Assembly: GCF_001244545.1 (NCBI RefSeq)
Contig: NZ_LN852694.1
Location: forward strand, 440,172-504,171
Length of the DNA: 64,000 nt
Direction: 5' to 3'
Origin: Candidatus Stoquefichus sp. SB1
GTDB taxonomy: Bacteria; Bacillota_I; Bacilli_A; Erysipelotrichales; Coprobacillaceae
How positions within the stretch are numbered: the first letter of the stretch is position 1; every line of letters starts with the position of its first letter. Both the position numbers and the translations under genes were made by a program. The notes below the pieces were generated by a model that worked only from the letters and a program-made list of their open reading frames with translations, was not told the DNA's origin and did not search any database. This document shows, piece by piece, positions 1 to 64,000 of the stretch.

Positions 1-72
1 ATAGAACAACAGATGAGTGTCATAAAAATAGCATCAAATAAATATGATAATTGGAATATTAATGAAGTATAA
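1..72 (+). CDS. C-terminal end of an unidentified gene (partial)
   Basis: The first 24 codons of the window read openly in frame 1 and end at TAA (70-72), giving a 23-residue tail ending NWNINEV. The start lies outside the window. The fragment is too short to assign to a family. Because a decayed GtrA-type gene follows, it may be the end of another surface-polysaccharide gene, but that is only a guess from context. Confidence 0.4.
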   Translation: MEQQMSVIKIASNKYDNWNINEV

Positions 73-102
73 AGTTGTTTTTATATAATGATGAATTATT
101 AT

Positions 103-345
103 TAATATTGGTGTATATTTATTTGTCTTGTAAATAGAAAATATGTGTTTGAAAATTATATATAGTTTAATGAAAGAAATGACATCTTTTTTGGATGTCG
201 ATTAGCAACTGGTGTTTTGGATATAGTGATTATGTATATAAGTGTTGATATATTAGGGTTTAATGGCTTGATTATGAAATGTGTGTCTAATGTAATAGTG
301 ATTGTTGCTAATTATGTGGCTAGTAAATTGATGATTTTTAAATAA
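103..345 (+). pseudogene. Decayed GtrA-family membrane protein (C-terminal remnant)
   Basis: Frame 1 from about 103 translates to a recognisable C-terminal half of a GtrA-like protein. It contains VNRKYVF, then FFGCRLATGVLDIVIMYI, then VIVIVANYVASKLMIFK, and ends at TAA 343-345. The same landmarks occur in the intact GtrA gene at 11695-12111 (TNKIFVF, FIGARLL, SNYVISKFLVFK). An in-frame TAG at 163-165 and the absence of an N-terminal half with a start codon mark it as a pseudogene. GtrA proteins are four-helix membrane proteins that flip polyprenyl-linked sugars. The remnant suggests the surface-polymer region once extended left of pyrF, or was rearranged there. Confidence 0.75.
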
Positions 346-393
346 ATAACATGAAAATATATGATTTTATTTATTCTTATTATGAATATATGA

Positions 394-427
394 TATAATG
401 ATGAAAAATGTATCTTGGAGGGTTACT
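394..427 (+). promoter_or_regulatory. -10 box and ribosome binding site of pyrF
   Basis: A TATAAT hexamer lies at 394-399 and a GGAGGG ribosome binding site at 417-422, five bases before the ATG at 428. No convincing -35 hexamer is seen. The in-frame ATG at 398 lies inside the -10 box, so it cannot be the translation start if this promoter is used. Confidence 0.5.
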
Positions 428-1138
428 ATGAGCGAAAGTCGAATTTGTATTGCTTTAGATTTTCAAACAAAGGCAGAAGTAGAAAACTTTTTGGATCAGT
501 TTGAAAATGAGAAACTTTATGTAAAAGTTGGAATGGAACTTTTTTATGGTGAAGGAATTGAAATGATTAAGGCTATTAAAAAGAGAGGTCATCAGATTTT
601 CTTAGATTTAAAACTACATGATATTCCTAATACTGTTAAAAGTGCTATGAAACAACTGGCTAAATTGGATGTTGATATGGTTAATGTTCATGCGTCTGGA
701 AGTATTGCAATGATGAAAGCAGCAATTGAAGGATTAAATGAAGGTGCAGTCAATGGAAAAAGACCATTATGCATTGCTGTTACTTGCTTAACATCATTGG
801 ATCAGGAAGTGCTAGATAACGAATTATTAATTCATGAAGCATTAGATGATGTTGTTTTAAAATGGGCTCAAAATGCAAAAGCAGCTGGATTAGATGGTGT
901 TGTTTGTTCGCCATTAGAGTCAAAAAATATTCATGAACAGTTAGGTGATGATTTCTTAACTGTGACACCTGGTATAAGATTAGCAAGTGATAGTGTCAAT
1001 GATCAAAAACGTGTAACGACACCAGCGATGGCAAAAGAAATGACATCAAGTTATATTGTTGTTGGAAGAACAATTACAAGAGCGGAAAATCCAGTTGAGA
1101 CATATCACGAAGTTTATAGACAATTTCAAGGAGAATAA
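428..1138 (+). CDS. pyrF: Orotidine 5'-phosphate decarboxylase
   Basis: This cytoplasmic enzyme converts OMP to UMP, the last step of de novo pyrimidine synthesis. The 236-residue product has the usual family length. It opens with ICIALDF, carries the catalytic Asp/Lys motif [11 protein letters not shown] near residue 60, and ends with the phosphate-binding stretch PGIR then [14 protein letters not shown] 428 was chosen because GGAGGG lies five bases upstream. It forms a two-gene unit with pyrE four bases downstream. No other pyrimidine gene is visible, so the rest of the pathway must be elsewhere or left of the window. Confidence 0.97.
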
Positions 1139-1142
1139 GAAG

Positions 1143-1775
1143 ATGGAAAGAAAAATTGCAAAAGATTTATTAGATATTGAGGCAGTATTTTTAAGACCAA
1201 ATGAGCCTTTTACTTGGGCTTCAGGTATTAAGTCACCTATTTACTGTGATAATCGTTTAACATTATCATATCCAAAAGTAAGAAAAGATATTGAGGAAGG
1301 TTTAGCTACATTAATTAAACAAAATTATCCTGAATGCGAATGCTTGATGGGAACAGCAACTGCTGGGATTGCTCATGCAGCATTAGCAGCTGATATTTTA
1401 GATTTGCCTATGGGATATGTTCGTGGTGGAGCTAAATCTCATGGTAGAAATAATCGAATTGAAGGTTTAGTAAAACCAGGAATGAAAGTTGTTGTTGTAG
1501 AAGATTTGATTTCTACAGGTGGTTCTTCTCTTGAGTGTGTCGATGCTTTAAGAGAAGCTGGATGTGAAGTTATTGGAATGGTTGCTATATTTACATATGG
1601 CTTACCTAAAGCAACTATAAATTTTGAGGCTAAAGATTGTTCTTTTTATACATTGACAAATTATGAGACACTTGTTGAAGTGGCAGTGGAGAACAATTAT
1701 ATACAAAAGGGTGATTTAGAAAAATTAAAAGCTTGGAAAAAAGATCCTAGTGATGAATCATGGATGAATAAATAG
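1143..1775 (+). CDS. pyrE: Orotate phosphoribosyltransferase
   Basis: The enzyme joins orotate to PRPP to form OMP, the substrate of the preceding pyrF product. The 210-residue sequence has the PRPP-binding loop [14 protein letters not shown] near residue 120 and the N-terminal substrate segment [19 protein letters not shown] 1143 follows an AAGGAG site that overlaps the end of pyrF. Longer in-frame starts would run back into pyrF and have no ribosome binding site. The four-base gap implies co-transcription and probably translational coupling. Confidence 0.97.
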
Positions 1776-1797
1776 ATTGTATATAAGAAGAATGGAC

Positions 1798-1843
1798 AAA
1801 AAAGGGAATTTATAAGAATTAAGTTGCAATTATTCCCTTTTTC
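1798..1843 (+). terminator. Probable terminator after pyrFE
   Basis: An inverted repeat AAAGGGAAT / ATTCCCTTT flanks a loop of about 20 bases, and the 3' arm continues into TTTTT. The loop is longer than usual. The next gene's probable promoter overlaps the 3' arm. Confidence 0.55.
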
Positions 1844-1852
1844 GTGTATAAC
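1824..1852 (+). promoter_or_regulatory. Candidate promoter of the surface-polymer cluster
   Basis: TTGCAA (1824-1829) is separated by 17 bases from TATAAC (1847-1852). It lies about 40 bases before the TagG-like gene, which has AGGAGG at 1881-1886. This is a sequence-match prediction only. Confidence 0.45.
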
Positions 1853-1892
1853 AATAGAGGCTATAGACCTGTCTATTTTAAGGAGGTTATTT

Positions 1893-2699
1893 ATGTTTAA
1901 GAGTATTAAATATGTCTTACATGAAAATTTTACAAATTTATTTAGGATTTATTCTATTTCAAAATATGAATTAATTGCAGATATGCGTGATTCAAAATTA
2001 GGAATGTTCTGGAATTTTGCTAACCCTATTATTCAAGTATTAACTTATTGGTTTGTTTTTGGAATTATCTTAGAAAAAAAGGCAGTAAGTCATATTCCTT
2101 ATATATATTGGATGTTGGGTGGTATGGTTGTCTGGTTTTTCATTTCTCCTTGTATTACAAACGGTTGTAATGCAATTTTTTCAAAAGTAAACGTGATTAC
2201 AAAAATGAAATTTCCAGTCAGTATTCTACCAGCCACTGTTATTTTAAAGGAATTGTTTAATCACGTCTGCTTGATGCTAATTGTATTTGTTCTTTTTATT
2301 TTTGGTGGATACTACCCAAGTATTCATTGGATTGGACTTATTTATTATATGTTTTGCGCAGCTATTTTCTCAATATCATTATCAATGACAACATCTGTTT
2401 TAAATATGTTAGCACGTGATACAAGAAAACTTGTTTTGGCTTGTATGCGATTACTATTATATTTGACACCAATTTTATGGTCGATTCCAACGAAATTACC
2501 ACATTTTGCTCAATTGATTTTAAAAATGAATCCTATTTATTATGTGGTTCAAGGATATCGAGATTGTTTTTTCTTTCATAAGGGATTATGGGCATATCAC
2601 AATTCTATGATAGCCTTTTGGGTAATTACTTTTGTTTTATTTGCGTTTGGTAGTTGTATGATGTATAAATTCAAACACAAATTTATTGATATGATTTAG
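1893..2699 (+). CDS. TagG-like ABC-2 polysaccharide/teichoic acid export permease
   Basis: The 268-residue integral membrane protein has the layout of ABC-2 exporters of undecaprenyl-linked polymers. It has an amphipathic N-terminus followed by about six membrane segments, including VLTYWFVFGIIL and LIVFVLFIFGGYY. The early DMRDSKLGMFWNFANP segment is typical of TagG/RfbA permeases. ATG 1893 follows AGGAGG with six bases spacing, so the upstream extension from 1824 is not used. The next gene is its ATPase, ten bases downstream. By analogy with TagGH the pair exports the glycerol-phosphate polymer built by the following enzymes. The polymer's identity is inferred. Confidence 0.88.
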   Translation: MFKSIKYVLHENFTNLFRIYSISKYELIADMRDSKLGMFWNFANPIIQVLTYWFVFGIILEKKAVSHIPYIYWMLGGMVVWFFISPCITNGCNAIFSKVNVITKMKFPVSILPATVILKELFNHVCLMLIVFVLFIFGGYYPSIHWIGLIYYMFCAAIFSISLSMTTSVLNMLARDTRKLVLACMRLLLYLTPILWSIPTKLPHFAQLILKMNPIYYVVQGYRDCFFFHKGLWAYHNSMIAFWVITFVLFAFGSCMMYKFKHKFIDMI

Positions 2700-2709
2700 A
2701 GGTGATATT

Positions 2710-3525
2710 ATGGAAAAACAATATGCTATTGAATTCAAAAATGTTTCAAAAATATATAGTTTGAAATCTAAAGATAAAAAACATTCTAGTAATAAACGAT
2801 TTTATGCTTTAAAGAATATCAGTTTTCAAATTCCTAAAGGTGAGGTTGTTGGTATTTTAGGAACAAATGGTTCTGGGAAATCAACAATGTCTATTATTTT
2901 AGCTGGTATTAGCGAAGTAGATGAAGGAGAAATGATTGTTAATGGTGAACAGGCATTAATTGCCATTAATACAGGGTTGAATCAGCAATTAACTGGATTA
3001 GAGAATATTGAACTTAAAGGTGCTTTATTGGGACTAACAAAAAAAAGAATTAAAGAAATTACAGAAGGTGTTATTGAATTTGCTGAAATTGGTGATTTTC
3101 TGTATCAACCAGTAAAAAAATATTCAAGTGGTATGAAGTCACGTTTGGGTTTCTCTATTAATTTATGTTTGAATCCTGATATTTTAATTGTTGATGAGGC
3201 ATTATCTGTTGGAGATAAAGGATTTGCACAAAAATGTATAAATAAGATGAAAGAATTAAAGAATGAAGGTAAAACCATCGTATTTATTTCGCATTCATTA
3301 CCTCAAGTTAGAGATTTTTGTGATACAGCTATGTGGATTGAAGGTGGAATGCTTAAAGAATATGGCACTATTGATGAGGTTTGTGATCATTATGCTGAAT
3401 ATGTGGATTATTATAATTCATTAGATAATGCTGGAAAGAAAAAAGAACGTGATGATAAATTTGAAAAAAGAATTATTTTGAATTCTAAAGCTAACAAAGG
3501 ATTTTTTTCTAGAATATTTGGTTAG
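2710..3525 (+). CDS. TagH-like ABC transporter ATP-binding protein
   Basis: This ATPase partners the preceding permease. It shows Walker A GTNGSGKST near residue 55, signature KYSSGMKSRL near residue 140, and Walker B ILIVDEALSVGDKGF followed by the switch SHSLPQV. The combination and the long spacing typify the polysaccharide/teichoic acid exporter subfamily. At 271 residues it lacks the long extracytoplasmic extension of Bacillus TagH, so it is closer to the short exporters. Confidence 0.92.
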   Translation: MEKQYAIEFKNVSKIYSLKSKDKKHSSNKRFYALKNISFQIPKGEVVGILGTNGSGKSTMSIILAGISEVDEGEMIVNGEQALIAINTGLNQQLTGLENIELKGALLGLTKKRIKEITEGVIEFAEIGDFLYQPVKKYSSGMKSRLGFSINLCLNPDILIVDEALSVGDKGFAQKCINKMKELKNEGKTIVFISHSLPQVRDFCDTAMWIEGGMLKEYGTIDEVCDHYAEYVDYYNSLDNAGKKKERDDKFEKRIILNSKANKGFFSRIFG

Positions 3526-3540
3526 AAAGGAGGGCATATA

Positions 3541-3930
3541 ATGAAGAGAGTTATTACCTATGGAACATTTGATTTGTTTCATATTGGTCATTTGAATATA
3601 TTAAAACGTGCTAAAGAACTTGGTGATTATTTAGTTGTTGCTGTTTCTAGTGATGCATTTAATGCTATTAAAGGAAAGAAATGTGCAATTCCTGATTCTG
3701 AAAGAATGGCCATAGTTGAGGCTATAAAGTATGTTGATGAAGTGATCCCTGAAAATTCATGGGAACAAAAAATTAATGATATTAAGGAGCATAACATTGA
3801 TATTTTTGTTATGGGAAGTGATTGGGAAGGTAAGTTTGATTATCTAAATGAGTATTGTGAGGTCGTTTATCTTCCAAGAACAGATGGAATAAGTACTACA
3901 AAAATAAAAAAGGATTTGAAATTGAAATAA
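3541..3930 (+). CDS. tagD: Glycerol-3-phosphate cytidylyltransferase
   Basis: The enzyme makes CDP-glycerol from CTP and sn-glycerol-3-phosphate in the cytoplasm, supplying the three glycerophosphotransferases of this cluster. The 129-residue product matches the family length. It shows the nucleotidyltransferase motif GTFDLFHIGHLNIL at the N-terminus and RTDGISTTKIK at the C-terminus. AAAGGAGGGCATATA precedes the ATG. Its place between the exporter and a polymerase is the best evidence that the cluster makes a glycerol-phosphate polymer. Confidence 0.95.
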   Translation: MKRVITYGTFDLFHIGHLNILKRAKELGDYLVVAVSSDAFNAIKGKKCAIPDSERMAIVEAIKYVDEVIPENSWEQKINDIKEHNIDIFVMGSDWEGKFDYLNEYCEVVYLPRTDGISTTKIKKDLKLK

Positions 3931-3972
3931 ATTTTTTTGTATACTGAAAATGTCAATATATGAGGAAGGAAA

Positions 3973-6900
3973 ATGATTATGAGTAACATTAAGGTTTCAG
4001 TTGTTGTTCCAATTTATAATGTTGAAGAATATCTAGATGAGTGTTTATTGTCTTTGAAGAAACAGACTCTCAAAGATATTGAAGTTTTGATGATTGATGA
4101 TGGGTCATTAGATCATTCTGCAGATATTGCAAAAAGGTATGAACGTGATAATGCTCATTTCCATTATTTTTATAAAGAAAATGGAGGATTAGGTAATGCA
4201 CGTAATTATGCTATTCCTTATGTTAAAGGAGATTATCTGATTTTTCTTGATTCCGATGATATTGTTCCTGAAGATGCATATGAAAAAATGTATAATTTGG
4301 CTGTAAAGACAAACAACGATATAATTATAGGAAATGTAAAGAGATTCAATTCTACATCTGTATTTGATTCTCCATTGCATAAAAAGGTTTTTGATGATGA
4401 TTATGAGCATACCCATATATTAGATAATCCAAATCTTGTTTATGATACAACATCTTGGAATAAATTGTTTAAAACTTCTTTTTATCAGGAAAATCATTTT
4501 CAGTTTCCTGAAAAAATACTCTATGAAGATATCCCTGTAACTATTCCAGCTCATTTTAAAGCAAATTCGGTAGGAGTTATCACGGATGTTTGTTATTTAT
4601 GGCGTACGCGTGATGGTGTGAGTAAATCAATAACACAAAATAGAACTGACATTAAGAATTTTACTGATCGTATTAAAATAATGGATATGGTTAATAATTT
4701 TTATGAAAATAATGTCACAGATCCAACTGCGTTATTAATGAAAGATTATAAATGGCTTGATGTTGATTTAAAGCTTTATATTAATCAATTTGTTGATGCA
4801 AGTGAAGAATACCGAAAAATTGCTTTAAAAGAAATTAATCGTTATTTAGATAATATTGATCCTAAAGCTTTTGAGTTATTAAGAGCAATTGATAAAATGA
4901 AATATTATTATATTCATCAAAATAATGTGGCGCAATTATTAAAATTATTAGATTATCAAAAAACAACATTTAAATCACTATCTATTAAAAAAACAGCTAA
5001 TGGATATATTGGGGACTTTCCAATGAAGGATATTCCTTCTTCTTTAAAAAATATGACAAAGGAATTGGAATTTTATCCAATGATTCAGGCAGTTCAAAAA
5101 GTTAATTTTATTAATAGTGAATTACTTGTAGATTGTTTGTTTTATATAGCAAGACTTAAGAAACAAGATGAGTTTAGTGTTAAGGCTTTTTTATATAGTC
5201 GAGATAAAAATGAAAAAGTTGAAATCAAAATAGAAAAAAAACCATCTCATTATTTGACAAGTAAGAGAGGTTATCGTTTTAATCGTAAACCTTTAAAGGT
5301 AACCAAATATAATTATGATAATTGTGCTTATCGTATTACAATTGATTTAACTAATCCACAAATATTAAATATGTTAGATGGAAATACTTTGATTTTAATA
5401 GAGTATGGTCACACATTTATACATAAAGAATTTTTCTTAGGAAAAGCTGATGAATACAGTAGTAATTTAATTCAATCACATTATGTGAATAATATGCTGG
5501 TAAGAACACATTTAATCAATGATGGTAATTTTCAAATTATTTGTTCAAAAGATATAACTTTTGTAGATAATTTGGAGGTTAATGATGGAGTAATTCAATT
5601 TCCTGAATCGTCTGATCAATATTATATAGGTGATGATAAGAAGTTGGTATTTTCAGTAAAAGATTCTCACCCGGTTTTTCCATTAAAGGATGTGCCAATA
5701 GGAACAAATTATATATATGCATATCATAAATTCTCTTCTCATCATGTTCATTCAAAATTAAAACCAATAAGTTTTCAAAAAGACAATCATATTTATTTTA
5801 TTGAAAATGATAAAAATGGTTATCTACGTATTTCAGTGCATGCGTCTCAAGTCTATGTTTCAAAATTTAAAATTAATGGGGCTAGTGTACAATTTGAAGT
5901 GTATCTACCAAAAATGATACAGAATTTGAAACTAGTTCTTGAAAATACAAAGTATAATTATAAGACAACTTTTGATGCTTATAAAATGGAAACTCACAGT
6001 GATTATATAACAATTCAATATATCATTGATTTTCATAATCCTGAAGCAATTCAAAATATCGCGCTGGGAAATTATTTATTTTATTTAGAAGATACACCTA
6101 GTTCTATATATGCTCTCTATTTCCCTACAGAAGTTTATAAAAATGTTATTAAAGAGAATGAAAGAGAAATAAAATTTCAGATTATTGATAATCAGTTATC
6201 GATGGAAGTAAAACATTTTTGGAAAAAGTATGAAAATTCGCCTCGTAAAAGGAGACTTATTAAAAAATATGTATATCCAGTTTTGAGAAAACTGCCAATT
6301 AAGAAAAAATGTATTATTTTTGAAGGATGGTGGGGTGAAAAATATCATTGTAATCCTCGATATTTATATGAGTATATTGATAAGAATCATCCAGAATTTG
6401 AATGTGTTTGGTTATTGAATGATAAATATATTCCGGTTTTAGGAAATGCTAAAAGAGTTAGAAGAAAAGGCTTAAAATATTATTATTATTTAGCAGTTGG
6501 AAAATATTTTGTGAATAATGTTAATTTCCATGATGAATATGAGAAGCGAAATGGTCAAATTGAAATTCAAACAATGCATGGTACCCCATTAAAAACATTA
6601 GGATTGGATGTTCCAGGAGAATTGGATGATCCTATATTACGTGAGAATTTTTTACGTCGTCGTTCACGCTGGAATTATTTAGTTGTCCAAAGTGAAAAAG
6701 CTTCAGAAATAACTGCAAGTTGTTATGCGTTTCATAAAGAATTTTTAAGAACTGGATATCCACGAAATGATATTTTGTTTGAAAAAAATAATCCAAATGA
6801 TATTCAACAATTAAAAAGAAAAATGGGAATACCTGAAAATAAGAAAGTCATTATGTATGCTCCAACATGGCGTAAAAGAAATTATTTTGAAATGCATTTG

Positions 6901-7362
6901 GATTTAGAGGATATGAAAAAGGCTTTTGGTGATGAATATATTTTGATTTTAAGAATACATCCATTTGCCTATCCTGGTTTTCATAAGAATATGATTAATG
7001 ATTTTGTATATAATTTTTCAACTTATAGTAGCGTTGAGGAACTTTATCTAGTTTCTGATATTGTTATAACTGATTATTCATCAGTTATGTTTGATTATAC
7101 AATATTAAATAGACCAATTTTCTTCTTTACATATGATTTAAAAGAGTATAGAGACTATTTGAGAGGTTTTAATTTTGATTTTGAATCTGAGGCACCTGGT
7201 CCATTATTAGAAAGTTATGCAGATGTTAAGGAAGCTATAATCAATGTTAAAGAGGTGAGCGTAAAATATGATTCTGCTTTACAAAATTTTAGAAATAAAT
7301 TTAATGAGTATGAAACAGGAAACGCTTCTCAAAAAATATTTGATATTGTATTTAAAGAATAA
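3973..7362 (+). CDS. GT2 glycosyltransferase / CDP-glycerol glycerophosphotransferase fusion
   Basis: The 1129-residue protein joins two enzymes. Residues 1-230 are a GT-A family 2 glycosyltransferase, with VSVVVPIYNVEEYL, IDDGS and the metal-binding DSDD near residue 94. From about residue 776 to the end is a TagB/TagF-type glycerophosphotransferase, with MHGTPLKTL near 866, YPRNDILF, YAPTWRKRNYF near 961, LRIHPF, and TDYSSVMFDY near 1032. The middle 500 residues resemble neither domain by eye and are rich in predicted beta strands. AGGAAGG lies three bases before ATG 3973 and nine before ATG 3979, so the latter is an equally good start. It probably adds both sugar and glycerol-phosphate units to the polymer on the cytoplasmic face. 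Confidence 0.9.
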   Translation: MIMSNIKVSVVVPIYNVEEYLDECLLSLKKQTLKDIEVLMIDDGSLDHSADIAKRYERDNAHFHYFYKENGGLGNARNYAIPYVKGDYLIFLDSDDIVPEDAYEKMYNLAVKTNNDIIIGNVKRFNSTSVFDSPLHKKVFDDDYEHTHILDNPNLVYDTTSWNKLFKTSFYQENHFQFPEKILYEDIPVTIPAHFKANSVGVITDVCYLWRTRDGVSKSITQNRTDIKNFTDRIKIMDMVNNFYENNVTDPTALLMKDYKWLDVDLKLYINQFVDASEEYRKIALKEINRYLDNIDPKAFELLRAIDKMKYYYIHQNNVAQLLKLLDYQKTTFKSLSIKKTANGYIGDFPMKDIPSSLKNMTKELEFYPMIQAVQKVNFINSELLVDCLFYIARLKKQDEFSVKAFLYSRDKNEKVEIKIEKKPSHYLTSKRGYRFNRKPLKVTKYNYDNCAYRITIDLTNPQILNMLDGNTLILIEYGHTFIHKEFFLGKADEYSSNLIQSHYVNNMLVRTHLINDGNFQIICSKDITFVDNLEVNDGVIQFPESSDQYYIGDDKKLVFSVKDSHPVFPLKDVPIGTNYIYAYHKFSSHHVHSKLKPISFQKDNHIYFIENDKNGYLRISVHASQVYVSKFKINGASVQFEVYLPKMIQNLKLVLENTKYNYKTTFDAYKMETHSDYITIQYIIDFHNPEAIQNIALGNYLFYLEDTPSSIYALYFPTEVYKNVIKENEREIKFQIIDNQLSMEVKHFWKKYENSPRKRRLIKKYVYPVLRKLPIKKKCIIFEGWWGEKYHCNPRYLYEYIDKNHPEFECVWLLNDKYIPVLGNAKRVRRKGLKYYYYLAVGKYFVNNVNFHDEYEKRNGQIEIQTMHGTPLKTLGLDVPGELDDPILRENFLRRRSRWNYLVVQSEKASEITASCYAFHKEFLRTGYPRNDILFEKNNPNDIQQLKRKMGIPENKKVIMYAPTWRKRNYFEMHLDLEDMKKAFGDEYILILRIHPFAYPGFHKNMINDFVYNFSTYSSVEELYLVSDIVITDYSSVMFDYTILNRPIFFFTYDLKEYRDYLRGFNFDFESEAPGPLLESYADVKEAIINVKEVSVKYDSALQNFRNKFNEYETGNASQKIFDIVFKE

Positions 7363-7391
7363 GTATCCTGATATTCAGGATACTTATTTAC
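7361..7391 (+). terminator. Hairpin overlapping the stop codon of the fusion gene
   Basis: AAGTATCCTGA (7361-7371) and TCAGGATACTT (7375-7385) form a perfect 11-bp stem with a three-base loop. The TAA stop (7360-7362) enters the 5' arm. The T tract is weak (ATTTACAT), so it may attenuate rather than stop transcription into the next gene. Confidence 0.6.
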
Positions 7392-7409
7392 ATATGGAGG
7401 AATATAAGT

Positions 7410-9023
7410 ATGTCTAGTCAAAGAATAAAGAAAATAATCATCTTTTTTGCTCCGATTGTAATGACTCTTTGCTTTATTTTAATTATAGGTATTCGTTATG
7501 GAATTGTCGATGATATTTTTATTGATTACATTACTGAAGGCATATGGGGTAGTGGAGAAAATCAATTTATCATTTTACCTTATTTAAGTGTCGGATTTAC
7601 ATATTTACTATACTTATTTAAAAGTATCTTTACACAATTAAATATTTATTTAATAAGTATGCACTTCTTTTTGACAGTTTCATTTAGTGCATTGCAATAT
7701 CTTTTTTATAAAAAATATCATTCTTTATTAAGTTTTGTATTGTTATTATTTGCTCAATTAATTTTATTGAATTATTTTACTTATACAGTTATAGCATACC
7801 TTGTTTGCTTTGTTGGTTTGATTTTCCTTTTTGAAAAAAATTCATCTTATTTTAAATGTTTGGGTTGCTTATTTTTGTTTATGGGAATATCTATTAGAAA
7901 AGATGTTTTTTTAAGTTTGCTAATTATTTTTATTCCATATATTATATATAATTGGAAAAGATTAAAATCAATAAAAATATATTTTGCTATAAGTTTAATA
8001 ATATTTGGGATTGTCAATATTTCAAATATTCTTATTTTAAAAAATGATTCAATTACACAAAGTTATCTTGAATGGAATGATTTAAGTACACAAATTAGAG
8101 ATTACGAGTCTATTGATTATGAGAAATATGCTTCTTTTTTAGAACGAAAACATATTAGTGAAAATGATTTGAATTGTCTTAATGCTTGGATATTTACTGA
8201 TTTAGATACATTTGGTAATACAACTTTGAAGAATTTAACTTCATTAAGAAGTTTAAGTGATACATATGAATTGAATCCCATGAGAATTATTATTAATTTT
8301 ATTAACCAACCAATCTATATGCTGTATTTAGGCTTTTCTGTATGTTTATTAATTATATATAGGCATAAAAACTATCTAGGGTTTGGTATTATTTTATTTA
8401 CATTAGCAGATATGTGTGCATTAATTGTGCGTGTAAGAATTGTGGACAGAGTTTTTGTTCCAATTATTATCTTAGGTGTGATATTGTTGTTGTATAATTT
8501 TAAAGAGTGGTATGATGGTCAAAGATGGCATTTTAAATATACACATTTTTTCATAGGTGTTTTTCCTGTATTATTGCTTTTTTATGGAATTAAGGATAAA
8601 CAATGGTTTAAACCTGTGCCTACATATCAAGAAAGTAAAAGTTATCAATATGTACACAATCACTCTAATCAATTATTTGTATTTGAGGGAGTTAGTGCGA
8701 TGGTTGAATCTCAGTATCAAATAAATTCATTGGTTATTGATCATCAATTATTTAATCAAAATATCATGACTTTAGGAAATTGGGATACTTTTTCGAAACG
8801 ATATTATTCTCAGATGAAAAAATTCAATATAAATGAACCAGAAAATTTTATTGGTAATCTTGATAAGTATGATAATGTCTATTTAATGATGAGACCTGAA
8901 ACAGATAAATTAGAATTAATTAAGCAATGGTATGTTGAACATAAGAATATTGAAATTGAATATGAAATAGTTGATAATGTTGGTCATTTGTCAGTTATGA
9001 AAGTTAAGGTGAAAGATGTATGA
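7410..9023 (+). CDS. Polytopic membrane protein, surface-polymer cluster, function unknown
   Basis: The 537-residue protein starts with a basic segment and a membrane helix (IIIFFAPIVMTLCFILIIGI), followed by about nine to ten more hydrophobic segments and a hydrophilic C-terminal region of about 130 residues. An acidic pair DD early in the first outer loop (GIVDDIFIDY) and the overall layout recall GT-C transferases, but no diagnostic motif is certain. GGAGGAATATAAGT precedes ATG 7410. It overlaps the acyltransferase gene by four bases (ATGA), so the two products are probably made together and may act on the same polymer. Function is not assigned. Confidence 0.8.
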   Translation: MSSQRIKKIIIFFAPIVMTLCFILIIGIRYGIVDDIFIDYITEGIWGSGENQFIILPYLSVGFTYLLYLFKSIFTQLNIYLISMHFFLTVSFSALQYLFYKKYHSLLSFVLLLFAQLILLNYFTYTVIAYLVCFVGLIFLFEKNSSYFKCLGCLFLFMGISIRKDVFLSLLIIFIPYIIYNWKRLKSIKIYFAISLIIFGIVNISNILILKNDSITQSYLEWNDLSTQIRDYESIDYEKYASFLERKHISENDLNCLNAWIFTDLDTFGNTTLKNLTSLRSLSDTYELNPMRIIINFINQPIYMLYLGFSVCLLIIYRHKNYLGFGIILFTLADMCALIVRVRIVDRVFVPIIILGVILLLYNFKEWYDGQRWHFKYTHFFIGVFPVLLLFYGIKDKQWFKPVPTYQESKSYQYVHNHSNQLFVFEGVSAMVESQYQINSLVIDHQLFNQNIMTLGNWDTFSKRYYSQMKKFNINEPENFIGNLDKYDNVYLMMRPETDKLELIKQWYVEHKNIEIEYEIVDNVGHLSVMKVKVKDV

Positions 9024-10033
9024 AACGCATTGATTACATAGATACTGCAAAAGGGATTGCAACAATTCTCGTTATTTTAGGACATCTATCAGTAACTCCA
9101 AAAATCATTGTGAATAGTTTATATACATTTCATATACCACTATTTTTTTTACTATCTGGGTTTGTTTTGAACTTAGATAAATTTTCTTCATATAAATTAT
9201 TTATTTTAGATAAAATCAAAAAAATTATATTGCCTTATTTTTTTCTTTCATTTTTTACATGGTTATGGATATATGGTGTAAGACAGTTTCCTTTGCAAAT
9301 AACAGATAGTGCTTTACGAAATTTGGCAGGAATCTTTATTTGTGCTAAAGATACTCCTTATTATCTAACATTATGGTTTATAGTCAGTTTATTCTTTGCG
9401 CAACTGCTATTGTTTATTTGTTATCGATTAAATCATGGTTGTTATATGATTGTTAAGTTATTTATCTTCTTTTGTGTAGCTGTTTTAATTTCAAAAATCT
9501 ATCATCCTGGTTGGATTTGGGCATTAGATACTGTTTCAATGGCAACATTTTTTGTGGGGTGTGGTTTTTTAATGAAAAATTATAAAGAAAGTATTTTAAA
9601 ATATTTACATTGTAAATATTTATTTATTTTGATACCAATACTTACTATTTTTGGTTATCTTAATTTTGCATATCATGGAAGACAAGACTTATTTTACCAA
9701 AATATTGGAAATCCACTTTTCTATCTTTTGACTGCTTTTACTGGAATTTGGAGTGCTCTAATTATATCGAAAGTATTTGAAAAACAAAAAGTATTAAAAT
9801 ATATAGGAAAAAATAGTTTAGTTTTCTATGCTTTTCATAGACCAATATTTGTTCCAATTGCAATGCTTATTGTGAATATATTGAATGAGACAAAGATAGA
9901 AATTTTTTCTTTAGAAATTATTCAAACAATGATTTGTTTACTTATTATTTGTTTTGGATCAGCATTTGTTTCAGAAATTATTAAAAGATTTTTTCCTTTT
10001 GTAATTGGTAAATCTAAAAAAACACAAGCATAA
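9020..10033 (+). CDS. Acyltransferase family 3 membrane protein
   Basis: The 337-residue polytopic protein has the acyltransferase-3 N-terminal signature: YIDTAKGIATILVILGHL with the catalytic-type histidine, then FHIPLFFLLSGFVL. About ten membrane helices follow, with a late segment FYAFHRPIFVP. Family members move acetyl or other acyl groups onto peptidoglycan, polysaccharide or teichoic acid sugars at the membrane. It is translationally coupled to the preceding gene by an ATGA overlap. The acyl group and acceptor cannot be told from sequence. Context points to the cluster's polymer. Confidence 0.9.
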   Translation: MKRIDYIDTAKGIATILVILGHLSVTPKIIVNSLYTFHIPLFFLLSGFVLNLDKFSSYKLFILDKIKKIILPYFFLSFFTWLWIYGVRQFPLQITDSALRNLAGIFICAKDTPYYLTLWFIVSLFFAQLLLFICYRLNHGCYMIVKLFIFFCVAVLISKIYHPGWIWALDTVSMATFFVGCGFLMKNYKESILKYLHCKYLFILIPILTIFGYLNFAYHGRQDLFYQNIGNPLFYLLTAFTGIWSALIISKVFEKQKVLKYIGKNSLVFYAFHRPIFVPIAMLIVNILNETKIEIFSLEIIQTMICLLIICFGSAFVSEIIKRFFPFVIGKSKKTQA

Positions 10034-10122
10034 ATGCCAGTATACTTTTATCTATTCTTCTTATATGTTCACAGGAATTACAAATCTTTTCGTTATACTT
10101 TGACATAGAGAATTGGAGATAT

Positions 10123-11649
10123 ATGACAATGGCAAAGAGAAGATTAAAATTAAAACAAAAATCATTTTTAATAATAGCAGTACTTTCAATTGTTGTGATG
10201 ATTATTGCTTTTCAAGGATATAAATTTATAAAACGAACTATAGAGTTAAAGAATTTATCTTTGACCTTAGATTATGAAAAACTAGATTTATATGAGCATG
10301 ATAGTGGGAAGCTTGCTTTTCACATATCAAATGATAATTTTTTGCAAGATTTAAGATGTTCATCAGATAATGATAAGGTTATTGTTATTGATAATAATGG
10401 CGAATTTAAAGCAATAGCTGTTGGAACTGCTCAATTGTCTTTACAAGTTAAAGATTCAGATAAAAAAGTAAAATGTACTGTGGAAGTACATCACGAAAAA
10501 AAGTTAAATAGCATAGAGATTACAGGCATTCCTAAATATGATATCTATAGTCAAACAGAATTTAAGCTGAATGTTTTATTTAAACCAAAAGATACAACAC
10601 AGACGCAACTTGAAATATCGTCATCTCATCCAGAAGTTGCTACAGTAGATGAAACGGGATTGGTTCAGACCAAGTCAATTGGTCAGACAATATTGACAGT
10701 AAAAGTCAAGAATACTGATATTCATAAAGAGATTAAATTGAATGTTGTTGAAAAACCAATTCCATCCAAAATTGTAGATTTTAAAGCTGATAGTGAATTA
10801 AAAGAAGAAACAGGCAGCATCTTTCAGTTTAGAGAAATCTCAAATATGAGTGATAATAGTGCATCACATTATCAATTTTCATCAAATGATAATAATGTTG
10901 CAAGTATTTCCCCAGATGGAATAGTAACTACAAAAAGACCAGGGTATGTTACAGTTTCTTATAAGGATGAAGTTAGTAAAAAAGAAAAGAAATTGAAATT
11001 GATTGTTAAGTGTGATAGTGGGTTTATTAATCAGACTTTATTACAGAATTCTGGTATTAATGATTGCCAGAAACTTATGATTGTTGCTCATCCTGATGAT
11101 GAAACACTTTGGGGTGGTGGACATTTATTGGAAGGAAATTGGTTTGTAGTTGTTTTAACGAATGGATATAATGCTCAGCGAGTAAAGGAATTGGCAGATG
11201 CGATGACTATAAGCCAGACAAAGTATATTATTTTAAATTATCCTGATTTGAAAAAGAAAAATGTTAAGGATGATTGGAGCATGGTTTTAAAAGGAATAAA
11301 ACAGGATGTTAATAAACTTTTAAAGTATAAAAATTGGAAAGAAATTGTTACTCATAGTCCTAAGGGAGAATATGGACATATTCATCATAAAATGACTAAT
11401 CAAATGGTTAAAGAAGCAACTATTAAAAATGGAATGTATAGCAAATTATATTATTTTGGAAAGTTTTATAGTAACGATGGAAAATTTTATAATAATCCGA
11501 AGATGCCAAAAGGATTAAAACCTACGTATCAGGGTGATATTTTAAATAAGAAGATGCAGATGGTTGAAGCTTTTACTTCACAAATTGGAGCTATTCACAA
11601 ATTTTGGGAACAAATGATTCCGTATGAAGAATGGACAAAAGCATGTTAA
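10123..11649 (+). CDS. Membrane-anchored Ig-like (BIG2)/PIG-L family deacetylase
   Basis: Residues 10-35 form one membrane helix after a basic N-terminus, placing the rest outside the cell. Roughly residues 40-295 look like three bacterial Ig-like (BIG2) units, each ending in a pattern such as ATVDETGLVQTKSIGQTILT. From about residue 315 comes a PIG-L/LmbE zinc deacetylase, with IVAHPDDETLWGGG near 320 and the second metal motif GEYGHIHH near 413. All expected zinc ligands are present, so it should be active. The family removes acetyl groups from N-acetylglucosamine conjugates. Its extracellular location beside a GtrA/CsbB/YfhO set suggests trimming of an added GlcNAc. ATG 10123 or 10129 could be the start. 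Confidence 0.88.
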   Translation: MTMAKRRLKLKQKSFLIIAVLSIVVMIIAFQGYKFIKRTIELKNLSLTLDYEKLDLYEHDSGKLAFHISNDNFLQDLRCSSDNDKVIVIDNNGEFKAIAVGTAQLSLQVKDSDKKVKCTVEVHHEKKLNSIEITGIPKYDIYSQTEFKLNVLFKPKDTTQTQLEISSSHPEVATVDETGLVQTKSIGQTILTVKVKNTDIHKEIKLNVVEKPIPSKIVDFKADSELKEETGSIFQFREISNMSDNSASHYQFSSNDNNVASISPDGIVTTKRPGYVTVSYKDEVSKKEKKLKLIVKCDSGFINQTLLQNSGINDCQKLMIVAHPDDETLWGGGHLLEGNWFVVVLTNGYNAQRVKELADAMTISQTKYIILNYPDLKKKNVKDDWSMVLKGIKQDVNKLLKYKNWKEIVTHSPKGEYGHIHHKMTNQMVKEATIKNGMYSKLYYFGKFYSNDGKFYNNPKMPKGLKPTYQGDILNKKMQMVEAFTSQIGAIHKFWEQMIPYEEWTKAC

Positions 11650-11694
11650 TATGTATTTGATGAGTAATTATTATAAAAAGAAAGGGTATATATT

Positions 11695-12111
11695 ATGTTT
11701 TCAAAGATAAAAGCATTTTTAACAAATATGAATACGGAAGTCATTCGTTATATTATTGTTGGTGGATGCACAACACTTGTTAATCTTATTGTCTTTACAG
11801 TTATGTGTAAGTTTTTAAATATAGATGTAACATTAAGTAATTTTGTTTCTGTTGTGACTTCAATTATCTTCGCATATATAACAAATAAAATTTTTGTTTT
11901 TCAATCAAAATGTGAAACAATTCAACAATTGATTTCAGAAGCTAGTAAATTTATTGGGGCTCGTTTGTTGACAATGGTTATTGAAGTTGGAGGTGTTTTC
12001 CTACTTGTAAATATTATTGGACAGGACGAATTGATTGGAAAATTAGAAACACAAGTTATTGTTTTAATATCTAATTATGTTATAAGTAAATTCTTAGTAT
12101 TTAAAAATTAA
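11695..12111 (+). CDS. GtrA-family flippase-like membrane protein
   Basis: The 138-residue protein has four membrane helices and the family features RYIIVGGCTTLVN at the start, TNKIFVF in the middle and SNYVISKFLVFK at the end. GtrA/GtcA proteins are thought to flip undecaprenyl-phosphate sugars across the membrane. It directly precedes a CsbB-like transferase and a YfhO-like protein, the known three-part arrangement for glycosylating teichoic acids outside the cell. AAAGGGTATATATT precedes ATG. A decayed relative lies at 103-345. Confidence 0.93.
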   Translation: MFSKIKAFLTNMNTEVIRYIIVGGCTTLVNLIVFTVMCKFLNIDVTLSNFVSVVTSIIFAYITNKIFVFQSKCETIQQLISEASKFIGARLLTMVIEVGGVFLLVNIIGQDELIGKLETQVIVLISNYVISKFLVFKN

Positions 12112-12134
12112 TAAGTGATAAGGGGGAATGGATT

Positions 12135-13094
12135 ATGAAATTATCTGTTATTGTACCATGTTATAATGAGGAGAATAATATTTATCCTTTTTATGAAGCG
12201 TTGGTTCAAATTTTTAAAGATATATATTTTGATTATGAAATTATATTTATTAATGATGGTAGTAAGGATAAAACTTTAAGCGAATTAAAGAAACTTTTTT
12301 CAAGAGATAATGAGCATATACATATTATTCATTTTTCTCGTAATTTTGGGAAGGAAGCAGCATTATTAGCAGGACTTGAAGCTAGTCAAGGAGAATTTGT
12401 TTCTATAATTGATGCTGATTTGCAACAAAATCCTAAATACATTATTCAGATGTTGACGTATTTAGAAGAAAATCCAGATTGTGACTGTGTTGCTGCTTAT
12501 CAGGATATACGTAAAGAGGGAAAAATACTAACTTTTTTCAAGGATTGTTTTTATAATCTTATCAATAAAATGACAGAAATTGAAATAGTGAGATCTGCTA
12601 GTGATTTTAGAACATTAAGAAGAAATGTAGTAGATGCAATTATTTCATTACCAGAAAGGTGTCGTTTTTCGAAAGGAATATTTTCATGGGTGGGATTTAA
12701 TACTTATTATATGCCATATACTGTGGAAGATCGAGCAAGTGGGGAATCTAAATGGTCATTCTGGAAATTATTTGCTTATGCACTTGATGGCATAATTGCT
12801 TTTTCAACAACTCCTCTTGTTATTGCTTCCATACTTGGAGTAATTCTGTGTTTTGTTGCTTTTATCCTTATTTTTGTGATAGTTATTAAAACGTTGGTGT
12901 GGGGTGATCCAGTTGCTGGATTTCCAACTTTAGCGACTCTTATTCTTTTATCTGCGGGAGTACAATTGTTATTTATTGGAATTTTAGGACAATATCTTGC
13001 AAAATCATATACTGAAAGTAAGCATCGCCCTGTTTATATTGTAAAGGAACATATTAAAAAGGAGAAAACATCGCATGACATCATTAATAAATAA
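12135..13094 (+). CDS. CsbB/GtrB-like polyprenyl-phosphate glycosyltransferase
   Basis: The 319-residue protein has a GT2 domain with LSVIVPCYNEENNI, INDGSKDKT, HFSRNFGKEAALLAGLEA and the DAD metal motif (IIDADLQQNP). Two C-terminal membrane helices lie at about residues 232-258 and 268-291. This is the layout of enzymes that load a sugar from a nucleotide donor onto undecaprenyl phosphate. In B. subtilis and Listeria the sugar is often GlcNAc, but the donor cannot be read from sequence. The ribosome binding site is an unusually G-rich AGGGGGAA (12121-12128). It overlaps the YfhO-like gene by 20 bases. Confidence 0.93.
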   Translation: MKLSVIVPCYNEENNIYPFYEALVQIFKDIYFDYEIIFINDGSKDKTLSELKKLFSRDNEHIHIIHFSRNFGKEAALLAGLEASQGEFVSIIDADLQQNPKYIIQMLTYLEENPDCDCVAAYQDIRKEGKILTFFKDCFYNLINKMTEIEIVRSASDFRTLRRNVVDAIISLPERCRFSKGIFSWVGFNTYYMPYTVEDRASGESKWSFWKLFAYALDGIIAFSTTPLVIASILGVILCFVAFILIFVIVIKTLVWGDPVAGFPTLATLILLSAGVQLLFIGILGQYLAKSYTESKHRPVYIVKEHIKKEKTSHDIINK

Positions 13095-15795
13095 ATGGAA
13101 AATATGTAAAAATGAACATCCTTTTATGATTTATGTTATATGCTTTACACTTGTTTTTATGTTTTCTGTGACTTTGTTTTATATGTCATTTATATTAACA
13201 AAGAAGTCATTTATTTGGCAGGGAGAAACAAAAGATGGGTTAGTGCAACATTATAACACATTAATGTATTTTGGAAATTATCTTCGTTCACTCTTTCATG
13301 AAATATTTGTTAATCATCATTTTAGTATTCCGATGTGGGATTTTAGCATGGGGTATGGAGCTGATATTCTTGCTACAATGCATTATTATGTTATTGGTGA
13401 TCCATTAAATTTATTATCAATATTTATTATGCCCAAATATACTGAATACTTATATATATTTTTAGTTGTATTACGTTTATACTTGGCTGGTTTATCTTTT
13501 TCATATTTTTGCTTTAATATGAATAAAGATAAAAAGTCAATTATGATTGGAGCACTTTCATATATCTTTTGTGGCTATATTATTTTTGCAGGTGTTAGAC
13601 ATCCTTATTTTATTAATCCAATGATTTATTTACCACTTTTGCTTTTAGGAACTGAAAAGATTTTAAAATATCAATCTTCAAAACTTTTTATATGCATGAT
13701 AGCTCTTTCTGCTATTAGCAATTTTTATTTTTTTTATATGCTTTGTTTATTGGTTTTTATATATGCAATTATCCGATACTTTAGTTTGTATCAAGATAAT
13801 CATCTAAGACATATTTTTTATTTTTTAGGTAAATTTATTTTCAATGTTATTATTGGAATTGCTATATCAGCTATTATTTTACTACCTGTGATATCATTCT
13901 TTTTAAGTACTTCAAGAAGTGAGTACAAAATTGCTTTTGATGGATTATACAGCATTTCATATTATTTGTCTTCTTTTCTTAATTTTAATTCATATAATTT
14001 TGGTGGATATTGGACTATATGTGCTTATACATCTCTTTCATTAATATCTATTTTTGTTTTATTTATAAAAAGAAAAAATATAGCTTTAAAAGTTGGATTT
14101 ATTATTTTAACAATAGTTATCTGTTTACCAATTGGTGGTTATATTTTTAATGGTTTTTCATATGTTAGTAATCGTTGGCAATTTGGTTATTCTTTTATTA
14201 TTGCATTGATAACTTGTTGGATGTTTAATGATTTAAAAAAATTAAATAAAAAGGAACTCATTGTTTTAGCTGGATTATGTATCATTTATTTTATATTGGC
14301 TTATAGATTTAAAGAAACACGTACTTATAATTTTTATTTATCAAGTTTTATAATGTTTTTTATATATATTGTTATGTTTTTTTACAATACAAAATTTTTG
14401 AAAAAGAATTCATTTTTTGTTATTTCTATGGTTATTTTACTAGTGATGAATACATCATTAAATGCATTTTTTAAATATTTTCCTCAACAATTAAATTATG
14501 TTAAAGAATTTGTTGAATTTAAAGATGGTTATTCTCAAATTTATCATACACGTGCTGAACAATTAAAAGCTATAAATGATCAAACATTTTATAGATATGA
14601 TGAAACAAATACTGGTAAAACTTATTTAGTTAATTCTGCTTTACAACAAAATGAACATTCTATTTCATTCTTTTACAGTTTAGGAAGTGGATATATAACG
14701 GATTATTTTGGTGAAATGAATAATCTTAATGCATTAAGTTCAATTTACACAGGTTTAAATTATCGAGCTTACCTCGATGCTTTGGCGTCGGTTAAATATT
14801 TTATTGCTGAAAAAAAACAGAATGCTTATCGTCCTTATGGATATAATCAAAAAGTATTTGAATCTGATAAATATGATATTTTTAAAACAGAATTATCTTT
14901 ACCATTAGGATATACATATGATAAGCAGGTATCTGAAGATGATTATAAAAATGCTACAGCATTACAACGTCAACAATTATTATTAGATGCTGTTCATGTT
15001 GAAGAAAAGTTAAGTTTAGAAAATTTGACTCCAACACTAATGGATCAAAATACTCCATATACCATTGTTTCACAAAGCGGTATACGTTGGAATGAAAATG
15101 GATTTGATGTTCTTGATAAAAATGCCAAAATGATAATTCAGTTCGAGGGTGTTGAAAATAGTGAATTATATCTATCATACAAAAATTTAGCTTATAAAGC
15201 TTCTAAGAATAAAAAAGGTGAATATATAACTGAGGCAAAGATCAAATTAAAATCAGATCAAGTAAGGAATACAATATTATTAAAAAATGAATATAATACA
15301 TATTATAATGGAACAGATGATTTTCTAGTTAACTTAGGTTACTCAGAAAATAAAAGAAAGCAAATCGAAATAGAATTTACTCAAAAAGGTTCATATACTT
15401 GTAAGGAAATGTCAGTTTCACATTTAGTTATGAATAGATTTAATGAGCAGATAAAAAATCGAACTGAAAATGTTCTTGAAAATGTTCAAATGGATACCAA
15501 CAAAGTTTCAGGAAAGATTTCATTAGACAAAGATAAATTTTTATGTCTATCTATTCCTTATAGTGAAGGGTGGCAATTGTATGTTGATGGTCAAAAAGAA
15601 AAATTGTATCGAGCTAATACAATGTATATGGGTACGCCTCTAACCAAAGGAAACCATGACATCCAATTGATTTATACAACGCCATTCATTAAAATAGGAG
15701 CAATGATAAGTTGCAGTGGTGTTATTCTATTTATAAGTGTATGTTATTATGAAAAGAAAAAGACAAAACAGAAAATTAATGATATAAAGTGTTAA
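13075..15795 (+). CDS. YfhO-family membrane protein (putative GT-C glycosyltransferase)
   Basis: The 906-residue protein has about a dozen membrane helices in the first 450 residues, a large extracytoplasmic region, and a final helix near residue 875 (FIKIGAMISCSGVILFISV) followed by a lysine-rich tail. This is the YfhO architecture. In the CsbB-GtcA-YfhO scheme of Firmicutes, YfhO moves the flipped lipid-linked sugar onto lipoteichoic or wall teichoic acid outside the cell. AAAGGAGAAAACATCGC precedes ATG 13075, which lies inside the preceding gene, so the two are coupled. The acceptor here is inferred from cluster context. Confidence 0.88.
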   Translation: MTSLINKWKICKNEHPFMIYVICFTLVFMFSVTLFYMSFILTKKSFIWQGETKDGLVQHYNTLMYFGNYLRSLFHEIFVNHHFSIPMWDFSMGYGADILATMHYYVIGDPLNLLSIFIMPKYTEYLYIFLVVLRLYLAGLSFSYFCFNMNKDKKSIMIGALSYIFCGYIIFAGVRHPYFINPMIYLPLLLLGTEKILKYQSSKLFICMIALSAISNFYFFYMLCLLVFIYAIIRYFSLYQDNHLRHIFYFLGKFIFNVIIGIAISAIILLPVISFFLSTSRSEYKIAFDGLYSISYYLSSFLNFNSYNFGGYWTICAYTSLSLISIFVLFIKRKNIALKVGFIILTIVICLPIGGYIFNGFSYVSNRWQFGYSFIIALITCWMFNDLKKLNKKELIVLAGLCIIYFILAYRFKETRTYNFYLSSFIMFFIYIVMFFYNTKFLKKNSFFVISMVILLVMNTSLNAFFKYFPQQLNYVKEFVEFKDGYSQIYHTRAEQLKAINDQTFYRYDETNTGKTYLVNSALQQNEHSISFFYSLGSGYITDYFGEMNNLNALSSIYTGLNYRAYLDALASVKYFIAEKKQNAYRPYGYNQKVFESDKYDIFKTELSLPLGYTYDKQVSEDDYKNATALQRQQLLLDAVHVEEKLSLENLTPTLMDQNTPYTIVSQSGIRWNENGFDVLDKNAKMIIQFEGVENSELYLSYKNLAYKASKNKKGEYITEAKIKLKSDQVRNTILLKNEYNTYYNGTDDFLVNLGYSENKRKQIEIEFTQKGSYTCKEMSVSHLVMNRFNEQIKNRTENVLENVQMDTNKVSGKISLDKDKFLCLSIPYSEGWQLYVDGQKEKLYRANTMYMGTPLTKGNHDIQLIYTTPFIKIGAMISCSGVILFISVCYYEKKKTKQKINDIKC

Positions 15796-15800
15796 AAATC

Positions 15801-15829
15801 TTGCTCTTTTGTAAAGATAATGGCATAAT
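15801..15829 (+). promoter_or_regulatory. Candidate internal promoter before the second glycerophosphotransferase
   Basis: TTGCTC (15801-15806) and CATAAT (15824-15829) are 17 bases apart, followed by GGCGAGGTG and the ATG at 15851. It would allow the distal part of the cluster to be transcribed separately. Confidence 0.45.
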
Positions 15830-15850
15830 CAATAGGCGAGGTGAATAAAA

Positions 15851-17050
15851 ATGTTTATATTACGTTTTATAAAAAAGTTAAGTGGAAAAATTATTAGAAT
15901 AATATATAAATCAACATATAATTTGGTGTCAGTAGATGATAAAATTGTGATATTTATCTCTTTTCATGGTAGAGGTTATTCTGATAATCCAAGAGCTATT
16001 TATGAACAAATGAGAAAAGATTCACGATTTAAAGATTATAGATTCATATGGTTTATTAAAAATCATAAAGAAAAAAATATAAAAATTCCAGGAGCAGAAG
16101 TGAAAGAATATTTTAGTTTTTCTTATTTCTATTATATGTCTAAAGCAAAATATTGGATTATTAATTGCAAAATGCCTACATACATATGTAAGAAACCTAA
16201 ACAGGTATATTTACAAACATGGCATGGGACACCTTTAAAACGTTTAGCTCACGATATTATTGCACCTGAAAATGCGACTTTTTATAGATCAGGTGTATCA
16301 TTTGATAAAATGTGTGAATCTTATGATATTGATGTAGAAAGATATAATTATATGATTTCACCAAATAAATTCTGTACTGAAGTTTTTCAGACATCATTTC
16401 AAATTAATCGTGAACGATTAATTGAAACAGGATATCCAAGAAATGATTTTATTACGAATGCCACTCCAGAGGATATAAAGGCTTTAAAACAAAAATTTCA
16501 TTTACCATTAGATAAAAAAGTTGTTTTATATGCACCTACGTGGAGAGATAATTCTTATGTCGCAGCGGGTTATACATTTGATTTAAAAGCTGATTTTCAA
16601 AAATGGAAAGATATTTTAGGTGATGATTATATTGTTGTTTTTAAACCACATTATTTAATTATTAATAAATATGAAAATGATCATACTTTAGATGGATTTC
16701 TTTATTCTATCTCAGCAGATGCTGAAATTAATGAGTTATATGTGTTAAGTGATATTTTGATTACAGATTATTCTAGTGTGTTTTTTGATTATGCAGTCTT
16801 AAATAGACCTATCTATTTCTATATGTATGATATTGAAGAGTATAAGGGTGAATTAAGAGGTTTTTATCTGGATATTTATAAAGAGTTGCCTGGAAAGATT
16901 TATGATGATGAAAAGCAAATGTTAATGGATGTTAAAAATCAGATTTATGATTATTCATATTTGAAAGTATTTAATGAACGTTTTAATTCAGAACAAACAG
17001 GTAATTGTGCACAGAAAGTGATTGATATTGTTTTTAAAGATGTTCTTTAA
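15851..17050 (+). CDS. CDP-glycerol glycerophosphotransferase (TagB/TagF family)
   Basis: The 399-residue enzyme transfers glycerol phosphate from CDP-glycerol to a lipid-linked acceptor. Family motifs in order are TWHGTPLKRLAHD near residue 122, GYPRNDFI near 195, YAPTWRDNSY near 228, FKPHYLI near 260, and TDYSSVFFDY near 305. The basic hydrophobic N-terminus probably contacts the membrane. AGGCGAGGTGAATAAAA precedes ATG 15851. Whether it primes (TagB-like) or polymerises (TagF-like) cannot be decided from these motifs. Confidence 0.92.
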   Translation: MFILRFIKKLSGKIIRIIYKSTYNLVSVDDKIVIFISFHGRGYSDNPRAIYEQMRKDSRFKDYRFIWFIKNHKEKNIKIPGAEVKEYFSFSYFYYMSKAKYWIINCKMPTYICKKPKQVYLQTWHGTPLKRLAHDIIAPENATFYRSGVSFDKMCESYDIDVERYNYMISPNKFCTEVFQTSFQINRERLIETGYPRNDFITNATPEDIKALKQKFHLPLDKKVVLYAPTWRDNSYVAAGYTFDLKADFQKWKDILGDDYIVVFKPHYLIINKYENDHTLDGFLYSISADAEINELYVLSDILITDYSSVFFDYAVLNRPIYFYMYDIEEYKGELRGFYLDIYKELPGKIYDDEKQMLMDVKNQIYDYSYLKVFNERFNSEQTGNCAQKVIDIVFKDVL

Positions 17051-17054
17051 TTGA

Positions 17055-17083
17055 GTTCTATTGAAAATATAGAACTTTTTTCT
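17055..17083 (+). terminator. Rho-independent terminator after the second glycerophosphotransferase
   Basis: GTTCTAT (17055-17061) and ATAGAAC (17069-17075) form a stem with a seven-base loop, followed by TTTTTTCT. It lies just after the stop at 17050, so 17140 onward probably has its own promoter. Confidence 0.8.
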
Positions 17084-17139
17084 ATTTTCTTGTCATAAAA
17101 AAAGTGTTAGAATAGAAAGAGTTACACAAGGAGAATACT

Positions 17140-18243
17140 ATGGGAATTCAAAAAATGATATTAAATATAATATTAACAATTGAATCATTGATTATTTCAA
17201 TGTTTAAAATAAAAAAGAATAAAGTAACATTTATTTCATTAGAATCAGAACAATTAACTTCTGATTTTGAATTCATTTATAATCAATTGGACTTGAAAGA
17301 ATTTGATGTTCATTTGTGTTTGATTAAGTATCATAAAGATTTATGGGGACAATTTCTTTATTTTATCAATTGTATGAAACAACTTTATCTCATTAATACA
17401 TCAAAAATCGTTTTATTACATGATAATAACTATGTTGTTTCACATTTTAAAAGAAAAGGCGTAATAGTTCTTCAAGTTTGGCATGCATGTGGTGCAATTA
17501 AAAAATTTGGAAATGCTATTGAAAGAGAATATCCTATTGCTAATTATGATTATGTTTTAGCAACTTCTGCTTATTGGCAAGATGCATATAGTCAGGCATT
17601 TAGTGTACCTCGCTCACATGTTTTACCAATTGGATTACCAAGAACTGATGAATTATTTGATCACCAATGGCTTGATGATAGAAAAAAAGAATTATATCAA
17701 AAATATCCTGAACTACAAAATAAAAAAGTTATTCTTTATGCTCCTACTTTTAGAGGAAATATTTATAAAGGATTTACAGCCGTTCCATTTGATGCATTGA
17801 GTATCATAAAACAATTACCAGATGATTATGTCTTGCTTTATAAATTTCATCCATTAATGGGAAATTATCAGCTTGCTGATGATCAGCGAATCATTAATAT
17901 GAATCATGAAGATACACACGCTTTATTTAGTATAAGTGATTATCTTATTTCTGACTATTCGTCAATTGTTTTTGATTATATGATTTTAGAAAAAAATTTA
18001 TTATTCTTTGTTCCTGACTTAGATGATTATAGCAAATCGTTAGGTGTTTTTGTTGATTTAAATGATTTTCAATGTCCAATGTGTCAAAATGAAGATGAAA
18101 TTGTTAATGCTATTAAAAATAGTTTATGTGAAGTTAAACATATGAAAGAGATTAAGAATGTGTTTTTTAATTATCAAGATGGTTTGAGTACACAGAGGGT
18201 TATTGATTTTTTAAGGGGGATTATTCATGAAACAGAAAATTAA
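17140..18243 (+). CDS. CDP-glycerol glycerophosphotransferase, third copy
   Basis: The 367-residue protein has the same fold as the preceding enzyme but a diverged first motif. It reads VWHACGAIKKFG where the others have WHGTPLK. It continues with GLPRTDELF, YAPTFRGN near residue 205, LYKFHPLMG, and SDYSSIVFDY near 270. The WHACGA variant is common among TagB/TarB-like and related enzymes, which suggests a role distinct from 15851-17050. ACAAGGAGAATACT precedes ATG. It overlaps the next gene by 17 bases. Confidence 0.88.
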   Translation: MGIQKMILNIILTIESLIISMFKIKKNKVTFISLESEQLTSDFEFIYNQLDLKEFDVHLCLIKYHKDLWGQFLYFINCMKQLYLINTSKIVLLHDNNYVVSHFKRKGVIVLQVWHACGAIKKFGNAIEREYPIANYDYVLATSAYWQDAYSQAFSVPRSHVLPIGLPRTDELFDHQWLDDRKKELYQKYPELQNKKVILYAPTFRGNIYKGFTAVPFDALSIIKQLPDDYVLLYKFHPLMGNYQLADDQRIINMNHEDTHALFSISDYLISDYSSIVFDYMILEKNLLFFVPDLDDYSKSLGVFVDLNDFQCPMCQNEDEIVNAIKNSLCEVKHMKEIKNVFFNYQDGLSTQRVIDFLRGIIHETEN

Positions 18244-19477
18244 AGTACTGTTATGTTTATTAACAACATTTTCTTTAGTTTGTATGGCAGGAGTAGAAAA
18301 TACTTTTGCTACAAGTGGATTAAAAGTTCATTATATTGATGTAGGAAGTGGTGATGCGATTTATCTAGAGTGTGATGGAGAAAATATGCTTATTGATGGA
18401 GGATATCTTAGTCAATCAGATCGGATGGATGATGAAACGACTCGAAGTGATTTAGAACACTTGCTTCATAACGATTCTTTAAATAATATTGATGAAAATT
18501 CACCTGATTTTATGAGTCAATTAAGGTTATTGTTAACTCAAAACAATAATAGCGATGTCAGTCGTTATTTAGATTCACTAGGTGTGAAAAACATAAATTA
18601 TGTTATATCATCGCATCCACATTTTGATCATCTAGGTGGATTATTGCAAGTAATTAATAAGTATACATATGACCATATTTATTATAATGGCCGTGATTAT
18701 ACAACACGTTATTATCGTTATTTTAAAAAATTAGCTGCTGATAATGCTTCATCAGGTAAAGTTAGAGCTGTTTTACAAGTTCCACAACGAAATGAAGTTT
18801 TTCAATTAGGAAGTGCAAAAGTTACTTTTTTAAGTGATCAATCTACAGATTATTCAACAATAAGTGGAAATGGTGATGCTGATAACAATGGATCATTAGT
18901 TATTCGCGTAGACTATGGGAAACGTTCCTTTTTATTGACTGGAGATATCCAAGTGGCAGCACAACAGCAGCTTATGAAAAATAATCCTAATGCTATTAGT
19001 AATATTGATGTATTGAAAGTGCCTCATCATGGTCATACAAATAATGATTTTAGTGTTTCTAGTCATTCTGGCAACTATGAATTCTTTTTGAAAGTGAATC
19101 CTGTTATCAGTATTGTACAATGTGGGACAACCAATACTTCTGTTACCATTCCAACCAATAAAGTAAAAAATGATTTGTCAATGAGTGATATTTATACTAC
19201 AAAAGATCATGGAAATATCGTTTTGGAATGCGATGGTCAACATATTGATATTAAGTATAAAAATTCTGTATATCATGCTTTTGTAACAGGAGATATCAAT
19301 GGAGATGGGAAGATTACCCCATCGGATTATGTTATGGCAAGAAGACAAATATTAGGAACATTGACTTTAACTGGAAATGGACGTATAACAGCTGATATCA
19401 ATGGAGATGGAAAAGTAACACCGTCTGATTATGTCTTGATAAGACGTCATATTTTAGGAACATATCAGATTCAATAA
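18227..19477 (+). CDS. Secreted ComEC-like metallo-beta-lactamase-fold protein with C-terminal dockerin
   Basis: A signal peptide spans about residues 1-28 (ending NTFATS). The metallo-beta-lactamase fold begins VHYIDVGSGDAIYLE with MLIDGG. The zinc motif SSHPHFDHLGG sits near residue 129, a later LLTGDI segment follows, and PHHGH lies near 265. About 65 acidic residues between IDGG and the first zinc motif are an insertion relative to the ComEC hydrolase domain. Residues 353-416 form a type I dockerin with two calcium loops, DINGDGKITPSDYV and DINGDGKVTPSDYV. The substrate is unknown. The fold suits a nuclease or phosphodiesterase. The ribosome binding site GGGGGA (18215-18220) lies inside the previous gene. 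Confidence 0.9.
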   Translation: MKQKIKVLLCLLTTFSLVCMAGVENTFATSGLKVHYIDVGSGDAIYLECDGENMLIDGGYLSQSDRMDDETTRSDLEHLLHNDSLNNIDENSPDFMSQLRLLLTQNNNSDVSRYLDSLGVKNINYVISSHPHFDHLGGLLQVINKYTYDHIYYNGRDYTTRYYRYFKKLAADNASSGKVRAVLQVPQRNEVFQLGSAKVTFLSDQSTDYSTISGNGDADNNGSLVIRVDYGKRSFLLTGDIQVAAQQQLMKNNPNAISNIDVLKVPHHGHTNNDFSVSSHSGNYEFFLKVNPVISIVQCGTTNTSVTIPTNKVKNDLSMSDIYTTKDHGNIVLECDGQHIDIKYKNSVYHAFVTGDINGDGKITPSDYVMARRQILGTLTLTGNGRITADINGDGKVTPSDYVLIRRHILGTYQIQ

Positions 19478-19489
19478 TAGGGGGACAAT

Positions 19490-20779
19490 ATGAAAAAATT
19501 AAAACAAATAGTATTTGCAGGAATAATTTTCTGTTTATCATTAGGATTATCAGTGAATCCCATACATGCAGCGGGAGTGAGCGTAAGTGCTAGTCAATCT
19601 AGTATTACAATAGGTTCATCATTTAAGGTAACAGTCACAGCAAGCGATTGTTATGCAACCATTCATGCAAGTTGCAGTAATGGTTCTGTGAAAGGTGGAG
19701 CAGCGGATGCGGACAATACATCAGTGACATTTACTGTGACACCAAGTAGTGTTGGAGTGTGCACTGTTAAAATAAGTGGAGTCTATGCCGCATATAGTGG
19801 TAATTCAGATGATGTAAATTATTCAAAAAATGTAACAGTCAAAGTTAATGCGGCTTCATCAAATTCAAATAATACGAATACAAATTCTAGCAATCAAACT
19901 TCACAAAGTACAGTGTCAAAGGAAGACAATCGTTCAAAAGAAAATGCTTTATCTTCATTGACAGTCAGTGAAGGAAGTTTATCACCTGAATTTAGTGCTA
20001 ATACAACCAAATATACTGTTAATTTAGAAGGTGATAAAACAAAAATAACAATTAATGCTAAAGCCAAAGATTCTAAAGCGAAAGTAAGTGGAACGGGAGA
20101 TAAAGATTTAAAAATTGGAAAGAATACATTCGTTATCAAATGTATAGCAGAAAATGGGAGTACACGTAATTATACAATAGATGTCAATGTTGATGAAAAA
20201 CCACTTGTTTATTTAACACTTGATGAGAGTCGTTTAGGAGTTGTCAGAAACTTATCAGGAGTTGAAGCACCTTCAAGTTTTCAAAAAGGAACTATTAAAA
20301 TAGAGAATCAAGATGTTGATGCATGGACAAGTGATAAGTTGAATTTAACAATTTGCTATTTAGTAGATGAAGAAAATCGTAAAGCTTTTTATGTTATTGA
20401 AGATGGAAAACCTTTATATGAATTTAAAAGAGTTCAAATAGATGAACGTAATTTCATTATTATTCCTATTGATAAGGATTTACAAAAAAGAGATGGAATG
20501 ACTTTTCAAAAGGTGACTTTAAAAGAATTAGAGTTAGATGGGTGGGTATATAATGATCAAGCAATGAAAAATTATGTACAAGTCTATTTAATGAACGAAA
20601 ATGGTGAGAAATGTTTCTATAATTATGAAACAACTGAAGATCAATTACAAAAGTATACGGAATTTACAAAAACTCAAGATACTTTTAATATTTTTATCGT
20701 GACAACAGGTGTACTTGCTTTAGGATTAGTCATTTTAGGTATTATTTATATAAAGGAGAGAAAGAATAGTCAATCGTAA
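19490..20779 (+). CDS. Secreted membrane-anchored protein with Ig-like and cadherin-like domains
   Basis: The 429-residue product has a signal peptide ending VNPIHAAG (about residues 1-27). A beta-rich Ig-like region spans 28-125, a Ser/Asn/Thr-rich linker 126-152, and a cadherin-like beta-sandwich 153-240 (LSSLTVSEGSLSPEFS, then NYTIDVNV). An unassigned region follows at 240-395. The C-terminal helix FIVTTGVLALGLVILGIIYI has a charged tail, so the protein stays in the membrane rather than being sortase-linked (no LPXTG). It sits 12 bases after the dockerin gene with its own GGGGGA site (19480-19485). It may be a surface receptor, but the N-terminal domain is not a recognisable cohesin. Confidence 0.82.
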   Translation: MKKLKQIVFAGIIFCLSLGLSVNPIHAAGVSVSASQSSITIGSSFKVTVTASDCYATIHASCSNGSVKGGAADADNTSVTFTVTPSSVGVCTVKISGVYAAYSGNSDDVNYSKNVTVKVNAASSNSNNTNTNSSNQTSQSTVSKEDNRSKENALSSLTVSEGSLSPEFSANTTKYTVNLEGDKTKITINAKAKDSKAKVSGTGDKDLKIGKNTFVIKCIAENGSTRNYTIDVNVDEKPLVYLTLDESRLGVVRNLSGVEAPSSFQKGTIKIENQDVDAWTSDKLNLTICYLVDEENRKAFYVIEDGKPLYEFKRVQIDERNFIIIPIDKDLQKRDGMTFQKVTLKELELDGWVYNDQAMKNYVQVYLMNENGEKCFYNYETTEDQLQKYTEFTKTQDTFNIFIVTTGVLALGLVILGIIYIKERKNSQS

Positions 20780-20795
20780 GATTGACTATTTATCA
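20765..20795 (+). terminator. Terminator hairpin at the end of the surface-polymer cluster
   Basis: AATAGTCAATC (20765-20775) and GATTGACTATT (20780-20790) form a perfect 11-bp stem with loop GTAA, which contains part of the TAA stop codon. The T tract is modest (TATCATATTT). Confidence 0.7.
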
Positions 20796-20847
20796 TATTT
20801 AGGAGTTTTCTTGCATATGCTTTATTAAAAAGTATAGGAGGAAAACT

Positions 20848-21180
20848 ATGAATAGGGGAGAAATATATTATGCTGACTTATCTCCTGTTGTAGGCAGCGA
20901 ACAAGGTGGTTATAGACCTGTATTGATATTGCAGAACAATAAAGGAAATAAATATTCTACAACAGTGATTGTAGCACCTATCTCATCACGTATGACTAAA
21001 AATGACTTACCTACCCATGTGATTATTGAACCAGATTTTTTAGAAAAAAAATCTGTCATATTGTTAGAACAAATTAGAACAATTGATAAAAAAAGAATTG
21101 ATGAGAAACTAGGGAGTCTATCTTATAGTATTATGGAAAGAGTCAATCAGGCCATTAAAACAAGTTTAGACATCAGATAA
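20848..21180 (+). CDS. ndoA: MazF/NdoA-type endoribonuclease toxin, no antitoxin visible
   Basis: The 110-residue protein closely follows the Bacillus NdoA (EndoA) pattern. It starts [19 protein letters not shown], then [17 protein letters not shown] and [14 protein letters not shown]. This family cuts single-stranded RNA at short specific sequences and is normally restrained by an antitoxin encoded just upstream. Here the 68 bases upstream hold only a terminator and the AGGAGGAAAACT ribosome binding site, with no room for an antitoxin. The partner, if any, must be elsewhere. Confidence 0.93.
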
Positions 21181-21218
21181 GAGATATGCTATAATAAATA
21201 GCATTAAGGAGTGATATT

Positions 21219-22103
21219 ATGAATATTTCAAGTATTAAAAATAGAGCGAATGAAGTTTTAATGACAAATAAACCTGAATTTATAAGGATTTTAACTATTT
21301 TAATGTTGGTTGGATTAATTCCATCATTATTTAGTGGCACTGCCAATGTATTAGCAAGATTTATATCAATAGCAATCAATATTCTTTTCTTAACATTTCA
21401 CCATGGCTATATTGTGAGTTCACTTAAAATGGTAAGAAATAATGCACAAGCATTAAATGACGATGATGCTTTTGTTGGTTTTAGAAGATTTAAAGAACTG
21501 TTTCCTACATACCTGTTAACATCAGTTGTTATATGGGCAGTCCTTGCTGTAGCTATCTTTATTCTTGTATTTGTAGTTACATTATTTTTTGGAACAGCTT
21601 TTTCTGGAATAGACAGTCTGATTTCTAGTGCTGCATTTAATGGTGCATCTGCTTATACAATTTTAAGCTATATTGTGGCATATTCACCATCAATTATTTT
21701 TGTTGTACTTCTGATGTTTTTTATTATCATTATTTTAGCAGTTGTTGTTTCAACATTTTTATTTGCTGTTCCATACTTACTTGAACAGTACAATATAACA
21801 ACAATGGATGCTATTAAAGAGTCATTTCAAATGATGAAAGATCATATCTGGGATTTAATTAAATTACAATTATCTTTCTTTGCTTGGATTATTGTTATTG
21901 CCATTGTCGAATCAATCATTGCAGAATTATTATCATTTATTCCTATGCTAGGATCAATAATTGCTTTAATTGCATCAGGGTTTTTAGGAATTTACACATA
22001 TTTGCCACAATATTACTTATCTCAGGCAATTTTCTTTGAAGAGTTAGCGTATCATCGTTATGAAAATAAATACCAATATAATGGAGAAGAATCACATGTT
22101 TAA
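21219..22103 (+). CDS. DUF975-family integral membrane protein
   Basis: The 294-residue protein has about six membrane segments separated by short loops. It begins MNISSIKNRANEVL and contains the characteristic mid-region NITTMDAIKESFQMMKDH followed by a paired hydrophobic segment. These match the DUF975 family of Firmicutes membrane proteins, whose function is unknown. TAAGGAGTGATATT precedes ATG. It overlaps the CPBP protease gene by eight bases, indicating co-expression. Confidence 0.8.
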   Translation: MNISSIKNRANEVLMTNKPEFIRILTILMLVGLIPSLFSGTANVLARFISIAINILFLTFHHGYIVSSLKMVRNNAQALNDDDAFVGFRRFKELFPTYLLTSVVIWAVLAVAIFILVFVVTLFFGTAFSGIDSLISSAAFNGASAYTILSYIVAYSPSIIFVVLLMFFIIIILAVVVSTFLFAVPYLLEQYNITTMDAIKESFQMMKDHIWDLIKLQLSFFAWIIVIAIVESIIAELLSFIPMLGSIIALIASGFLGIYTYLPQYYLSQAIFFEELAYHRYENKYQYNGEESHV

Positions 22104-22821
22104 TAACAATTTTACAAGAAAATTATCAACACAGTCTAAATGGATGTTTATGCTCGTTATTTTACCATTATATATGTTTTGTGCGTCTTTAATTGGAAGT
22201 GCTGTTCTTAAGTTTCTTATTGTGACTTTTTCATGGAATATAGATTATAATTCAATGAATACTTATCTGAATTTTGGAGTAGATTTATTCAGTGCATGTC
22301 TTGTAGGCTGGGTTTTAAAGGATACAATGATTCAACAGTGGAAAGATTTTAAAATAGATTTAAAAAACAATCTTATATATGGATTGCTGATTGGGACTGT
22401 ACTTATTTATGTTGTTGGAATTATTGGTGGTTTGATTACATTAATGTTAGGTGGCGGAGCATCTAGCGAGAATCAGAGTCTTATTCAAACATTAACATTA
22501 GCACATCCTTTACTAATGTTTGTAACAACTGTTATTTTTGCTCCTATTTTAGAAGAGATGGTTTTTAGAGGGATCGTATTTAGTTGGACATATGAACTTC
22601 ATCCAATTGTTGCTCATTTGTTATCAGGATTTATTTTTGGATTTGTTCATATTATGATGTCTGTGCTTTCTGGAAATTTATTTGAGTGGGTACAAATATT
22701 CTCATATTTCTTTATGGGTCTTGTTTTAAGTTATTTGTATGAGAAAAAGAATAACATTTATGTACCTATCTTAACACATGCTACAAATAATCTTATTTCC
22801 ATGTTAATGATTTTATTTTAA
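22096..22821 (+). CDS. CPBP family intramembrane glutamic protease
   Basis: The 241-residue protein has about seven membrane helices and the CAAX/CPBP (Abi) motifs. These are FAPILEEMVFRGIVF with paired glutamates and arginine near residue 155, FGFVHIM near 195, and a final NNIYVPILTHATNNL. The family cleaves or processes membrane proteins or peptides. ATG 22096 was chosen over the in-frame ATG at 22060 because GGAGAAG sits six bases upstream. The terminator at 22821 closes the pair. Confidence 0.9.
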   Translation: MFNNNFTRKLSTQSKWMFMLVILPLYMFCASLIGSAVLKFLIVTFSWNIDYNSMNTYLNFGVDLFSACLVGWVLKDTMIQQWKDFKIDLKNNLIYGLLIGTVLIYVVGIIGGLITLMLGGGASSENQSLIQTLTLAHPLLMFVTTVIFAPILEEMVFRGIVFSWTYELHPIVAHLLSGFIFGFVHIMMSVLSGNLFEWVQIFSYFFMGLVLSYLYEKKNNIYVPILTHATNNLISMLMILF

Positions 22822-22854
22822 AAAGGTTCGCTACATAGAGTAGTGAACCTTTTG
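22821..22854 (+). terminator. Rho-independent terminator after the CPBP gene
   Basis: AAAAGGTTC-GCTAC (22821-22834) pairs with GTAG-TGAACCTTTT (22840-22853). The stem begins at the last base of the TAA stop codon. Confidence 0.8.
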
Positions 22855-22899
22855 GTAATCTAAAATAACTTGGGATTTCGTGAATCTCATCTATCAAAT

Positions 22900-22930
22900 A
22901 AAGTGGGGCTTAACTGACCCCACTTTTTTG
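22900..22930 (+). terminator. Second hairpin next to the IS element
   Basis: AAGTGGGG (22901-22908) and CCCCACTT (22918-22925) form a stem with a nine-base loop and a TTTTTTG tail on the plus strand. It may be a host terminator or part of the end of the insertion element whose last gene stops at 22946. Confidence 0.6.
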
Positions 22931-22945
22931 TATAGACTTTTTTAA

Positions 22946-23113
22946 TTAGAATCGTTCATTGGATTTTTCTAAAATCTTATCTACTTTTGAAGATATTATC
23001 ATGATTCTTCTATACATATTACTTATGTCTTCCAGTATTTCTTCCAGAACTTCATCTTCTTCAAGAATCCTATTCTCATCGTCCTCCAGAATAAGCTTGT
23101 ATGTCTTTATCAT
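22946..23113 (-). CDS. Small acidic protein encoded by the IS element
   Basis: This 55-residue frame starts at ATG 23113, three bases after the transposase stop, with AGGAGG inside the transposase end. It is strongly acidic in its first half (LILEDDENRILEEDEVLEEI), then basic (MYRRIMIISSKVDKILEKSN), with heptad-like spacing that suggests a helix or coiled coil. The good ribosome binding site and tight coupling support a real gene. I do not recognise it. A role in regulating or assisting the transposase is only a guess. Confidence 0.6.
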   Translation of the reverse strand: MIKTYKLILEDDENRILEEDEVLEEILEDISNMYRRIMIISSKVDKILEKSNERF

Positions 23114-23115
23114 TA

Positions 23116-24567
23116 TTATTTGTCCTCCTTTTTTATAATATTGAGATAATAGGTTGTATCACTGTTAAGTGAAAATAAGATTTTGTTTCTGAAACGTTCC
23201 CAGTTCAGGTATCCATTTGATGCATGTTTGATCAGCTTGATGCTTTTATTGCGGTTCTCTACAATCGCAGTATTCATCTTTCTGTTTTTCTCCCTGTCTA
23301 CAATCATAAAGGAATTGATGATTTCCTGCTTCCATCTTGTCAGAGTGTTGGCGAACTGGCTCATCTCTTCTATAGGACAGCACCTGAAGTCGATAATGAT
23401 TTCTTCCAGTTTTTTCTTTGCGTCTTCATAATGACACTGTCTGTAGAAACGGGTAACACTGTCCTTAAGGTCATAGGCGATATCAAGTTCTCTGTCATAC
23501 TTCACCATATAATCAAACAGATCATAATAGTTGTAGTATCCTTCCAGTCTTCTGTTGTATCTCTTTTCCTCATTGGGATCAAATATTCTGTTGTCAGTTG
23601 AGATGAACATCCAGTTAAATTTTTTAAGCACATAGTAGTGTCTGGATGCTTCCTCGTATATATATTCCTCTTCTTTTGTAAGGCCGATATTCTTCTTTTT
23701 TTGTTGAAGTTCCCTGATCTGTGTCATGTACTTTTTCTGAGCTGATATTCTGACTTTATCCATTCTTCGCCCCAGTTCCTGAACAACATGAAACTTGTCG
23801 ATACAGCAGCTTGCATTGGGAAAGACGTGTCTGGCAACAATCCTGTAGGTTTCCCACATGTCAAACGAACAGTACAGCACCTTTTCACGCTCTTCTCTGG
23901 GAATAAGCATAAAGTAGCTGATCAGGTCATCCTTTTTACGTGTTGGCAGGACATCAACAATCTTCTGGTCAGTACAGTCAACCAGCACACAGACAAATTT
24001 GCTTTTATAAGTCTTGAATGCATAAACCTCATCAATACCCAGACATGCAGGAAGAGGTCTCCTGGAAATACGGACATGATCATCAAAGATATTGATGACG
24101 GAGGTTACTGAAACATGATAACGCCTGGCAACAGATGTGAATGTTTCATTGGGAAGCTTAAGATCTCTGAGGATATTGGATACAGTCGCTACAGAGATTC
24201 TGGAACTTCCAAATACAAAGGGATTGTGTTCAAAGAATGTTTTGTGACAGTGAGGACAGCGATATCTTCTGGCTTCGTATATGATAAAGCACTGGGAATA
24301 ATTAAGAACGGAATGAATAATCTTTTTTTGAGAATAATCCTTAATTTTATCAGTCATCTGACCACATACAGGACACTGATGATATTTGACATTCAGTCTG
24401 ATGCAGATGTAAATTCCATCTGACTGATGGGTGATTCTGAATTCCTGAATATCATCTTTTTCAAGATTGAAGAACTTGAGAATATCATTTTCGGAAATAA
24501 TAGGCATAATGGTAGTATTGAGCAGTTCACCATCTTCCAAAAGAGGTGGTGCATCGATAGCCTTCAT
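23116..24567 (-). CDS. ISL3-family transposase
   Basis: The 483-residue protein has an N-terminal zinc finger (YHQCPVCGQMT, then RRYRCPHCHKTF) and a helix-turn-helix region (ETFTSVARRYHVSVTSVINI). The DDE-type core includes CLGIDEVYAFK, FVCVLVDCTDQKIVDVLPTR, DMWETYRIVARHVFPNA and DKFHVVQ. These are ISL3 hallmarks. The ATG at 24567 is preceded by AAAGGAGAT. Longer in-frame starts lack a site and run through non-conserved sequence. The frame is intact, so the element may still move. Confidence 0.93.
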   Translation of the reverse strand: MKAIDAPPLLEDGELLNTTIMPIISENDILKFFNLEKDDIQEFRITHQSDGIYICIRLNVKYHQCPVCGQMTDKIKDYSQKKIIHSVLNYSQCFIIYEARRYRCPHCHKTFFEHNPFVFGSSRISVATVSNILRDLKLPNETFTSVARRYHVSVTSVINIFDDHVRISRRPLPACLGIDEVYAFKTYKSKFVCVLVDCTDQKIVDVLPTRKKDDLISYFMLIPREEREKVLYCSFDMWETYRIVARHVFPNASCCIDKFHVVQELGRRMDKVRISAQKKYMTQIRELQQKKKNIGLTKEEEYIYEEASRHYYVLKKFNWMFISTDNRIFDPNEEKRYNRRLEGYYNYYDLFDYMVKYDRELDIAYDLKDSVTRFYRQCHYEDAKKKLEEIIIDFRCCPIEEMSQFANTLTRWKQEIINSFMIVDREKNRKMNTAIVENRNKSIKLIKHASNGYLNWERFRNKILFSLNSDTTYYLNIIKKEDK

Positions 24568-24635
24568 ATAAAAATCTCCTTTCATCTTGTTTCTAAGACA
24601 AAAGTAACATAGAAAAAGGGAAAGGCATACAAAAG

Positions 24636-25055
24636 TCATGTGGGAAAATAGAAAAGACAAGGATGATTTCTGCGGTTCATCCAGCATAAGGTTATGTATC
24701 TAAGGGGGATATCGTGATATTTATGGATGAGAAAAAAGCGATGAGAGGAATAAGTGAACTGAGAATAATTGACAGATGAACAGATAACAGAGAAATCGGC
24801 AATTGAATAGGGAATCATTTCCTGAATAAGAACTGCATGAGTCACACCGCAATCAGTGCATTGAACTCTCAGTATTCTGATAACAATATCTCTATTGAAG
24901 AAATCAGTATGACGATCATAGTAGGCATGAAAAGTCCAGCTGTGGGAATGACAACTGGAGCACTCAATTTTATTGAAGTTGATGCTTCTAATCAATCTGT
25001 CATAAACAAACTGATTGAAAGGCTTGATTTTTTTGTGAGTTTGAATTATTATCAT
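24636..25055 (-). CDS. DUF6431-like zinc-binding protein, IS accessory (possibly truncated)
   Basis: The 139-residue frame has a zinc-finger pair, IECSSCHSHSWTFHAYYDRH and RVQCTDCGVTHAVL, followed by IPYS. This pattern is typical of DUF6431 proteins encoded next to transposases. The last 60 residues do not look like the usual continuation, so the C-terminus may be frameshifted. ATG 25055 has no strong ribosome binding site. A second short frame from ATG 25116 in another phase (to 25000) may be its original N-terminus, joined near an A7 run. It stands 68 bases upstream of the transposase. Confidence 0.55.
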   Translation of the reverse strand: MIIIQTHKKIKPFNQFVYDRLIRSINFNKIECSSCHSHSWTFHAYYDRHTDFFNRDIVIRILRVQCTDCGVTHAVLIQEMIPYSIADFSVICSSVNYSQFTYSSHRFFLIHKYHDIPLRYITLCWMNRRNHPCLFYFPT

Positions 25056-25211
25056 AGTGTTCTTCAATAGGACAGGATAAATAATCAAACTTTGGTCGGG
25101 GCGATTGTTTATCCATTTTCTTTCTGTAAATTTTATAAAATAATCATATAATGATTTAGAGAAAATATAAAGAGAAAGAACCCCATAGAAATGAAAAGAA
25201 GAAACAATATA

Positions 25212-25244
25212 AAAAGAAAAGGCACCCCAATAAATTTGAGTGCC
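25212..25244 (-). terminator. Terminator of the PAP2/HAD operon
   Basis: On the minus strand GGCACTC (25244-25238) pairs with GGGTGCC (25227-25221) across a ten-base loop, followed by TTTTCTTTTT. Confidence 0.75.
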
Positions 25245-25280
25245 AGTAAAAACCCCAGAGATATTTAATTACTCAACCTT

Positions 25281-25802
25281 TTAAAATAAACAAACACCAA
25301 TTCCAATGCTAATTCCTAAAATAATCCCACAAAGAACATCACTTAAATAATGAACAAATAAGTATAATCTTGAAATTGCTGTTAAAGTTGCATAAATATA
25401 ACCAATAATACCAAGTAATGGATTAAAGAATAACATAACAGTACTACAAGCAAAAGAAGATGTCGTATGGCCAGATGGAAAAGATAAATCACTAGGTGTA
25501 GGAATCAAGAGTGGAACATCTGGATATGTATGACATGGTCTTTTTCTTCTAACAAGTGTTTTAATTGTCACCTGACCAATAAGCGTGGCAGCAATTAAAG
25601 CAATCAGCATATGAATAGACATTGATCTTGTTTTCTCTATCATATTACTAATTAAGATAACAATTAACCAACTCATGCCAAAATCTCCACAAGAGCTAAT
25701 GAATTTCATCATTTCATTTAAAAGAGAATGATCATAAAATTGAGTCATAAAAAAAGCAAAGCGAATATCAATTCTTTTCATTTTATTCACGAACGCTTTC
25801 AT
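25281..25802 (-). CDS. PAP2-family phosphatase, membrane-bound
   Basis: The 173-residue membrane protein carries all three PAP2 signature segments: KTLVRRKRPCH near residue 80, FPSGHTTSSFA near 110, and SRLYLFVHYLSD near 145. Four or five helices surround them. Relatives dephosphorylate undecaprenyl pyrophosphate or phosphatidic/phosphatidylglycerol phosphates at the outer face. The exact substrate is unclear. AGAGG lies upstream of ATG 25802, which overlaps the end of the upstream HAD-like gene by 20 bases. Confidence 0.9.
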   Translation of the reverse strand: MKAFVNKMKRIDIRFAFFMTQFYDHSLLNEMMKFISSCGDFGMSWLIVILISNMIEKTRSMSIHMLIALIAATLIGQVTIKTLVRRKRPCHTYPDVPLLIPTPSDLSFPSGHTTSSFACSTVMLFFNPLLGIIGYIYATLTAISRLYLFVHYLSDVLCGIILGISIGIGVCLF

Positions 25803-27354
25803 TTTTATGACCTCTTTTCATAAAATATATGATTATCTTTATGATTCCGATTATAAGACTTTGGAATATAAAAATATTTAATAAAATAATACCATCAGTA
25901 GAAAACATTCCATTATCTACTGAATATTGAAGATAAGATGGAATAAAAGACAATAAAGAGTGAAGTCCATCTAATATAAAACGAAAAACTGTTTCAATGA
26001 TATGATAATAATACCCAAAAAAGGTATTTAAAATAAGAAATGGACCTTGATTATCATCAAATTGATGAATAAATGCAATATAAATAATTAATCCAATAAA
26101 TAAAAATAGAAAAGATATTGCAAAAGTATAAATTGTATTAAAACCAAAATTAAGAATCATTGATCCTTGCTCTTCATCATTTTCTATATTCTCATCCTCT
26201 TGGTAATCTTCAATAATACTTTCAATTTCACCCATATCCATTACACTTTTTACGGGGGCAGCATTATCTTTTTTATGATTAATTTGTTGTAAAAGAGCAG
26301 TTAACTCTTCCTCTTCCTGTTTATCTAAAGGATTAATATGCAATGATGTTGGTTCAGTTTCTTGAACGACCTCTGTTGATTCTTCAAGAGGCTGAGATGC
26401 TTCTTCTTTGGCTATTTGAGAAATATCATGTTCAGTTATATTTGAAGACATATCATCATCAAAATGGAATCTCTTTTTAGCTCCAGTTTTTTGCATGAGA
26501 ACACTACCGTCTTTAATTGTTTGCTCTTGTAGCTGAGAGATATAATAAGCATATGTTTTATCAATTAAATGGATAATTTGTTCATCATCTTGATATGTTT
26601 TTTTTAATTTATTTTTAACATCTGTCAATTCATCTTTATTCATTCGACCATTCATTCCTAAGATAGGTGAATACATCTCAATCTCTTCATAACGATCAAA
26701 TAATAAAGTATTTAAAACTTCAAAAAGATTATGAACAGTTTTATAAGATGATTGTTTTTCAGGACTACCTGCCGGAATTAAATCTTCACAATATATAACG
26801 TTCATTTTTAATTGATTAGCAGCTTCGTTTAAAGCCATAAATGATGAAATAACTAATGTTTCATCATTTTGCACCTGAAAGTGGTCTCTAATGGTCTCTA
26901 ACATTTGAGTAGAAGGTAGAGGCATACTTGACGTATCACTACCAATAATGAAATGAACTTTATGATAAAGATGGCACATCTTCAAATATTGAACAGCATC
27001 TTTAGTACGATGAGTAGACATTACAGCAATTGGAATATGTTTTTGATGTAAATATTCTAATAGTTCTAAAAATCCTTCTTTTGGCTCAATGCCTTTATAA
27101 CTTAAATATTGAAACATCTCTCTTTCAATTCTAGCATTAAGTGGTCCTACATCTAATTGTTGGCTCAATGGAAGTTCTTTATACATATCATACATATTAG
27201 AAAGATGTAGATAGAATGTATTTATTGATAATGTCTTTTGTTGTTTTTCACACATGTGATGATAATAATTATATCGATATCTATTTAAGTCAAAAATTGT
27301 TCCATCCAATGGTATAATCACAACCTTTGTCTGATTGATAGACTGTATATACAT
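25783..27354 (-). CDS. Degenerate HAD-like protein fused to a membrane domain
   Basis: Residues 1-220 resemble a haloacid dehalogenase phosphatase: IIPLDGTIFD at the motif I position, a helical cap, AVMSTHRT as motif II, and FIIGSD followed by VISSFMALNEAANQL as motif IV. The nucleophile aspartate of DxDGT is a proline here (PLDGT), and the motif IV aspartates are absent. Phosphatase activity is therefore unlikely. Residues 220-375 are acidic and probably disordered. Three or four membrane helices follow (about 380-515). It is translationally coupled to the PAP2 phosphatase, which suggests a structural or sensory partner role. I know of no characterised equivalent. Confidence 0.75.
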   Translation of the reverse strand: MYIQSINQTKVVIIPLDGTIFDLNRYRYNYYHHMCEKQQKTLSINTFYLHLSNMYDMYKELPLSQQLDVGPLNARIEREMFQYLSYKGIEPKEGFLELLEYLHQKHIPIAVMSTHRTKDAVQYLKMCHLYHKVHFIIGSDTSSMPLPSTQMLETIRDHFQVQNDETLVISSFMALNEAANQLKMNVIYCEDLIPAGSPEKQSSYKTVHNLFEVLNTLLFDRYEEIEMYSPILGMNGRMNKDELTDVKNKLKKTYQDDEQIIHLIDKTYAYYISQLQEQTIKDGSVLMQKTGAKKRFHFDDDMSSNITEHDISQIAKEEASQPLEESTEVVQETEPTSLHINPLDKQEEEELTALLQQINHKKDNAAPVKSVMDMGEIESIIEDYQEDENIENDEEQGSMILNFGFNTIYTFAISFLFLFIGLIIYIAFIHQFDDNQGPFLILNTFFGYYYHIIETVFRFILDGLHSLLSFIPSYLQYSVDNGMFSTDGIILLNIFIFQSLIIGIIKIIIYFMKRGHKNESVRE

Positions 27355-27417
27355 GCTCCCACCACCTTGTCTTTTCCATTATAGCAAATTTTCTTATAAT
27401 ATTCCATTTAAAATATC

Positions 27418-27446
27418 TTGATTTTTGATAAGTTTTAGTGTATTAT
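27418..27446 (+). promoter_or_regulatory. Promoter of tRNA-Lys
   Basis: TTGATT (27418-27423) and TATTAT (27441-27446) are exactly 17 bases apart, ending 15 bases before the tRNA. Confidence 0.6.
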
Positions 27447-27461
27447 ATATCCGTTGATGAA

Positions 27462-27537
27462 CTCTCCTTAGCTCAGTTGGCAGAGCATCTGACTCTTAAT
27501 CAGAGGGTCCACGGTTCGAGCCCGTGAGGGGAGACCA
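27462..27537 (+). tRNA. tRNA-Lys (CUU anticodon)
   Basis: The 76-base gene with encoded CCA folds into a cloverleaf. The acceptor CTCTCCT/AGGGGAG has one G-U pair, the D arm is GCTC..GAGC, and the anticodon arm TCTGA..TCAGA has loop CTCTTAA. The T arm is CACGG-TTCGAGC-CCGTG. The anticodon CTT reads AAG lysine codons. Confidence 0.97.
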
Positions 27538-27568
27538 ATTAAATATGAATGAGATTCTATAATCTCTT

Positions 27569-27600
27569 AAAACCCTTATCTTTAATGAAGGGTTTTTTTA
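27569..27600 (+). terminator. Terminator after tRNA-Lys (possibly bidirectional)
   Basis: AACCCTT (27571-27577) and AAGGGTT (27588-27594) enclose a ten-base loop and run into TTTTTTT. On the minus strand the same hairpin follows the MocR gene and is followed by TTTT, so it could serve both. Confidence 0.8.
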
Positions 27601-27619
27601 TTTGAAAATTGTTATTAGT

Positions 27620-28981
27620 CTAATCATTATAAGCAGAGTTTTTAATAAGATATTGAAGAAGGGTTTGATAAATAAGATTTAATGCTTCTTCTAAATCATG
27701 TGGATGAATTCTTGCCAGACTTAAACGTAGAGTGTGATTGAAGTTTTCTTGATGATAGAAGCATCTTTCATTTCTAGCAATTTTAATGTTTTGAGCAAGT
27801 AAATTTGTTTGAAGAATATCTAATTGGATGGTTTGATTTATTTTGAGGCTTAAGTAATAACCTGATTGATCATAAAGAGGATAGGCAATTTGAGAATCCC
27901 ACTGCTGGGTGATTTTTTCTATAATCTGATAGTCTTTGCTTAATTGATCTTGCAATATTTTGATTTGTTTTTGATAGAGCGAACTTCTTAAATATGACTC
28001 TAGGGTTGCTTGTGAAATCAATGATGGTAATTGATATGAATAATAATAAGACTGATGAATCAGTTTTTCAAATAGAGTTTTGAAATGAGTTGGAATTACA
28101 CAAATGCCAATACGTATGTAGGGGATGATTTTAGAAAAACTTGTTAGATATATACAATTTTGTCCTTCCATGTAATAACTGATAGGAAGATAACGTGGTG
28201 AATATGAACAATGTGCAAAATAATCATCTTCAATGATATAAACATTATATTTTAAAGCAAGTTCAGCAATTTTTTGACGTGTGTATGTGTTTAAGGTTGT
28301 TCCAAGGGGATTGTGATTTCGTGGTACTGTATAAAAAAATTTAATATCATATTTGGAAAATAATTGCTGTAATTCTTTTAAATTAATTCCATTTTCATCT
28401 CTTTGAATTGTTAAAACAGGTATGTTCATAGACTTTAAAAATTGTACATAATAACTATAAGTGGGTTCTTCAATAAGAATATATTGATGATGATTATCAA
28501 ATTCTAGTGAAGAGAGAAACGATAACATCTGAGTAACTCCCTGAATAAGATATATTGAATCTTCTTGTGCGTAAATACCTAGAGAAGATAAAAAATCTGG
28601 TAAAATATGACGTAATGATTCAACACCTTGTAATGAAATATTTAAGGATGATTCAGAATATTGTTCAATAGCAATGGATAAGCAATGTTTTGCATCTATT
28701 AATGATGTGGCTGAAACAATAGGATTACCAGTATCTAAAGTAAAACGTTCATGTGAAGAAGCCGTTTTTAAGAAACCGTCAGCCACATAATAACCACTTT
28801 GTGACTTTACATAAATGAGATGTTGTTCTATAAGTTTTTCATAACATTTGATAACAGTTGCTTTGCTGCAATGATGTTCTTTTGACAACTGAGTGATAGA
28901 TGGCAGTTTTTCACCCTGATGATAATGATGAGATAATATTTGTTGTTCAATGTGTTTTGCAAGTTGTTCATATTTTTTCAT
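27620..28981 (-). CDS. MocR-type GntR regulator with aminotransferase-like domain
   Basis: Residues 1-70 form a GntR winged helix (LPSITQLSKEHHCSKATVIK, then GYYVADGF). Residues 90-450 resemble class I PLP-dependent aminotransferases, with YIIEDDYFAHC for the cofactor-binding aspartate and YLTSFSKIIPYIRIGICV carrying the Schiff-base lysine. MocR proteins use PLP or an amino acid/vitamin signal to switch transcription. ATG 28981 has AAGAGGT seven bases upstream, better than ATG 28987. It is divergent from the GH4 gene with a palindrome between them, so it probably controls that gene and itself. Confidence 0.92.
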   Translation of the reverse strand: MKKYEQLAKHIEQQILSHHYHQGEKLPSITQLSKEHHCSKATVIKCYEKLIEQHLIYVKSQSGYYVADGFLKTASSHERFTLDTGNPIVSATSLIDAKHCLSIAIEQYSESSLNISLQGVESLRHILPDFLSSLGIYAQEDSIYLIQGVTQMLSFLSSLEFDNHHQYILIEEPTYSYYVQFLKSMNIPVLTIQRDENGINLKELQQLFSKYDIKFFYTVPRNHNPLGTTLNTYTRQKIAELALKYNVYIIEDDYFAHCSYSPRYLPISYYMEGQNCIYLTSFSKIIPYIRIGICVIPTHFKTLFEKLIHQSYYYSYQLPSLISQATLESYLRSSLYQKQIKILQDQLSKDYQIIEKITQQWDSQIAYPLYDQSGYYLSLKINQTIQLDILQTNLLAQNIKIARNERCFYHQENFNHTLRLSLARIHPHDLEEALNLIYQTLLQYLIKNSAYND

Positions 28982-29000
28982 ATTCATACCTCTTTTTTTC

Positions 29001-29083
29001 TATTATACCACATACACCTTTGGAACTGTACCGGTATAGTTTTAAATTGAAGCAGTTGTTTGAATGCGAGAATAATTTATAAT
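29001..29083. promoter_or_regulatory. Divergent MocR/GH4 control region with palindromic operator
   Basis: A 16-bp palindrome, ACTGTACCGGTATAGT (29025-29040), has one mismatched pair around the core TACCGGTA. On the minus strand TATAAT (29007-29002) is the -10 of the regulator gene, and the palindrome overlaps its -35 position. On the plus strand TTGTTT (29056-29061) and TATAAT (29078-29083) with 16-base spacing form the GH4 promoter, and the palindrome lies just upstream of that -35. This placement suits autorepression and activation of the GH4 gene. It is a prediction. Confidence 0.6.
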
Positions 29084-29120
29084 CATCTTGTCAATATAAA
29101 ATAAAGAAAGAGGTGTCATC

Positions 29121-30446
29121 ATGAAAAAAGAAGCAGTAAAAATAGTAACAATTGGTGGTGGGAGTAGTTATACTCCAGAATTGGTGGAAGGATTTATTAA
29201 AAGATATGCCCAGCTTCCTGTTAAAGAATTATGGTTAGTAGATATTGAAGAAGGGAAAGAAAAATTAGAAACAGTAGGGGCCCTTGCTCAAAGAATGGTC
29301 AAAAAAGCTGGATTACCAATGAAGGTTATTTTAAGCTATGATCGAAGAGAAGCATTAAAGGATGCTGATTTTGTAACAACACAAATGAGAATTGGACGTT
29401 TACCTGCACGTGTCGCTGATGAGCGAATTCCATTAAGTCATGGAATGATCGGTCAAGAAACAAATGGAGCTGGTGGAATGTTTAAAGCTTTTCGTACTAT
29501 TCCTGTTATTTTAGATATTGTTAGAGATATGGAAGAATTATGTCCAGATGCATGGCTAATTAATTTTACAAATCCTGCAGGTATTGTGACTGAAGCGGTA
29601 CTTAAACATACTCATTTTAAAAAGGTTATTGGACTATGCAATGTTCCTGTAAATATGGTGGCAGGTATTGCAAAAATTCTAGGAGTAGATGAAAGTCGTG
29701 TAACTTTAGAATTACAAGGTGTTAATCATTTTATTTTCGCTACAAATGTTTTTTTAGATGGTCATTCAGTTATGGATGAAATCGTTGAAAAATATGCAAA
29801 TATTTCGGCTGAAGATACGATTGCTATGAAAAACTTTGTATCATTACCATATTCTCCATCTTTTATTAGAGGTTTACATGCGATTCCTTGTCCATATCAT
29901 AATTACTATTTCTTTACGAAAGAACAATTACAAGATGAATTAAAAGAGTTTGATGAAGGACGTGTTCGTGGTGAAGTAGTGAGTCAAGTTGAAAAAGAAT
30001 TGTTTGAGTTATATGCTGATGAAGAATTAGAAATCAAACCAAAACAATTAGAACAACGTGGTGGAGCAAAATATTCTGATGCAGCATGTAATTTAATTGA
30101 ATCCATTTATACTAATAAAGGTGATATACAATATGTTGATGTTAGAAATAATGGCGCAATTTCTAATTTACCACAAGATAGTGCAGTAGAAGTTGCATGT
30201 CGTATCACAAGTGATGGACCTATTCCACTTGCTACTGGAGATTGTCGTTTTGCTATTAATGGCTATATTCAAATGATGAAATCATTTGAACAAATGGTTG
30301 TGGAAGCAGCAATTAAAGGTGATCGTGATTTAGCAATTACAGCAATGAACTTTAATCCTCTTTGTCCAAGTGATACAGAAAATAATATTGTATTTGATGA
30401 ACTTTTAGAAGCACATAAAGATTATTTACCACAATTTTTTAAATAA
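29121..30446 (+). CDS. Family 4 glycoside hydrolase (6-phospho-beta-glucosidase type)
   Basis: GH4 enzymes hydrolyse phosphorylated disaccharides imported by PTS systems, using NAD+ and a divalent metal. The 441-residue protein begins with the NAD-binding VTIGGGSSYTPELVEGF. It has LINFTNPAG and GLCNVPVNM (metal-binding cysteine context), then LQGVNHF near residue 200. The SYTPEL start is typical of the 6-phospho-beta-glucosidase branch (LicH/CelF/ChbF) rather than the alpha branch. AAAGAGGTGTCATC precedes ATG. No PTS gene is adjacent, so its substrate importer is elsewhere. Confidence 0.93.
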   Translation: MKKEAVKIVTIGGGSSYTPELVEGFIKRYAQLPVKELWLVDIEEGKEKLETVGALAQRMVKKAGLPMKVILSYDRREALKDADFVTTQMRIGRLPARVADERIPLSHGMIGQETNGAGGMFKAFRTIPVILDIVRDMEELCPDAWLINFTNPAGIVTEAVLKHTHFKKVIGLCNVPVNMVAGIAKILGVDESRVTLELQGVNHFIFATNVFLDGHSVMDEIVEKYANISAEDTIAMKNFVSLPYSPSFIRGLHAIPCPYHNYYFFTKEQLQDELKEFDEGRVRGEVVSQVEKELFELYADEELEIKPKQLEQRGGAKYSDAACNLIESIYTNKGDIQYVDVRNNGAISNLPQDSAVEVACRITSDGPIPLATGDCRFAINGYIQMMKSFEQMVVEAAIKGDRDLAITAMNFNPLCPSDTENNIVFDELLEAHKDYLPQFFK

Positions 30447-30448
30447 AC

Positions 30449-30482
30449 CATATCCCCAATAAAAGGGGATATGATTTTTTTT
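30449..30482 (+). terminator. Terminator after the GH4 gene
   Basis: CATATCCCC (30449-30457) and GGGGATATG (30465-30473) form a perfect stem with a seven-base loop and TTTTTTTT tail. Confidence 0.9.
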
Positions 30483-30491
30483 AAATTCCTA

Positions 30492-30520
30492 TTGAAATTT
30501 AAAAAGAGATATGCTATTAT
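30492..30520 (+). promoter_or_regulatory. Promoter of the tRNA-Ser/tRNA-Asp pair
   Basis: TTGAAA (30492-30497) and TATTAT (30515-30520) are 17 bases apart and end 15 bases before tRNA-Ser. Confidence 0.7.
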
Positions 30521-30535
30521 ATTTAGGCAACTGAT

Positions 30536-30626
30536 GGAGACATACTCAAGAGGCTGAAGAGGCGCCCCTGCTAAGGGTGTAGGTCGGGAAACTGGCGCGA
30601 GGGTTCAAATCCCTCTGTCTCCGCCA
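30536..30626 (+). tRNA. tRNA-Ser (GCU anticodon)
   Basis: The 91-base gene with encoded CCA has acceptor GGAGACA/TGTCTCC, anticodon loop CTGCTAA and the long variable arm (GGTCGGGAAACTGGC region) typical of serine tRNAs. The T arm is GAGGG-TTCAAAT-CCCTC. Anticodon GCT reads AGC/AGT serine codons. Confidence 0.97.
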
Positions 30627-30653
30627 TCGTATTGCCCTTGGCAATTATATATT

Positions 30654-30730
30654 GGTCTGGTAGTTCAGTTGGTTAGAATGCCGCCCTGTCACGGCGGAGG
30701 TCGCGGGTTCGAGTCCCGTCCAGACCGCCA
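30654..30730 (+). tRNA. tRNA-Asp (GUC anticodon)
   Basis: The 77-base gene with encoded CCA has acceptor GGTCTGG/CCAGACC, anticodon arm CCGCC..GGCGG with loop CTGTCAC, and T arm GCGGG-TTCGAGT-CCCGT. Anticodon GTC reads aspartate codons. It lies 27 bases after tRNA-Ser and is probably co-transcribed. Confidence 0.97.
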
Positions 30731-30742
30731 ATATATAAAATC

Positions 30743-30770
30743 AAGTTATCCGTTTGGATAACTTTTTTTT
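30743..30770 (+). terminator. Terminator of the tRNA-Ser/Asp transcript
   Basis: AAGTTATCC (30743-30751) and GGATAACTT (30756-30764) form a perfect stem with loop GTTT, followed by TTTTTT. Confidence 0.92.
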
Positions 30771-30772
30771 AC

Positions 30773-30799
30773 ACAAAAAATCTATATTTGCTTATAGAT
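30773..30799 (-). terminator. Terminator of the Nudix gene
   Basis: On the minus strand ATCTATA and TATAGAT (30799-30793 and 30786-30780) form a stem with a six-base loop, followed by TTTTTTG. The gene's TAA stop lies in the first arm. Confidence 0.75.
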
Positions 30800-31319
30800 C
30801 TTTTGTGTATGCATACATAATAGCGATGACAGTCTTAGCATCGACGATTTCACCATTTAAAACTTTTTTATAGGCTTCGTTGATATCCATTTTTATGACA
30901 TCAATAAATTCATCATCATCACATTCGAGTGAGTCATCAACTTCTTTGAAATCAATAGCTTCATACAAATAAAGCCATTCACTCGTATAGCCTGGAGATG
31001 GTAAAACTTTCATTATAAATTTCATTTCTTGGGCACGATGATTTGTTTCTTCTTCTAGTTCACGAAAAGCACAGGCTTTGGTATCTTCGTCTTTTTCAAG
31101 TTTTCCAGCTGGAATTTCTAATGTTTGAATACGATTGGGATATCTAAATTGCTGAACAAGCAGAATCTGATGATTTTTAACTGCTAAAATGCAGACACCA
31201 CCATGATGATAAACAACTTCACGAAAAGCATGATGTCCATCTTCTAATTCAACTTCTTCTTTTGTAACTTGCATGATTTTTCCATCAAAAATAACAGTTC
31301 GATTTAATTCTTTTTCCAT
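30792..31319 (-). CDS. nudF: Nudix hydrolase, ADP-ribose pyrophosphatase type
   Basis: The 175-residue protein matches the ADP-ribose pyrophosphatase subfamily, which cleaves ADP-ribose to AMP and ribose-5-phosphate. It has VVYHHGGVCILAV, QFRYPNRIQTLEIPAGKLE and the Nudix box G-K-L-E-K-D-E then RELEEETN near residue 85, then LPSPGYTSEWLYLYEA. AAAGGAG lies nine bases before ATG 31319 and three before ATG 31325, so the shorter form is preferred. It is a single-gene unit with a TATAAT on the minus strand at 31348-31343. Confidence 0.9.
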   Translation of the reverse strand: MEKELNRTVIFDGKIMQVTKEEVELEDGHHAFREVVYHHGGVCILAVKNHQILLVQQFRYPNRIQTLEIPAGKLEKDEDTKACAFRELEEETNHRAQEMKFIMKVLPSPGYTSEWLYLYEAIDFKEVDDSLECDDDEFIDVIKMDINEAYKKVLNGEIVDAKTVIAIMYAYTKDL

Positions 31320-31351
31320 TATCATTTCTCCTTTTGTTAATTATTATACCA

Positions 31352-31456
31352 CAAAAAGAAAAGAAAGTACGCGGGGGAGCATACTTTCTCATTCTCTCTA
31401 TTATTTACACGTTAGGGTGATAATAGGGGGGTATGATTAAGTGAACATCACTTAAC
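31352..31456 (-). ncRNA. Candidate small regulatory RNA with C-rich loops
   Basis: On the minus strand TTTACA (31490-31485), 16 bases, then TATAAT (31468-31463) form a good promoter with start near 31456. The predicted RNA of about 105 bases begins with a perfect hairpin TTAAGTGA-TGT-TCACTTAA (31455-31437). It continues with an unpaired run of six C (31431-31426) and ends with AGAAAGTA / TACTTTCT (31389-31382 and 31369-31362). That last stem has loop TGCTCCCCCGCG and a TTTCTTTTT tail, an intrinsic terminator. No convincing ORF or T-box/riboswitch pattern is present. C-rich loops of this type pair with Shine-Dalgarno sequences in other Firmicutes sRNAs. Confidence 0.65.
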
Positions 31457-31554
31457 AATATCATTATACCAAATATTTTAAAGTTGTAAAGGCTTTCAAA
31501 TGATTTTTGTGTATTTTTTGGGAGAAATTCTGTATAATAGGAGACGGTGATAAA

Positions 31555-32529
31555 ATGAAAAAAATAGAAATAGATGACAATCATGCAAATCAGAGAATTG
31601 ATAAATATTTAAAGAAATTATTGTGCCAGGCACCTACACAATTGATTTATAAAATGTTAAGAAAAAAAGATATTAAGGTGAATGGTGTAAGAGTTAAAGA
31701 GAATTATATTCTTCAAAAAGGTGATATTGTTGAATTATTTTTATATGATGATAAATTCAAGGAATATACTCAACCTCAGACAATTTATGATTTAAAGATT
31801 GAATTTTCTGTATTGTATGAAGATGAAAATATTTTAATTGTGGGAAAACCTGCAGGATTATTGGTACATGAAGATATTAATGAAGATTTAAATACATTAT
31901 CACATCAGGTATTAACTTATCTTTATAAACAAGGTGAATATGATCCTGAAGCATCTTTGGGATTTACTCCAGCTCCAGTTCATCGCCTTGATCGCAATAC
32001 CAGTGGAATTGTCATTTTTGGAAAGACGATGCGTGCTTTACAAGATTTAAATGAAATGATTAAAAAGCGTCATTGTATTGAAAAGAGTTATTTAACGATT
32101 TGTAAAGGTTATATGCCTTCAGATGATTTAATTGGTTATATGAAAAAAGAAAGTGATCAATCATTATCAAGAGTCGTTCATAAAGAGACCCCAGGAGCAT
32201 TAATGATGCATACAATTGTTGAAAATAAAGAAGCTAATCAAGATTATTCTTTACTAAAAGTCAAATTGGTTACTGGACGTACACATCAAATTCGTATTCA
32301 TTTAGCAAGTTTAGGACATCCTATTATAGGTGATAGTAAGTATGGTGATTTTGAATTAAATAAAAAAATAAAAAAACAATATCATTTAAATTATCAGTTT
32401 TTACATGCATACCAGATTCAATTTGTTAAACCTATTGGTTGTTTGAAATATTTACAGGATTTTGTTGTGACATGTCCATTGCCTCAAAATCTGCTAAAAA
32501 TTAAAAATGAAATCTTTGGTAAAAAATGA
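31555..32529 (+). CDS. RluA-family 23S rRNA pseudouridine synthase with S4 domain
   Basis: The 324-residue protein has an N-terminal S4 RNA-binding domain (NQRIDKYLKKLL, then KKDIKVNGVRVKENYIL) and the RluA catalytic core with PVHRLDRNTSGIVIFGKT, whose aspartate is the nucleophile, near residue 145. GRTHQIRIHLASLGHPI follows near 245. Similar proteins modify uridines of 23S rRNA (RluC/RluD type). The exact site is unknown. ATG 31555 was chosen because a TATAAT (31533-31538) and AGGAG lie just upstream, inside the longer frame that starts at 31507. Confidence 0.9.
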   Translation: MKKIEIDDNHANQRIDKYLKKLLCQAPTQLIYKMLRKKDIKVNGVRVKENYILQKGDIVELFLYDDKFKEYTQPQTIYDLKIEFSVLYEDENILIVGKPAGLLVHEDINEDLNTLSHQVLTYLYKQGEYDPEASLGFTPAPVHRLDRNTSGIVIFGKTMRALQDLNEMIKKRHCIEKSYLTICKGYMPSDDLIGYMKKESDQSLSRVVHKETPGALMMHTIVENKEANQDYSLLKVKLVTGRTHQIRIHLASLGHPIIGDSKYGDFELNKKIKKQYHLNYQFLHAYQIQFVKPIGCLKYLQDFVVTCPLPQNLLKIKNEIFGKK

Positions 32530-32589
32530 CCTATGAAAATGAACATATTTATTGTATAATAGATTTAAATAATGGGAAGGAGAACAGAG

Positions 32590-33510
32590 ATGAAATACTA
32601 TATTGGAATTGATTTAGGTGGGACAAATGTTCGTACTCTTTTAGTTGATGAAAATGGAAAATCATATAGTGAAGTGAAAGACGCTACAGAAAGAGAAAAA
32701 GGACCAGACTATGTTTGTTCTAAAATTATGAGACAAATTGAAAGTTTAGATTGCTCAATTTGTGGAGGATTGGAAAATGTCCAGGGAATTGGAATTGGTG
32801 TACCAGGCCCTGTTGATACAGAACATGGTGTTATGATTATGGCAACAAATTTACCAGGATTTGAAAATTATCCTATTTGTGAGAAGTTATCAAGTCGCTT
32901 TAATTTGCCTGTCTTTATTGATAATGATGCAAATGTTGCTGGACTTGCAGAAGCTTTACTAGGAGCAGGTAAGGGAAAAACAACTTGTTATTATGTAACA
33001 ATCTCAACTGGAATTGGAGGAGCATTTATTGTTAATGGTCAACTTGTTTCAGGTGGAAGAGGACATGCTGGGGAAATTGGTAATATTATTGTAAAGAACA
33101 ATGGTTATAAGTTTGGAAATTTAAATCCAGGAGCTGTTGAAGGTGAAGCAAGTGGAACAGCTATCACACGTAAAGGAAAAGAAATTCTAGGTGATGATAA
33201 AGTTGCTCATGCAGGTGATGTATTTAGATTAGCTGATGAAGGTGATGTAAAAGCTCAGGGAATTGTTGATGAATGTATTAGTGAACTTGCAACAATGTTT
33301 GCAAATATTGCTCATACTGTGGATCCACACTGCTTTATTGTTGGTGGTGGGGTTATGAAATCTAAACGTTATTTCTATGATAAGTTAGTTGAACAATTCA
33401 ATGCAAAAATCCATGTAGGTATGAGAGGATACATACCATTGTTAGAAACAGAATTGGAAGATTGTGGAGCAATTGGTGCTGCGATGTTACCAATGTCTAA
33501 ATTAAAATAA
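32590..33510 (+). CDS. ROK-family sugar kinase lacking the zinc motif
   Basis: The 306-residue kinase opens with the phosphate loop IGIDLGGTNVRTLLVD and has GIGVPGPVD, FIDNDANVAGLAEALLGAG and the catalytic-loop GGRGHAGEIGN. The following segment, normally CxCGxxGCLE, reads FGNLNPGAVEGEASGTA with no cysteines, so the usual structural zinc is absent. ROK kinases phosphorylate glucose, fructose or N-acetyl sugars. A glucokinase role is plausible but unproven. ATG 32590 is preceded by GGAAGGAGAACAGAG. The ATG at 32572 lies upstream of that site. Confidence 0.88.
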   Translation: MKYYIGIDLGGTNVRTLLVDENGKSYSEVKDATEREKGPDYVCSKIMRQIESLDCSICGGLENVQGIGIGVPGPVDTEHGVMIMATNLPGFENYPICEKLSSRFNLPVFIDNDANVAGLAEALLGAGKGKTTCYYVTISTGIGGAFIVNGQLVSGGRGHAGEIGNIIVKNNGYKFGNLNPGAVEGEASGTAITRKGKEILGDDKVAHAGDVFRLADEGDVKAQGIVDECISELATMFANIAHTVDPHCFIVGGGVMKSKRYFYDKLVEQFNAKIHVGMRGYIPLLETELEDCGAIGAAMLPMSKLK

Positions 33511-33520
33511 TGATTGAACG

Positions 33521-33550
33521 AAAGAGAAGAACTTGTGTCTTCTCTTTTTT
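33521..33550 (+). terminator. Terminator after the ROK kinase gene
   Basis: AAAGAGAAGA (33521-33530) and TCTTCTCTTT (33538-33547) form a ten-pair stem with a seven-base loop and a T6 tail. Confidence 0.85.
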
Positions 33551-33552
33551 AA

Positions 33553-33581
33553 CATAAAAAAAGAAGAATCAGATTCTTCTT
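33553..33581 (-). terminator. Terminator of the minus-strand hypothetical gene
   Basis: On the minus strand AAGAAGAATC and GATTCTTCTT (33581-33572 and 33570-33561) form a long stem with almost no loop, followed by TTTTTATG. The stop codon at 33582-33580 is part of the structure. Confidence 0.65.
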
Positions 33582-34056
33582 AGTCAGTATATTCATAATT
33601 GATATCATAAGATTCGTATTTTCCATGTTCTAAAACATCTTCTATTAAATAATAGATTTGTTTTTTCTTTTTATCATTTGTTGCCCAAATTGAATTTTTA
33701 TTAAGATTAAATGCTATCTTTATTAAGGTCCAGGTTATGCCACTCTCTTTAAAACGGTATTTATCAAAATAAGGAGTCATTTCAAAATAAATATTTAATG
33801 ATGTCTGATGATATTCAGATTCATAATCCAGTTTGAATTGTCTTGTTAAAGATAAGACCAGTTTTTCTTCACCATATTCATTTGTAAGGGGATTATATTT
33901 ATGTCCTGGATGGGCTTCAACAAGAAAATCACAGCTGTCACATTCTATATCAATATCTAAAAAGAAATAAAAAGCATTGACTAGAGCATAAGCATCCATT
34001 TTATCTTGGGTCATTTTCATTAAGATGTTTTTTGTTTCATTAATTGGATATATCAT
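33580..34056 (-). CDS. Conserved hypothetical protein
   Basis: The 158-residue cytoplasmic protein starts MIYPINETKNILMKM and has no membrane segment. A CDSC pair near residue 40 with nearby histidine (EAHPGHKYNP) might bind metal, but no known domain is recognised. GAGGTAAAATACA precedes ATG. It is a single-gene unit between the ROK kinase and mnmA, transcribed in the opposite direction. No function is proposed. Confidence 0.7.
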   Translation of the reverse strand: MIYPINETKNILMKMTQDKMDAYALVNAFYFFLDIDIECDSCDFLVEAHPGHKYNPLTNEYGEEKLVLSLTRQFKLDYESEYHQTSLNIYFEMTPYFDKYRFKESGITWTLIKIAFNLNKNSIWATNDKKKKQIYYLIEDVLEHGKYESYDINYEYTD

Positions 34057-34188
34057 TGTATTTTACCTCGTTTTTATTATTATACATGATTTCAAAATGA
34101 AGTGTAAATATTTTTAAAGAGTGTCGAATTTTCCCTTTATAATACGATAGGAAAGTGATAGAATAAAGAGGCAATAAGGAGGGTGTTT

Positions 34189-35322
34189 ATGAAAGAAAGA
34201 GTTGTCTTAGGTTTAAGCGGTGGTGTTGATAGTGCGGTTGCTGCTTACTTATTAAAAGAGCAGGGATATGAGGTTATTGGAGTCTTTATGCGTAACTGGG
34301 ATTCTTCGCTTAATAATGATATATTAGGAAATCCAACGAATGATAATGATATTTGCCCTCAGGAAGAAGATTATAATGATGCCAAAAAGGTAGCTGAGCA
34401 TTTAGGAATTGAAATTCGTCGCGTTGATTTCATTAAAGAATATTGGGATCATGTTTTTACTTACTTTTTAGAAGAGTATGCCAAAGGCAGAACACCAAAT
34501 CCTGATATCCTTTGTAATAAACATATAAAGTTTAAAGCTTTTTTAGATTATGCAAAATCTATTGATGCCGATTATATTGCAACGGGACATTATGCTCGTG
34601 TAGAACATCATGGAACACAAGATTCAATCATGTTGAGAGGAATCGATAATAATAAAGACCAGACATATTTTTTATGTCAATTAAATCAATCACAATTAAA
34701 AGCATCTTTATTTCCAATTGGTGAATTAACAAAGCCAGAAGTGCGAAAAATTGCTGAAGATTTACAATTGCCAGTTGCTCATAAAAAAGATAGTACAGGT
34801 ATTTGTTTCATTGGTGAAAGGGATTTTAGAGAATTCTTAAAAAATTATATTCCTGCAAAATCAGGACAAATGGTTGATATTCAAACAAAAAAAGTCGTTG
34901 GTGTTCATCAAGGGATTATGTATTACACAATTGGTCAAAGAAAAGGTTTAAATATTGGTGGTCCTGGTGATGCATGGTTTGTTGTTGGAAAAGAGTATGG
35001 ACAAAATATCCTATATGTATGTCAAGGTGATCAAAATGATTGGCTTATGAGTGAAGGTGCACTGATTACTGATGTGAATTGGATTTCAAGTATGAAGCCA
35101 GAAGGTGAGTTAGCTTGTAGTGCTAAATTCAGATATCGTCAAAAAGATAATGATGTAACGATTCGTTTTGTTGATGAAACAACTGTTTATGTGACTTTTA
35201 AGAATCCAATTAAAGCTGTTACACCTGGACAGGCTGCAGTCTTTTATCAAGGTGATATTTGTTTAGGTGGAGGAACAATTGAAAAGGTTTATAAAAATAA
35301 TGAGGAGATTACATACTTATAA
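34189..35322 (+). CDS. mnmA: tRNA-specific 2-thiouridylase
   Basis: The enzyme adds sulfur to U34 of tRNA-Lys, -Glu and -Gln. The 377-residue protein has the PP-loop GLSGGVDSAVAAYLL at the N-terminus. The first catalytic cysteine lies in NPDILCNKHIKF near residue 107, the second in DSTGICFIGERDF near 207. GQRKGLNIGG is another family landmark. ATG 34189 has AGGAGGG five bases upstream. The in-frame GTG at 34183 overlaps that site. Its stop shares one base with the recD2 start, so the genes are coupled. Confidence 0.97.
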   Translation: MKERVVLGLSGGVDSAVAAYLLKEQGYEVIGVFMRNWDSSLNNDILGNPTNDNDICPQEEDYNDAKKVAEHLGIEIRRVDFIKEYWDHVFTYFLEEYAKGRTPNPDILCNKHIKFKAFLDYAKSIDADYIATGHYARVEHHGTQDSIMLRGIDNNKDQTYFLCQLNQSQLKASLFPIGELTKPEVRKIAEDLQLPVAHKKDSTGICFIGERDFREFLKNYIPAKSGQMVDIQTKKVVGVHQGIMYYTIGQRKGLNIGGPGDAWFVVGKEYGQNILYVCQGDQNDWLMSEGALITDVNWISSMKPEGELACSAKFRYRQKDNDVTIRFVDETTVYVTFKNPIKAVTPGQAAVFYQGDICLGGGTIEKVYKNNEEITYL

Positions 35323-37517
35323 TGCTAGAATATACAGGAATTATTAAGCAAGTTCGTTTCTATAGTGAGGAAACAAAATTTATTGTTTGTGTTATTGATA
35401 GTGAACAGGAAGATAAACCGATTCTAGCAACTGGATATATGAGTTATGTTAATCCACAAGATAAGTATCATTTCCAGGGAGATTATATAATCCATCCTAA
35501 ATATGGAAAACAATTTCAAATCCAGTCTTATGAAATTATATTAGCGGATGATGAAAGTGAAATCATTCGCTATTTATCTAGTCCTTTATTTAAGGGAGTA
35601 GGAGAAAAACAGGCAACGGCTATTGTTGAAGTATTGGGCAAAGATGCTTTGAATAAAATTAAAGAAGATAAGCATGTTTTAGATCAAGTGCGTGGAATGA
35701 ATGAAAAGAAAAGAGAAACAATTGCCGAAGTCTTATCTTCACAGGATTTTGATCAGGAAGTTTTATCTTTCTTTATGGGGCATGGAATTAGTACTAAGCA
35801 TTTGGCATTGATTCAAGCGGTTTATCAGGAACATACATTAGATATTCTCCAAAACAATCCTTACCAGCTCATTGATGATATTGATGGGATTGGTTTTAAA
35901 ACAGCTGATGATTTGGCTTTGAAAATAGGTGTTGATCCTTTAGATGAACATCGTATAAAGGCGGCTATTCTTTATGCCTTAAAAGAAGCATGCTTCCAAG
36001 ATGGAAGTACTTATCATGAATATGATATTATGTATAAACGATTTCATCGTTTTATTCCTAATATATCTTATGAACAATTTGATGAATATCTTAGTGAACT
36101 CATAGAAGAAGAAAAGATTATTCAGAATATTGAAAAATATTATCCGAGTGATCTTTATGAAAGTGAAATGATTATATCTCAAACATTTCAAAGATGGCTA
36201 GATGCGCCTTTGAATGACTATGACGAAGAAGAAATCAATCAGTCACTTTTATCATTAGAAAAAACATTATCTATTACTTATGATAATTTACAAAAAGATG
36301 CGATTCATTTATTTTTACAGCAATCAGCTATGATTTTAACAGGTGGTCCTGGTACTGGAAAAACAACCATTGTAGAAGCCATTATCAAATTGTATGCTCA
36401 GTTAAATCCGGATCAAAGAATTGCTTTAGTAGCACCTACTGGAAGGGCATCTAAACGTTTAAGTGAAGTGACTGGCTTAGAAGCAAGTACCATTCATCGT
36501 CTTTTGAAATGGGATTTACATACCAATACATTTGCTGTTAATGCACAAAATCCATTAGACGTTGATTTATTAGTAATAGATGAATTTTCAATGGTAGATT
36601 CATTATTATTTTCAAATTTATTATCAGCATCTCGAAGAGTGAATAAAATCTTATTAATTGGAGATGATCAGCAGCTTCCTTCAGTTGCACCAGGTCACGT
36701 CTTAAAAGATTTATTGGAGTGCAATAAGATTCCAACAGTTCGTCTTGATCATATTTATCGACAATCACAAGAAAGTGGAATTATCCAATTGGCACATAGT
36801 ATTCGTAATGATGAATATGATGAGAATCTTTTCTTTCAATATAAAGATATTCATTTTCAGACATGTGCTTCTTATGATGTTGTCCAATATGTCAAAATTC
36901 TTGTTTCTAAAGCAATGGAAGAAGGCTACGATGCAAATGATATTCAAGTCTTAGCACCCATGTATAATGGAGTTGCGGGTATTGATGCAATAAATGATTG
37001 TTTACAGGATTTATTGAATCCTAGCGATGGCTTTAAAAATGAATTGCGTGTAGGCAAAAGAATTTATCGTGAGGGTGATAAAGTATTACAATTAAAAAAT
37101 CGTATTGAAGATAATGTTTTTAATGGTGATATTGGTGTTCTGGTAGAAATTTGTTATAAAGATAATTTTGAATATCTCACTGATACATTGATTGTTGATT
37201 TTGATGGAACATATGTTGAATATACAGCCAATGATTTTTATACGATAACACATGCTTATTGTATGAGTATTCATAAATCACAAGGAAATGAGTTTAAAAT
37301 TGTGATTATGCCTGTTTTAAAAGATTATTATATTATGTTAAGAAAAAATTTGATTTATACAGGATTAACAAGAGCAAAACAATCATTGTTTATCTTAGGA
37401 AATCACCACTTTTTTCAATATGGGATTGCAAATAATCATGATGAAAAAAGAAGAACAACATTAACTGAGAAAATGTGTGAGACAGAGTCAATTTCTCCGT
37501 ATGATTTCATGGATTAA
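35322..37517 (+). CDS. recD2: RecD2-type ATP-dependent DNA helicase
   Basis: The 731-residue 5'-3' helicase has an N-terminal OB-like and helix-hairpin-helix part (YLSSPLFKGVGEKQA, then DDIDGIGFKTADDLA). The SF1B motor contains Walker A GGPGTGKTT near residue 343, LLVIDEFSMVD near 418, GDDQQLPSVAPG near 448 and SIHKSQGNEF near 650. RecD2 works without RecBC in replication-fork maintenance and mismatch repair. It starts on the last base of the mnmA stop (TAATG), so translation is coupled, although the two functions are unrelated. Confidence 0.95.
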   Translation: MLEYTGIIKQVRFYSEETKFIVCVIDSEQEDKPILATGYMSYVNPQDKYHFQGDYIIHPKYGKQFQIQSYEIILADDESEIIRYLSSPLFKGVGEKQATAIVEVLGKDALNKIKEDKHVLDQVRGMNEKKRETIAEVLSSQDFDQEVLSFFMGHGISTKHLALIQAVYQEHTLDILQNNPYQLIDDIDGIGFKTADDLALKIGVDPLDEHRIKAAILYALKEACFQDGSTYHEYDIMYKRFHRFIPNISYEQFDEYLSELIEEEKIIQNIEKYYPSDLYESEMIISQTFQRWLDAPLNDYDEEEINQSLLSLEKTLSITYDNLQKDAIHLFLQQSAMILTGGPGTGKTTIVEAIIKLYAQLNPDQRIALVAPTGRASKRLSEVTGLEASTIHRLLKWDLHTNTFAVNAQNPLDVDLLVIDEFSMVDSLLFSNLLSASRRVNKILLIGDDQQLPSVAPGHVLKDLLECNKIPTVRLDHIYRQSQESGIIQLAHSIRNDEYDENLFFQYKDIHFQTCASYDVVQYVKILVSKAMEEGYDANDIQVLAPMYNGVAGIDAINDCLQDLLNPSDGFKNELRVGKRIYREGDKVLQLKNRIEDNVFNGDIGVLVEICYKDNFEYLTDTLIVDFDGTYVEYTANDFYTITHAYCMSIHKSQGNEFKIVIMPVLKDYYIMLRKNLIYTGLTRAKQSLFILGNHHFFQYGIANNHDEKRRTTLTEKMCETESISPYDFMD

Positions 37518-37556
37518 GGACATACTAAGAATGTACTTTTGAAGGAGTGAGACACG

Positions 37557-37694
37557 ATGTCTAAATTAGCAGTTGCTTTTTTCTCAGCAGGAATTGTTGC
37601 TGCCGCAATGATTATGATGAGTGATATGCCTTGTGCTGATGATATTGAACATACAGTTCATAAAGCAAAAAAGGCTATTAAAGAACAACTTTAA
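37557..37694 (+). CDS. Small membrane-anchored peptide (45 aa)
   Basis: An open frame with a strong GAAGGAG site ten bases before ATG encodes a 45-residue peptide. One hydrophobic helix (LAVAFFSAGIVAAAMIMM) is followed by a short acidic stretch with a single cysteine (CADD) and a basic amphipathic tail (HKAKKAIKEQL). A terminator follows at 37702. The layout recalls small YtxH-like membrane proteins, but the family is uncertain. It is too short to be found by default length cut-offs. Confidence 0.65.
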   Translation: MSKLAVAFFSAGIVAAAMIMMSDMPCADDIEHTVHKAKKAIKEQL

Positions 37695-37701
37695 GAAGTA
37701 C

Positions 37702-37730
37702 AAAGGACTGATGTGCAGTCCTTTTCTTAT
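37702..37730 (+). terminator. Terminator after the 45-residue ORF
   Basis: AAAGGACTG (37702-37710) and CAGTCCTTT (37716-37724) form a nine-pair stem with loop ATGTG and tail TTCTTATCT. Confidence 0.8.
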
Positions 37731-37745
37731 CTGGGAGGTTGTCTA

Positions 37746-38776
37746 ATGAGTAAAGTTGATCTTGCTAAAAACTTAATCATATTGAGTATTTGTGCTATTT
37801 TGTTGTACTATGTTTTTACTTTGTTTCAAATTGGTAATTTGTTATGTTATATTTTTAATCTTTTTTTCCTTTAATTATTGCTTTATTTTTTCATTTTTTA
37901 TTAGATCCAATGATTAATTATTTTAGTAATGAAAGATTAAGTAGAAAAGTTGTTGTTGTTCATATCTATTTATCATTATCTCTCTTTTTTATCATTGGAT
38001 GTTATTTTGTTGCTCCTTATATTTTGAACCAATGTTTAAGATTTTATAATCAGTTTTGTAATGGATCAATGAAATTAAATCCTATTTTTTCTACCATTAT
38101 TCAATTTTTAGAACAATATCAAGTGATTGATTATTTAATTGAAATACTAAATGATTGGACACAATCTCTATTCTATTGGGTAACAAATATTTTATTAGCT
38201 ATGGGTATTTCTTTTTATCTGTCTTATGATAATTTACATCTCATTGAAAAGATCATTATTTATCTGCCTTTTGAAAAACAAGGACATTGTATGCAAACTT
38301 TAAAACGATTAAAATTAATTACCTATCAATTTATTAAATCAATGCTTTTAGATTTTGTTTTCTTCTTCATAATGTGTTTAATTCCTTTCTTTTTTATTGA
38401 TGAAAAAATAGCTATCTGGATAGCAATATTTCTATCTATTACAAATTTAATTCCCTATATTGGTCCCTATATTGGGGGAATACCTGTAGTCATTTATGAA
38501 TATTTTATTCATCCTCAACTAGGCTATGCTGCTTTTATTGCAGTTGTTGTATTACAATATATTGAATCATCGTATCTTCAGCCCTATTTGTTTTCTAAAT
38601 GTATTCGATTGCATCCTATCCCACTATTTATTGCTTTAACTTTTTTTGGTGATCTTTTTGGCATCGTAGGGATGATTTTTTCACCATTATTACTATCATA
38701 TAGTATTCTGATATTAGAATTGCTAAAAAATCTCAATGTTTTTTCAAAAGTCAAACAAATCGTTTATAAAGAATAA
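37746..38776 (+). pseudogene. AI-2E family transporter, frameshifted at a T7 run
   Basis: ATG 37746, with GGGAGG upstream, opens a hydrophobic frame (KNLIILSICAILLYYVFTLF) that stops at TAA 37872-37874. The second frame, continuing from 37868, reads PLIIALFFHFLLDPMINYF and then the rest of an AI-2E/YdbI-type permease, including TNLIPYIGPYIGGIP near the conserved core and FFGDLFGIVGMIF. The two join exactly at a run of seven T (37861-37867). One more T would restore a single protein of about 343 residues with eight or so helices. It is either a recent frameshift, a phase-variable tract or a sequencing error. Confidence 0.85.
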
Positions 38777-38788
38777 AATAAGACAAGA

Positions 38789-38814
38789 TGACAGGATGAA
38801 AATCCTGTTTTTTG
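38789..38814 (+). terminator. Terminator after the AI-2E gene
   Basis: ACAGGAT (38791-38797), loop GAAA, ATCCTGT (38802-38808), then TTTTTG. Confidence 0.85.
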
Positions 38815-38873
38815 CTTGTTTTTACCATTTCTTTTGTTTTGCTTTCTTATAATAGAAGGAGAAGAGGTGGATT

Positions 38874-39827
38874 ATGAAAACAGAAGATATTCTTGGCTTA
38901 TTTGGTGGTCTGGCATTGTTTTTATATGGAATGAATATGATGTCAGAAGGATTAGAAGAATTGGCTGGTGGTCAATTGGAAACGATTTTAGAAAAATTAA
39001 CAAATCATAAGATAAAAGCTATTATGATAGGCATGTTATTAACTTGTGTTATGCAAAGTTCATCGGCTATGACAGTGATGCTGATTGGCTTTGTCAATGC
39101 GAAACTCATGAGCCTTAAAAGAGCTATTTGGGTTGTCATGGGAGCAAATATTGGCACAACTATAACTGGTCAGATGATAGCTTTAAAATTAGGAACTATC
39201 GCACCTGTTCTTGCTATTGTTGGGGTTGTGATGATTGTTTTTTTTACACAGCAAACAATACAGCGTTATGGTGAAATTATAACTGGAATTGGAATGTTAT
39301 TTATGGGATTGAATATTATGGCGCAATCAATGATCCCTTTGCAAACATCAGTTACTTTTTTACATTTTATGATGGCTTTATCAAATCCTCTGTTGGCAGT
39401 GTTTGCTGGAACGATTTTAACTGCTATTATTCAAAGTTCATCAGCTTCTATTGGTATATTACAAACCCTTGCTATGCAAGGTCTTGTCCCTTTTTCACAG
39501 GCAGTCTATTTTTTAATGGGATTTGATATTGGAACCTGTATGACTGCTTTTTTAGCTTCTTTATCAGGAAATCGTAATGCCAAACGATTGGCATTGTTTC
39601 ATCTATTATTTAATGTTATGGGAACATCTTTCTTTATGACTATTTGTCTTGTGACTCCAATCATTTCATTTGTTGCCAGTTGGACACCCTGTGAGCCAAT
39701 GCGTCAAATTGCAAATATGCATACTTTGTTCAATGTTGTGACAGTTGTTATTTTTATAGGAATTGATCGTTTGATTTTAAAACTGATTTATAAATTATGT
39801 CCAGATAAACCTATCAAAAAATATTGA
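38874..39827 (+). CDS. Na+/phosphate cotransporter family protein (NptA-like)
   Basis: The 317-residue membrane protein has the two inverted repeats that define the PNaS family. Each carries a QSSSA motif: VMQSSSAMTVM near residue 60 and IQSSSASIGI near 186, with GANIGTT and GFDIGTC following them. About eight helices are visible. It lacks the C-terminal PhoU-like domain found in longer relatives, ending shortly after the last helix. It probably takes up phosphate with sodium. AGAGGTGGATT precedes ATG. Confidence 0.9.
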   Translation: MKTEDILGLFGGLALFLYGMNMMSEGLEELAGGQLETILEKLTNHKIKAIMIGMLLTCVMQSSSAMTVMLIGFVNAKLMSLKRAIWVVMGANIGTTITGQMIALKLGTIAPVLAIVGVVMIVFFTQQTIQRYGEIITGIGMLFMGLNIMAQSMIPLQTSVTFLHFMMALSNPLLAVFAGTILTAIIQSSSASIGILQTLAMQGLVPFSQAVYFLMGFDIGTCMTAFLASLSGNRNAKRLALFHLLFNVMGTSFFMTICLVTPIISFVASWTPCEPMRQIANMHTLFNVVTVVIFIGIDRLILKLIYKLCPDKPIKKY

Positions 39828-39854
39828 TAAGTATTTGATGATTTATCTTTTATG

Positions 39855-39883
39855 TTGATTTTTTCAAATAAATTGGTTATAAT
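39855..39883 (+). promoter_or_regulatory. Promoter of the T-box-alaS unit
   Basis: TTGATT (39855-39860) and TATAAT (39878-39883) are separated by exactly 17 bases and lie just upstream of the T-box leader. Confidence 0.8.
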
Positions 39884-39889
39884 ACATGA

Positions 39890-40105
39890 GTCAAATCGTT
39901 GAAAAAGAAGAGTATTTATGTTTTTCTTGATAGAGAGGAAATGGTTGGTGGAAATTTCCAAGGAAATATAAAGAAAGCTACTTTGGAGAGTGATGAAAAC
40001 ATCAACGCATAGTCAGCGTTATCGACTTAGAGAGCATAGTCATTTGATTATGAATAAGGATGGTACCGCGATATAGTCGTTCCTTGCAAGGAATGACTTT
40101 TTTAT
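39890..40105 (+). promoter_or_regulatory. T-box riboswitch leader, alanine-specific, upstream of alaS
   Basis: The leader ends with the canonical T-box sequence AAGGATGGTACCGCG (40056-40070) and a terminator with stem AGTCGTTCCTT / AAGGAATGACT (40075-40085 and 40088-40098) and T6 tail. In Stem I the specifier position reads GAAA-GCT-ACTTTGGAGAG, with GCT at 39977-39979, an alanine codon. Uncharged tRNA-Ala would bind and favour the antiterminator, raising alaS expression. Specifier and downstream gene agree. Confidence 0.95.
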
Positions 40106-40124
40106 TTTGTAAAGGAGGATATTT

Positions 40125-42734
40125 ATGAAACAGTTAACTGGAAATCAAGTAAGACAAATGTTTTTAGATTATTTTAAGTCAAAAGGACATATGGTAGAAC
40201 CTGGCGCATCATTAATTCCCCACAATGATCCTACATTACTTTGGATTAATGCTGGTGTTGCTGCATTAAAGAAATATTTTGATGGTAGTGAAACACCTGC
40301 TTGTCATCGTATTGTGAATGCTCAAAAATCAATTCGTACGAATGATATTGAGAATGTTGGAAAAACAGCTAGACATCATACTTTTTTTGAAATGTTAGGG
40401 AATTTTTCAATTGGTGATTATTTTAAAGAGGAAGCTATTCCTTTTGCATGGGAATTTTTAACGAGTGAAGAATGGATAGGATTTGATAAAGATAAACTTT
40501 ATATCACTGTTTATACTGATGATGAAGAAGCTTATCGCATTTGGACAGAAGTGTGTCATGTGGATCCGAGTCATATTTTAAAAACAGACGGGAATTTTTG
40601 GGAGATTGGAGAAGGTCCTGGAGGACCGGATTCTGAAATTTTTTATGATCGTGGTGAAAAATATGATCCTGATGGTTTAGGTGAAAAGTTATTTTTTGAA
40701 GAATTAGAAAATGATCGTTATATTGAAGTTTGGAATGTTGTTTTTTCACAATATGATTGTAACCCAGCAATTGATCGAAAAGAATATAAAGAATTACCAC
40801 AAAAGAATATCGATACAGGAATGGGCTTAGAAAGATTAGTCAGCATTATTCAAGGCGGTGAAACGAATTTTGATACTGATTTCTTCTTACCAATTATCCA
40901 TGCGACTGAAGAAATGGCCCAAGTTAAATATGAAGATAATAAAATGGCCTATCGTGTTATTGCTGATCATATTCGTACTGTCACTTTTGCATTAAGTGAT
41001 GGGGCATTGTTTGATAATGCTGGACGTGGATATGTTTTAAGACGTATTTTAAGAAGAGCTGTGCGCTATGGTAAGAAAATAGGAATCAATCACTCTTTTA
41101 TGTATGAACTTGTTTATGTTGTTGCCCAAATAATGAAAGACTTTTATGATTATTTACCAGTAAAAGCAGATTATGTGAGTGGTTTAGTCAAAAAAGAAGA
41201 AGAAGCTTTCCATAAAACATTATCAAATGGTGAAAAATTATTAAATCAGATGTTAGAAAAATCTCAAACAAAGCAATTAGCTGGCAAAGATGCTTTTAAA
41301 TTATATGATACATATGGTTTCCCATTAGAATTGACAGTTGAAATTGCTGAAGAATCTGGCTTTAGTGTGGATGAAGAAGGATTTAAAAAAGAGATGAAAG
41401 CACAACAGGAGCGTGCAAGAAATGCTCGTGGTGATGTTGAATCAATGTCTTCACAAAAACCTGATTTAATGGCTTTTGAAACACCAAGTACATTTTATTA
41501 TGATCCTACACCAATTCAGGCAACTGTTACTGCTACATTTATAGATGGTGTCAAATGTGAAGAAATTACATCTCAAGGTGAAATTATTTTAGATCAGACA
41601 ACATTCTATGCTGAAATGGGAGGACAGTGTGCTGATGTAGGAACAATGTCAAATGATACAACAGCACTAGCTGTGACTTATGTTAGTAAAGCACCTCATC
41701 TTCAACATTTACATGTCATTAAAGTATCTAAGGGAAGTGTCAAAGTGGGAGATCAGTTGACATTATATGTAGATATACAAAAACGTGCTTCTATTCAAAA
41801 TAATCATACTGCTACACACTTATTACAAAAAGCATTAAAAAATGTATTAGGTGACCATGTCTCACAAGCAGGTTCATATGTTGATGCACAAAGATTACGT
41901 TTTGACTTTACCCATCCTCAAAAGATGACAGATCAAGAAATTCGTCAAGTAGAAGATCAAGTGAATGAACAAATTTTTAATGGATTAAATGTAACAATTG
42001 AGTTAATGAGTAAAGAAGAAGCAATGAATTCAGGAGCAATGGCACTTTTTGATGAAAAATATGGTGATGAAGTGAGAGTTGTCAGTGTTGGTGATTATTC
42101 AAAAGAATTATGTGGTGGATGTCATGTTTCTAATAGTGCTCAAATTGGTTTGTTTAAGATTGAAAGTGAAGAAAGCGTTGGTTCTGGGGTGAGACGTATT
42201 GAGGCTGTGACTGCTCAAAATGCTTATTTGGCTTTAAAGAAAAATGAAGAAACGCTGCAAACAATCAGTGATTTATTGAAAATTAAAAATAAAGCTGAAT
42301 TGGTAGAAAAAGTAACACATTTTATTGAAGAGACAGCACTTTTGAAAAAAGAACGTGATCAATACTTAGATAAACTCAATAGTATTGAAGCAAAAGAAAA
42401 AACAAAGAATATAGAAGAGATAAATGGTGTACAATTCTTATATGTCAGTGAAAATAAAGATAATGCAACTGCTAAACAAATCACATTTGAATTGCGTGAT
42501 CAACTGCAAAATGGAATGATTATTTTAGTTAGTGAATATGAAGGTAAAGTATCTTATTTTGTCGGATTAACACCTTCTATGGTCAAGAATGGACATAAAG
42601 CTGGTAACTATATCAAAATGATCAATGAAGTGACTGGTGGTAGAGGTGGCGGAAAGCCTGACTTTGCCCAAGGAGGATGTAGTGCATTAGACAAAATAGA
42701 ATTAGCTATTGAGCAAATAAAACAATGTTTCTAA
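40125..42734 (+). CDS. alaS: Alanyl-tRNA synthetase
   Basis: The 869-residue enzyme charges tRNA-Ala. The class II catalytic domain shows RHHTFFEMLGNFSIGDYF near residue 85 and GMGLERL near 235. The editing domain has NHTATHLLQKAL near 565 and the zinc-binding CGGCHVS near 665. The C-Ala domain ends with GGRGGGKPDFAQGG. The length is normal. AAAGGAGGATATTT precedes ATG. Expression is controlled by the T-box just upstream. Confidence 0.98.
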   Translation: MKQLTGNQVRQMFLDYFKSKGHMVEPGASLIPHNDPTLLWINAGVAALKKYFDGSETPACHRIVNAQKSIRTNDIENVGKTARHHTFFEMLGNFSIGDYFKEEAIPFAWEFLTSEEWIGFDKDKLYITVYTDDEEAYRIWTEVCHVDPSHILKTDGNFWEIGEGPGGPDSEIFYDRGEKYDPDGLGEKLFFEELENDRYIEVWNVVFSQYDCNPAIDRKEYKELPQKNIDTGMGLERLVSIIQGGETNFDTDFFLPIIHATEEMAQVKYEDNKMAYRVIADHIRTVTFALSDGALFDNAGRGYVLRRILRRAVRYGKKIGINHSFMYELVYVVAQIMKDFYDYLPVKADYVSGLVKKEEEAFHKTLSNGEKLLNQMLEKSQTKQLAGKDAFKLYDTYGFPLELTVEIAEESGFSVDEEGFKKEMKAQQERARNARGDVESMSSQKPDLMAFETPSTFYYDPTPIQATVTATFIDGVKCEEITSQGEIILDQTTFYAEMGGQCADVGTMSNDTTALAVTYVSKAPHLQHLHVIKVSKGSVKVGDQLTLYVDIQKRASIQNNHTATHLLQKALKNVLGDHVSQAGSYVDAQRLRFDFTHPQKMTDQEIRQVEDQVNEQIFNGLNVTIELMSKEEAMNSGAMALFDEKYGDEVRVVSVGDYSKELCGGCHVSNSAQIGLFKIESEESVGSGVRRIEAVTAQNAYLALKKNEETLQTISDLLKIKNKAELVEKVTHFIEETALLKKERDQYLDKLNSIEAKEKTKNIEEINGVQFLYVSENKDNATAKQITFELRDQLQNGMIILVSEYEGKVSYFVGLTPSMVKNGHKAGNYIKMINEVTGGRGGGKPDFAQGGCSALDKIELAIEQIKQCF

Positions 42735-42753
42735 GCACTTTTACTAGCAATTT

Positions 42754-42783
42754 TGAGCAATATGGTGTAATATGGATTATATA
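42754..42783 (+). promoter_or_regulatory. Candidate promoter of the ireB-ruvX-DUF1292 operon
   Basis: TTGAGC (42754-42759) and TTATAT (42778-42783) are 18 bases apart, followed by ACAGGAGGTATGTGCT and the ATG at 42801. Confidence 0.4.
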
Positions 42784-42800
42784 GACAGGAGGTATGTGCT

Positions 42801-43058
42801 ATGGCAAAAGATTTTACTCAAACACGTCTATTTAATTCAGAAGAGATTAAAAGAGAAGTCATTCATGCAAATTTAATGACAGTTTCTCAAGCCTTGGATG
42901 AAAGAGGATATAATGCAGTCCATCAAATAGCTGGATATTTGATTTCTAATGACCCTGCTTATATTTCAAGTCATAAGGGGGCACGTTCAATTATTCAGCA
43001 GATTGATCGTGATGAAATTATTGAGGAACTTGTTAAGTTTTACTTGGAGTCTAAATAG
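42801..43058 (+). CDS. ireB: IreB family regulatory phosphoprotein (UPF0297)
   Basis: The 85-residue protein matches IreB/YrzL, a substrate of the PASTA kinase IreK in enterococci that affects cell-wall antibiotic resistance. Conserved stretches are FTQTRLF at the N-terminus, with the phosphorylatable threonine region, ALDERGYNAVHQIAGYLIS, and DPAYISSHKGAR. AGGAGGTATGTGCT precedes ATG. It overlaps ruvX by one base (TAGTG), the standard Firmicutes order. Confidence 0.95.
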   Translation: MAKDFTQTRLFNSEEIKREVIHANLMTVSQALDERGYNAVHQIAGYLISNDPAYISSHKGARSIIQQIDRDEIIEELVKFYLESK

Positions 43059-43480
43059 TGGAAAAAATATTGGGATTAGATTTAGGATCAAGAACATGTG
43101 GAATTGCTATGAGTGACGCTTTGGGAATGATTGCTCATGGAGTCGAGACATATCACTTTAAAGAAAATCATTATAAAAGTGCGGCTTATCATGTGAAAGA
43201 AATTGTTCAACAAAATAACATTCATACTATTGTTCTTGGGCTTCCTAAACATATGAATGGAGATTTGGGCGAGCGTGCACAAATCTCTATTGATTTTAAA
43301 GAACGACTTGAGAAAATGATGGATGTAGAAGTTATTTTGGTTGATGAGAGATTAACAACTGTCATTGCTGAAAACCAGTTGATTTTTGCTGATGTGTCAA
43401 GAAAAAAAAGAAAGCAAGTCATTGATAAAATGGCAGCTATACAAATTTTACAGGGTTATTTAGATGGTCAAAGGAGATAA
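43058..43480 (+). CDS. ruvX: RuvX/YqgF-type Holliday junction resolvase-like nuclease
   Basis: The 140-residue RNase H-fold protein has LGLDLGSRTCGIAMSD at the N-terminus, VLGLPKHMNGDLGERAQ in the middle and VDERLTT near residue 95, all family hallmarks with their acidic residues intact. It acts in rRNA processing and/or Holliday junction resolution. It begins with GTG at 43058, sharing a base with the ireB stop, so translation is coupled. Confidence 0.95.
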   Translation: MEKILGLDLGSRTCGIAMSDALGMIAHGVETYHFKENHYKSAAYHVKEIVQQNNIHTIVLGLPKHMNGDLGERAQISIDFKERLEKMMDVEVILVDERLTTVIAENQLIFADVSRKKRKQVIDKMAAIQILQGYLDGQRR

Positions 43481-43481
43481 T

Positions 43482-43877
43482 ATGGACGCAAATAAAATAC
43501 AAGTTATTGATGATAATGGTAATGAATTAGAATTTGATGTTTTATTTACTTTTGAAAGTGATGAAACTGAGAAAAAATATGTTTTATATTATGATGCAAC
43601 AATTGAAGAACCTCAAGTTTATTCATCAATTTATGATGATGAGGGACGTTTATATCCAGTTGAAACACCTGAGGAATGGGAAATGATTGAAGAAGTCTTT
43701 AATAGTTTTCTAGCTGAAGATGAAGAAGAGGAAACAGAACATACATGTTGTCATAATGGTGATGCAGATCATGAATGCTGTCATGGTGAAGGTCATGATA
43801 GTGAAGATCATGAGTGTTGTCATGGTGAAGGTCATGATGATGAAGATCATGAATGTTGTTGTCGTAACAAAGGGTAA
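43482..43877 (+). CDS. DUF1292 (YrzB-like) protein with His/Cys-rich repeat tail
   Basis: Residues 1-85 are a DUF1292 domain, with IQVIDDNGNELEFDVLFTF, KYVLYYD and YDDEGRLYPVETPEEWEMI. Family proteins normally end soon after. Here a tail of about 45 residues follows, with two 13-residue repeats, DHECCHGEGHDSE and DHECCHGEGHDDE, and a third partial copy. The tail has nine cysteines and nine histidines. ATG 43482 has AAAGGAGAT upstream. The ATG at 43464 precedes that site. The gene is third in the ireB-ruvX operon. The tail is likely to bind Zn, Cu or Ni, but this is inferred from composition. Confidence 0.9.
   Translation: MDANKIQVIDDNGNELEFDVLFTFESDETEKKYVLYYDATIEEPQVYSSIYDDEGRLYPVETPEEWEMIEEVFNSFLAEDEEEETEHTCCHNGDADHECCHGEGHDSEDHECCHGEGHDDEDHECCCRNKG
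43767..43877 (+). repeat. 39-bp tandem coding repeats in the DUF1292 gene
   Basis: Two 39-bp units (43767-43805 and 43806-43844) and a partial third (43845-43877) begin GATCATGA and encode DHECC. They differ at few positions and keep the reading frame, so copy number could change by slippage without breaking the gene. Confidence 0.85.
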
Positions 43878-43900
43878 CGAGAGTTACCTTTCTTTGTTTA
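43866..43900 (+). terminator. Terminator of the ireB-ruvX-DUF1292 operon
   Basis: AGGGTAAC (43871-43878) and GTTACCTT (43883-43890) form the stem with loop GAGA, extended by AACAAA/TTTGTT on the flanks. The TAA stop is within the 5' arm. Confidence 0.75.
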
Positions 43901-43956
43901 TACAAAATTCATATAAATATGAAATAATATAAAAAGTATTAAGGAGGATTTTAAAG

Positions 43957-45042
43957 ATGGGGTTATTTTTTCCAACAAGACATGTAAAACCAATATTTGT
44001 AGGAAGTTATGGAAATCATTTGACAAGAGGAATGTATGTATTTCATTTGGATATTGATAATGGTGAATTAATTAAAAAGAAATTTTATAAATCTATGACA
44101 AATCCAACAGCTATTTTTAAACGTGAACGTTTTATTTATGTATGTTATAAAAACAATACTGGACGTAATACAGATGGTGGATTATGGCAATATGCAACAA
44201 TGGATTTACAATTTGGATTAGCTGGTAAAGTTTATTATCAAGGAAAAACATATATGGATTCTTATGTGAATGAGGATAGAACTTTTGCTTATGCTGTAGA
44301 TTATTATAATGGTGAAGTTGTGACAATTCCTATTCTTAAACAAAAAATTGTTAAGGTCACACAATGTATTAAACATGAGGGTCATAGTATTGATCCAAAA
44401 CGTCAGAGTGAACCACATCCTCATTTTATTGATGAAACACCTGATCATCAAAGAATGGTTGTCTGTGATTTGGGAACAGATGAAATTGTTGTTTATACTA
44501 TTGGTGAAAAAGGAAAATTGACAAGAGATGAAGAAAATACATTCAAAATGAAACCAGGTTCTGGACCAAAGAAAATTGTTTTTTCGCCAAATGGACAATT
44601 TGCTTATGTTCTTAATGAACTTTCTAATACAGTCTGTGTTTATCGATATGATAATGCTCAGTTTACTTTTGTACAGGAAGTAGATACATATCCAAAAGAT
44701 GAATTTGCTAAAGAAAGTTTAGCTGGAGATATTGTTTTATCACAATCTGGTGATTATTTATTTGCTTCTAATCGTGGACATGATTCTGTTGGTGTCTTTG
44801 AAGTGAATCAGGAAACAGGAAAATTGGAATACATTGAATTTGTAGATACAGATGAGAATCCAAGAGCTATGATTATGGTTGATGATCGTTGGCTGATTGT
44901 TGCTTCACAAAAAGGTGGAACTTTAGAAACTTATGAATTAAAACGTGAAGAGTCTAAAGGTGTTCTTTTTGAAACACATTTTAATTATCCGGTTGGTGAA
45001 CCTGTTTGTTTGATTGAAGGACGAGTATACGATAAAAAATAA
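43957..45042 (+). CDS. Lactonase-family beta-propeller protein
   Basis: The 361-residue protein begins FVGSYGNHLTRGMYVFHLD and repeats propeller blades such as PHPHFIDETPDHQRMVVCDLG, FSPNGQFAYVLNELSNTV and YLFASNRGHDSVGVFEV. This is the pattern of the 6-phosphogluconolactonase/YkgB family. A lactonase role in the pentose phosphate pathway is plausible but many members are uncharacterised. AAGGAGGATTTTAAAG precedes ATG. No signal peptide is seen. Confidence 0.88.
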   Translation: MGLFFPTRHVKPIFVGSYGNHLTRGMYVFHLDIDNGELIKKKFYKSMTNPTAIFKRERFIYVCYKNNTGRNTDGGLWQYATMDLQFGLAGKVYYQGKTYMDSYVNEDRTFAYAVDYYNGEVVTIPILKQKIVKVTQCIKHEGHSIDPKRQSEPHPHFIDETPDHQRMVVCDLGTDEIVVYTIGEKGKLTRDEENTFKMKPGSGPKKIVFSPNGQFAYVLNELSNTVCVYRYDNAQFTFVQEVDTYPKDEFAKESLAGDIVLSQSGDYLFASNRGHDSVGVFEVNQETGKLEYIEFVDTDENPRAMIMVDDRWLIVASQKGGTLETYELKREESKGVLFETHFNYPVGEPVCLIEGRVYDKK

Positions 45043-45052
45043 TGCAACTTAT

Positions 45053-45085
45053 AAGATGACTAGGAAATAAAGGTCATCTTTTTTG
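45053..45085 (+). terminator. Terminator after the lactonase gene
   Basis: AAGATGAC (45053-45060) and GTCATCTT (45073-45080) form a stem with a 12-base loop and TTTTG tail. Confidence 0.75.
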
Positions 45086-45135
45086 ATAAATTAATGATTG
45101 TTTTGAATGCAATTATTGTAAAAAAAGATGTTTTA

Positions 45136-45164
45136 TTGATAATTGTTGTAAAATCACTTATAAT
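45136..45164 (+). promoter_or_regulatory. Promoter of the mltG-trmR-trhP-udk unit
   Basis: TTGATA (45136-45141), 17 bases, TATAAT (45159-45164), followed by GATGGAGGATGTTTT and ATG 45186. Confidence 0.78.
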
Positions 45165-45185
45165 AATAAAGATGGAGGATGTTTT

Positions 45186-46265
45186 ATGAAGAATAAAAAA
45201 ATCATTTTTATTGTTATTGGAATCATAATAGCAGTTGCGTTATTAGGAAGCTTCTTTTTTTATAACAGTGGTATTTCAGCTGTTTCTTCAAAGAGTGAAG
45301 AAGTAATCGTGAAAATAGAATCTGGTTCATCAGCAACACAGATGTTAGATACATTAGATCAGGCAGGACTTGTTAATAATAAAATGTGTGGAAAAATATT
45401 TTTGAAATTGAATCATTTTGATAATTTACAGGCGAATACATATATTTTGAATAAGAATATGTCCTTATCAAAGATTTTTTCAATCATAGAAGATCCAGAT
45501 TTTGAATATATTTTAAAATCAAAATTAACAATTAAGGAAGGAAATACAATTCCAGAAGTTGCTAAATCTTTTGGGGAAATTTTAGATTTATCAAAAGATG
45601 ATATTATCAAACAATGGGGAAAACAAGATTATTTAAAATCTTTAATTAAAAATTATTGGTTTATTGACGAGAGCATTCTTAATAAAGAGATTATGTATCC
45701 TTTAGAAGGATACTTATATCCTGAAACATATTATATTACAGAAGAAAATCCAACTTTAGAAAGTGTTACAAAACTGGCTTTGGATATGATGGACAAGAAA
45801 TTATCTGTTTACAAAGATGATATCCAGAAGTTAGGATGGACACCACATCAATTTTTATCATTTGCTTCAGTTGTAGAAAGAGAATCTGGAACTGATGAGA
45901 CAGATCGTCCTATGATAGCGGGTGTATTTAAAAACCGTCTTGATCAAGGTAGACTTTTACAAAGTGATATTACAGTTAATTATGCATGGCAAAGAACTGG
46001 TGTTAATGTTTCAACAGCTCATCTTCAAATTGATTCAAAATACAATACATATAAATATACTGGGTTGCCTGTTGGACCTATTAGTACAATTCCTGAATCA
46101 ACAATGAAAGCATGCATTGAATATAAACATCATGATTATCTATTTTTCTTTGCAATGAAAGATCCTCAAGATAAAACAAAGAGCAAAGTGGTTTATACTA
46201 AAACATATGAGGAACATATGAAAGAAGTTCAAAAAGCAAAGGATGCAGGATTATGGCTAGAATAA
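45186..46265 (+). CDS. mltG: Endolytic murein transglycosylase
   Basis: MltG cuts newly made glycan strands at the outer face of the membrane. The 359-residue protein has a basic start and one membrane helix (IIFIVIGIIIAVALLGSFFF). A LysM-like region follows, then the YceG catalytic domain with YPLEGYLYPETYYI near residue 175, ASVVERESG with the catalytic glutamate near 230, and GVFKNRL. It leads a conserved gene string. The next gene starts 13 bases before its stop. Confidence 0.96.
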   Translation: MKNKKIIFIVIGIIIAVALLGSFFFYNSGISAVSSKSEEVIVKIESGSSATQMLDTLDQAGLVNNKMCGKIFLKLNHFDNLQANTYILNKNMSLSKIFSIIEDPDFEYILKSKLTIKEGNTIPEVAKSFGEILDLSKDDIIKQWGKQDYLKSLIKNYWFIDESILNKEIMYPLEGYLYPETYYITEENPTLESVTKLALDMMDKKLSVYKDDIQKLGWTPHQFLSFASVVERESGTDETDRPMIAGVFKNRLDQGRLLQSDITVNYAWQRTGVNVSTAHLQIDSKYNTYKYTGLPVGPISTIPESTMKACIEYKHHDYLFFFAMKDPQDKTKSKVVYTKTYEEHMKEVQKAKDAGLWLE

Positions 46266-46861
46266 TGAATTTAGAAGAATTAGAACAGGATGCACTCAAA
46301 AGACATATTCCAGTTATGCAAAAAGAGGGAATCCTCTTTTTGATTGCACAATTGAATGAGATTCATGCAACAACGTGTCTAGAAATAGGAGCTGCGATTG
46401 GCTATTCGGCAATGATGATGGTAACCCATGTTGAAGGTTTAAAAGTTGATAGTATTGAAATTGATAATGAACGTTATCAGGAAGCTCTTGAAAATATTGA
46501 AAAACGCGAACTTTCTTCACAAATTAATTTATATCATGAAGATGCTTTGATATTAGATACTGATTTATTAAAAAATCAGCCTTATGATTGTTTATTTATA
46601 GATGCAGCGAAAGCGCAATATCAAAAGTTCTTTGAGAAGTATGTTCCTTTTGTAAAAGAAAAAGGAATCATTATTGTTGATAATTTAGATTTTCATGGTA
46701 TGATTTTTGATATTGACCATATTAAAAATAGAAATACAAAACAATTGGTTAAGAAAATTAAAAGATTTAAAGATTGGATTTTTAATCATGAGGATTTTGA
46801 TGTGAATTACTATGCTGTTGGTGATGGCATTTGTGTGATTAAAAGAAAGGAAAATAAATGA
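46253..46861 (+). CDS. trmR: tRNA 5-hydroxyuridine methyltransferase (YrrM/TrmR-like O-methyltransferase)
   Basis: The 202-residue SAM-dependent methyltransferase has TCLEIGAAIGYSAMMM near residue 38 for SAM binding and YDCLFIDAAKAQYQKFF near 110 with the catalytic-type lysine. VDNLDFHG follows. In B. subtilis the equivalent gene methylates ho5U34 to mo5U34 in tRNA, and its neighbours make the hydroxyl group. Here the next two genes are those hydroxylases, which supports the assignment. Either ATG 46253 or ATG 46265, which overlaps the mltG stop, may be the start. Confidence 0.9.
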   Translation: MARIMNLEELEQDALKRHIPVMQKEGILFLIAQLNEIHATTCLEIGAAIGYSAMMMVTHVEGLKVDSIEIDNERYQEALENIEKRELSSQINLYHEDALILDTDLLKNQPYDCLFIDAAKAQYQKFFEKYVPFVKEKGIIIVDNLDFHGMIFDIDHIKNRNTKQLVKKIKRFKDWIFNHEDFDVNYYAVGDGICVIKRKENK

Positions 46862-47790
46862 AAATAGTATTATCACTTAATGAAAAACAGAGATTATATG
46901 ATTATATAGATATGGGAATTGATATTTTTATATTGGGTGGGGAACATTCTTTTCATTGTCCCTATCATTTTGCACTTGAAGAAATTGCAGAATTGACAAA
47001 GCAATATCCAAAGTGTCAGTTTTATGTTGCTGTTAATGCATTATACGATCAGCATGAAATTGAGAGTTTACAAAACTATTTAGAAAACTTGTCTTTACTA
47101 TCTATTCATGGTTTAGTATTTCAAGATTTTGGTGTTTTACAAATGGTTAAAGAAAAGCATTATTCATTTGATATGATGTATGCTCCTGAGACATTGAATA
47201 CAAATGCAAATACTTTAAATGTATTAGAAAAACAAGGTGTGACAAGTGCTTTTTTATCACGTGTGATTCCTTTAGAAGAACAACTGACGATTTTAAAAGA
47301 AGTGAAGATGCCACTTATGTTACATGCTCATGGCGTTGAATATATTGCTGCCAGTAAGCGAGCATTATTAACAAATTATCAGGAAGCATCATCGCTCCAA
47401 TTTGAAGTTCATGGGCAAAATCATTTATCATTAAAAGCAAAGGATTCACAATATTTGTTTAGAATTTTTGAAGATCGTAAAGGGACACATATCTTTTCTG
47501 ATAGTCGATTATATACTTTAGATTTATTCAATCATATTCATGATTTTGATTATCTTTATATTGAAACACTGATGATGAGTGAAAACGAAGCTATTGAGAT
47601 TGCCTCTTTATATAGTGATGCTTTGAAGAGTTATGAAAAAGGAACATATAATCGAGATGTAAAAGAATATATGAATTTATTGTATCATTTAAATACACCA
47701 TTGGATCGTGGCTTTTTATTTGATCAGACTGTTTATAAATTAGAAGATATGAGGAAGATGGATAATGAGAAACGTGAGTCAAATCGTTAA
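46858..47790 (+). CDS. trhP1: Small U32-family protein, tRNA hydroxylation (TrhP1/YrrN-like)
   Basis: The 310-residue protein resembles the shorter of the two adjacent U32 genes of Bacillus. It has YVAVNALYDQHEIESL, GLVFQDFGVLQMVKEK and DMMYAPETLNTNANTLNVL. It lacks the cysteine cluster seen in the next gene. With TrhP2 it is thought to hydroxylate U34 of certain tRNAs using prephenate-derived chemistry. It overlaps trmR by four bases (ATGA) and trhP2 by 26. Confidence 0.85.
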   Translation: MKIVLSLNEKQRLYDYIDMGIDIFILGGEHSFHCPYHFALEEIAELTKQYPKCQFYVAVNALYDQHEIESLQNYLENLSLLSIHGLVFQDFGVLQMVKEKHYSFDMMYAPETLNTNANTLNVLEKQGVTSAFLSRVIPLEEQLTILKEVKMPLMLHAHGVEYIAASKRALLTNYQEASSLQFEVHGQNHLSLKAKDSQYLFRIFEDRKGTHIFSDSRLYTLDLFNHIHDFDYLYIETLMMSENEAIEIASLYSDALKSYEKGTYNRDVKEYMNLLYHLNTPLDRGFLFDQTVYKLEDMRKMDNEKRESNR

Positions 47791-49012
47791 CGGAAAAAGA
47801 AAAATTATAAAAAAACCAGAATTACTTGCTCCTGCTGGAAATTTAGAAAAACTTAAGGTTGCTATTATGTACGGAGCTGATGCGGTATTTGTAGGTGGTA
47901 AAGAATTTTCACTTCGTTCACAGGCTTCTAATTTTTCAATTGAAGATATTGCAGCAGGTGTTGCGTTTGCTAAAAAGTATGGGGCACATATTCATGTGAC
48001 ATGTAATATTATCTTACATCAGGATAACTTACAAGGCATTCAGGAATATTTAAGAACACTTGATCAAATTGGTGTAACGGCTATTATTGTTGCTGATCCC
48101 TATATTATGACAATTGCTAAGGAAATGAACTTAAATTTAGAAGTTCATGTTTCCACTCAGTTATCGACGCTTAATTTAAAAGCAATTGAGTTTTATCAGA
48201 ATATGGGAATGGATCGTGTTGTTTTAGGGCGTGAGGTCACTTATGAGGATTTAAAGACAATTATGGAATATGCACCTGTTGATATAGAGTATTTTATACA
48301 TGGTGCAATGTGTATCCATTATTCTGGTAGATGTATGTTATCAAATTATTTAAGCCGTCGTGATGCGAATCGTGGAGGCTGTTCACAATCTTGTCGCTGG
48401 TACTATGATTTGTACCAAAATGGTGAACTTGTTAATCATGAAGATGATATGCCTTTTAGCATGTCGAGTAAAGATATGTCTTTGATTGATCATATTGGAG
48501 AATTGATTGAATTGGGTGTTGATTCTTTTAAGATTGAAGGGAGAATGAAATCTTTACATTATATTGCAACAGTTGTTTCAACTTATCGTAAGCTTATTGA
48601 TGCTTATTGTGAAGATCCCGATCATTTTCAACAAAATGAAAGTTATCGTGATGAATTACTTAAAGCAGCCAATCGTGCTTTATGTCAAGGTTTTTTCTAT
48701 GATCATCCAAGTCAAGAGGAACAGTTGTTTTATATGCGAGATGAGCATCCTACCCAAGAATTTGTCATGCGTGTTTTAGAATATGATAAACAGGAGCATT
48801 TGGCAAAAATTGAACAACGTAATTATTTTAAAGTAGGCGATAAAATAGAAATTTTTTCACCACATCATCCTAATCTTTTCTTTACTGTAGAAAAACTTTA
48901 TAATGAAGATAAAGAAAGTATAGAGGTAGCAAATCATCCAATGGAAGTCTTATATGTCCAAATTGATGAAGAAATCTTACCAAATGATATGGGAAGGAAG
49001 GTTATACGATGA
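47765..49012 (+). CDS. trhP2: U32-family tRNA hydroxylation protein (TrhP2/YrrO-like)
   Basis: The 415-residue protein starts its conserved domain with [18 protein letters not shown] and has [15 protein letters not shown]. The U32 signature has its cysteines: [20 protein letters not shown], then [20 protein letters not shown] follows. Four cysteines of this type hold an iron-sulfur cluster in the family. Originally annotated as peptidases, these proteins act in tRNA ho5U34 formation. Coupled to udk by an ATGA overlap. Confidence 0.92.
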
Positions 49013-49632
49013 AAGAACAAGCCATTATTATTGGAATTGCTGGGGGAAGTGCATCAGGAAAAACATCAATTGCACAACAATTATATGATGCTTTTAAAGG
49101 AAATCACAAAGTGAAAATATTGAAACAGGATGATTATTATAAAGATCAGAGTGATTTAACATATGAAGAAAGAACTCAAACAAATTATGATCATCCTTTG
49201 GCTTTTGATACAGATTTATTAGTAGATCATTTAAAGAAATTAAAAAACAAAGAAACAATACATAAACCAACATACGATTATACACAACATAATCGTAGTC
49301 ACATTACAGAAACAATTGAAGGAAGAGATGTGATTATTCTTGAGGGGATCTTTGTTTTAGCTGAAGAACGGATTAGAGAGCTATGTGATATACTTGTTTA
49401 TGTAGACACAGATAGCGATATTCGTTTTATTAGACGTTTAAGAAGAGACACGGAGGAACGTGGAAGAAGTGTTGAGTCTGTTTGTAATCAGTATATGAAT
49501 ACAGTAAGACCCATGCATGAACAGTTTATCGAACCTTCTAAAAAATATGCTCATATTATTATTCCAGAGGGTGGAAGTAATCGTGTGGCTGTTGATTTAT
49601 TAATTACAAAAATAAAAAGTATTGTTGATTAG
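49009..49632 (+). CDS. udk: Uridine kinase
   Basis: The 207-residue salvage enzyme phosphorylates uridine and cytidine. It has the P-loop [14 protein letters not shown] at residue 9, the uridine-binding segment [33 protein letters not shown], and [16 protein letters not shown] for the lid. The length is normal. Its place between trhP2 and greA matches the Bacillus order and gives confidence in the neighbouring assignments. Confidence 0.97.
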
Positions 49633-49704
49633 AAATAAAATCATGGATTAATGCTAGTAATTTGATTATTTTTATGATATAGTATAGTTCGCGAGGTGAA
49701 TATT

Positions 49705-50190
49705 ATGGATCATGATGCAGTGTTATTAACCCAAAGTGGTGTTGAAACATTAAAGCAAGAAAGAGAACATTTAATTAATATTGAAAGACCTAAGGTTATT
49801 GAGGAATTGCAATTAGCCCGTTCACAAGGTGACTTATCTGAAAATGCTGATTACGATTCTGCCAGAGATAAACAAGCACATATTGAATCAAGAATCAAAG
49901 AAATTGATCAAATGTTATTACATGTGCAAATTATTGATGAATCACAATTAGATATCACAGTTGCCAAACCAGGAGCAACAGTGACAATCTTAGATTTATC
50001 AGAAGAGAATCCAGAACCAGAATCTTATACAATTGTTGGTACATTTGAAACAGATCCTCTCAATGGTAAAATTTCAAATGAATCTCCACTTGCCAAAGCT
50101 ATTTTGGAACATGGAGTTAATGAAATCGTATCTGTTGGGGTTGCTGAACCTTATGAAGTCAAGATATTAAAGATTGAATATATTTCTTAA
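49705..50190 (+). CDS. greA: Transcription elongation factor GreA
   Basis: The 161-residue factor rescues backtracked RNA polymerase. It has an N-terminal coiled coil (TLKQEREHLINIERPKVIEE, then QGDLSENADYDSARDKQ with the acidic tip) and a C-terminal FKBP-like domain ending SPLAKAILEHGVNE and YEVKILKIEYI. GAGGTGAATATT precedes ATG 49705. The in-frame GTG at 49696 overlaps that site. Confidence 0.97.
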   Translation: MDHDAVLLTQSGVETLKQEREHLINIERPKVIEELQLARSQGDLSENADYDSARDKQAHIESRIKEIDQMLLHVQIIDESQLDITVAKPGATVTILDLSEENPEPESYTIVGTFETDPLNGKISNESPLAKAILEHGVNEIVSVGVAEPYEVKILKIEYIS

Positions 50191-50220
50191 GATGATGGCA
50201 ACATCATCTTTTTATTTTTA
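50189..50220 (+). terminator. Terminator after greA
   Basis: AAGATGATG (50189-50197), loop GCAA, CATCATCTT (50202-50210), TTTATTTTT. The stem begins inside the TAA stop. Confidence 0.85.
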
Positions 50221-50234
50221 GGGGGAAATGAAAA

Positions 50235-50897
50235 ATGAATGAAAAAAGACAGATGTCTGATACCATTCGTATTGGTATTATGCTAGCTATTGTTGGGGGC
50301 TTTTTGGATGCATATACCTATTTATGTCGTGGTGAAGTTTTTGCCAATGCCCAAACAGGGAATATGGTTTTATTTGGAATCAAACTCATTAAACAAAATT
50401 ATATTCAGGCACTCTATTATCTTTTACCTATATTGGCTTTTCTAATAGGTGTAATTGTGGCTGAGATGATTAAACGTCATTTCTTAGAAAATACAAAAGT
50501 CCATTGGCGACAAATCATATTATGTATAGAATGGTTTGTCTTGCTCATTGTCGCTTTTTTACCACAAGAATATAATATGTTATGTAATATCATGATTTCT
50601 TTTGTATGCTCATTACAAGTCGAAAGTTTTAGAAAATTTCACGGTATGCCATATGCTTCTACAATGTGTACAGGTAATTTAAGAAGTGCAACTGAAAATT
50701 TATATCTCTATTTTCATACAAAAGATAAAAAGACTCTACAAAGGAGTCTTGACTATTACATTATTATTTTATTCTTTATTATTGGAGCAAGTTTAGGTGT
50801 TATCTTTATCAATATATTGAATATACAAGCTATTTTGATATCGATGCTTTTTTTAATTCTGATTACGATTTTTATGTTTGTTGAACAGGTTGGTTAA
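50235..50897 (+). CDS. DUF1275 (YoaK-like) membrane protein
   Basis: The 220-residue protein has six or so helices and the family features GGFLDAYTYLCRGEVFANAQTG near the N-terminus and ASTMCTGNLRSATE in the middle. DUF1275 proteins are membrane proteins of unknown function. The ribosome binding site is G-rich (GGGGGA at 50221-50226). A terminator at 50884 overlaps its stop. Confidence 0.9.
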   Translation: MNEKRQMSDTIRIGIMLAIVGGFLDAYTYLCRGEVFANAQTGNMVLFGIKLIKQNYIQALYYLLPILAFLIGVIVAEMIKRHFLENTKVHWRQIILCIEWFVLLIVAFLPQEYNMLCNIMISFVCSLQVESFRKFHGMPYASTMCTGNLRSATENLYLYFHTKDKKTLQRSLDYYIIILFFIIGASLGVIFINILNIQAILISMLFLILITIFMFVEQVG

Positions 50898-50911
50898 AAC
50901 CTGTTTTTTTA
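50884..50911 (+). terminator. Terminator between convergent genes at 50.9 kb
   Basis: AACAGGTT (50884-50891) and AACCTGTT (50898-50905) form a stem, followed by TTTTTAT. The loop contains the TAA stop of the DUF1275 gene. Confidence 0.8.
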
Positions 50912-51262
50912 TGCAATTTTACGAGTTCGTATTTCTTTAAAAATACCAATAAAAATAAATAATAATGATTTCATAAAGAGATGCAAATAATGAATATTAC
51001 CTAAATGAATAAGTAAACTTATTAAAAAATAAATAAGCGTAAAACATAAACAATGAGATAATCTTTTTTCAGATATTTGTGAAGTAAAATAAAGCGCTGA
51101 AACAATTAACAATAAATAAGAAATCACTTGAATAATCATATTGACAACAAATGAATTTGTTTGCATGAAATATGATAAAATGGCAAGAATAAGTGAAATC
51201 ACTACAAAGGGAATGAGAAATAATAATAAGGTATTGATATAAGTACGTATTGTTTTTTTCAT
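50909..51262 (-). CDS. Small four-helix membrane protein (TIGR04086/YrzE-like)
   Basis: The 117-residue protein has four hydrophobic segments, starting with TLLLFLIPFVVISLILAIL, and a basic C-terminal KEIRTRKIA. Size and helix pattern resemble the TIGR04086 family of Firmicutes membrane proteins, usually found near other small housekeeping genes. No function is known. GGAGGAAACT precedes ATG. It lies back-to-back with the DUF421 gene, 40 bases apart. Confidence 0.65.
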   Translation of the reverse strand: MKKTIRTYINTLLLFLIPFVVISLILAILSYFMQTNSFVVNMIIQVISYLLLIVSALYFTSQISEKRLSHCLCFTLIYFLISLLIHLGNIHYLHLFMKSLLFIFIGIFKEIRTRKIA

Positions 51263-51302
51263 AGTTTCCTCCTTGTATATTATATGAAAAGGAGTCTATT
51301 TT

Positions 51303-51935
51303 ATGAAATATGTAGAAATATTTATTGAATGTGTTGGCACATATTTTTATTTGATTATTTTACTAAGATATCTTGGAAAAAAGGAAATGGGAAAATTAAG
51401 CATTTCTGATTTAATTGTTTTTTTGTTGATTAGTGAACTTATGACATTATCTATTGGTGATGATAATGTGAATTTTTTACATGGGGCTTTAGCAGCACTT
51501 GTGATTATTTTATTAGATAAATTGTGTTCATATGTCTCTATGAAGTTTAAACCTGTCAAAAAGGTGTTAGAAGGGCATCCTACTTTTATTGTTTATCAAG
51601 GCAAGTTAAATCAGGAAAAAATGCGTGCATTGAATTATTCAGTCGATGATCTTTGTCATCATTTAAGAGAGCAGGGAATAGGCTCTTTATCGGAAGTAGA
51701 ATTTGCAGTTTTAGAAACTGATGGTCAATTATCAGTTATTGAAAGTCAGAAGAGTCAGGTGGATATGCCTGAATCACTTATTAATGATGGAGAAATTAAT
51801 TATGAGATTTTACAGACAATGAATAGAGATGAAGCATGGTTAAAGAAACAATTACATCAGCATGGCGTGAAAGATTATCGTGATATATTTTATTGTGTTT
51901 TAGAAAAGGAAAGATTATTTTTTATAAAAAAATAG
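51303..51935 (+). CDS. DUF421 (YetF/YrbG-like) membrane protein
   Basis: The 210-residue protein has three N-terminal helices with the family stretch LRYLGKKEMGKLSISDLIVF. A cytoplasmic domain follows, with PTFIVYQGKLNQEKMRAL, LREQGIGSLSEVEFAVLETDG and the conserved SVI. Family members in Bacillus sit in the membrane of spores or cells, and their role is uncertain. ATATGAAAAGGAGTCTATTTT precedes ATG. Confidence 0.9.
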   Translation: MKYVEIFIECVGTYFYLIILLRYLGKKEMGKLSISDLIVFLLISELMTLSIGDDNVNFLHGALAALVIILLDKLCSYVSMKFKPVKKVLEGHPTFIVYQGKLNQEKMRALNYSVDDLCHHLREQGIGSLSEVEFAVLETDGQLSVIESQKSQVDMPESLINDGEINYEILQTMNRDEAWLKKQLHQHGVKDYRDIFYCVLEKERLFFIKK

Positions 51936-51954
51936 GCTAGATTATTCTAGCCTA
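51926..51954. terminator. Shared hairpin carrying both stop codons of convergent genes
   Basis: TAGGCTAGA (51933-51941) and TCTAGCCTA (51946-51954) form a perfect nine-pair stem with loop TTAT. The TAG stop of the DUF421 gene is the first three bases of one arm, and the TAG stop of the minus-strand ABC ATPase lies in the other. A T tract (TTTTTTTA) follows only on the minus strand. Confidence 0.8.
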
Positions 51955-52741
51955 AAAGCATTCTATCATTAACAAATTCTTCACCAATGGCTTCTTCAAA
52001 TTTCTTGAGTAAGTCATTAACTGTTAATTTTTTCTTTTCTTCACCTTTAACATCATAAATAATATGACCATCATACATCATAATTAAACGATTACCAATA
52101 TCAATGGCATCTTTCATGTTATGAGTGACCATTAATGCTGTTAAATTTTGTTCATCTACAATTTTTGCTGTTAAATTTAAAACTTTAGCACTCGTAGCTG
52201 GATCTAATGCAGCTGTATGTTCATCTAATAAGAGTAATTTAGGCTTATGCAATGTTGCCATCAATAAAGTCAATGCCTGACGCTGACCACCAGAAAGGAG
52301 TCCGACCTTACTTGTTAAGCGTTCCTCAAGACCTAAACCTAACATTTTTACAGCTTCATAATATTCACTTTTTTCTTCTTTTGTCACACCCCAGCGTAAA
52401 GTACGATTTCTACCACGACGTGCAGCCATTGCTAAATTTTCGATAATTTGCATGTCACCTGCAGTTCCCATCATAGGATCTTGGAAAACACGCCCAATCA
52501 TTTTTGCACGTTCATATTCTGGTGCCAATGAAATGTTTTTTCCATCCAAAGTAATAATTCCACAATCGACTGGATAAACGCCAGCAATCATATTCAGCAT
52601 TGTACTTTTTCCTGCACCATTACCACCAATAACAGTGACAAAGTCACCCTCATCAAGTTCTAAATTAATCTTTTTAAGAACACATTTTTCATTAGGTGTC
52701 CCAACATTAAAGGATTTTGATACTTTTTCTAACTTAAGCAT
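51947..52741 (-). CDS. ABC transporter ATP-binding protein (T-box-controlled importer)
   Basis: The 264-residue ATPase has Walker A GGNGAGKST near residue 40, signature LLSGGQRQALTL near 150 and Walker B LLLLDEHTAALDPATSA, with VTHNMKDA as the H-loop. This variant accompanies LivH-like permeases and DUF534-type binding proteins in amino-acid importers (TrpXYZ type). It overlaps the permease gene by eight bases. It is last in a three-gene operon. Confidence 0.92.
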   Translation of the reverse strand: MLKLEKVSKSFNVGTPNEKCVLKKINLELDEGDFVTVIGGNGAGKSTMLNMIAGVYPVDCGIITLDGKNISLAPEYERAKMIGRVFQDPMMGTAGDMQIIENLAMAARRGRNRTLRWGVTKEEKSEYYEAVKMLGLGLEERLTSKVGLLSGGQRQALTLLMATLHKPKLLLLDEHTAALDPATSAKVLNLTAKIVDEQNLTALMVTHNMKDAIDIGNRLIMMYDGHIIYDVKGEEKKKLTVNDLLKKFEEAIGEEFVNDRMLLG

Positions 52742-53660
52742 GATCTTGGAATTCCTTTCCTGTGAGTTTCTTATACATTGCTACTCGTTTTCTCTTTTCA
52801 AGGATAACAGGGACTGTTAAGGCAATAGCAACAATAAGTGCAGTGAGCAGTTTTAAATCATCTGTATTTAATCCCATTTGTAAAACTAAGGCAACAATAA
52901 TACGATAAATAATAGAACCAACAATAATAGAAACCAATCTTAATTTAAAACCAGCTTTTTTACCAAAAACAACTTCCCCAATAACAATCGAAGCAAGTCC
53001 AATAACAATCGCACCAACACCCATTTTTACATCGGCAACACTTTGCTGTTGCGTTACTAATGCACCACTCATAGCAACCAATCCATTACTTAACATCAAA
53101 CCAAAGAGTTTTGTTGTATCAGTATTCACACCATTAGCTCTTACCATATTTTCATTATTACCAGTTGCTCTTAAACAAGAACCAAATTCAGTTCCTAAGA
53201 ACCAGTAAATTCCAATAATAACCAGTATACTACAAATGAGACCAATAATAATTGTAATCCAGTTTGGTGTCATATTCACAAAATTAGCAAAATCTTTAAA
53301 TAAAGTTGAAGATTGTAAAAGTGGAATATTACTCTTTCCCATAATTCTTAAATTGATAGAATAGAGGGCTAACTGAGTTAATATCCCAGCTAGGATAGCT
53401 GGCATTTTACATTTAGTGTGCAAAAAACCAGTAATAAAGCCAGCTGCAAAACCTGACAAAGTTGCTAAAAGAATAGCAATAACTGGATGAATTCCATTAA
53501 TAATAGAAACAGCACAAACGGCTCCACCAGTTGCAAAACTTCCATCTACAGATAAATCAGCAATATCTAAAACACGAAATGTTAAATAGATACCAAGGGC
53601 CATGATTCCCCAAAGAATTCCTTGCCCTATTGCACCTTGTAATGATAATAATAATCCCAT
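52734..53660 (-). CDS. ABC transporter permease (LivH-like)
   Basis: The 308-residue protein has eight or nine membrane helices and the branched-chain/aromatic type permease features ALGIYLTFRVLDIADLSVDG near residue 25 and GFITGFLHTKCKMPAILAGI. GLMLSNGLVAMSGALVTQQQ follows near 205. ATG 53660 has AGGTG six bases upstream. The longer frame starts with that same GTG, so the shorter form is right. It probably forms a homodimeric channel with the ATPase. Confidence 0.92.
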   Translation of the reverse strand: MGLLLSLQGAIGQGILWGIMALGIYLTFRVLDIADLSVDGSFATGGAVCAVSIINGIHPVIAILLATLSGFAAGFITGFLHTKCKMPAILAGILTQLALYSINLRIMGKSNIPLLQSSTLFKDFANFVNMTPNWITIIIGLICSILVIIGIYWFLGTEFGSCLRATGNNENMVRANGVNTDTTKLFGLMLSNGLVAMSGALVTQQQSVADVKMGVGAIVIGLASIVIGEVVFGKKAGFKLRLVSIIVGSIIYRIIVALVLQMGLNTDDLKLLTALIVAIALTVPVILEKRKRVAMYKKLTGKEFQDHA

Positions 53661-53669
53661 TATATACAC

Positions 53670-54656
53670 CTATTCTCCAATAATTGTTGCATCTAAATCA
53701 GTTGGAATTGTTATTCCTAATTGAGTTGCAACTTTTTTATTGATAAAATATTTACAATCTTTTGCTTCAATGAATGAAATTGGTGTTTCTTCAGGTTTGG
53801 CTTCACCTTTTAAGATAGCTAAAGCTTGTTTTGCAGCATTGACACCAACAGTATAATAATCTAGACTCAATGTTGCTAAACCACCATTAGAACACATACT
53901 TTCTTCACCAACAATACAAGGTAAATGATTGGCATTTGTAATTTGAGCAACAGTTGCCATATTTGATGCTAATAAATTATCAGTTGGAATATAAACAGCA
54001 TCATATTTTCCAATCATAGATTCAGCCACTTGTTGAATTGCACTTGAATCATTTGGAACAGTCACAATTGTAGGTTCTAAACCATTTTTTGTTGCAGCAT
54101 CTTTTGCAATGTTTCCTTGATAAACTGAATTGGCTTCATCGCTACAATAGAAAATTGCTACTTTTTTAACATTAGGAACTAATTTCTTTAATAATTCCAT
54201 TTGTTCTTTAACTGGATTCATATCACTTGCACCAGTAACATTTGTTTCAGGTTTTTCGTTTGATTTTACAACCCCAGCTTCTTCAAAGTTTGTCACTGCT
54301 GCACCAATAATTGGAATTGTTGTTGTCTTATTGGCTGCTGCCTGCAGAGCATCAGTCGCAATTGCGTAAATAAGATCAACATTATCATTAGCAAATTTTT
54401 CAGTAATTGTTTGGCAGTTAGATGGTTCTCCACTCGCATTTTGATAATCAATTTGATCTTTACTGATTCCAGCCTCTTTTAATGTTTCTTGAAATCCCTC
54501 ATATGCTTTATCCAATGCAGGATGTTGTGCTAATTGAATAGCACCAATTTTGACTTCAGATAAATCTTTGGCTTTGCTTTCACCGGCATCATTGCTGCCA
54601 CATCCAGTCAGCATTAATCCTAAAGCAAGCATACATACAGCTAATTTTTTCATCAT
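53670..54656 (-). CDS. ABC transporter substrate-binding lipoprotein (TrpX/DUF534 type)
   Basis: The 328-residue protein has a lipoprotein signal with lipobox LMLTGCGS (cysteine near residue 20). A two-lobe binding domain begins VKIGAIQLAQHPALDKAYEG and contains LIYAIATDALQAAANKT, KKVAIFYCSDEANSVYQGN and DAVYIPTDNLLASNMATV. Relatives bind aromatic amino acids such as tryptophan or tyrosine. The T-box upstream predicts phenylalanine. GGGGAGGAAAA precedes the paired ATGs at 54656 and 54653. Confidence 0.9.
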   Translation of the reverse strand: MMKKLAVCMLALGLMLTGCGSNDAGESKAKDLSEVKIGAIQLAQHPALDKAYEGFQETLKEAGISKDQIDYQNASGEPSNCQTITEKFANDNVDLIYAIATDALQAAANKTTTIPIIGAAVTNFEEAGVVKSNEKPETNVTGASDMNPVKEQMELLKKLVPNVKKVAIFYCSDEANSVYQGNIAKDAATKNGLEPTIVTVPNDSSAIQQVAESMIGKYDAVYIPTDNLLASNMATVAQITNANHLPCIVGEESMCSNGGLATLSLDYYTVGVNAAKQALAILKGEAKPEETPISFIEAKDCKYFINKKVATQLGITIPTDLDATIIGE

Positions 54657-54674
54657 TTTTCCTCCCCATTCTTA

Positions 54675-54935
54675 TAAAAACAAAAAACACTCGCCTAGTA
54701 GAGGGCGAGTGATCGCGGTACCACCTCAGTTTGTTATATTTTCACAAATATAACCTTCGTAAGTTGAAAACTTTTCATAAATAACGTTATGACTCCGGTT
54801 ACTCCTTATCAGAATAACAACTCCGTGGTGAATTCAAAACTCTTTATCGTATGATTTGCACCAGCCATCATATCTCTTATGTCTCAAGAATTTCTACTAT
54901 GTCACATCAATGTTTTTGTTTTTATAAATGTATAT
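54675..54935 (-). promoter_or_regulatory. T-box riboswitch leader, predicted phenylalanine-specific
   Basis: On the minus strand the leader carries the T-box core GGTGGTACCGCG (54725-54714) and a terminator CACTCGCC / GGCGAGTG (54711-54704 and 54695-54688) with tail TTTTTTG. In Stem I the sequence GAA-TTC-ACC-ACGGAG has the usual context of a specifier, giving TTC (54832-54830), a phenylalanine codon. Uncharged tRNA-Phe would therefore turn on the importer. The specifier is read by eye and should be checked by folding. Upstream of the promoter, 54970-55064 holds nothing recognisable. Confidence 0.85.
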
Positions 54936-54940
54936 CTCTT

Positions 54941-54969
54941 ATCTTAAAGGAATGAAATTTGTTTGTCAA
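54941..54969 (-). promoter_or_regulatory. Promoter of the T-box/ABC importer operon
   Basis: On the minus strand a consensus TTGACA (54969-54964) is 17 bases from TAAGAT (54946-54941), just upstream of the T-box leader. Confidence 0.8.
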
Positions 54970-55064
54970 TACAAACCTTTATTATTTTATATATAGATAA
55001 GTGAAAAACACAAATATAAATACCATATTTCTAAAAATCATAAAACAATAATAAAAAAGATCAT

Positions 55065-55853
55065 TTACGACAACATAATATCTAAGATCATCATAATGAG
55101 AAAACCAATCATGCATGAAATAGCACCAATATCAATTTGATTTTTACACGATGCTTCAGGAATCATATCTTCAACACAAACAAATAACATTGCACCGGCT
55201 GCAAAAGAGAGTGCAAAGGGGAGAATATTATTAATTGCTGTTGCAAAAATATAACCAATAATAGCTGCTGGAATTTCAACAATTCCAGAAAATTGACCAT
55301 ACATCATAGCAATGAATTTACTTTTGCCATATTGATGCATAGGTAAGGAAATAGCAGTTCCTTCAGGAAAATTTTGAATACCGATACCAATGGATAAAAT
55401 TAATGCTGGTATGATATCATGTTGAGCACATGCAAAAGCCACACCAACAGCTAATCCTTCAGGAATATTATGCAAAGTCATTGCTAACATTAATAATTGA
55501 TTTTGTGATAATTTTGCTTTGACACCTTCACGTTCATGCGACATCATATGTTCATGCGGAAGTAATTTATCACATAGTGTTAAGAAAAGAACTCCACAGA
55601 AAAAACCTGCTGGAATTATGAGTAAATACCATTTACTTAATCCCTCTAGAAGATCCATAGCAGGAAGAATCAATGAAAAAAAAGAAGCAGCAATCATAAT
55701 TCCCGCACTGCTACCTAGAGCGATGGAGACAAGATGTTTGTTTTCTTTGTCTGTGACATAAACAAGGCTAGCTCCTAAAAAAGTTGATAACCAGTTAAAA
55801 ACAATTGCACCAATAAAGATAAGCACTGGCATTTCTTCGAGTAATGATAACAT
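55065..55853 (-). CDS. ZIP-family divalent metal transporter
   Basis: The 262-residue protein has eight membrane segments and the ZIP signature in helices 4 and 5: ALTLHNIPEGLAVGVAFA-like (MTLHNIPEGLAVGV) near residue 130 and GIQNFPEGTAISLPM near 160, with the metal-binding His, Asn, Glu and Pro in place. A histidine-rich loop (LLPHEHMMSHERE) before helix 4 is typical. It probably imports zinc or another divalent metal. AGAGGTG seven bases before ATG is part of a hairpin. Confidence 0.92.
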   Translation of the reverse strand: MLSLLEEMPVLIFIGAIVFNWLSTFLGASLVYVTDKENKHLVSIALGSSAGIMIAASFFSLILPAMDLLEGLSKWYLLIIPAGFFCGVLFLTLCDKLLPHEHMMSHEREGVKAKLSQNQLLMLAMTLHNIPEGLAVGVAFACAQHDIIPALILSIGIGIQNFPEGTAISLPMHQYGKSKFIAMMYGQFSGIVEIPAAIIGYIFATAINNILPFALSFAAGAMLFVCVEDMIPEASCKNQIDIGAISCMIGFLIMMILDIMLS

Positions 55854-55860
55854 ATTTTCA

Positions 55861-55891
55861 CCTCTTTATACATTATGCACAAAGAGGTGTG
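55861..55891 (-). promoter_or_regulatory. Hairpin enclosing the ZIP ribosome binding site
   Basis: CACCTCTTT (55861-55869) and AAAGAGGTG (55883-55891) are a perfect nine-base inverted repeat with a 13-base loop. On the minus-strand transcript the downstream arm (AAAGAGGTG) is the ribosome binding site of the ZIP gene, so folding would hide it. It lies between the antiporter stop and the ZIP start and could also act as a weak terminator, although no T tract follows. Confidence 0.55.
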
Positions 55892-55895
55892 GGTG

Positions 55896-57494
55896 TTACT
55901 TTTTACTATGAGCCATAACAATAATATCTTGATCTAATAATTGTACATCGCCAGTAGGAATCAATGTTTGGCCTTGTCGTTTGATTAAAATAATCAAAGC
56001 ATGGTGTAGTTCTAAATCTTTTAAATAACAATTTAACCAATCATTGCTTTCATCAATGCGCATTTCAGTCAATATCATATCATCATCAGTTTGTGATTCA
56101 AATGCACTTAAAATCAATTCATCATCTTTTTCTATGCATCTGTCACCTTTTGGAATCATTTTTATATTATGACGTTTAATCATAACAATACGGGTTTGTG
56201 GTGGTAAAACAATATCTTTAATAGACATATGAATCCAAGGATGATTTTCTGTCATCTTCAAATTAATAAATTGTATATTTGTTTCTTCACTATAATCTGT
56301 AAAAGTTTTTAATACATTATCTTTTTCATCAATCATAAAAAGGTATTTTGCAAGATAGGGCAGAAGTGTTCCTTGAATTGCAATAGACAAAAGAACAATA
56401 CAAAATACAATATGGAAAATATCATTTTTGGTATAGGCTGAAGAAACGGTTACCATAATTGCAAAAACAATAGATGTGGCTCCTCTTAAACCAGCAAAAC
56501 TAACAAGCAGAATCTGCTGAAACGGTCTATGATAGATTTTCATAATTAACCAGACAACAGCAGGTCTTGCTAAAAAAGTAATAAATAGGGCGATCCAAAG
56601 AGCATCACCTAGCAGTGAAGGAATTTGAGAAGGGAAAGCGAGGAGACCTAAAAGGAAAAAAAGAAACATTTGAAAGAGTTCTACAATACCATCAAAAAAA
56701 TGCACAAGTCCTTTCTTATCTTCAATTTTAATATTTCCTAATACAATTCCAACGATATAAGCACTTATATAGCCATTACCATTAAAATAAGATGGCAGAG
56801 CATAAGAAAGAATAACAATAGCAACCATAATGAGAGTGGACATTCCAGATAATTCAGACTGAAAATGATCAAATATCTTGACTGAGATATAAGCTATAAC
56901 AGCACCAAAAATCAATCCAAATACTATTTGAGAAAAAGCAATGAAGAAAATATCTTGAATACTTATATTTTGCGACATTAAAGATAAAATAATAACTGTT
57001 AAAGTATAAGCCCAAGGGTCATTACTCCCACTTTCTAATTCTAGTAAAGATGCACTCTTATATTTGAGATTTAACTGTTTACTACGTAAAATAGAAAATA
57101 CACTTGCTGCATCTGTTGAAGATAAAACAGAACCAATTAATAAACTTTCTAACCATTCAAAATGTAATACATAATAACAGAATAATCCTGTTATTATAGC
57201 AGTTAATATAACTCCCAAAGAGGACAAGATAATAGAAACAGGAGCAACTTTCTTTGCTTGTTTCCAATTGGTTGTAAAACCACCATAAAAAATAATAAAT
57301 ATTAATGCAATACTGCATAAATTTTCAGCAAAGTGGAAATCTTCAAAAGGAATTTTAAATAAACCATCACTTCCAAAAATCATTCCTAATAAAATAAAGA
57401 AAAATAAGACTGGAATACCAAATTTATTTGAAAGTTGACTACATAACATACATATTATAATAACAATAGCTCCAATTAATAAAATTGAATTCAT
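55896..57494 (-). CDS. CPA1-family K+/H+ (or Na+/H+) antiporter with RCK_C domains
   Basis: The 532-residue protein has about 12 helices with family landmarks GSVLSSTDAASVFSILRSK and LLELESGSNDPWAYTL near residues 105-150. FAGLRGATSIVFAIM follows near 330. From about 405 two TrkA-C/RCK_C-like segments follow (IVMIKRHNIKMIPKGD and LIILIKRQGQTLIPTGD), as in NhaP2/CvrA potassium-proton antiporters. ATG 57494 has AGGTGATGTC upstream. The frame continues further but without a site. It precedes the ZIP gene on the same strand. Confidence 0.92.
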   Translation of the reverse strand: MNSILLIGAIVIIICMLCSQLSNKFGIPVLFFFILLGMIFGSDGLFKIPFEDFHFAENLCSIALIFIIFYGGFTTNWKQAKKVAPVSIILSSLGVILTAIITGLFCYYVLHFEWLESLLIGSVLSSTDAASVFSILRSKQLNLKYKSASLLELESGSNDPWAYTLTVIILSLMSQNISIQDIFFIAFSQIVFGLIFGAVIAYISVKIFDHFQSELSGMSTLIMVAIVILSYALPSYFNGNGYISAYIVGIVLGNIKIEDKKGLVHFFDGIVELFQMFLFFLLGLLAFPSQIPSLLGDALWIALFITFLARPAVVWLIMKIYHRPFQQILLVSFAGLRGATSIVFAIMVTVSSAYTKNDIFHIVFCIVLLSIAIQGTLLPYLAKYLFMIDEKDNVLKTFTDYSEETNIQFINLKMTENHPWIHMSIKDIVLPPQTRIVMIKRHNIKMIPKGDRCIEKDDELILSAFESQTDDDMILTEMRIDESNDWLNCYLKDLELHHALIILIKRQGQTLIPTGDVQLLDQDIIVMAHSKK

Positions 57495-57551
57495 GACATC
57501 ACCTACCTTATAAGAATTATAACACAATCACTTTTGTTAAAAAATCTAACA

Positions 57552-57578
57552 ATGAAAAAAGCCATGTTTTCATGGCTT
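57552..57578 (-). terminator. Terminator of the TPR/cold-shock fusion gene
   Basis: On the minus strand AAGCCATG (57578-57571), loop AAAA, CATGGCTT (57566-57559), then TTTTC. The gene's TAA stop (57579-57577) touches the stem. Confidence 0.85.
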
Positions 57579-58824
57579 AATAATTGATATCTTCATATAA
57601 TGTTTTTAATAGAATAGCTTTTGTTGTTGGACGTTGTTTCTTAACATCAAAAGTTTTCATAATACTATATTCAACAACATCTCTTTTTTCAACAACTTCA
57701 TCATAAATATAATCTGATTGTCTAAAGAAAAGATTATCATCATCTTCCTGATAAATACTTCCAAATTGTTTATCATTGTTATAGTAAACAACTTTACCTT
57801 CAAAACGCTCAATATAAACATCTAAATGTTCCATTAATTGATTATATAAACGATCATATAATGTACTACTATCAAAATCTTTATATTCTTCAGCAATTTC
57901 ATTATCAGTTGTATCAATTTGTGATTCTTCTTTTAATTTAAAGACAAAAGCATTAGCAAGTGCAGTGACTTCACTATTTTGTTTTTGTTTAACCATTGTT
58001 AAAATCTTTTCATAAAGTGGTAATTGCTTTTTATCATATCCAGATGTAAAGAATTTATAAATTAAATTAGTATATGCTTCTTTTTCTTTACCAGTATTCA
58101 TATATAAATCAAATAAAACTTCAAATGCATCAACATTAGGAATTCTATTTCCTAGTGATAAGAATTCATTTTCAGCTTCTTCGTATCTTTCAAGTTTAAC
58201 TAGCGAAGATGCACGATAATACTTAACCCAATTTAAATTGTTATAATGCCATTTAATTGGTTGTGTAAATGCCATATTTGCATATTCAATACATTGTTTA
58301 TAATCACCAAGTTCAAAAGCACATCTTACTTTTAAACGATACCATTTTTCTTTCTTTGATTCATATTCTTTACCAGCATTATTAACAAATGGATCAATGC
58401 TTAATGTTTGCACATCTAAATGATCTAGTAAATCAGACAATTTCTTATAATTGACAGGTGTCTGATTCATTACATATTTGATTGCTTTGTTAATTGTTGC
58501 TTCTAAAGGAGAATATTTTTCTTGCTTACATAAAGAAGCAATTTCTTCTACAATACCAAAAAATAAATCTTCTTTTGCTTTCATTTGTTCTTCATCAACA
58601 TTAATGAATTTATTATAAAGAGCATAACAATATTGATTAATATACCCAGTTAATCCTTCACCAACCTGCAAGAATGTTTTACCAACTTCAATTGCCTCGT
58701 CAGTACGTCCTTGATTTTTTAATTCTCTTACATAATCCATAGCTTGAAAATCATTAAACGAGCTAGGATCTTCTTCAAAACGTCGTTCATAATTTGTTAA
58801 ATCTTTTGGTTCACGTTTTTCCAC
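57577..58824 (-). CDS. TPR-like protein with C-terminal cold-shock-like domain
   Basis: Residues 1-320 are helical repeats of the TPR kind, such as RTDEAIEVGKTFLQVGEG, KCAFELGDYKQCIEYANMAF-like units (CAFELGDYKQCIEYANM) and RYEEAENEFLSLGNR. Residues 345-412 match a cold-shock/OB fold: GKVVYYNNDKQFGSIYQ in place of the usual GTVKWFNxxKGFGFI, then DDDNLFFRQSD for the second RNA-binding strand. This suggests RNA binding with a protein-interaction scaffold. I do not recognise a named family. GAGGTGATGAATC precedes ATG. It is a single-gene unit. Confidence 0.75.
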   Translation of the reverse strand: MEKREPKDLTNYERRFEEDPSSFNDFQAMDYVRELKNQGRTDEAIEVGKTFLQVGEGLTGYINQYCYALYNKFINVDEEQMKAKEDLFFGIVEEIASLCKQEKYSPLEATINKAIKYVMNQTPVNYKKLSDLLDHLDVQTLSIDPFVNNAGKEYESKKEKWYRLKVRCAFELGDYKQCIEYANMAFTQPIKWHYNNLNWVKYYRASSLVKLERYEEAENEFLSLGNRIPNVDAFEVLFDLYMNTGKEKEAYTNLIYKFFTSGYDKKQLPLYEKILTMVKQKQNSEVTALANAFVFKLKEESQIDTTDNEIAEEYKDFDSSTLYDRLYNQLMEHLDVYIERFEGKVVYYNNDKQFGSIYQEDDDNLFFRQSDYIYDEVVEKRDVVEYSIMKTFDVKKQRPTTKAILLKTLYEDINY

Positions 58825-58906
58825 GATTCATCACCTCGAGTATTATTATATCAAGTTCAAGACTTATTGTGAAGAAAAAATGAAAGTTTTGAAAATACTG
58901 AAGTCT

Positions 58907-59893
58907 TTATTCTATTTTATTTCGGTATTCCTGAGGTGTATAACCGCTATATTCCTGAAATCTTTTATAAAATGCTGTCAAATTGTTAATGCCAACTTCT
59001 TGCGCAATTTCATAGATAGGTAATTCTTTGTTTTGTAGCAAAATCATTGTTTTTTTCATACGTTCTTCATTGACAAGCTGTTTAAATGTTTTGCCAGAAA
59101 ACTGCTTAATAAGTTTGCTGGTATATGAAGGATCATAGCCAAATTGATGACACATTGTAGTGAGGTTACCATCCTGATAATGAAGCTGAATGTAATGAAT
59201 GATCTCTGATAAAAGCTGCTGATTCTTAAATAATTGCACAGAAAGATTCGTATTGTATTGAAATTTTCTAACCAGATGCGTAATCAGAATCATAATATAG
59301 TTATCAATGATATCATCTGAGCACATCTGAGAATCATAATGTTCACACAAAATATTTTGAATACAGTTATGCACAAGATGATCTTTCTTTGTATAAAAAT
59401 GAAGATAGTGATTATGAGTACGCTGATTATTCATAAGTTCAATCATAAATTGCGAAGTGAATTGCTCATTGGGTAAGTGATTGATAAATTTTTTAGAGAA
59501 ATAATTTTCATTTAAAATAATATTAATACCTAAATCATTCTCACCTGTTGCTTCTACACTATGAGGCACATGTTTATCAAAGATAATCATATCACCTTGT
59601 GATAGTGTAACAGTATTATCTTCAACAGTCATTGTGAGCGTTCCTGAATAGACATATGTCATCACAATATAATGAAAAATATGATTTGGAACTTTTCCAT
59701 GCATTCTTTGATGAAGTGAAATCATATGATTTTTATTTTTAAATTCTCGATCATGGTGAAAAACAAATAGAAAGTCATTTTGAAAAGGAACTTTCTCAAA
59801 TTTTTGTTCAAAATGTTTATAAAGACTTTCATCAGTTGAATATGAATAACTCATAGCACTTTTTAACAAAATATCTAATTCTTTATAGTTCAT
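58907..59893 (-). CDS. AraC-family transcriptional regulator with N-terminal cupin
   Basis: The 328-residue regulator has a cupin sensor domain (residues 25-125, GTLTMTVEDNTVTLSQGDMIIFDKHVPH-type pattern, e.g. LSQGDMIIFDKHVPH). A C-terminal AraC double helix-turn-helix follows (CHQFGYDPSYTSKLIKQFSG near 255 and YEIAQEVGINNLTAFYKRFQ near 300). ATG 59893 is preceded by AGAGGTGATATTT. The gene is divergent from the PTS EIIC gene 170 bases away and probably regulates it in response to the imported sugar. Confidence 0.92.
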   Translation of the reverse strand: MNYKELDILLKSAMSYSYSTDESLYKHFEQKFEKVPFQNDFLFVFHHDREFKNKNHMISLHQRMHGKVPNHIFHYIVMTYVYSGTLTMTVEDNTVTLSQGDMIIFDKHVPHSVEATGENDLGINIILNENYFSKKFINHLPNEQFTSQFMIELMNNQRTHNHYLHFYTKKDHLVHNCIQNILCEHYDSQMCSDDIIDNYIMILITHLVRKFQYNTNLSVQLFKNQQLLSEIIHYIQLHYQDGNLTTMCHQFGYDPSYTSKLIKQFSGKTFKQLVNEERMKKTMILLQNKELPIYEIAQEVGINNLTAFYKRFQEYSGYTPQEYRNKIE

Positions 59894-59962
59894 AAATATC
59901 ACCTCTTTTTTTATTATACATTAAAAGTCGAATTTTGATAGTCATTAAATCAAAATATGACA

Positions 59963-59991
59963 TTGTGAAAGCGGTTATCAGACTTTATAAT
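59963..59991 (+). promoter_or_regulatory. Promoter of the EIIC-GH78 unit with cre-like sequence
   Basis: TTGTGA (59963-59968) and TATAAT (59986-59991) are 17 bases apart. Between them TGAAAGCGGTTATCA (59966-59980) resembles a CcpA cre site (TGNAANCGNWNNCA) but with one extra base, so repression by CcpA is possible, not certain. The promoter lies inside the longer EIIC reading frame, which supports the start at 60064. Confidence 0.6.
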
Positions 59992-60063
59992 GAAATTGTA
60001 ATTTATGAAAAGGCCAATTCTATTACGATTAAAAGTATAAAAAAGAAAGGGGAAATACTTTTT

Positions 60064-61407
60064 ATGGAAAAGAAAAACTCGTTTTTTGATACTCTTTCAA
60101 ATGTATTAGGAAAAGTATCAGTGAAATTAAGTGGAAATATTTATATCAATGCAATTAAAGATGGAATGTTAGCATATATGCCATTTGCTTTTATTGCTTC
60201 TATATTCTTGATTATTGCTTTTTTCCCAGTACCAGCATTTACTGATTTTATTACCAATATAACTGGTTTAGAAACTGCTGTTTGGCAGGGGAAATTGGCT
60301 TTGGTGAATGATGCAAGTTTAGGGATTGGAGGTTTGTTAGTACTGCTGGCAATTTCTAGATCTTTAGCAGATAAATTAAAGATCAATGGCATGCAAGTAT
60401 CACTGACAGCTGTTGTCGCATTTGTCTTACTTATTCCTTTTGGAACACACGTTATTGATCCGAAAACAAGCCTTAAATTTATTGATGTGACTTATTTAGG
60501 AGCACAGACAATTTTCTTATCAATTTTAATTTCTATTGTGACTGCAAAAGTTTATCAGTTTATTGATAATAAAGGAATTAAAATTAAAATGCCTGCAGCT
60601 GTTCCACCTGCTGTATCAGCTCCATTTGAATCAATTATTCCTTCATTTGTTGTGATTACGATTTTCTGGATTCTAAGATTAGTGATTGATGCTTTTAGTG
60701 GAGGCAGTGCTTTAGCTATTTTTAACCATGTTCTAGGTATGCCATTGCAGGCAGTTGGAGGTTCTTTACCTGGTGTTATTATTGTTAAGATGTTCTCACA
60801 ATTATTATGGTTCTTTGGGATTCATGGTGATTCTATTGTGAATGGCGTGATGACTCCAATCTTCCAGGTTTTACAAGATGCCAATAAAACAGTTTCTATG
60901 GCTGGTGGCGTTCCTACAAATATCATCTGTCAAAGTTTCTGGGATAGTTTTGCAAGTATTGGAATTATTGGATCGATTGTTTCTATTGTCATGATTGCAA
61001 AAAGTAAACGTTATAAAGAAATGAAGAAAATTGCAGGGGTTCCTTATATTTTCAACGTCGGTGAACCTACATTATTTGGAATTCCATTAATGATGAATGT
61101 TATCTATTTTATTCCCTTTATTTTAAGCAATGTTGCGTCAATTGTGATTTCTTATGTTGCTTTTGCTTTAAAACTGGTTCCTGTTTGTACAGGTTTAGCT
61201 CAGGTCCCATGGACAACACCGATTATCATTAGTGGATATTTAACAACAGGAAGTCTTGCAGGTTCTCTTTTACAGATTGTATGTTTGGTTGCAGTCGTTC
61301 TGATATGGTTACCATTTGTCAGAGTTGCAGATAATCAATTGGTTAAAGAAGAAGCTGAATTAGAAGTTCAAAACCAAAATGGAGAAACAGTAAAAGAAGT
61401 TGAATAA
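60064..61407 (+). CDS. PTS sugar transporter subunit EIIC (lactose/cellobiose family)
   Basis: The 447-residue permease has about ten helices and family landmarks: GNIYINAIKDGMLAYMPFA at the N-terminus, MPAAVPPAVSAPFESIIPSF near residue 180, WFFGIHGDSIVNGVMTPI near 250 with the substrate-binding histidine region, and YIFNVGEPTLFGIP near 330. It imports and, with EIIA and EIIB, phosphorylates a beta-linked disaccharide. No EIIA or EIIB gene lies in the window. It is followed by a GH78 enzyme, 40 bases on. Confidence 0.93.
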   Translation: MEKKNSFFDTLSNVLGKVSVKLSGNIYINAIKDGMLAYMPFAFIASIFLIIAFFPVPAFTDFITNITGLETAVWQGKLALVNDASLGIGGLLVLLAISRSLADKLKINGMQVSLTAVVAFVLLIPFGTHVIDPKTSLKFIDVTYLGAQTIFLSILISIVTAKVYQFIDNKGIKIKMPAAVPPAVSAPFESIIPSFVVITIFWILRLVIDAFSGGSALAIFNHVLGMPLQAVGGSLPGVIIVKMFSQLLWFFGIHGDSIVNGVMTPIFQVLQDANKTVSMAGGVPTNIICQSFWDSFASIGIIGSIVSIVMIAKSKRYKEMKKIAGVPYIFNVGEPTLFGIPLMMNVIYFIPFILSNVASIVISYVAFALKLVPVCTGLAQVPWTTPIIISGYLTTGSLAGSLLQIVCLVAVVLIWLPFVRVADNQLVKEEAELEVQNQNGETVKEVE

Positions 61408-61447
61408 ACTTCTTTTATCGTATTTTTCTTATGAAAGAGATGAAATT

Positions 61448-63694
61448 ATGAAAGATAATTATCAATTTCTTGGTCACTGGATAAAGGGGCATGATCAAGA
61501 TTATGGAGAAAATGATGCATTATATTATCAAGATCATAGAAATACTATTGTTTTTAAACAATTTTCTATTGAGCATTTAGAAACAACTTATTTATATATT
61601 GCAACACTTGGATATTCAATTGTCTATATCAATGGACAAAGAATAACAGAAGATGAATTGAACCTTGTTTGGACACAGTTTCAAAAATGTGTTTATTATG
61701 ATGTCTATGATGTCACTTCTTATTTAAAAGTTGGTCAAAATGAGATTCAAATAGAACTAGGGAATGGGATGTATAATCCAGCACCTTTAAGATTGTTTGG
61801 AAAATACAATTTAAGAGAAAAACTTAAAGAAATAGGGGAACCTAGAGTGCTATGTGATTTGATTCAAAATGATCGCGTGATTCTTTCTAGTGATGCTTCG
61901 TGGTTTATGAAAGAAGGACAATTTTTATTTAATAATTTATATCTAGGTGAAAAAGTTGATTTTCGTCCATATACTTCTCAAATTGAGAATGTTTGTATTG
62001 ATGAAACAAAAAGACATATGGAGCGAAATACAATTCCGCCCATCAAAAGAATGCAAACTGTAACTTTCCAACATTACATTTTGAGTGATAAGGGCTTAAT
62101 TGTTGATTTTGGTGAAATGATTTCTGGCTTTATCAATCTCACATTTCAAGCTGAAGCTCATCAACATGTTGTGTTGCAATACAGTGAGAATTTTCAAGAT
62201 GGCCAGATGGATTATCATACATGTTTGGCTGGAAGTGTTGGTGAACGTATTCAAGATATGGTCATTCCTGGTGGAGCAGGAGCGCCAACTATGGGAATTC
62301 AAAAAGATGAAATCATTGCTTGTCAAGGCGAAAATGTGTATACCAATACATTCACATATCATTCTTTTCGATATGTCCTTATCCAAGGGTTGAAAAAAGA
62401 GGATATTCTCAGTTTGTCAGCAACTTATGTTCATACCGATTTACAGCAAATTGGAAAGATAAAGACAGACAATCCTATTTTCAATGAATTGTATGAAGCA
62501 GCCATGCGTACAAAATTAAATAATGTTCATAGTACCTTTGAAGATTGTGCCCGTGAAAGACTGGGATATGGTGGTGATATGGTCGCTTTAGCAACTTCTC
62601 ATCTCTATATCTTTGATTTAGAAGAATTCTATAAAAAAATTATTAAAGATTTTCGCTTTGAACAAACAGAAAATGGCGGTATTCCAGAAACTGCACCTTA
62701 TATGGGAATCCAATCAAATGGGACTGGTGAAGGAGAAGGACCTATTTTATGGCAATTGGTTTATCCTTATTTAACCTATAAACACTACCAGTACTATGGT
62801 GATCGAAGGGTCCTTGAAGAGGAATATCCTTATTTACAAAAACAAATGAAATATCTTTTGAACTATGATTTAGAGAAGTTAGTTCATTGTTGTTTGGGAG
62901 ATCATGGAAGTCTGTTAATTGCTGGTCAATTTAGAAAACCAACACCAGATAAATTATTTTTAGGCTATTGTACAGTTTTACTTTTCTTGAAATATAACAT
63001 CATCATTGGTCGTATTCTTCATCAAGATATATCTCAATATCAAAAAAGATATGATGAGATTGAATCTAAGATTATTCATCAGTTTCAAAATGAAGATGGT
63101 ACATTTGGGGAAGGAAGCCAGACAGGATTTGCTTTTGCAATTGCGTTAAAACTCGCATCACCTGAACTTTTATGTCAGAAGTTTGTTCAAAAAATAGAGA
63201 GTGATCGAGGAATTTTTAATTCAGGGATTTTTGGAATGGCTTTGACATATGAAGTTTTGAATCGCTATGGTTATAATGAAGTTATCGAAAATTGGCTGTT
63301 ACAAGAGAGTGATGTTGGTTTTTTAGCAATGTTAAAAACAGGAAATAAAGCTTTGGCAGAATTATTTGTTGGAGAACAGCTGTCATTAAATCATGCGATG
63401 TTTGCAAGTTATCAACAGTGGTATTACCAAGGGTTGGCAGGAATTCAAATTGATGAAGAAGCAGTCGGTTTTCATAAAATCAGACTTTCACCTTATTTTT
63501 CAAAAAAGGTTCAGCATGTTGAATGTTCGATTCAAACCAAACAGGGAATGATCCAGTCATCATGGCAAAGAAAAAATCATGAAATCATTTGGACAATAAA
63601 TGTGCCTGAGCATATCCAATATGAAATTATACTTCATCAGGATTATCAAAAAGTTGGTAATGATAATCAAGTGATGATTTATATACAGGAATAA
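61448..63694 (+). CDS. Alpha-L-rhamnosidase-like glycoside hydrolase (GH78)
   Basis: The 748-residue protein has N-terminal beta-sandwich domains (residues 1-330, TLGYSIVYINGQRIT and LKVGQNEIQIELGNGMYN) and an (alpha/alpha)6 barrel with FEDCARERLGYGGDMVA near residue 370. That motif is the GH78 general-acid motif. A C-terminal beta domain follows (GIQIDEEAVGFHKIRLSPYF). No signal peptide is present, so it acts inside the cell on imported, possibly phosphorylated, rhamnosides. ATG 61448 follows AAAGAGATGAAATT. The ATG at 61400 overlaps the EIIC end. Confidence 0.9.
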   Translation: MKDNYQFLGHWIKGHDQDYGENDALYYQDHRNTIVFKQFSIEHLETTYLYIATLGYSIVYINGQRITEDELNLVWTQFQKCVYYDVYDVTSYLKVGQNEIQIELGNGMYNPAPLRLFGKYNLREKLKEIGEPRVLCDLIQNDRVILSSDASWFMKEGQFLFNNLYLGEKVDFRPYTSQIENVCIDETKRHMERNTIPPIKRMQTVTFQHYILSDKGLIVDFGEMISGFINLTFQAEAHQHVVLQYSENFQDGQMDYHTCLAGSVGERIQDMVIPGGAGAPTMGIQKDEIIACQGENVYTNTFTYHSFRYVLIQGLKKEDILSLSATYVHTDLQQIGKIKTDNPIFNELYEAAMRTKLNNVHSTFEDCARERLGYGGDMVALATSHLYIFDLEEFYKKIIKDFRFEQTENGGIPETAPYMGIQSNGTGEGEGPILWQLVYPYLTYKHYQYYGDRRVLEEEYPYLQKQMKYLLNYDLEKLVHCCLGDHGSLLIAGQFRKPTPDKLFLGYCTVLLFLKYNIIIGRILHQDISQYQKRYDEIESKIIHQFQNEDGTFGEGSQTGFAFAIALKLASPELLCQKFVQKIESDRGIFNSGIFGMALTYEVLNRYGYNEVIENWLLQESDVGFLAMLKTGNKALAELFVGEQLSLNHAMFASYQQWYYQGLAGIQIDEEAVGFHKIRLSPYFSKKVQHVECSIQTKQGMIQSSWQRKNHEIIWTINVPEHIQYEIILHQDYQKVGNDNQVMIYIQE

Positions 63695-63724
63695 TTTTTA
63701 ATTTTATTTTAATGGAGGAGCAAG

Positions 63725-64000
63725 ATGATACCTATTCATATCCTTGAACAATTGGTATGTTTTACCCAGGAAGAAATGGATTCTTTGCAGGGTATAGATA
63801 ATATTGATAAAAGTATCTTTTCTGATGAGACTTCTCATGTTATTGATTATCATCAGCTTTTAAAAAAAGATCAAATGTTTTCTGTGAGGAAGCATGCTAG
63901 ATTTTGTCAATATCCAACTCATCGTCATAATTATATTGAATTGATGTATGTTTATAGTGGCCAGATGACACACCATATCAATCAACAAGACATAACAATA
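63725..64000 (+). CDS. AraC-type regulator, N-terminal part (partial)
   Basis: The 92 codons present start at ATG 63725 with GGAGG seven bases upstream and run off the window. The sequence YPTHRHNYIELMYVYSGQMTHHI is a cupin sensor start typical of AraC-family regulators. The DNA-binding domain lies outside. It would be the second regulator of the EIIC-GH78 locus. Confidence 0.75.
   Translation, partial: MIPIHILEQLVCFTQEEMDSLQGIDNIDKSIFSDETSHVIDYHQLLKKDQMFSVRKHARFCQYPTHRHNYIELMYVYSGQMTHHINQQDITI

Follow-up and report, generated by a model that had tools for sequence, protein, structure and literature searches.

A conserved C-rich small RNA gene of the Coprobacillaceae predicted to pair with G-rich Shine-Dalgarno sequences

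The small RNA locus and its neighbours

The window analysed here is a stretch of 64,000 nucleotides from the 3.59 Mb genome of Candidatus Stoquefichus sp. SB1, whose congener is Candidatus Stoquefichus massiliensis. Between a Nudix hydrolase gene and a divergent pseudouridine synthase gene, its minus strand carries a predicted small RNA (sRNA) with its own putative promoter and intrinsic terminator (Table 1). A reading of the sequence alone had described a TTTACA-16-TATAAT promoter, a perfect 5' hairpin, a run of six C and a terminator with a C-rich loop on this strand, in a unit without an open reading frame. All of these elements are present in the sequence, and the list of open reading frames contains none of note in the transcribed part. 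The terminator loop itself is UCCCCC, the sequence CTCCCCCG previously given for it taking in the closing pair.

Table 1. Features of the sRNA locus and its surroundings, with two possible target sites, in window coordinates.
Feature	Position	Strand	Remarks
GGGGGA Shine-Dalgarno sequence of CsbB/PgfS-like glycosyltransferase gene	12122..12127	+	Possible target
Nudix hydrolase gene (ADP-ribose pyrophosphatase type)	30792..31325	-	Conserved downstream neighbour, outside the RNA; NudE the best match, below cut-off
TATAAT preceded by TG, separate putative promoter of the Nudix gene	31343..31348	-	Recurs there in most relatives
sRNA, predicted, about 104 nt	31353..31456	-	Predicted start G31456; predicted end in U-rich tail
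Intrinsic terminator hairpin	31361..31390	-	Loop UCCCCC (31378-31373), second proposed seed
Middle hairpin CUAUUAUCAC-CCUAAC-GUG-UAA-AUAAUAG	31398..31426	-	
Unpaired C6, followed by UAUUA	31426..31431	-	Main proposed seed; reverse complement UAAUAGGGGG
5' hairpin GUUAAGUGA-UGU-UCACUUAAU	31436..31456	-	Relatives show A-U to G-U replacements and some pairs altered on both sides
Promoter: -35 TTTACA (31490-31485), 16-nt spacer, -10 TATAAT (31468-31463), TG before -10	31463..31490	-	Kept in homologues
cre-like box TGAAAGCCTTTACA	31485..31498	-	Overlaps the -35 hexamer; family consensus TGWAASCCTTTACA
RluA-family pseudouridine synthase gene	31507..32529	+	Divergent neighbour; likely start 31555; TIGR00005 above cut-off
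GGGGGA Shine-Dalgarno sequence of DUF1275 gene (50235-50897)	50221..50226	+	Nearest relative also GGGGG: TTTTTAGGGGGAAATGAAAA vs TTTTTTGGGGGTAAAAA

The computed folding energy of the sRNA is -32.3 kcal/mol, compared with -9.9 +/- 2.5 kcal/mol for shuffled sequences (z = -8.9). The C run after the 5' hairpin reads UCAUACCCCCC, five of its six C's being unpaired with a probability near 1 in the computed fold, and a U-rich tail downstream of the terminator hairpin reaches 31353. A promoter scan performed at chance overall (6 found, 6.1 expected), with the sRNA promoter as its top-scoring site (11/12), while a terminator scan found 3 sites where 0.2 were expected. Searching the locus against Rfam returned no family at the gathering threshold.

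Conservation and structure across the Coprobacillaceae

The 191-bp locus matched 28 of 60 relatives in a DNA search, and a covariance model built from 20 copies of the sRNA gave matches at E <= 0.001 in 35 of the 43 family genomes, one of these (G004) having a disrupted copy. When the locus was read by synteny in genomes that the model did not match, three further, divergent copies came to light (in G008, G016 and G024), together with a truncated copy in G029; in G005, G010 and G015 the sRNA is truly absent between the same neighbours. Model and synteny combined place homologues in 38 of the 43 genomes, with Thomasclavelia, Faecalibacillus, Massilimicrobiota, Longibaculum, Beduini and Candidatus Stoquefichus among the carriers, genera that point to the family name Coprobacillaceae. 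No convincing copy was found outside the family in 296 genomes of the class, a result to be read knowing that few candidates were scored per genome and that the model overlooked divergent copies even within the Coprobacillaceae. One class-level candidate (L090, 33 bits) was rejected as merely a terminator hairpin with a C loop, and the phage, plasmid and viral-contig sequences searched contained no copies.

The sRNA is present once per genome. G028 is the exception, with a second, decayed copy (L012:1555-1647, 43 bits) situated 1.4 kb downstream of the first; this copy has lost the C run and the loop C's, with the frame of the RNA still recognisable. In both G004 (L088) and G029 (L320), which belong to different genera, the sRNA is broken off at a junction reading AAGGGGCTG, and this looks like the same kind of insertion.

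Conservation of the hairpins and C runs in relatives, on which the sequence-only reading had staked its proposal beforehand, is what the alignments reveal. Across 20 aligned sequences, pairing holds in 94.6% of the cells of the three-hairpin structure and eight pairs have changed on both sides, which exceeds all 500 shuffles and all slid versions. The terminator provides the best structural evidence, its stem changing freely around a C loop that stays: six of its 11 stem pairs show both-sided changes, and 34 copies display 26 distinct stems (for example GAAAGUAUGC, GAAAACGUCC, GAUAAACCAACCC and GAAAGGACGC), with a loop of C4-C5 in 33 and UCCCUC in one. The 35th copy (L319), outside this scripted count, reads GGCUUCCCCCGCUGCC. 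The C run following the 5' hairpin varies from C4 to C7 and is kept in nearly all relatives, ACCCCCUAUUAU at this position being nearly invariant; two divergent copies, L315 and L319 (G008 and G024), have it in degraded form. In the middle hairpin the outer stem is nearly invariant, so the structure there is without independent proof, and the hairpin is lost in L087 and L089.

The 5' hairpin is also a near-perfect DNA palindrome adjoining the promoter, and the locus could be conceived as conserved DNA, a palindromic operator beside the terminator of the neighbouring genes, rather than as an RNA gene. We consider this extremely improbable, given the A-U to G-U changes within the hairpin, the wholesale replacement of terminator stems around a constant C loop, a structure surpassing every shuffle, and the retention of both promoter and terminator where the neighbouring genes differ.

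Most copies occupy the same setting, between the RluA-type pseudouridine synthase gene and the Nudix gene. Since the latter lies directly downstream in most genomes, the RNA might instead be its 5' leader, an attenuator or riboswitch whose terminator gates transcription into the Nudix gene, and the stretch from the terminator to the ATG does have a weak preQ1-II-like score. At 25.9 bits, this falls well below the gathering threshold of 47 for the preQ1-II riboswitch (RF01054). No conserved pairing of an alternative (antiterminator) kind was seen, and in most genomes a separate TATAAT stands between the terminator and the Nudix start. In L064, L067, L070, L073, L079, L068, G016 and G024 at least one of the two neighbours is missing or has moved; specifically, the Nudix gene is not downstream in L073/L113, L067, L070 (L067 and L070 being short contigs) and G016/G024, while L064 and L079 have it displaced by about 600 nt and about 200 nt, respectively. 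Persistence of the sRNA where its neighbours are displaced or absent, combined with the Nudix gene having a TATAAT of its own, is evidence against a cis-acting leader, which we regard as very unlikely.

The locus is, as judged from its sequence and its conservation, a stand-alone sRNA gene. It represents a new family of a known kind that is not in Rfam; neither Rfam 15 nor the literature searched contains an sRNA family of the Coprobacillaceae. The C-rich sRNAs of Firmicutes that pair with Shine-Dalgarno (SD) sequences, a functional class and not a homology family, are autonomous transcription units with an intrinsic terminator and conserved unpaired C runs; the Coprobacillaceae sRNA is predicted to be such a unit, and its unpaired C runs are conserved.

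Shine-Dalgarno sites and candidate targets

Four GGGGGA SD sites had been reported in the window as exact complements of the C-rich loops, and four there are, at 12122, 18215, 19480 and 50221, spaced 7, 6, 4 and 8 nt respectively from the ATG. It had been suggested on this basis that the sRNA regulates surface-polymer genes, and the window is indeed rich in such sites, having four GGGGGA SDs among 57 genes compared with five GGGGG SDs among 328 genes of 16 other stretches; GGGGG occurs in nine of 385 SDs taken from this genome, whose SD statistics rest on a 320-kb sample, and four of these nine are in the window. Its CsbB-like and Ig-like genes also rank within the best 11 of 495 by duplex energy. 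Against this, the syntenic 80 kb of Ca. Stoquefichus massiliensis contains no orthologue of the three surface-polymer genes, leaving DUF1275 as the single proposed window target to keep GGGGG in the nearest relative. GGGGGA is, moreover, a generic minor SD in the family: GGGGGA-N7-ATG occurs commonly throughout the 43 genomes, and the frequency of GGGGGA relative to GGAGGA (36/178 in this genome, 15/187 in the congener, 41/96 in G016) is independent of the presence of the sRNA, for which reason GGGGGA was rejected as a genome-wide mark of a regulon. Regulation of the window's surface-polymer genes therefore seems distinctly unlikely. As the sRNA is family-wide, its conserved function cannot lie in a species-specific surface-polymer cluster, although such a cluster may have been recruited. 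What stands of the sequence-only reading is a conserved sRNA with C-rich loops, for which SD pairing is the best-supported mode of action. All 13 GGGGG runs in the window are on the plus strand and none on the minus strand.

When genes with GGGGGA sites were pooled from several genera, one gene, leuC, was common to six genomes; ilvC, which precedes it in the same operon, bears AAUAGGGGGU too (NCBIfam identities: LEU2, 685 bits, for leuC; ilvC, 457 bits). The GGGGG SD is found at ilvC in 32 of 33 sRNA-bearing genomes and at leuC in 28 of 34, or in 37 of 39 and 31 of 40, respectively, over all family genomes compared. Ten complete operons have the order leuA ilvN ilvC leuC leuD leuB ilvD ilvB, and within them GGGGG precedes ilvC in nine and leuC in all ten, as against 5/60 for leuA, ilvN, leuD, leuB, ilvD and ilvB together. 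Mean duplex energies in these operons are lowest at ilvC (-15.7 kcal/mol) and leuC (-15.3 kcal/mol), followed by ilvD (-14.3 kcal/mol) and the remaining genes (-8 to -12 kcal/mol). Many ilvC sites read AAUAGGGGGU, which is complementary over 9-10 bp to ACCCCCUAUU. Both sites are intergenic, so coding constraint offers no explanation for them, and the ilvC genes of seven other Firmicutes, a small sample taken from plasmid records, have GGAGG-type sequences instead (0/7 GGGGG). In G000:C5 the operon lies at about 769 kb, with its GGGGG SDs at L305:5922 and 7025. The ilvC-leuC intergenic region (L047:1430-1510) also contains two small hairpins and, in many genera, a conserved stretch resembling GAYRACNTACAAAG ahead of the leuC SD.

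On these patterns ilvC and leuC are the best candidates for conserved targets. Their link to the sRNA is probable rather than proven, because GGGGG is retained at ilvC in two of the three sRNA-less genera (and at leuC in one of three), which might be explained by recent loss of the sRNA, by a copy at another place that escaped detection or by something independent of the sRNA. Two sRNA hosts (G020 and G009) have no leuC orthologue; the ilv-leu operon is thus not the sole target and further targets must exist. Genes for an ABC-transporter ATPase, an ammonium transporter, DUF1700 and ECF-type proteins are possible ones, judging by their sites. For the ABC-transporter ATPase, two genera show a GGGGG SD before the gene (L140:3102 in G000, and L175 in G019).

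Other approaches to the targets were less informative. Duplex energies within a single genome, which rank ilvC 55th and leuC 43rd of 495, cannot discriminate and were dropped as a test. The base adjoining the loop C run (U or A) showed no covariation with GGGGGA/U at leuC. The extended complement AGGGGGTATG of UCAUACCCCCU was rejected, having about one non-self match per genome, mostly within genes; a perfect 11-bp site of this type precedes a gatC-like gene in the source genome, and a like site was not found elsewhere.

Promoter control and proposed mode of action

The 14-bp box TGWAASCCTTTACA covers the -35 hexamer in every copy inspected, even those with the most diverged RNA; it varies solely at its first bases, in L087 and L089, while the bases flanking it drift. 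The TGAAAGCCTTTACA version in the window matches the CcpA operator consensus TGWAANCGNTNWCA at 13 of 14 positions, its centre being CC where cre has CG. Among 344 fetched loci the box was found at the sRNA promoter only. Strict cre-type sites showed no genome-wide enrichment, and TGWAA-N4-TTWCA was rejected as the mark of a wider regulon (100 sites, control 170). The genome encodes a LacI-family protein resembling CcpA (L091), with a best TIGR01481 score of 263.7 bits (E 2.9e-78) against a cut-off of 442 bits; its helix-turn-helix (HTH) sequence is YDVAREAGVSLATVSRV, and it looks like CcpA in both HTH and hinge. In the same genome, TGAAAGCGATAACA lies upstream of the gene for acetate kinase, which is a classical CcpA target. 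Control of the sRNA promoter by CcpA is a reasonable inference from these sequences, and a CcpA-like repressor on the -35 box would probably silence the sRNA when good sugars are present.

Several characterised sRNAs of Firmicutes resemble the Coprobacillaceae sRNA in anatomy. The LhrC family of Listeria monocytogenes pairs with SDs through C-rich (UCCC) loops, including that of the terminator; it is multicopy and LisR controlled, whereas the present sRNA has one copy per genome, G028 excepted. RsaE/RoxS (RF01820) of Staphylococcus and Bacillus is likewise about 105-115 nt long and has several unpaired C-rich regions, which pair with SDs and block translation (PMC4409812, PMC8464778). Its stems and order of motifs differ, however, and the RF01820 model gave 14.1 bits (E = 8.7) against a gathering threshold of 79. 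RsaE/RoxS is regulated by ResD/Rex and targets sucCD and ppnKB, in contrast to an sRNA with a cre-like box; by inspection, no Rex/ResD-type site (TTGTGAA-N-TTCACAA) is present in the conserved promoter, where TGWAASCCTTTACA is the only conserved upstream element. FsrA of Bacillus subtilis (84 nt) has two C-rich regions and includes leuCD, of leucine biosynthesis, among its targets (PMC8464778); unlike the Coprobacillaceae sRNA, for which no Fur-type box was noted and which has no Rfam match, it is controlled by Fur and iron, and the candidate target ilvC is not an iron-sulphur enzyme. RsaI (RsaOG) of Staphylococcus aureus is repressed by CcpA and pairs with the SDs of metabolic mRNAs (PMC9266662) through a C-rich region (PMC9266662, PMC8216469). 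It differs in having G-rich regions that bind other sRNAs, of which the present RNA has none, and again there is no Rfam match. By analogy, the Coprobacillaceae sRNA would work like RsaE/RoxS, FsrA and RsaI while standing outside their sequence families.

Taken with its anatomy, this analogy makes pairing of the C runs with G-rich SDs a well-supported proposal. The RNA would be transcribed from its own promoter and ended by its own terminator, with the 5' hairpin shielding its start, and both exposed C runs, the one that follows the 5' hairpin and the one in the loop of the terminator, would pair with GGGGG in ribosome-binding sites, blocking translation and probably switching target genes off. 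We think it rather likely that this is a stand-alone, trans-acting C-rich sRNA of the SD-pairing kind, with ilvC and leuC as its best candidate targets and a CcpA-like repressor as its probable regulator.

A different role for a genuine RNA is that its C runs bind a protein, for instance one that acts in termination or decay, or form a sponge pair with a G-rich RNA; G-rich sponges of this type bind C-rich RNAs in B. subtilis and S. aureus (PMC8216469). Both the indifference of GGGGGA frequency to the presence of the sRNA and the two sRNA-less genomes with GGGGG at ilvC would fit such a role. We nevertheless judge it unlikely, since GGGGG is found family-wide at ilvC and leuC while the genes next to them, and the outgroups, have GGAGG, and known Firmicute RNAs of like anatomy pair with SDs (PMC8464778, PMC9266662).

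SD pairing could also be selective. GGGGG would bind the CCUCC of the ribosome with one G-U wobble and the CCCCC of the sRNA with five G-C pairs, whereas GGAGG would present a central A-C mismatch to the sRNA; one base could therefore separate sensitive from insensitive genes, the sRNA competing with ribosomes at GGGGG sites and leaving GGAGG genes alone. We put forward tentatively, as a conjecture somewhat short of even odds, that a single SD base (GGGGG and not GGAGG) marks mRNAs for a family-wide sRNA, and that a catabolite-controlled RNA thereby couples sugar to ilvC and leuC. The contrast would amount to a simple rule by which an SD is tuned to an sRNA with ribosome binding kept. Thomasclavelia, Faecalibacillus, Stoquefichus and other Coprobacillaceae are common gut bacteria, in which the sRNA would, if this is true, tie sugar supply to branched-chain amino acid synthesis. 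A family-wide RNA of clear anatomy, a conserved operator-like box and two concrete candidate targets make post-transcriptional control in the Coprobacillaceae directly testable.

Elsewhere in the window, two T-box leaders score above the Rfam gathering threshold, at 39890-40087 (plus strand) before alaS and at 54698-54919 (minus strand) ahead of an ABC transporter operon that includes a substrate-binding protein. A transposase-like protein spans two overlapping ORFs (23116-25088, minus strand) that the nearest relative lacks in its syntenic stretch, and looks like a recent, perhaps frameshifted, insertion.
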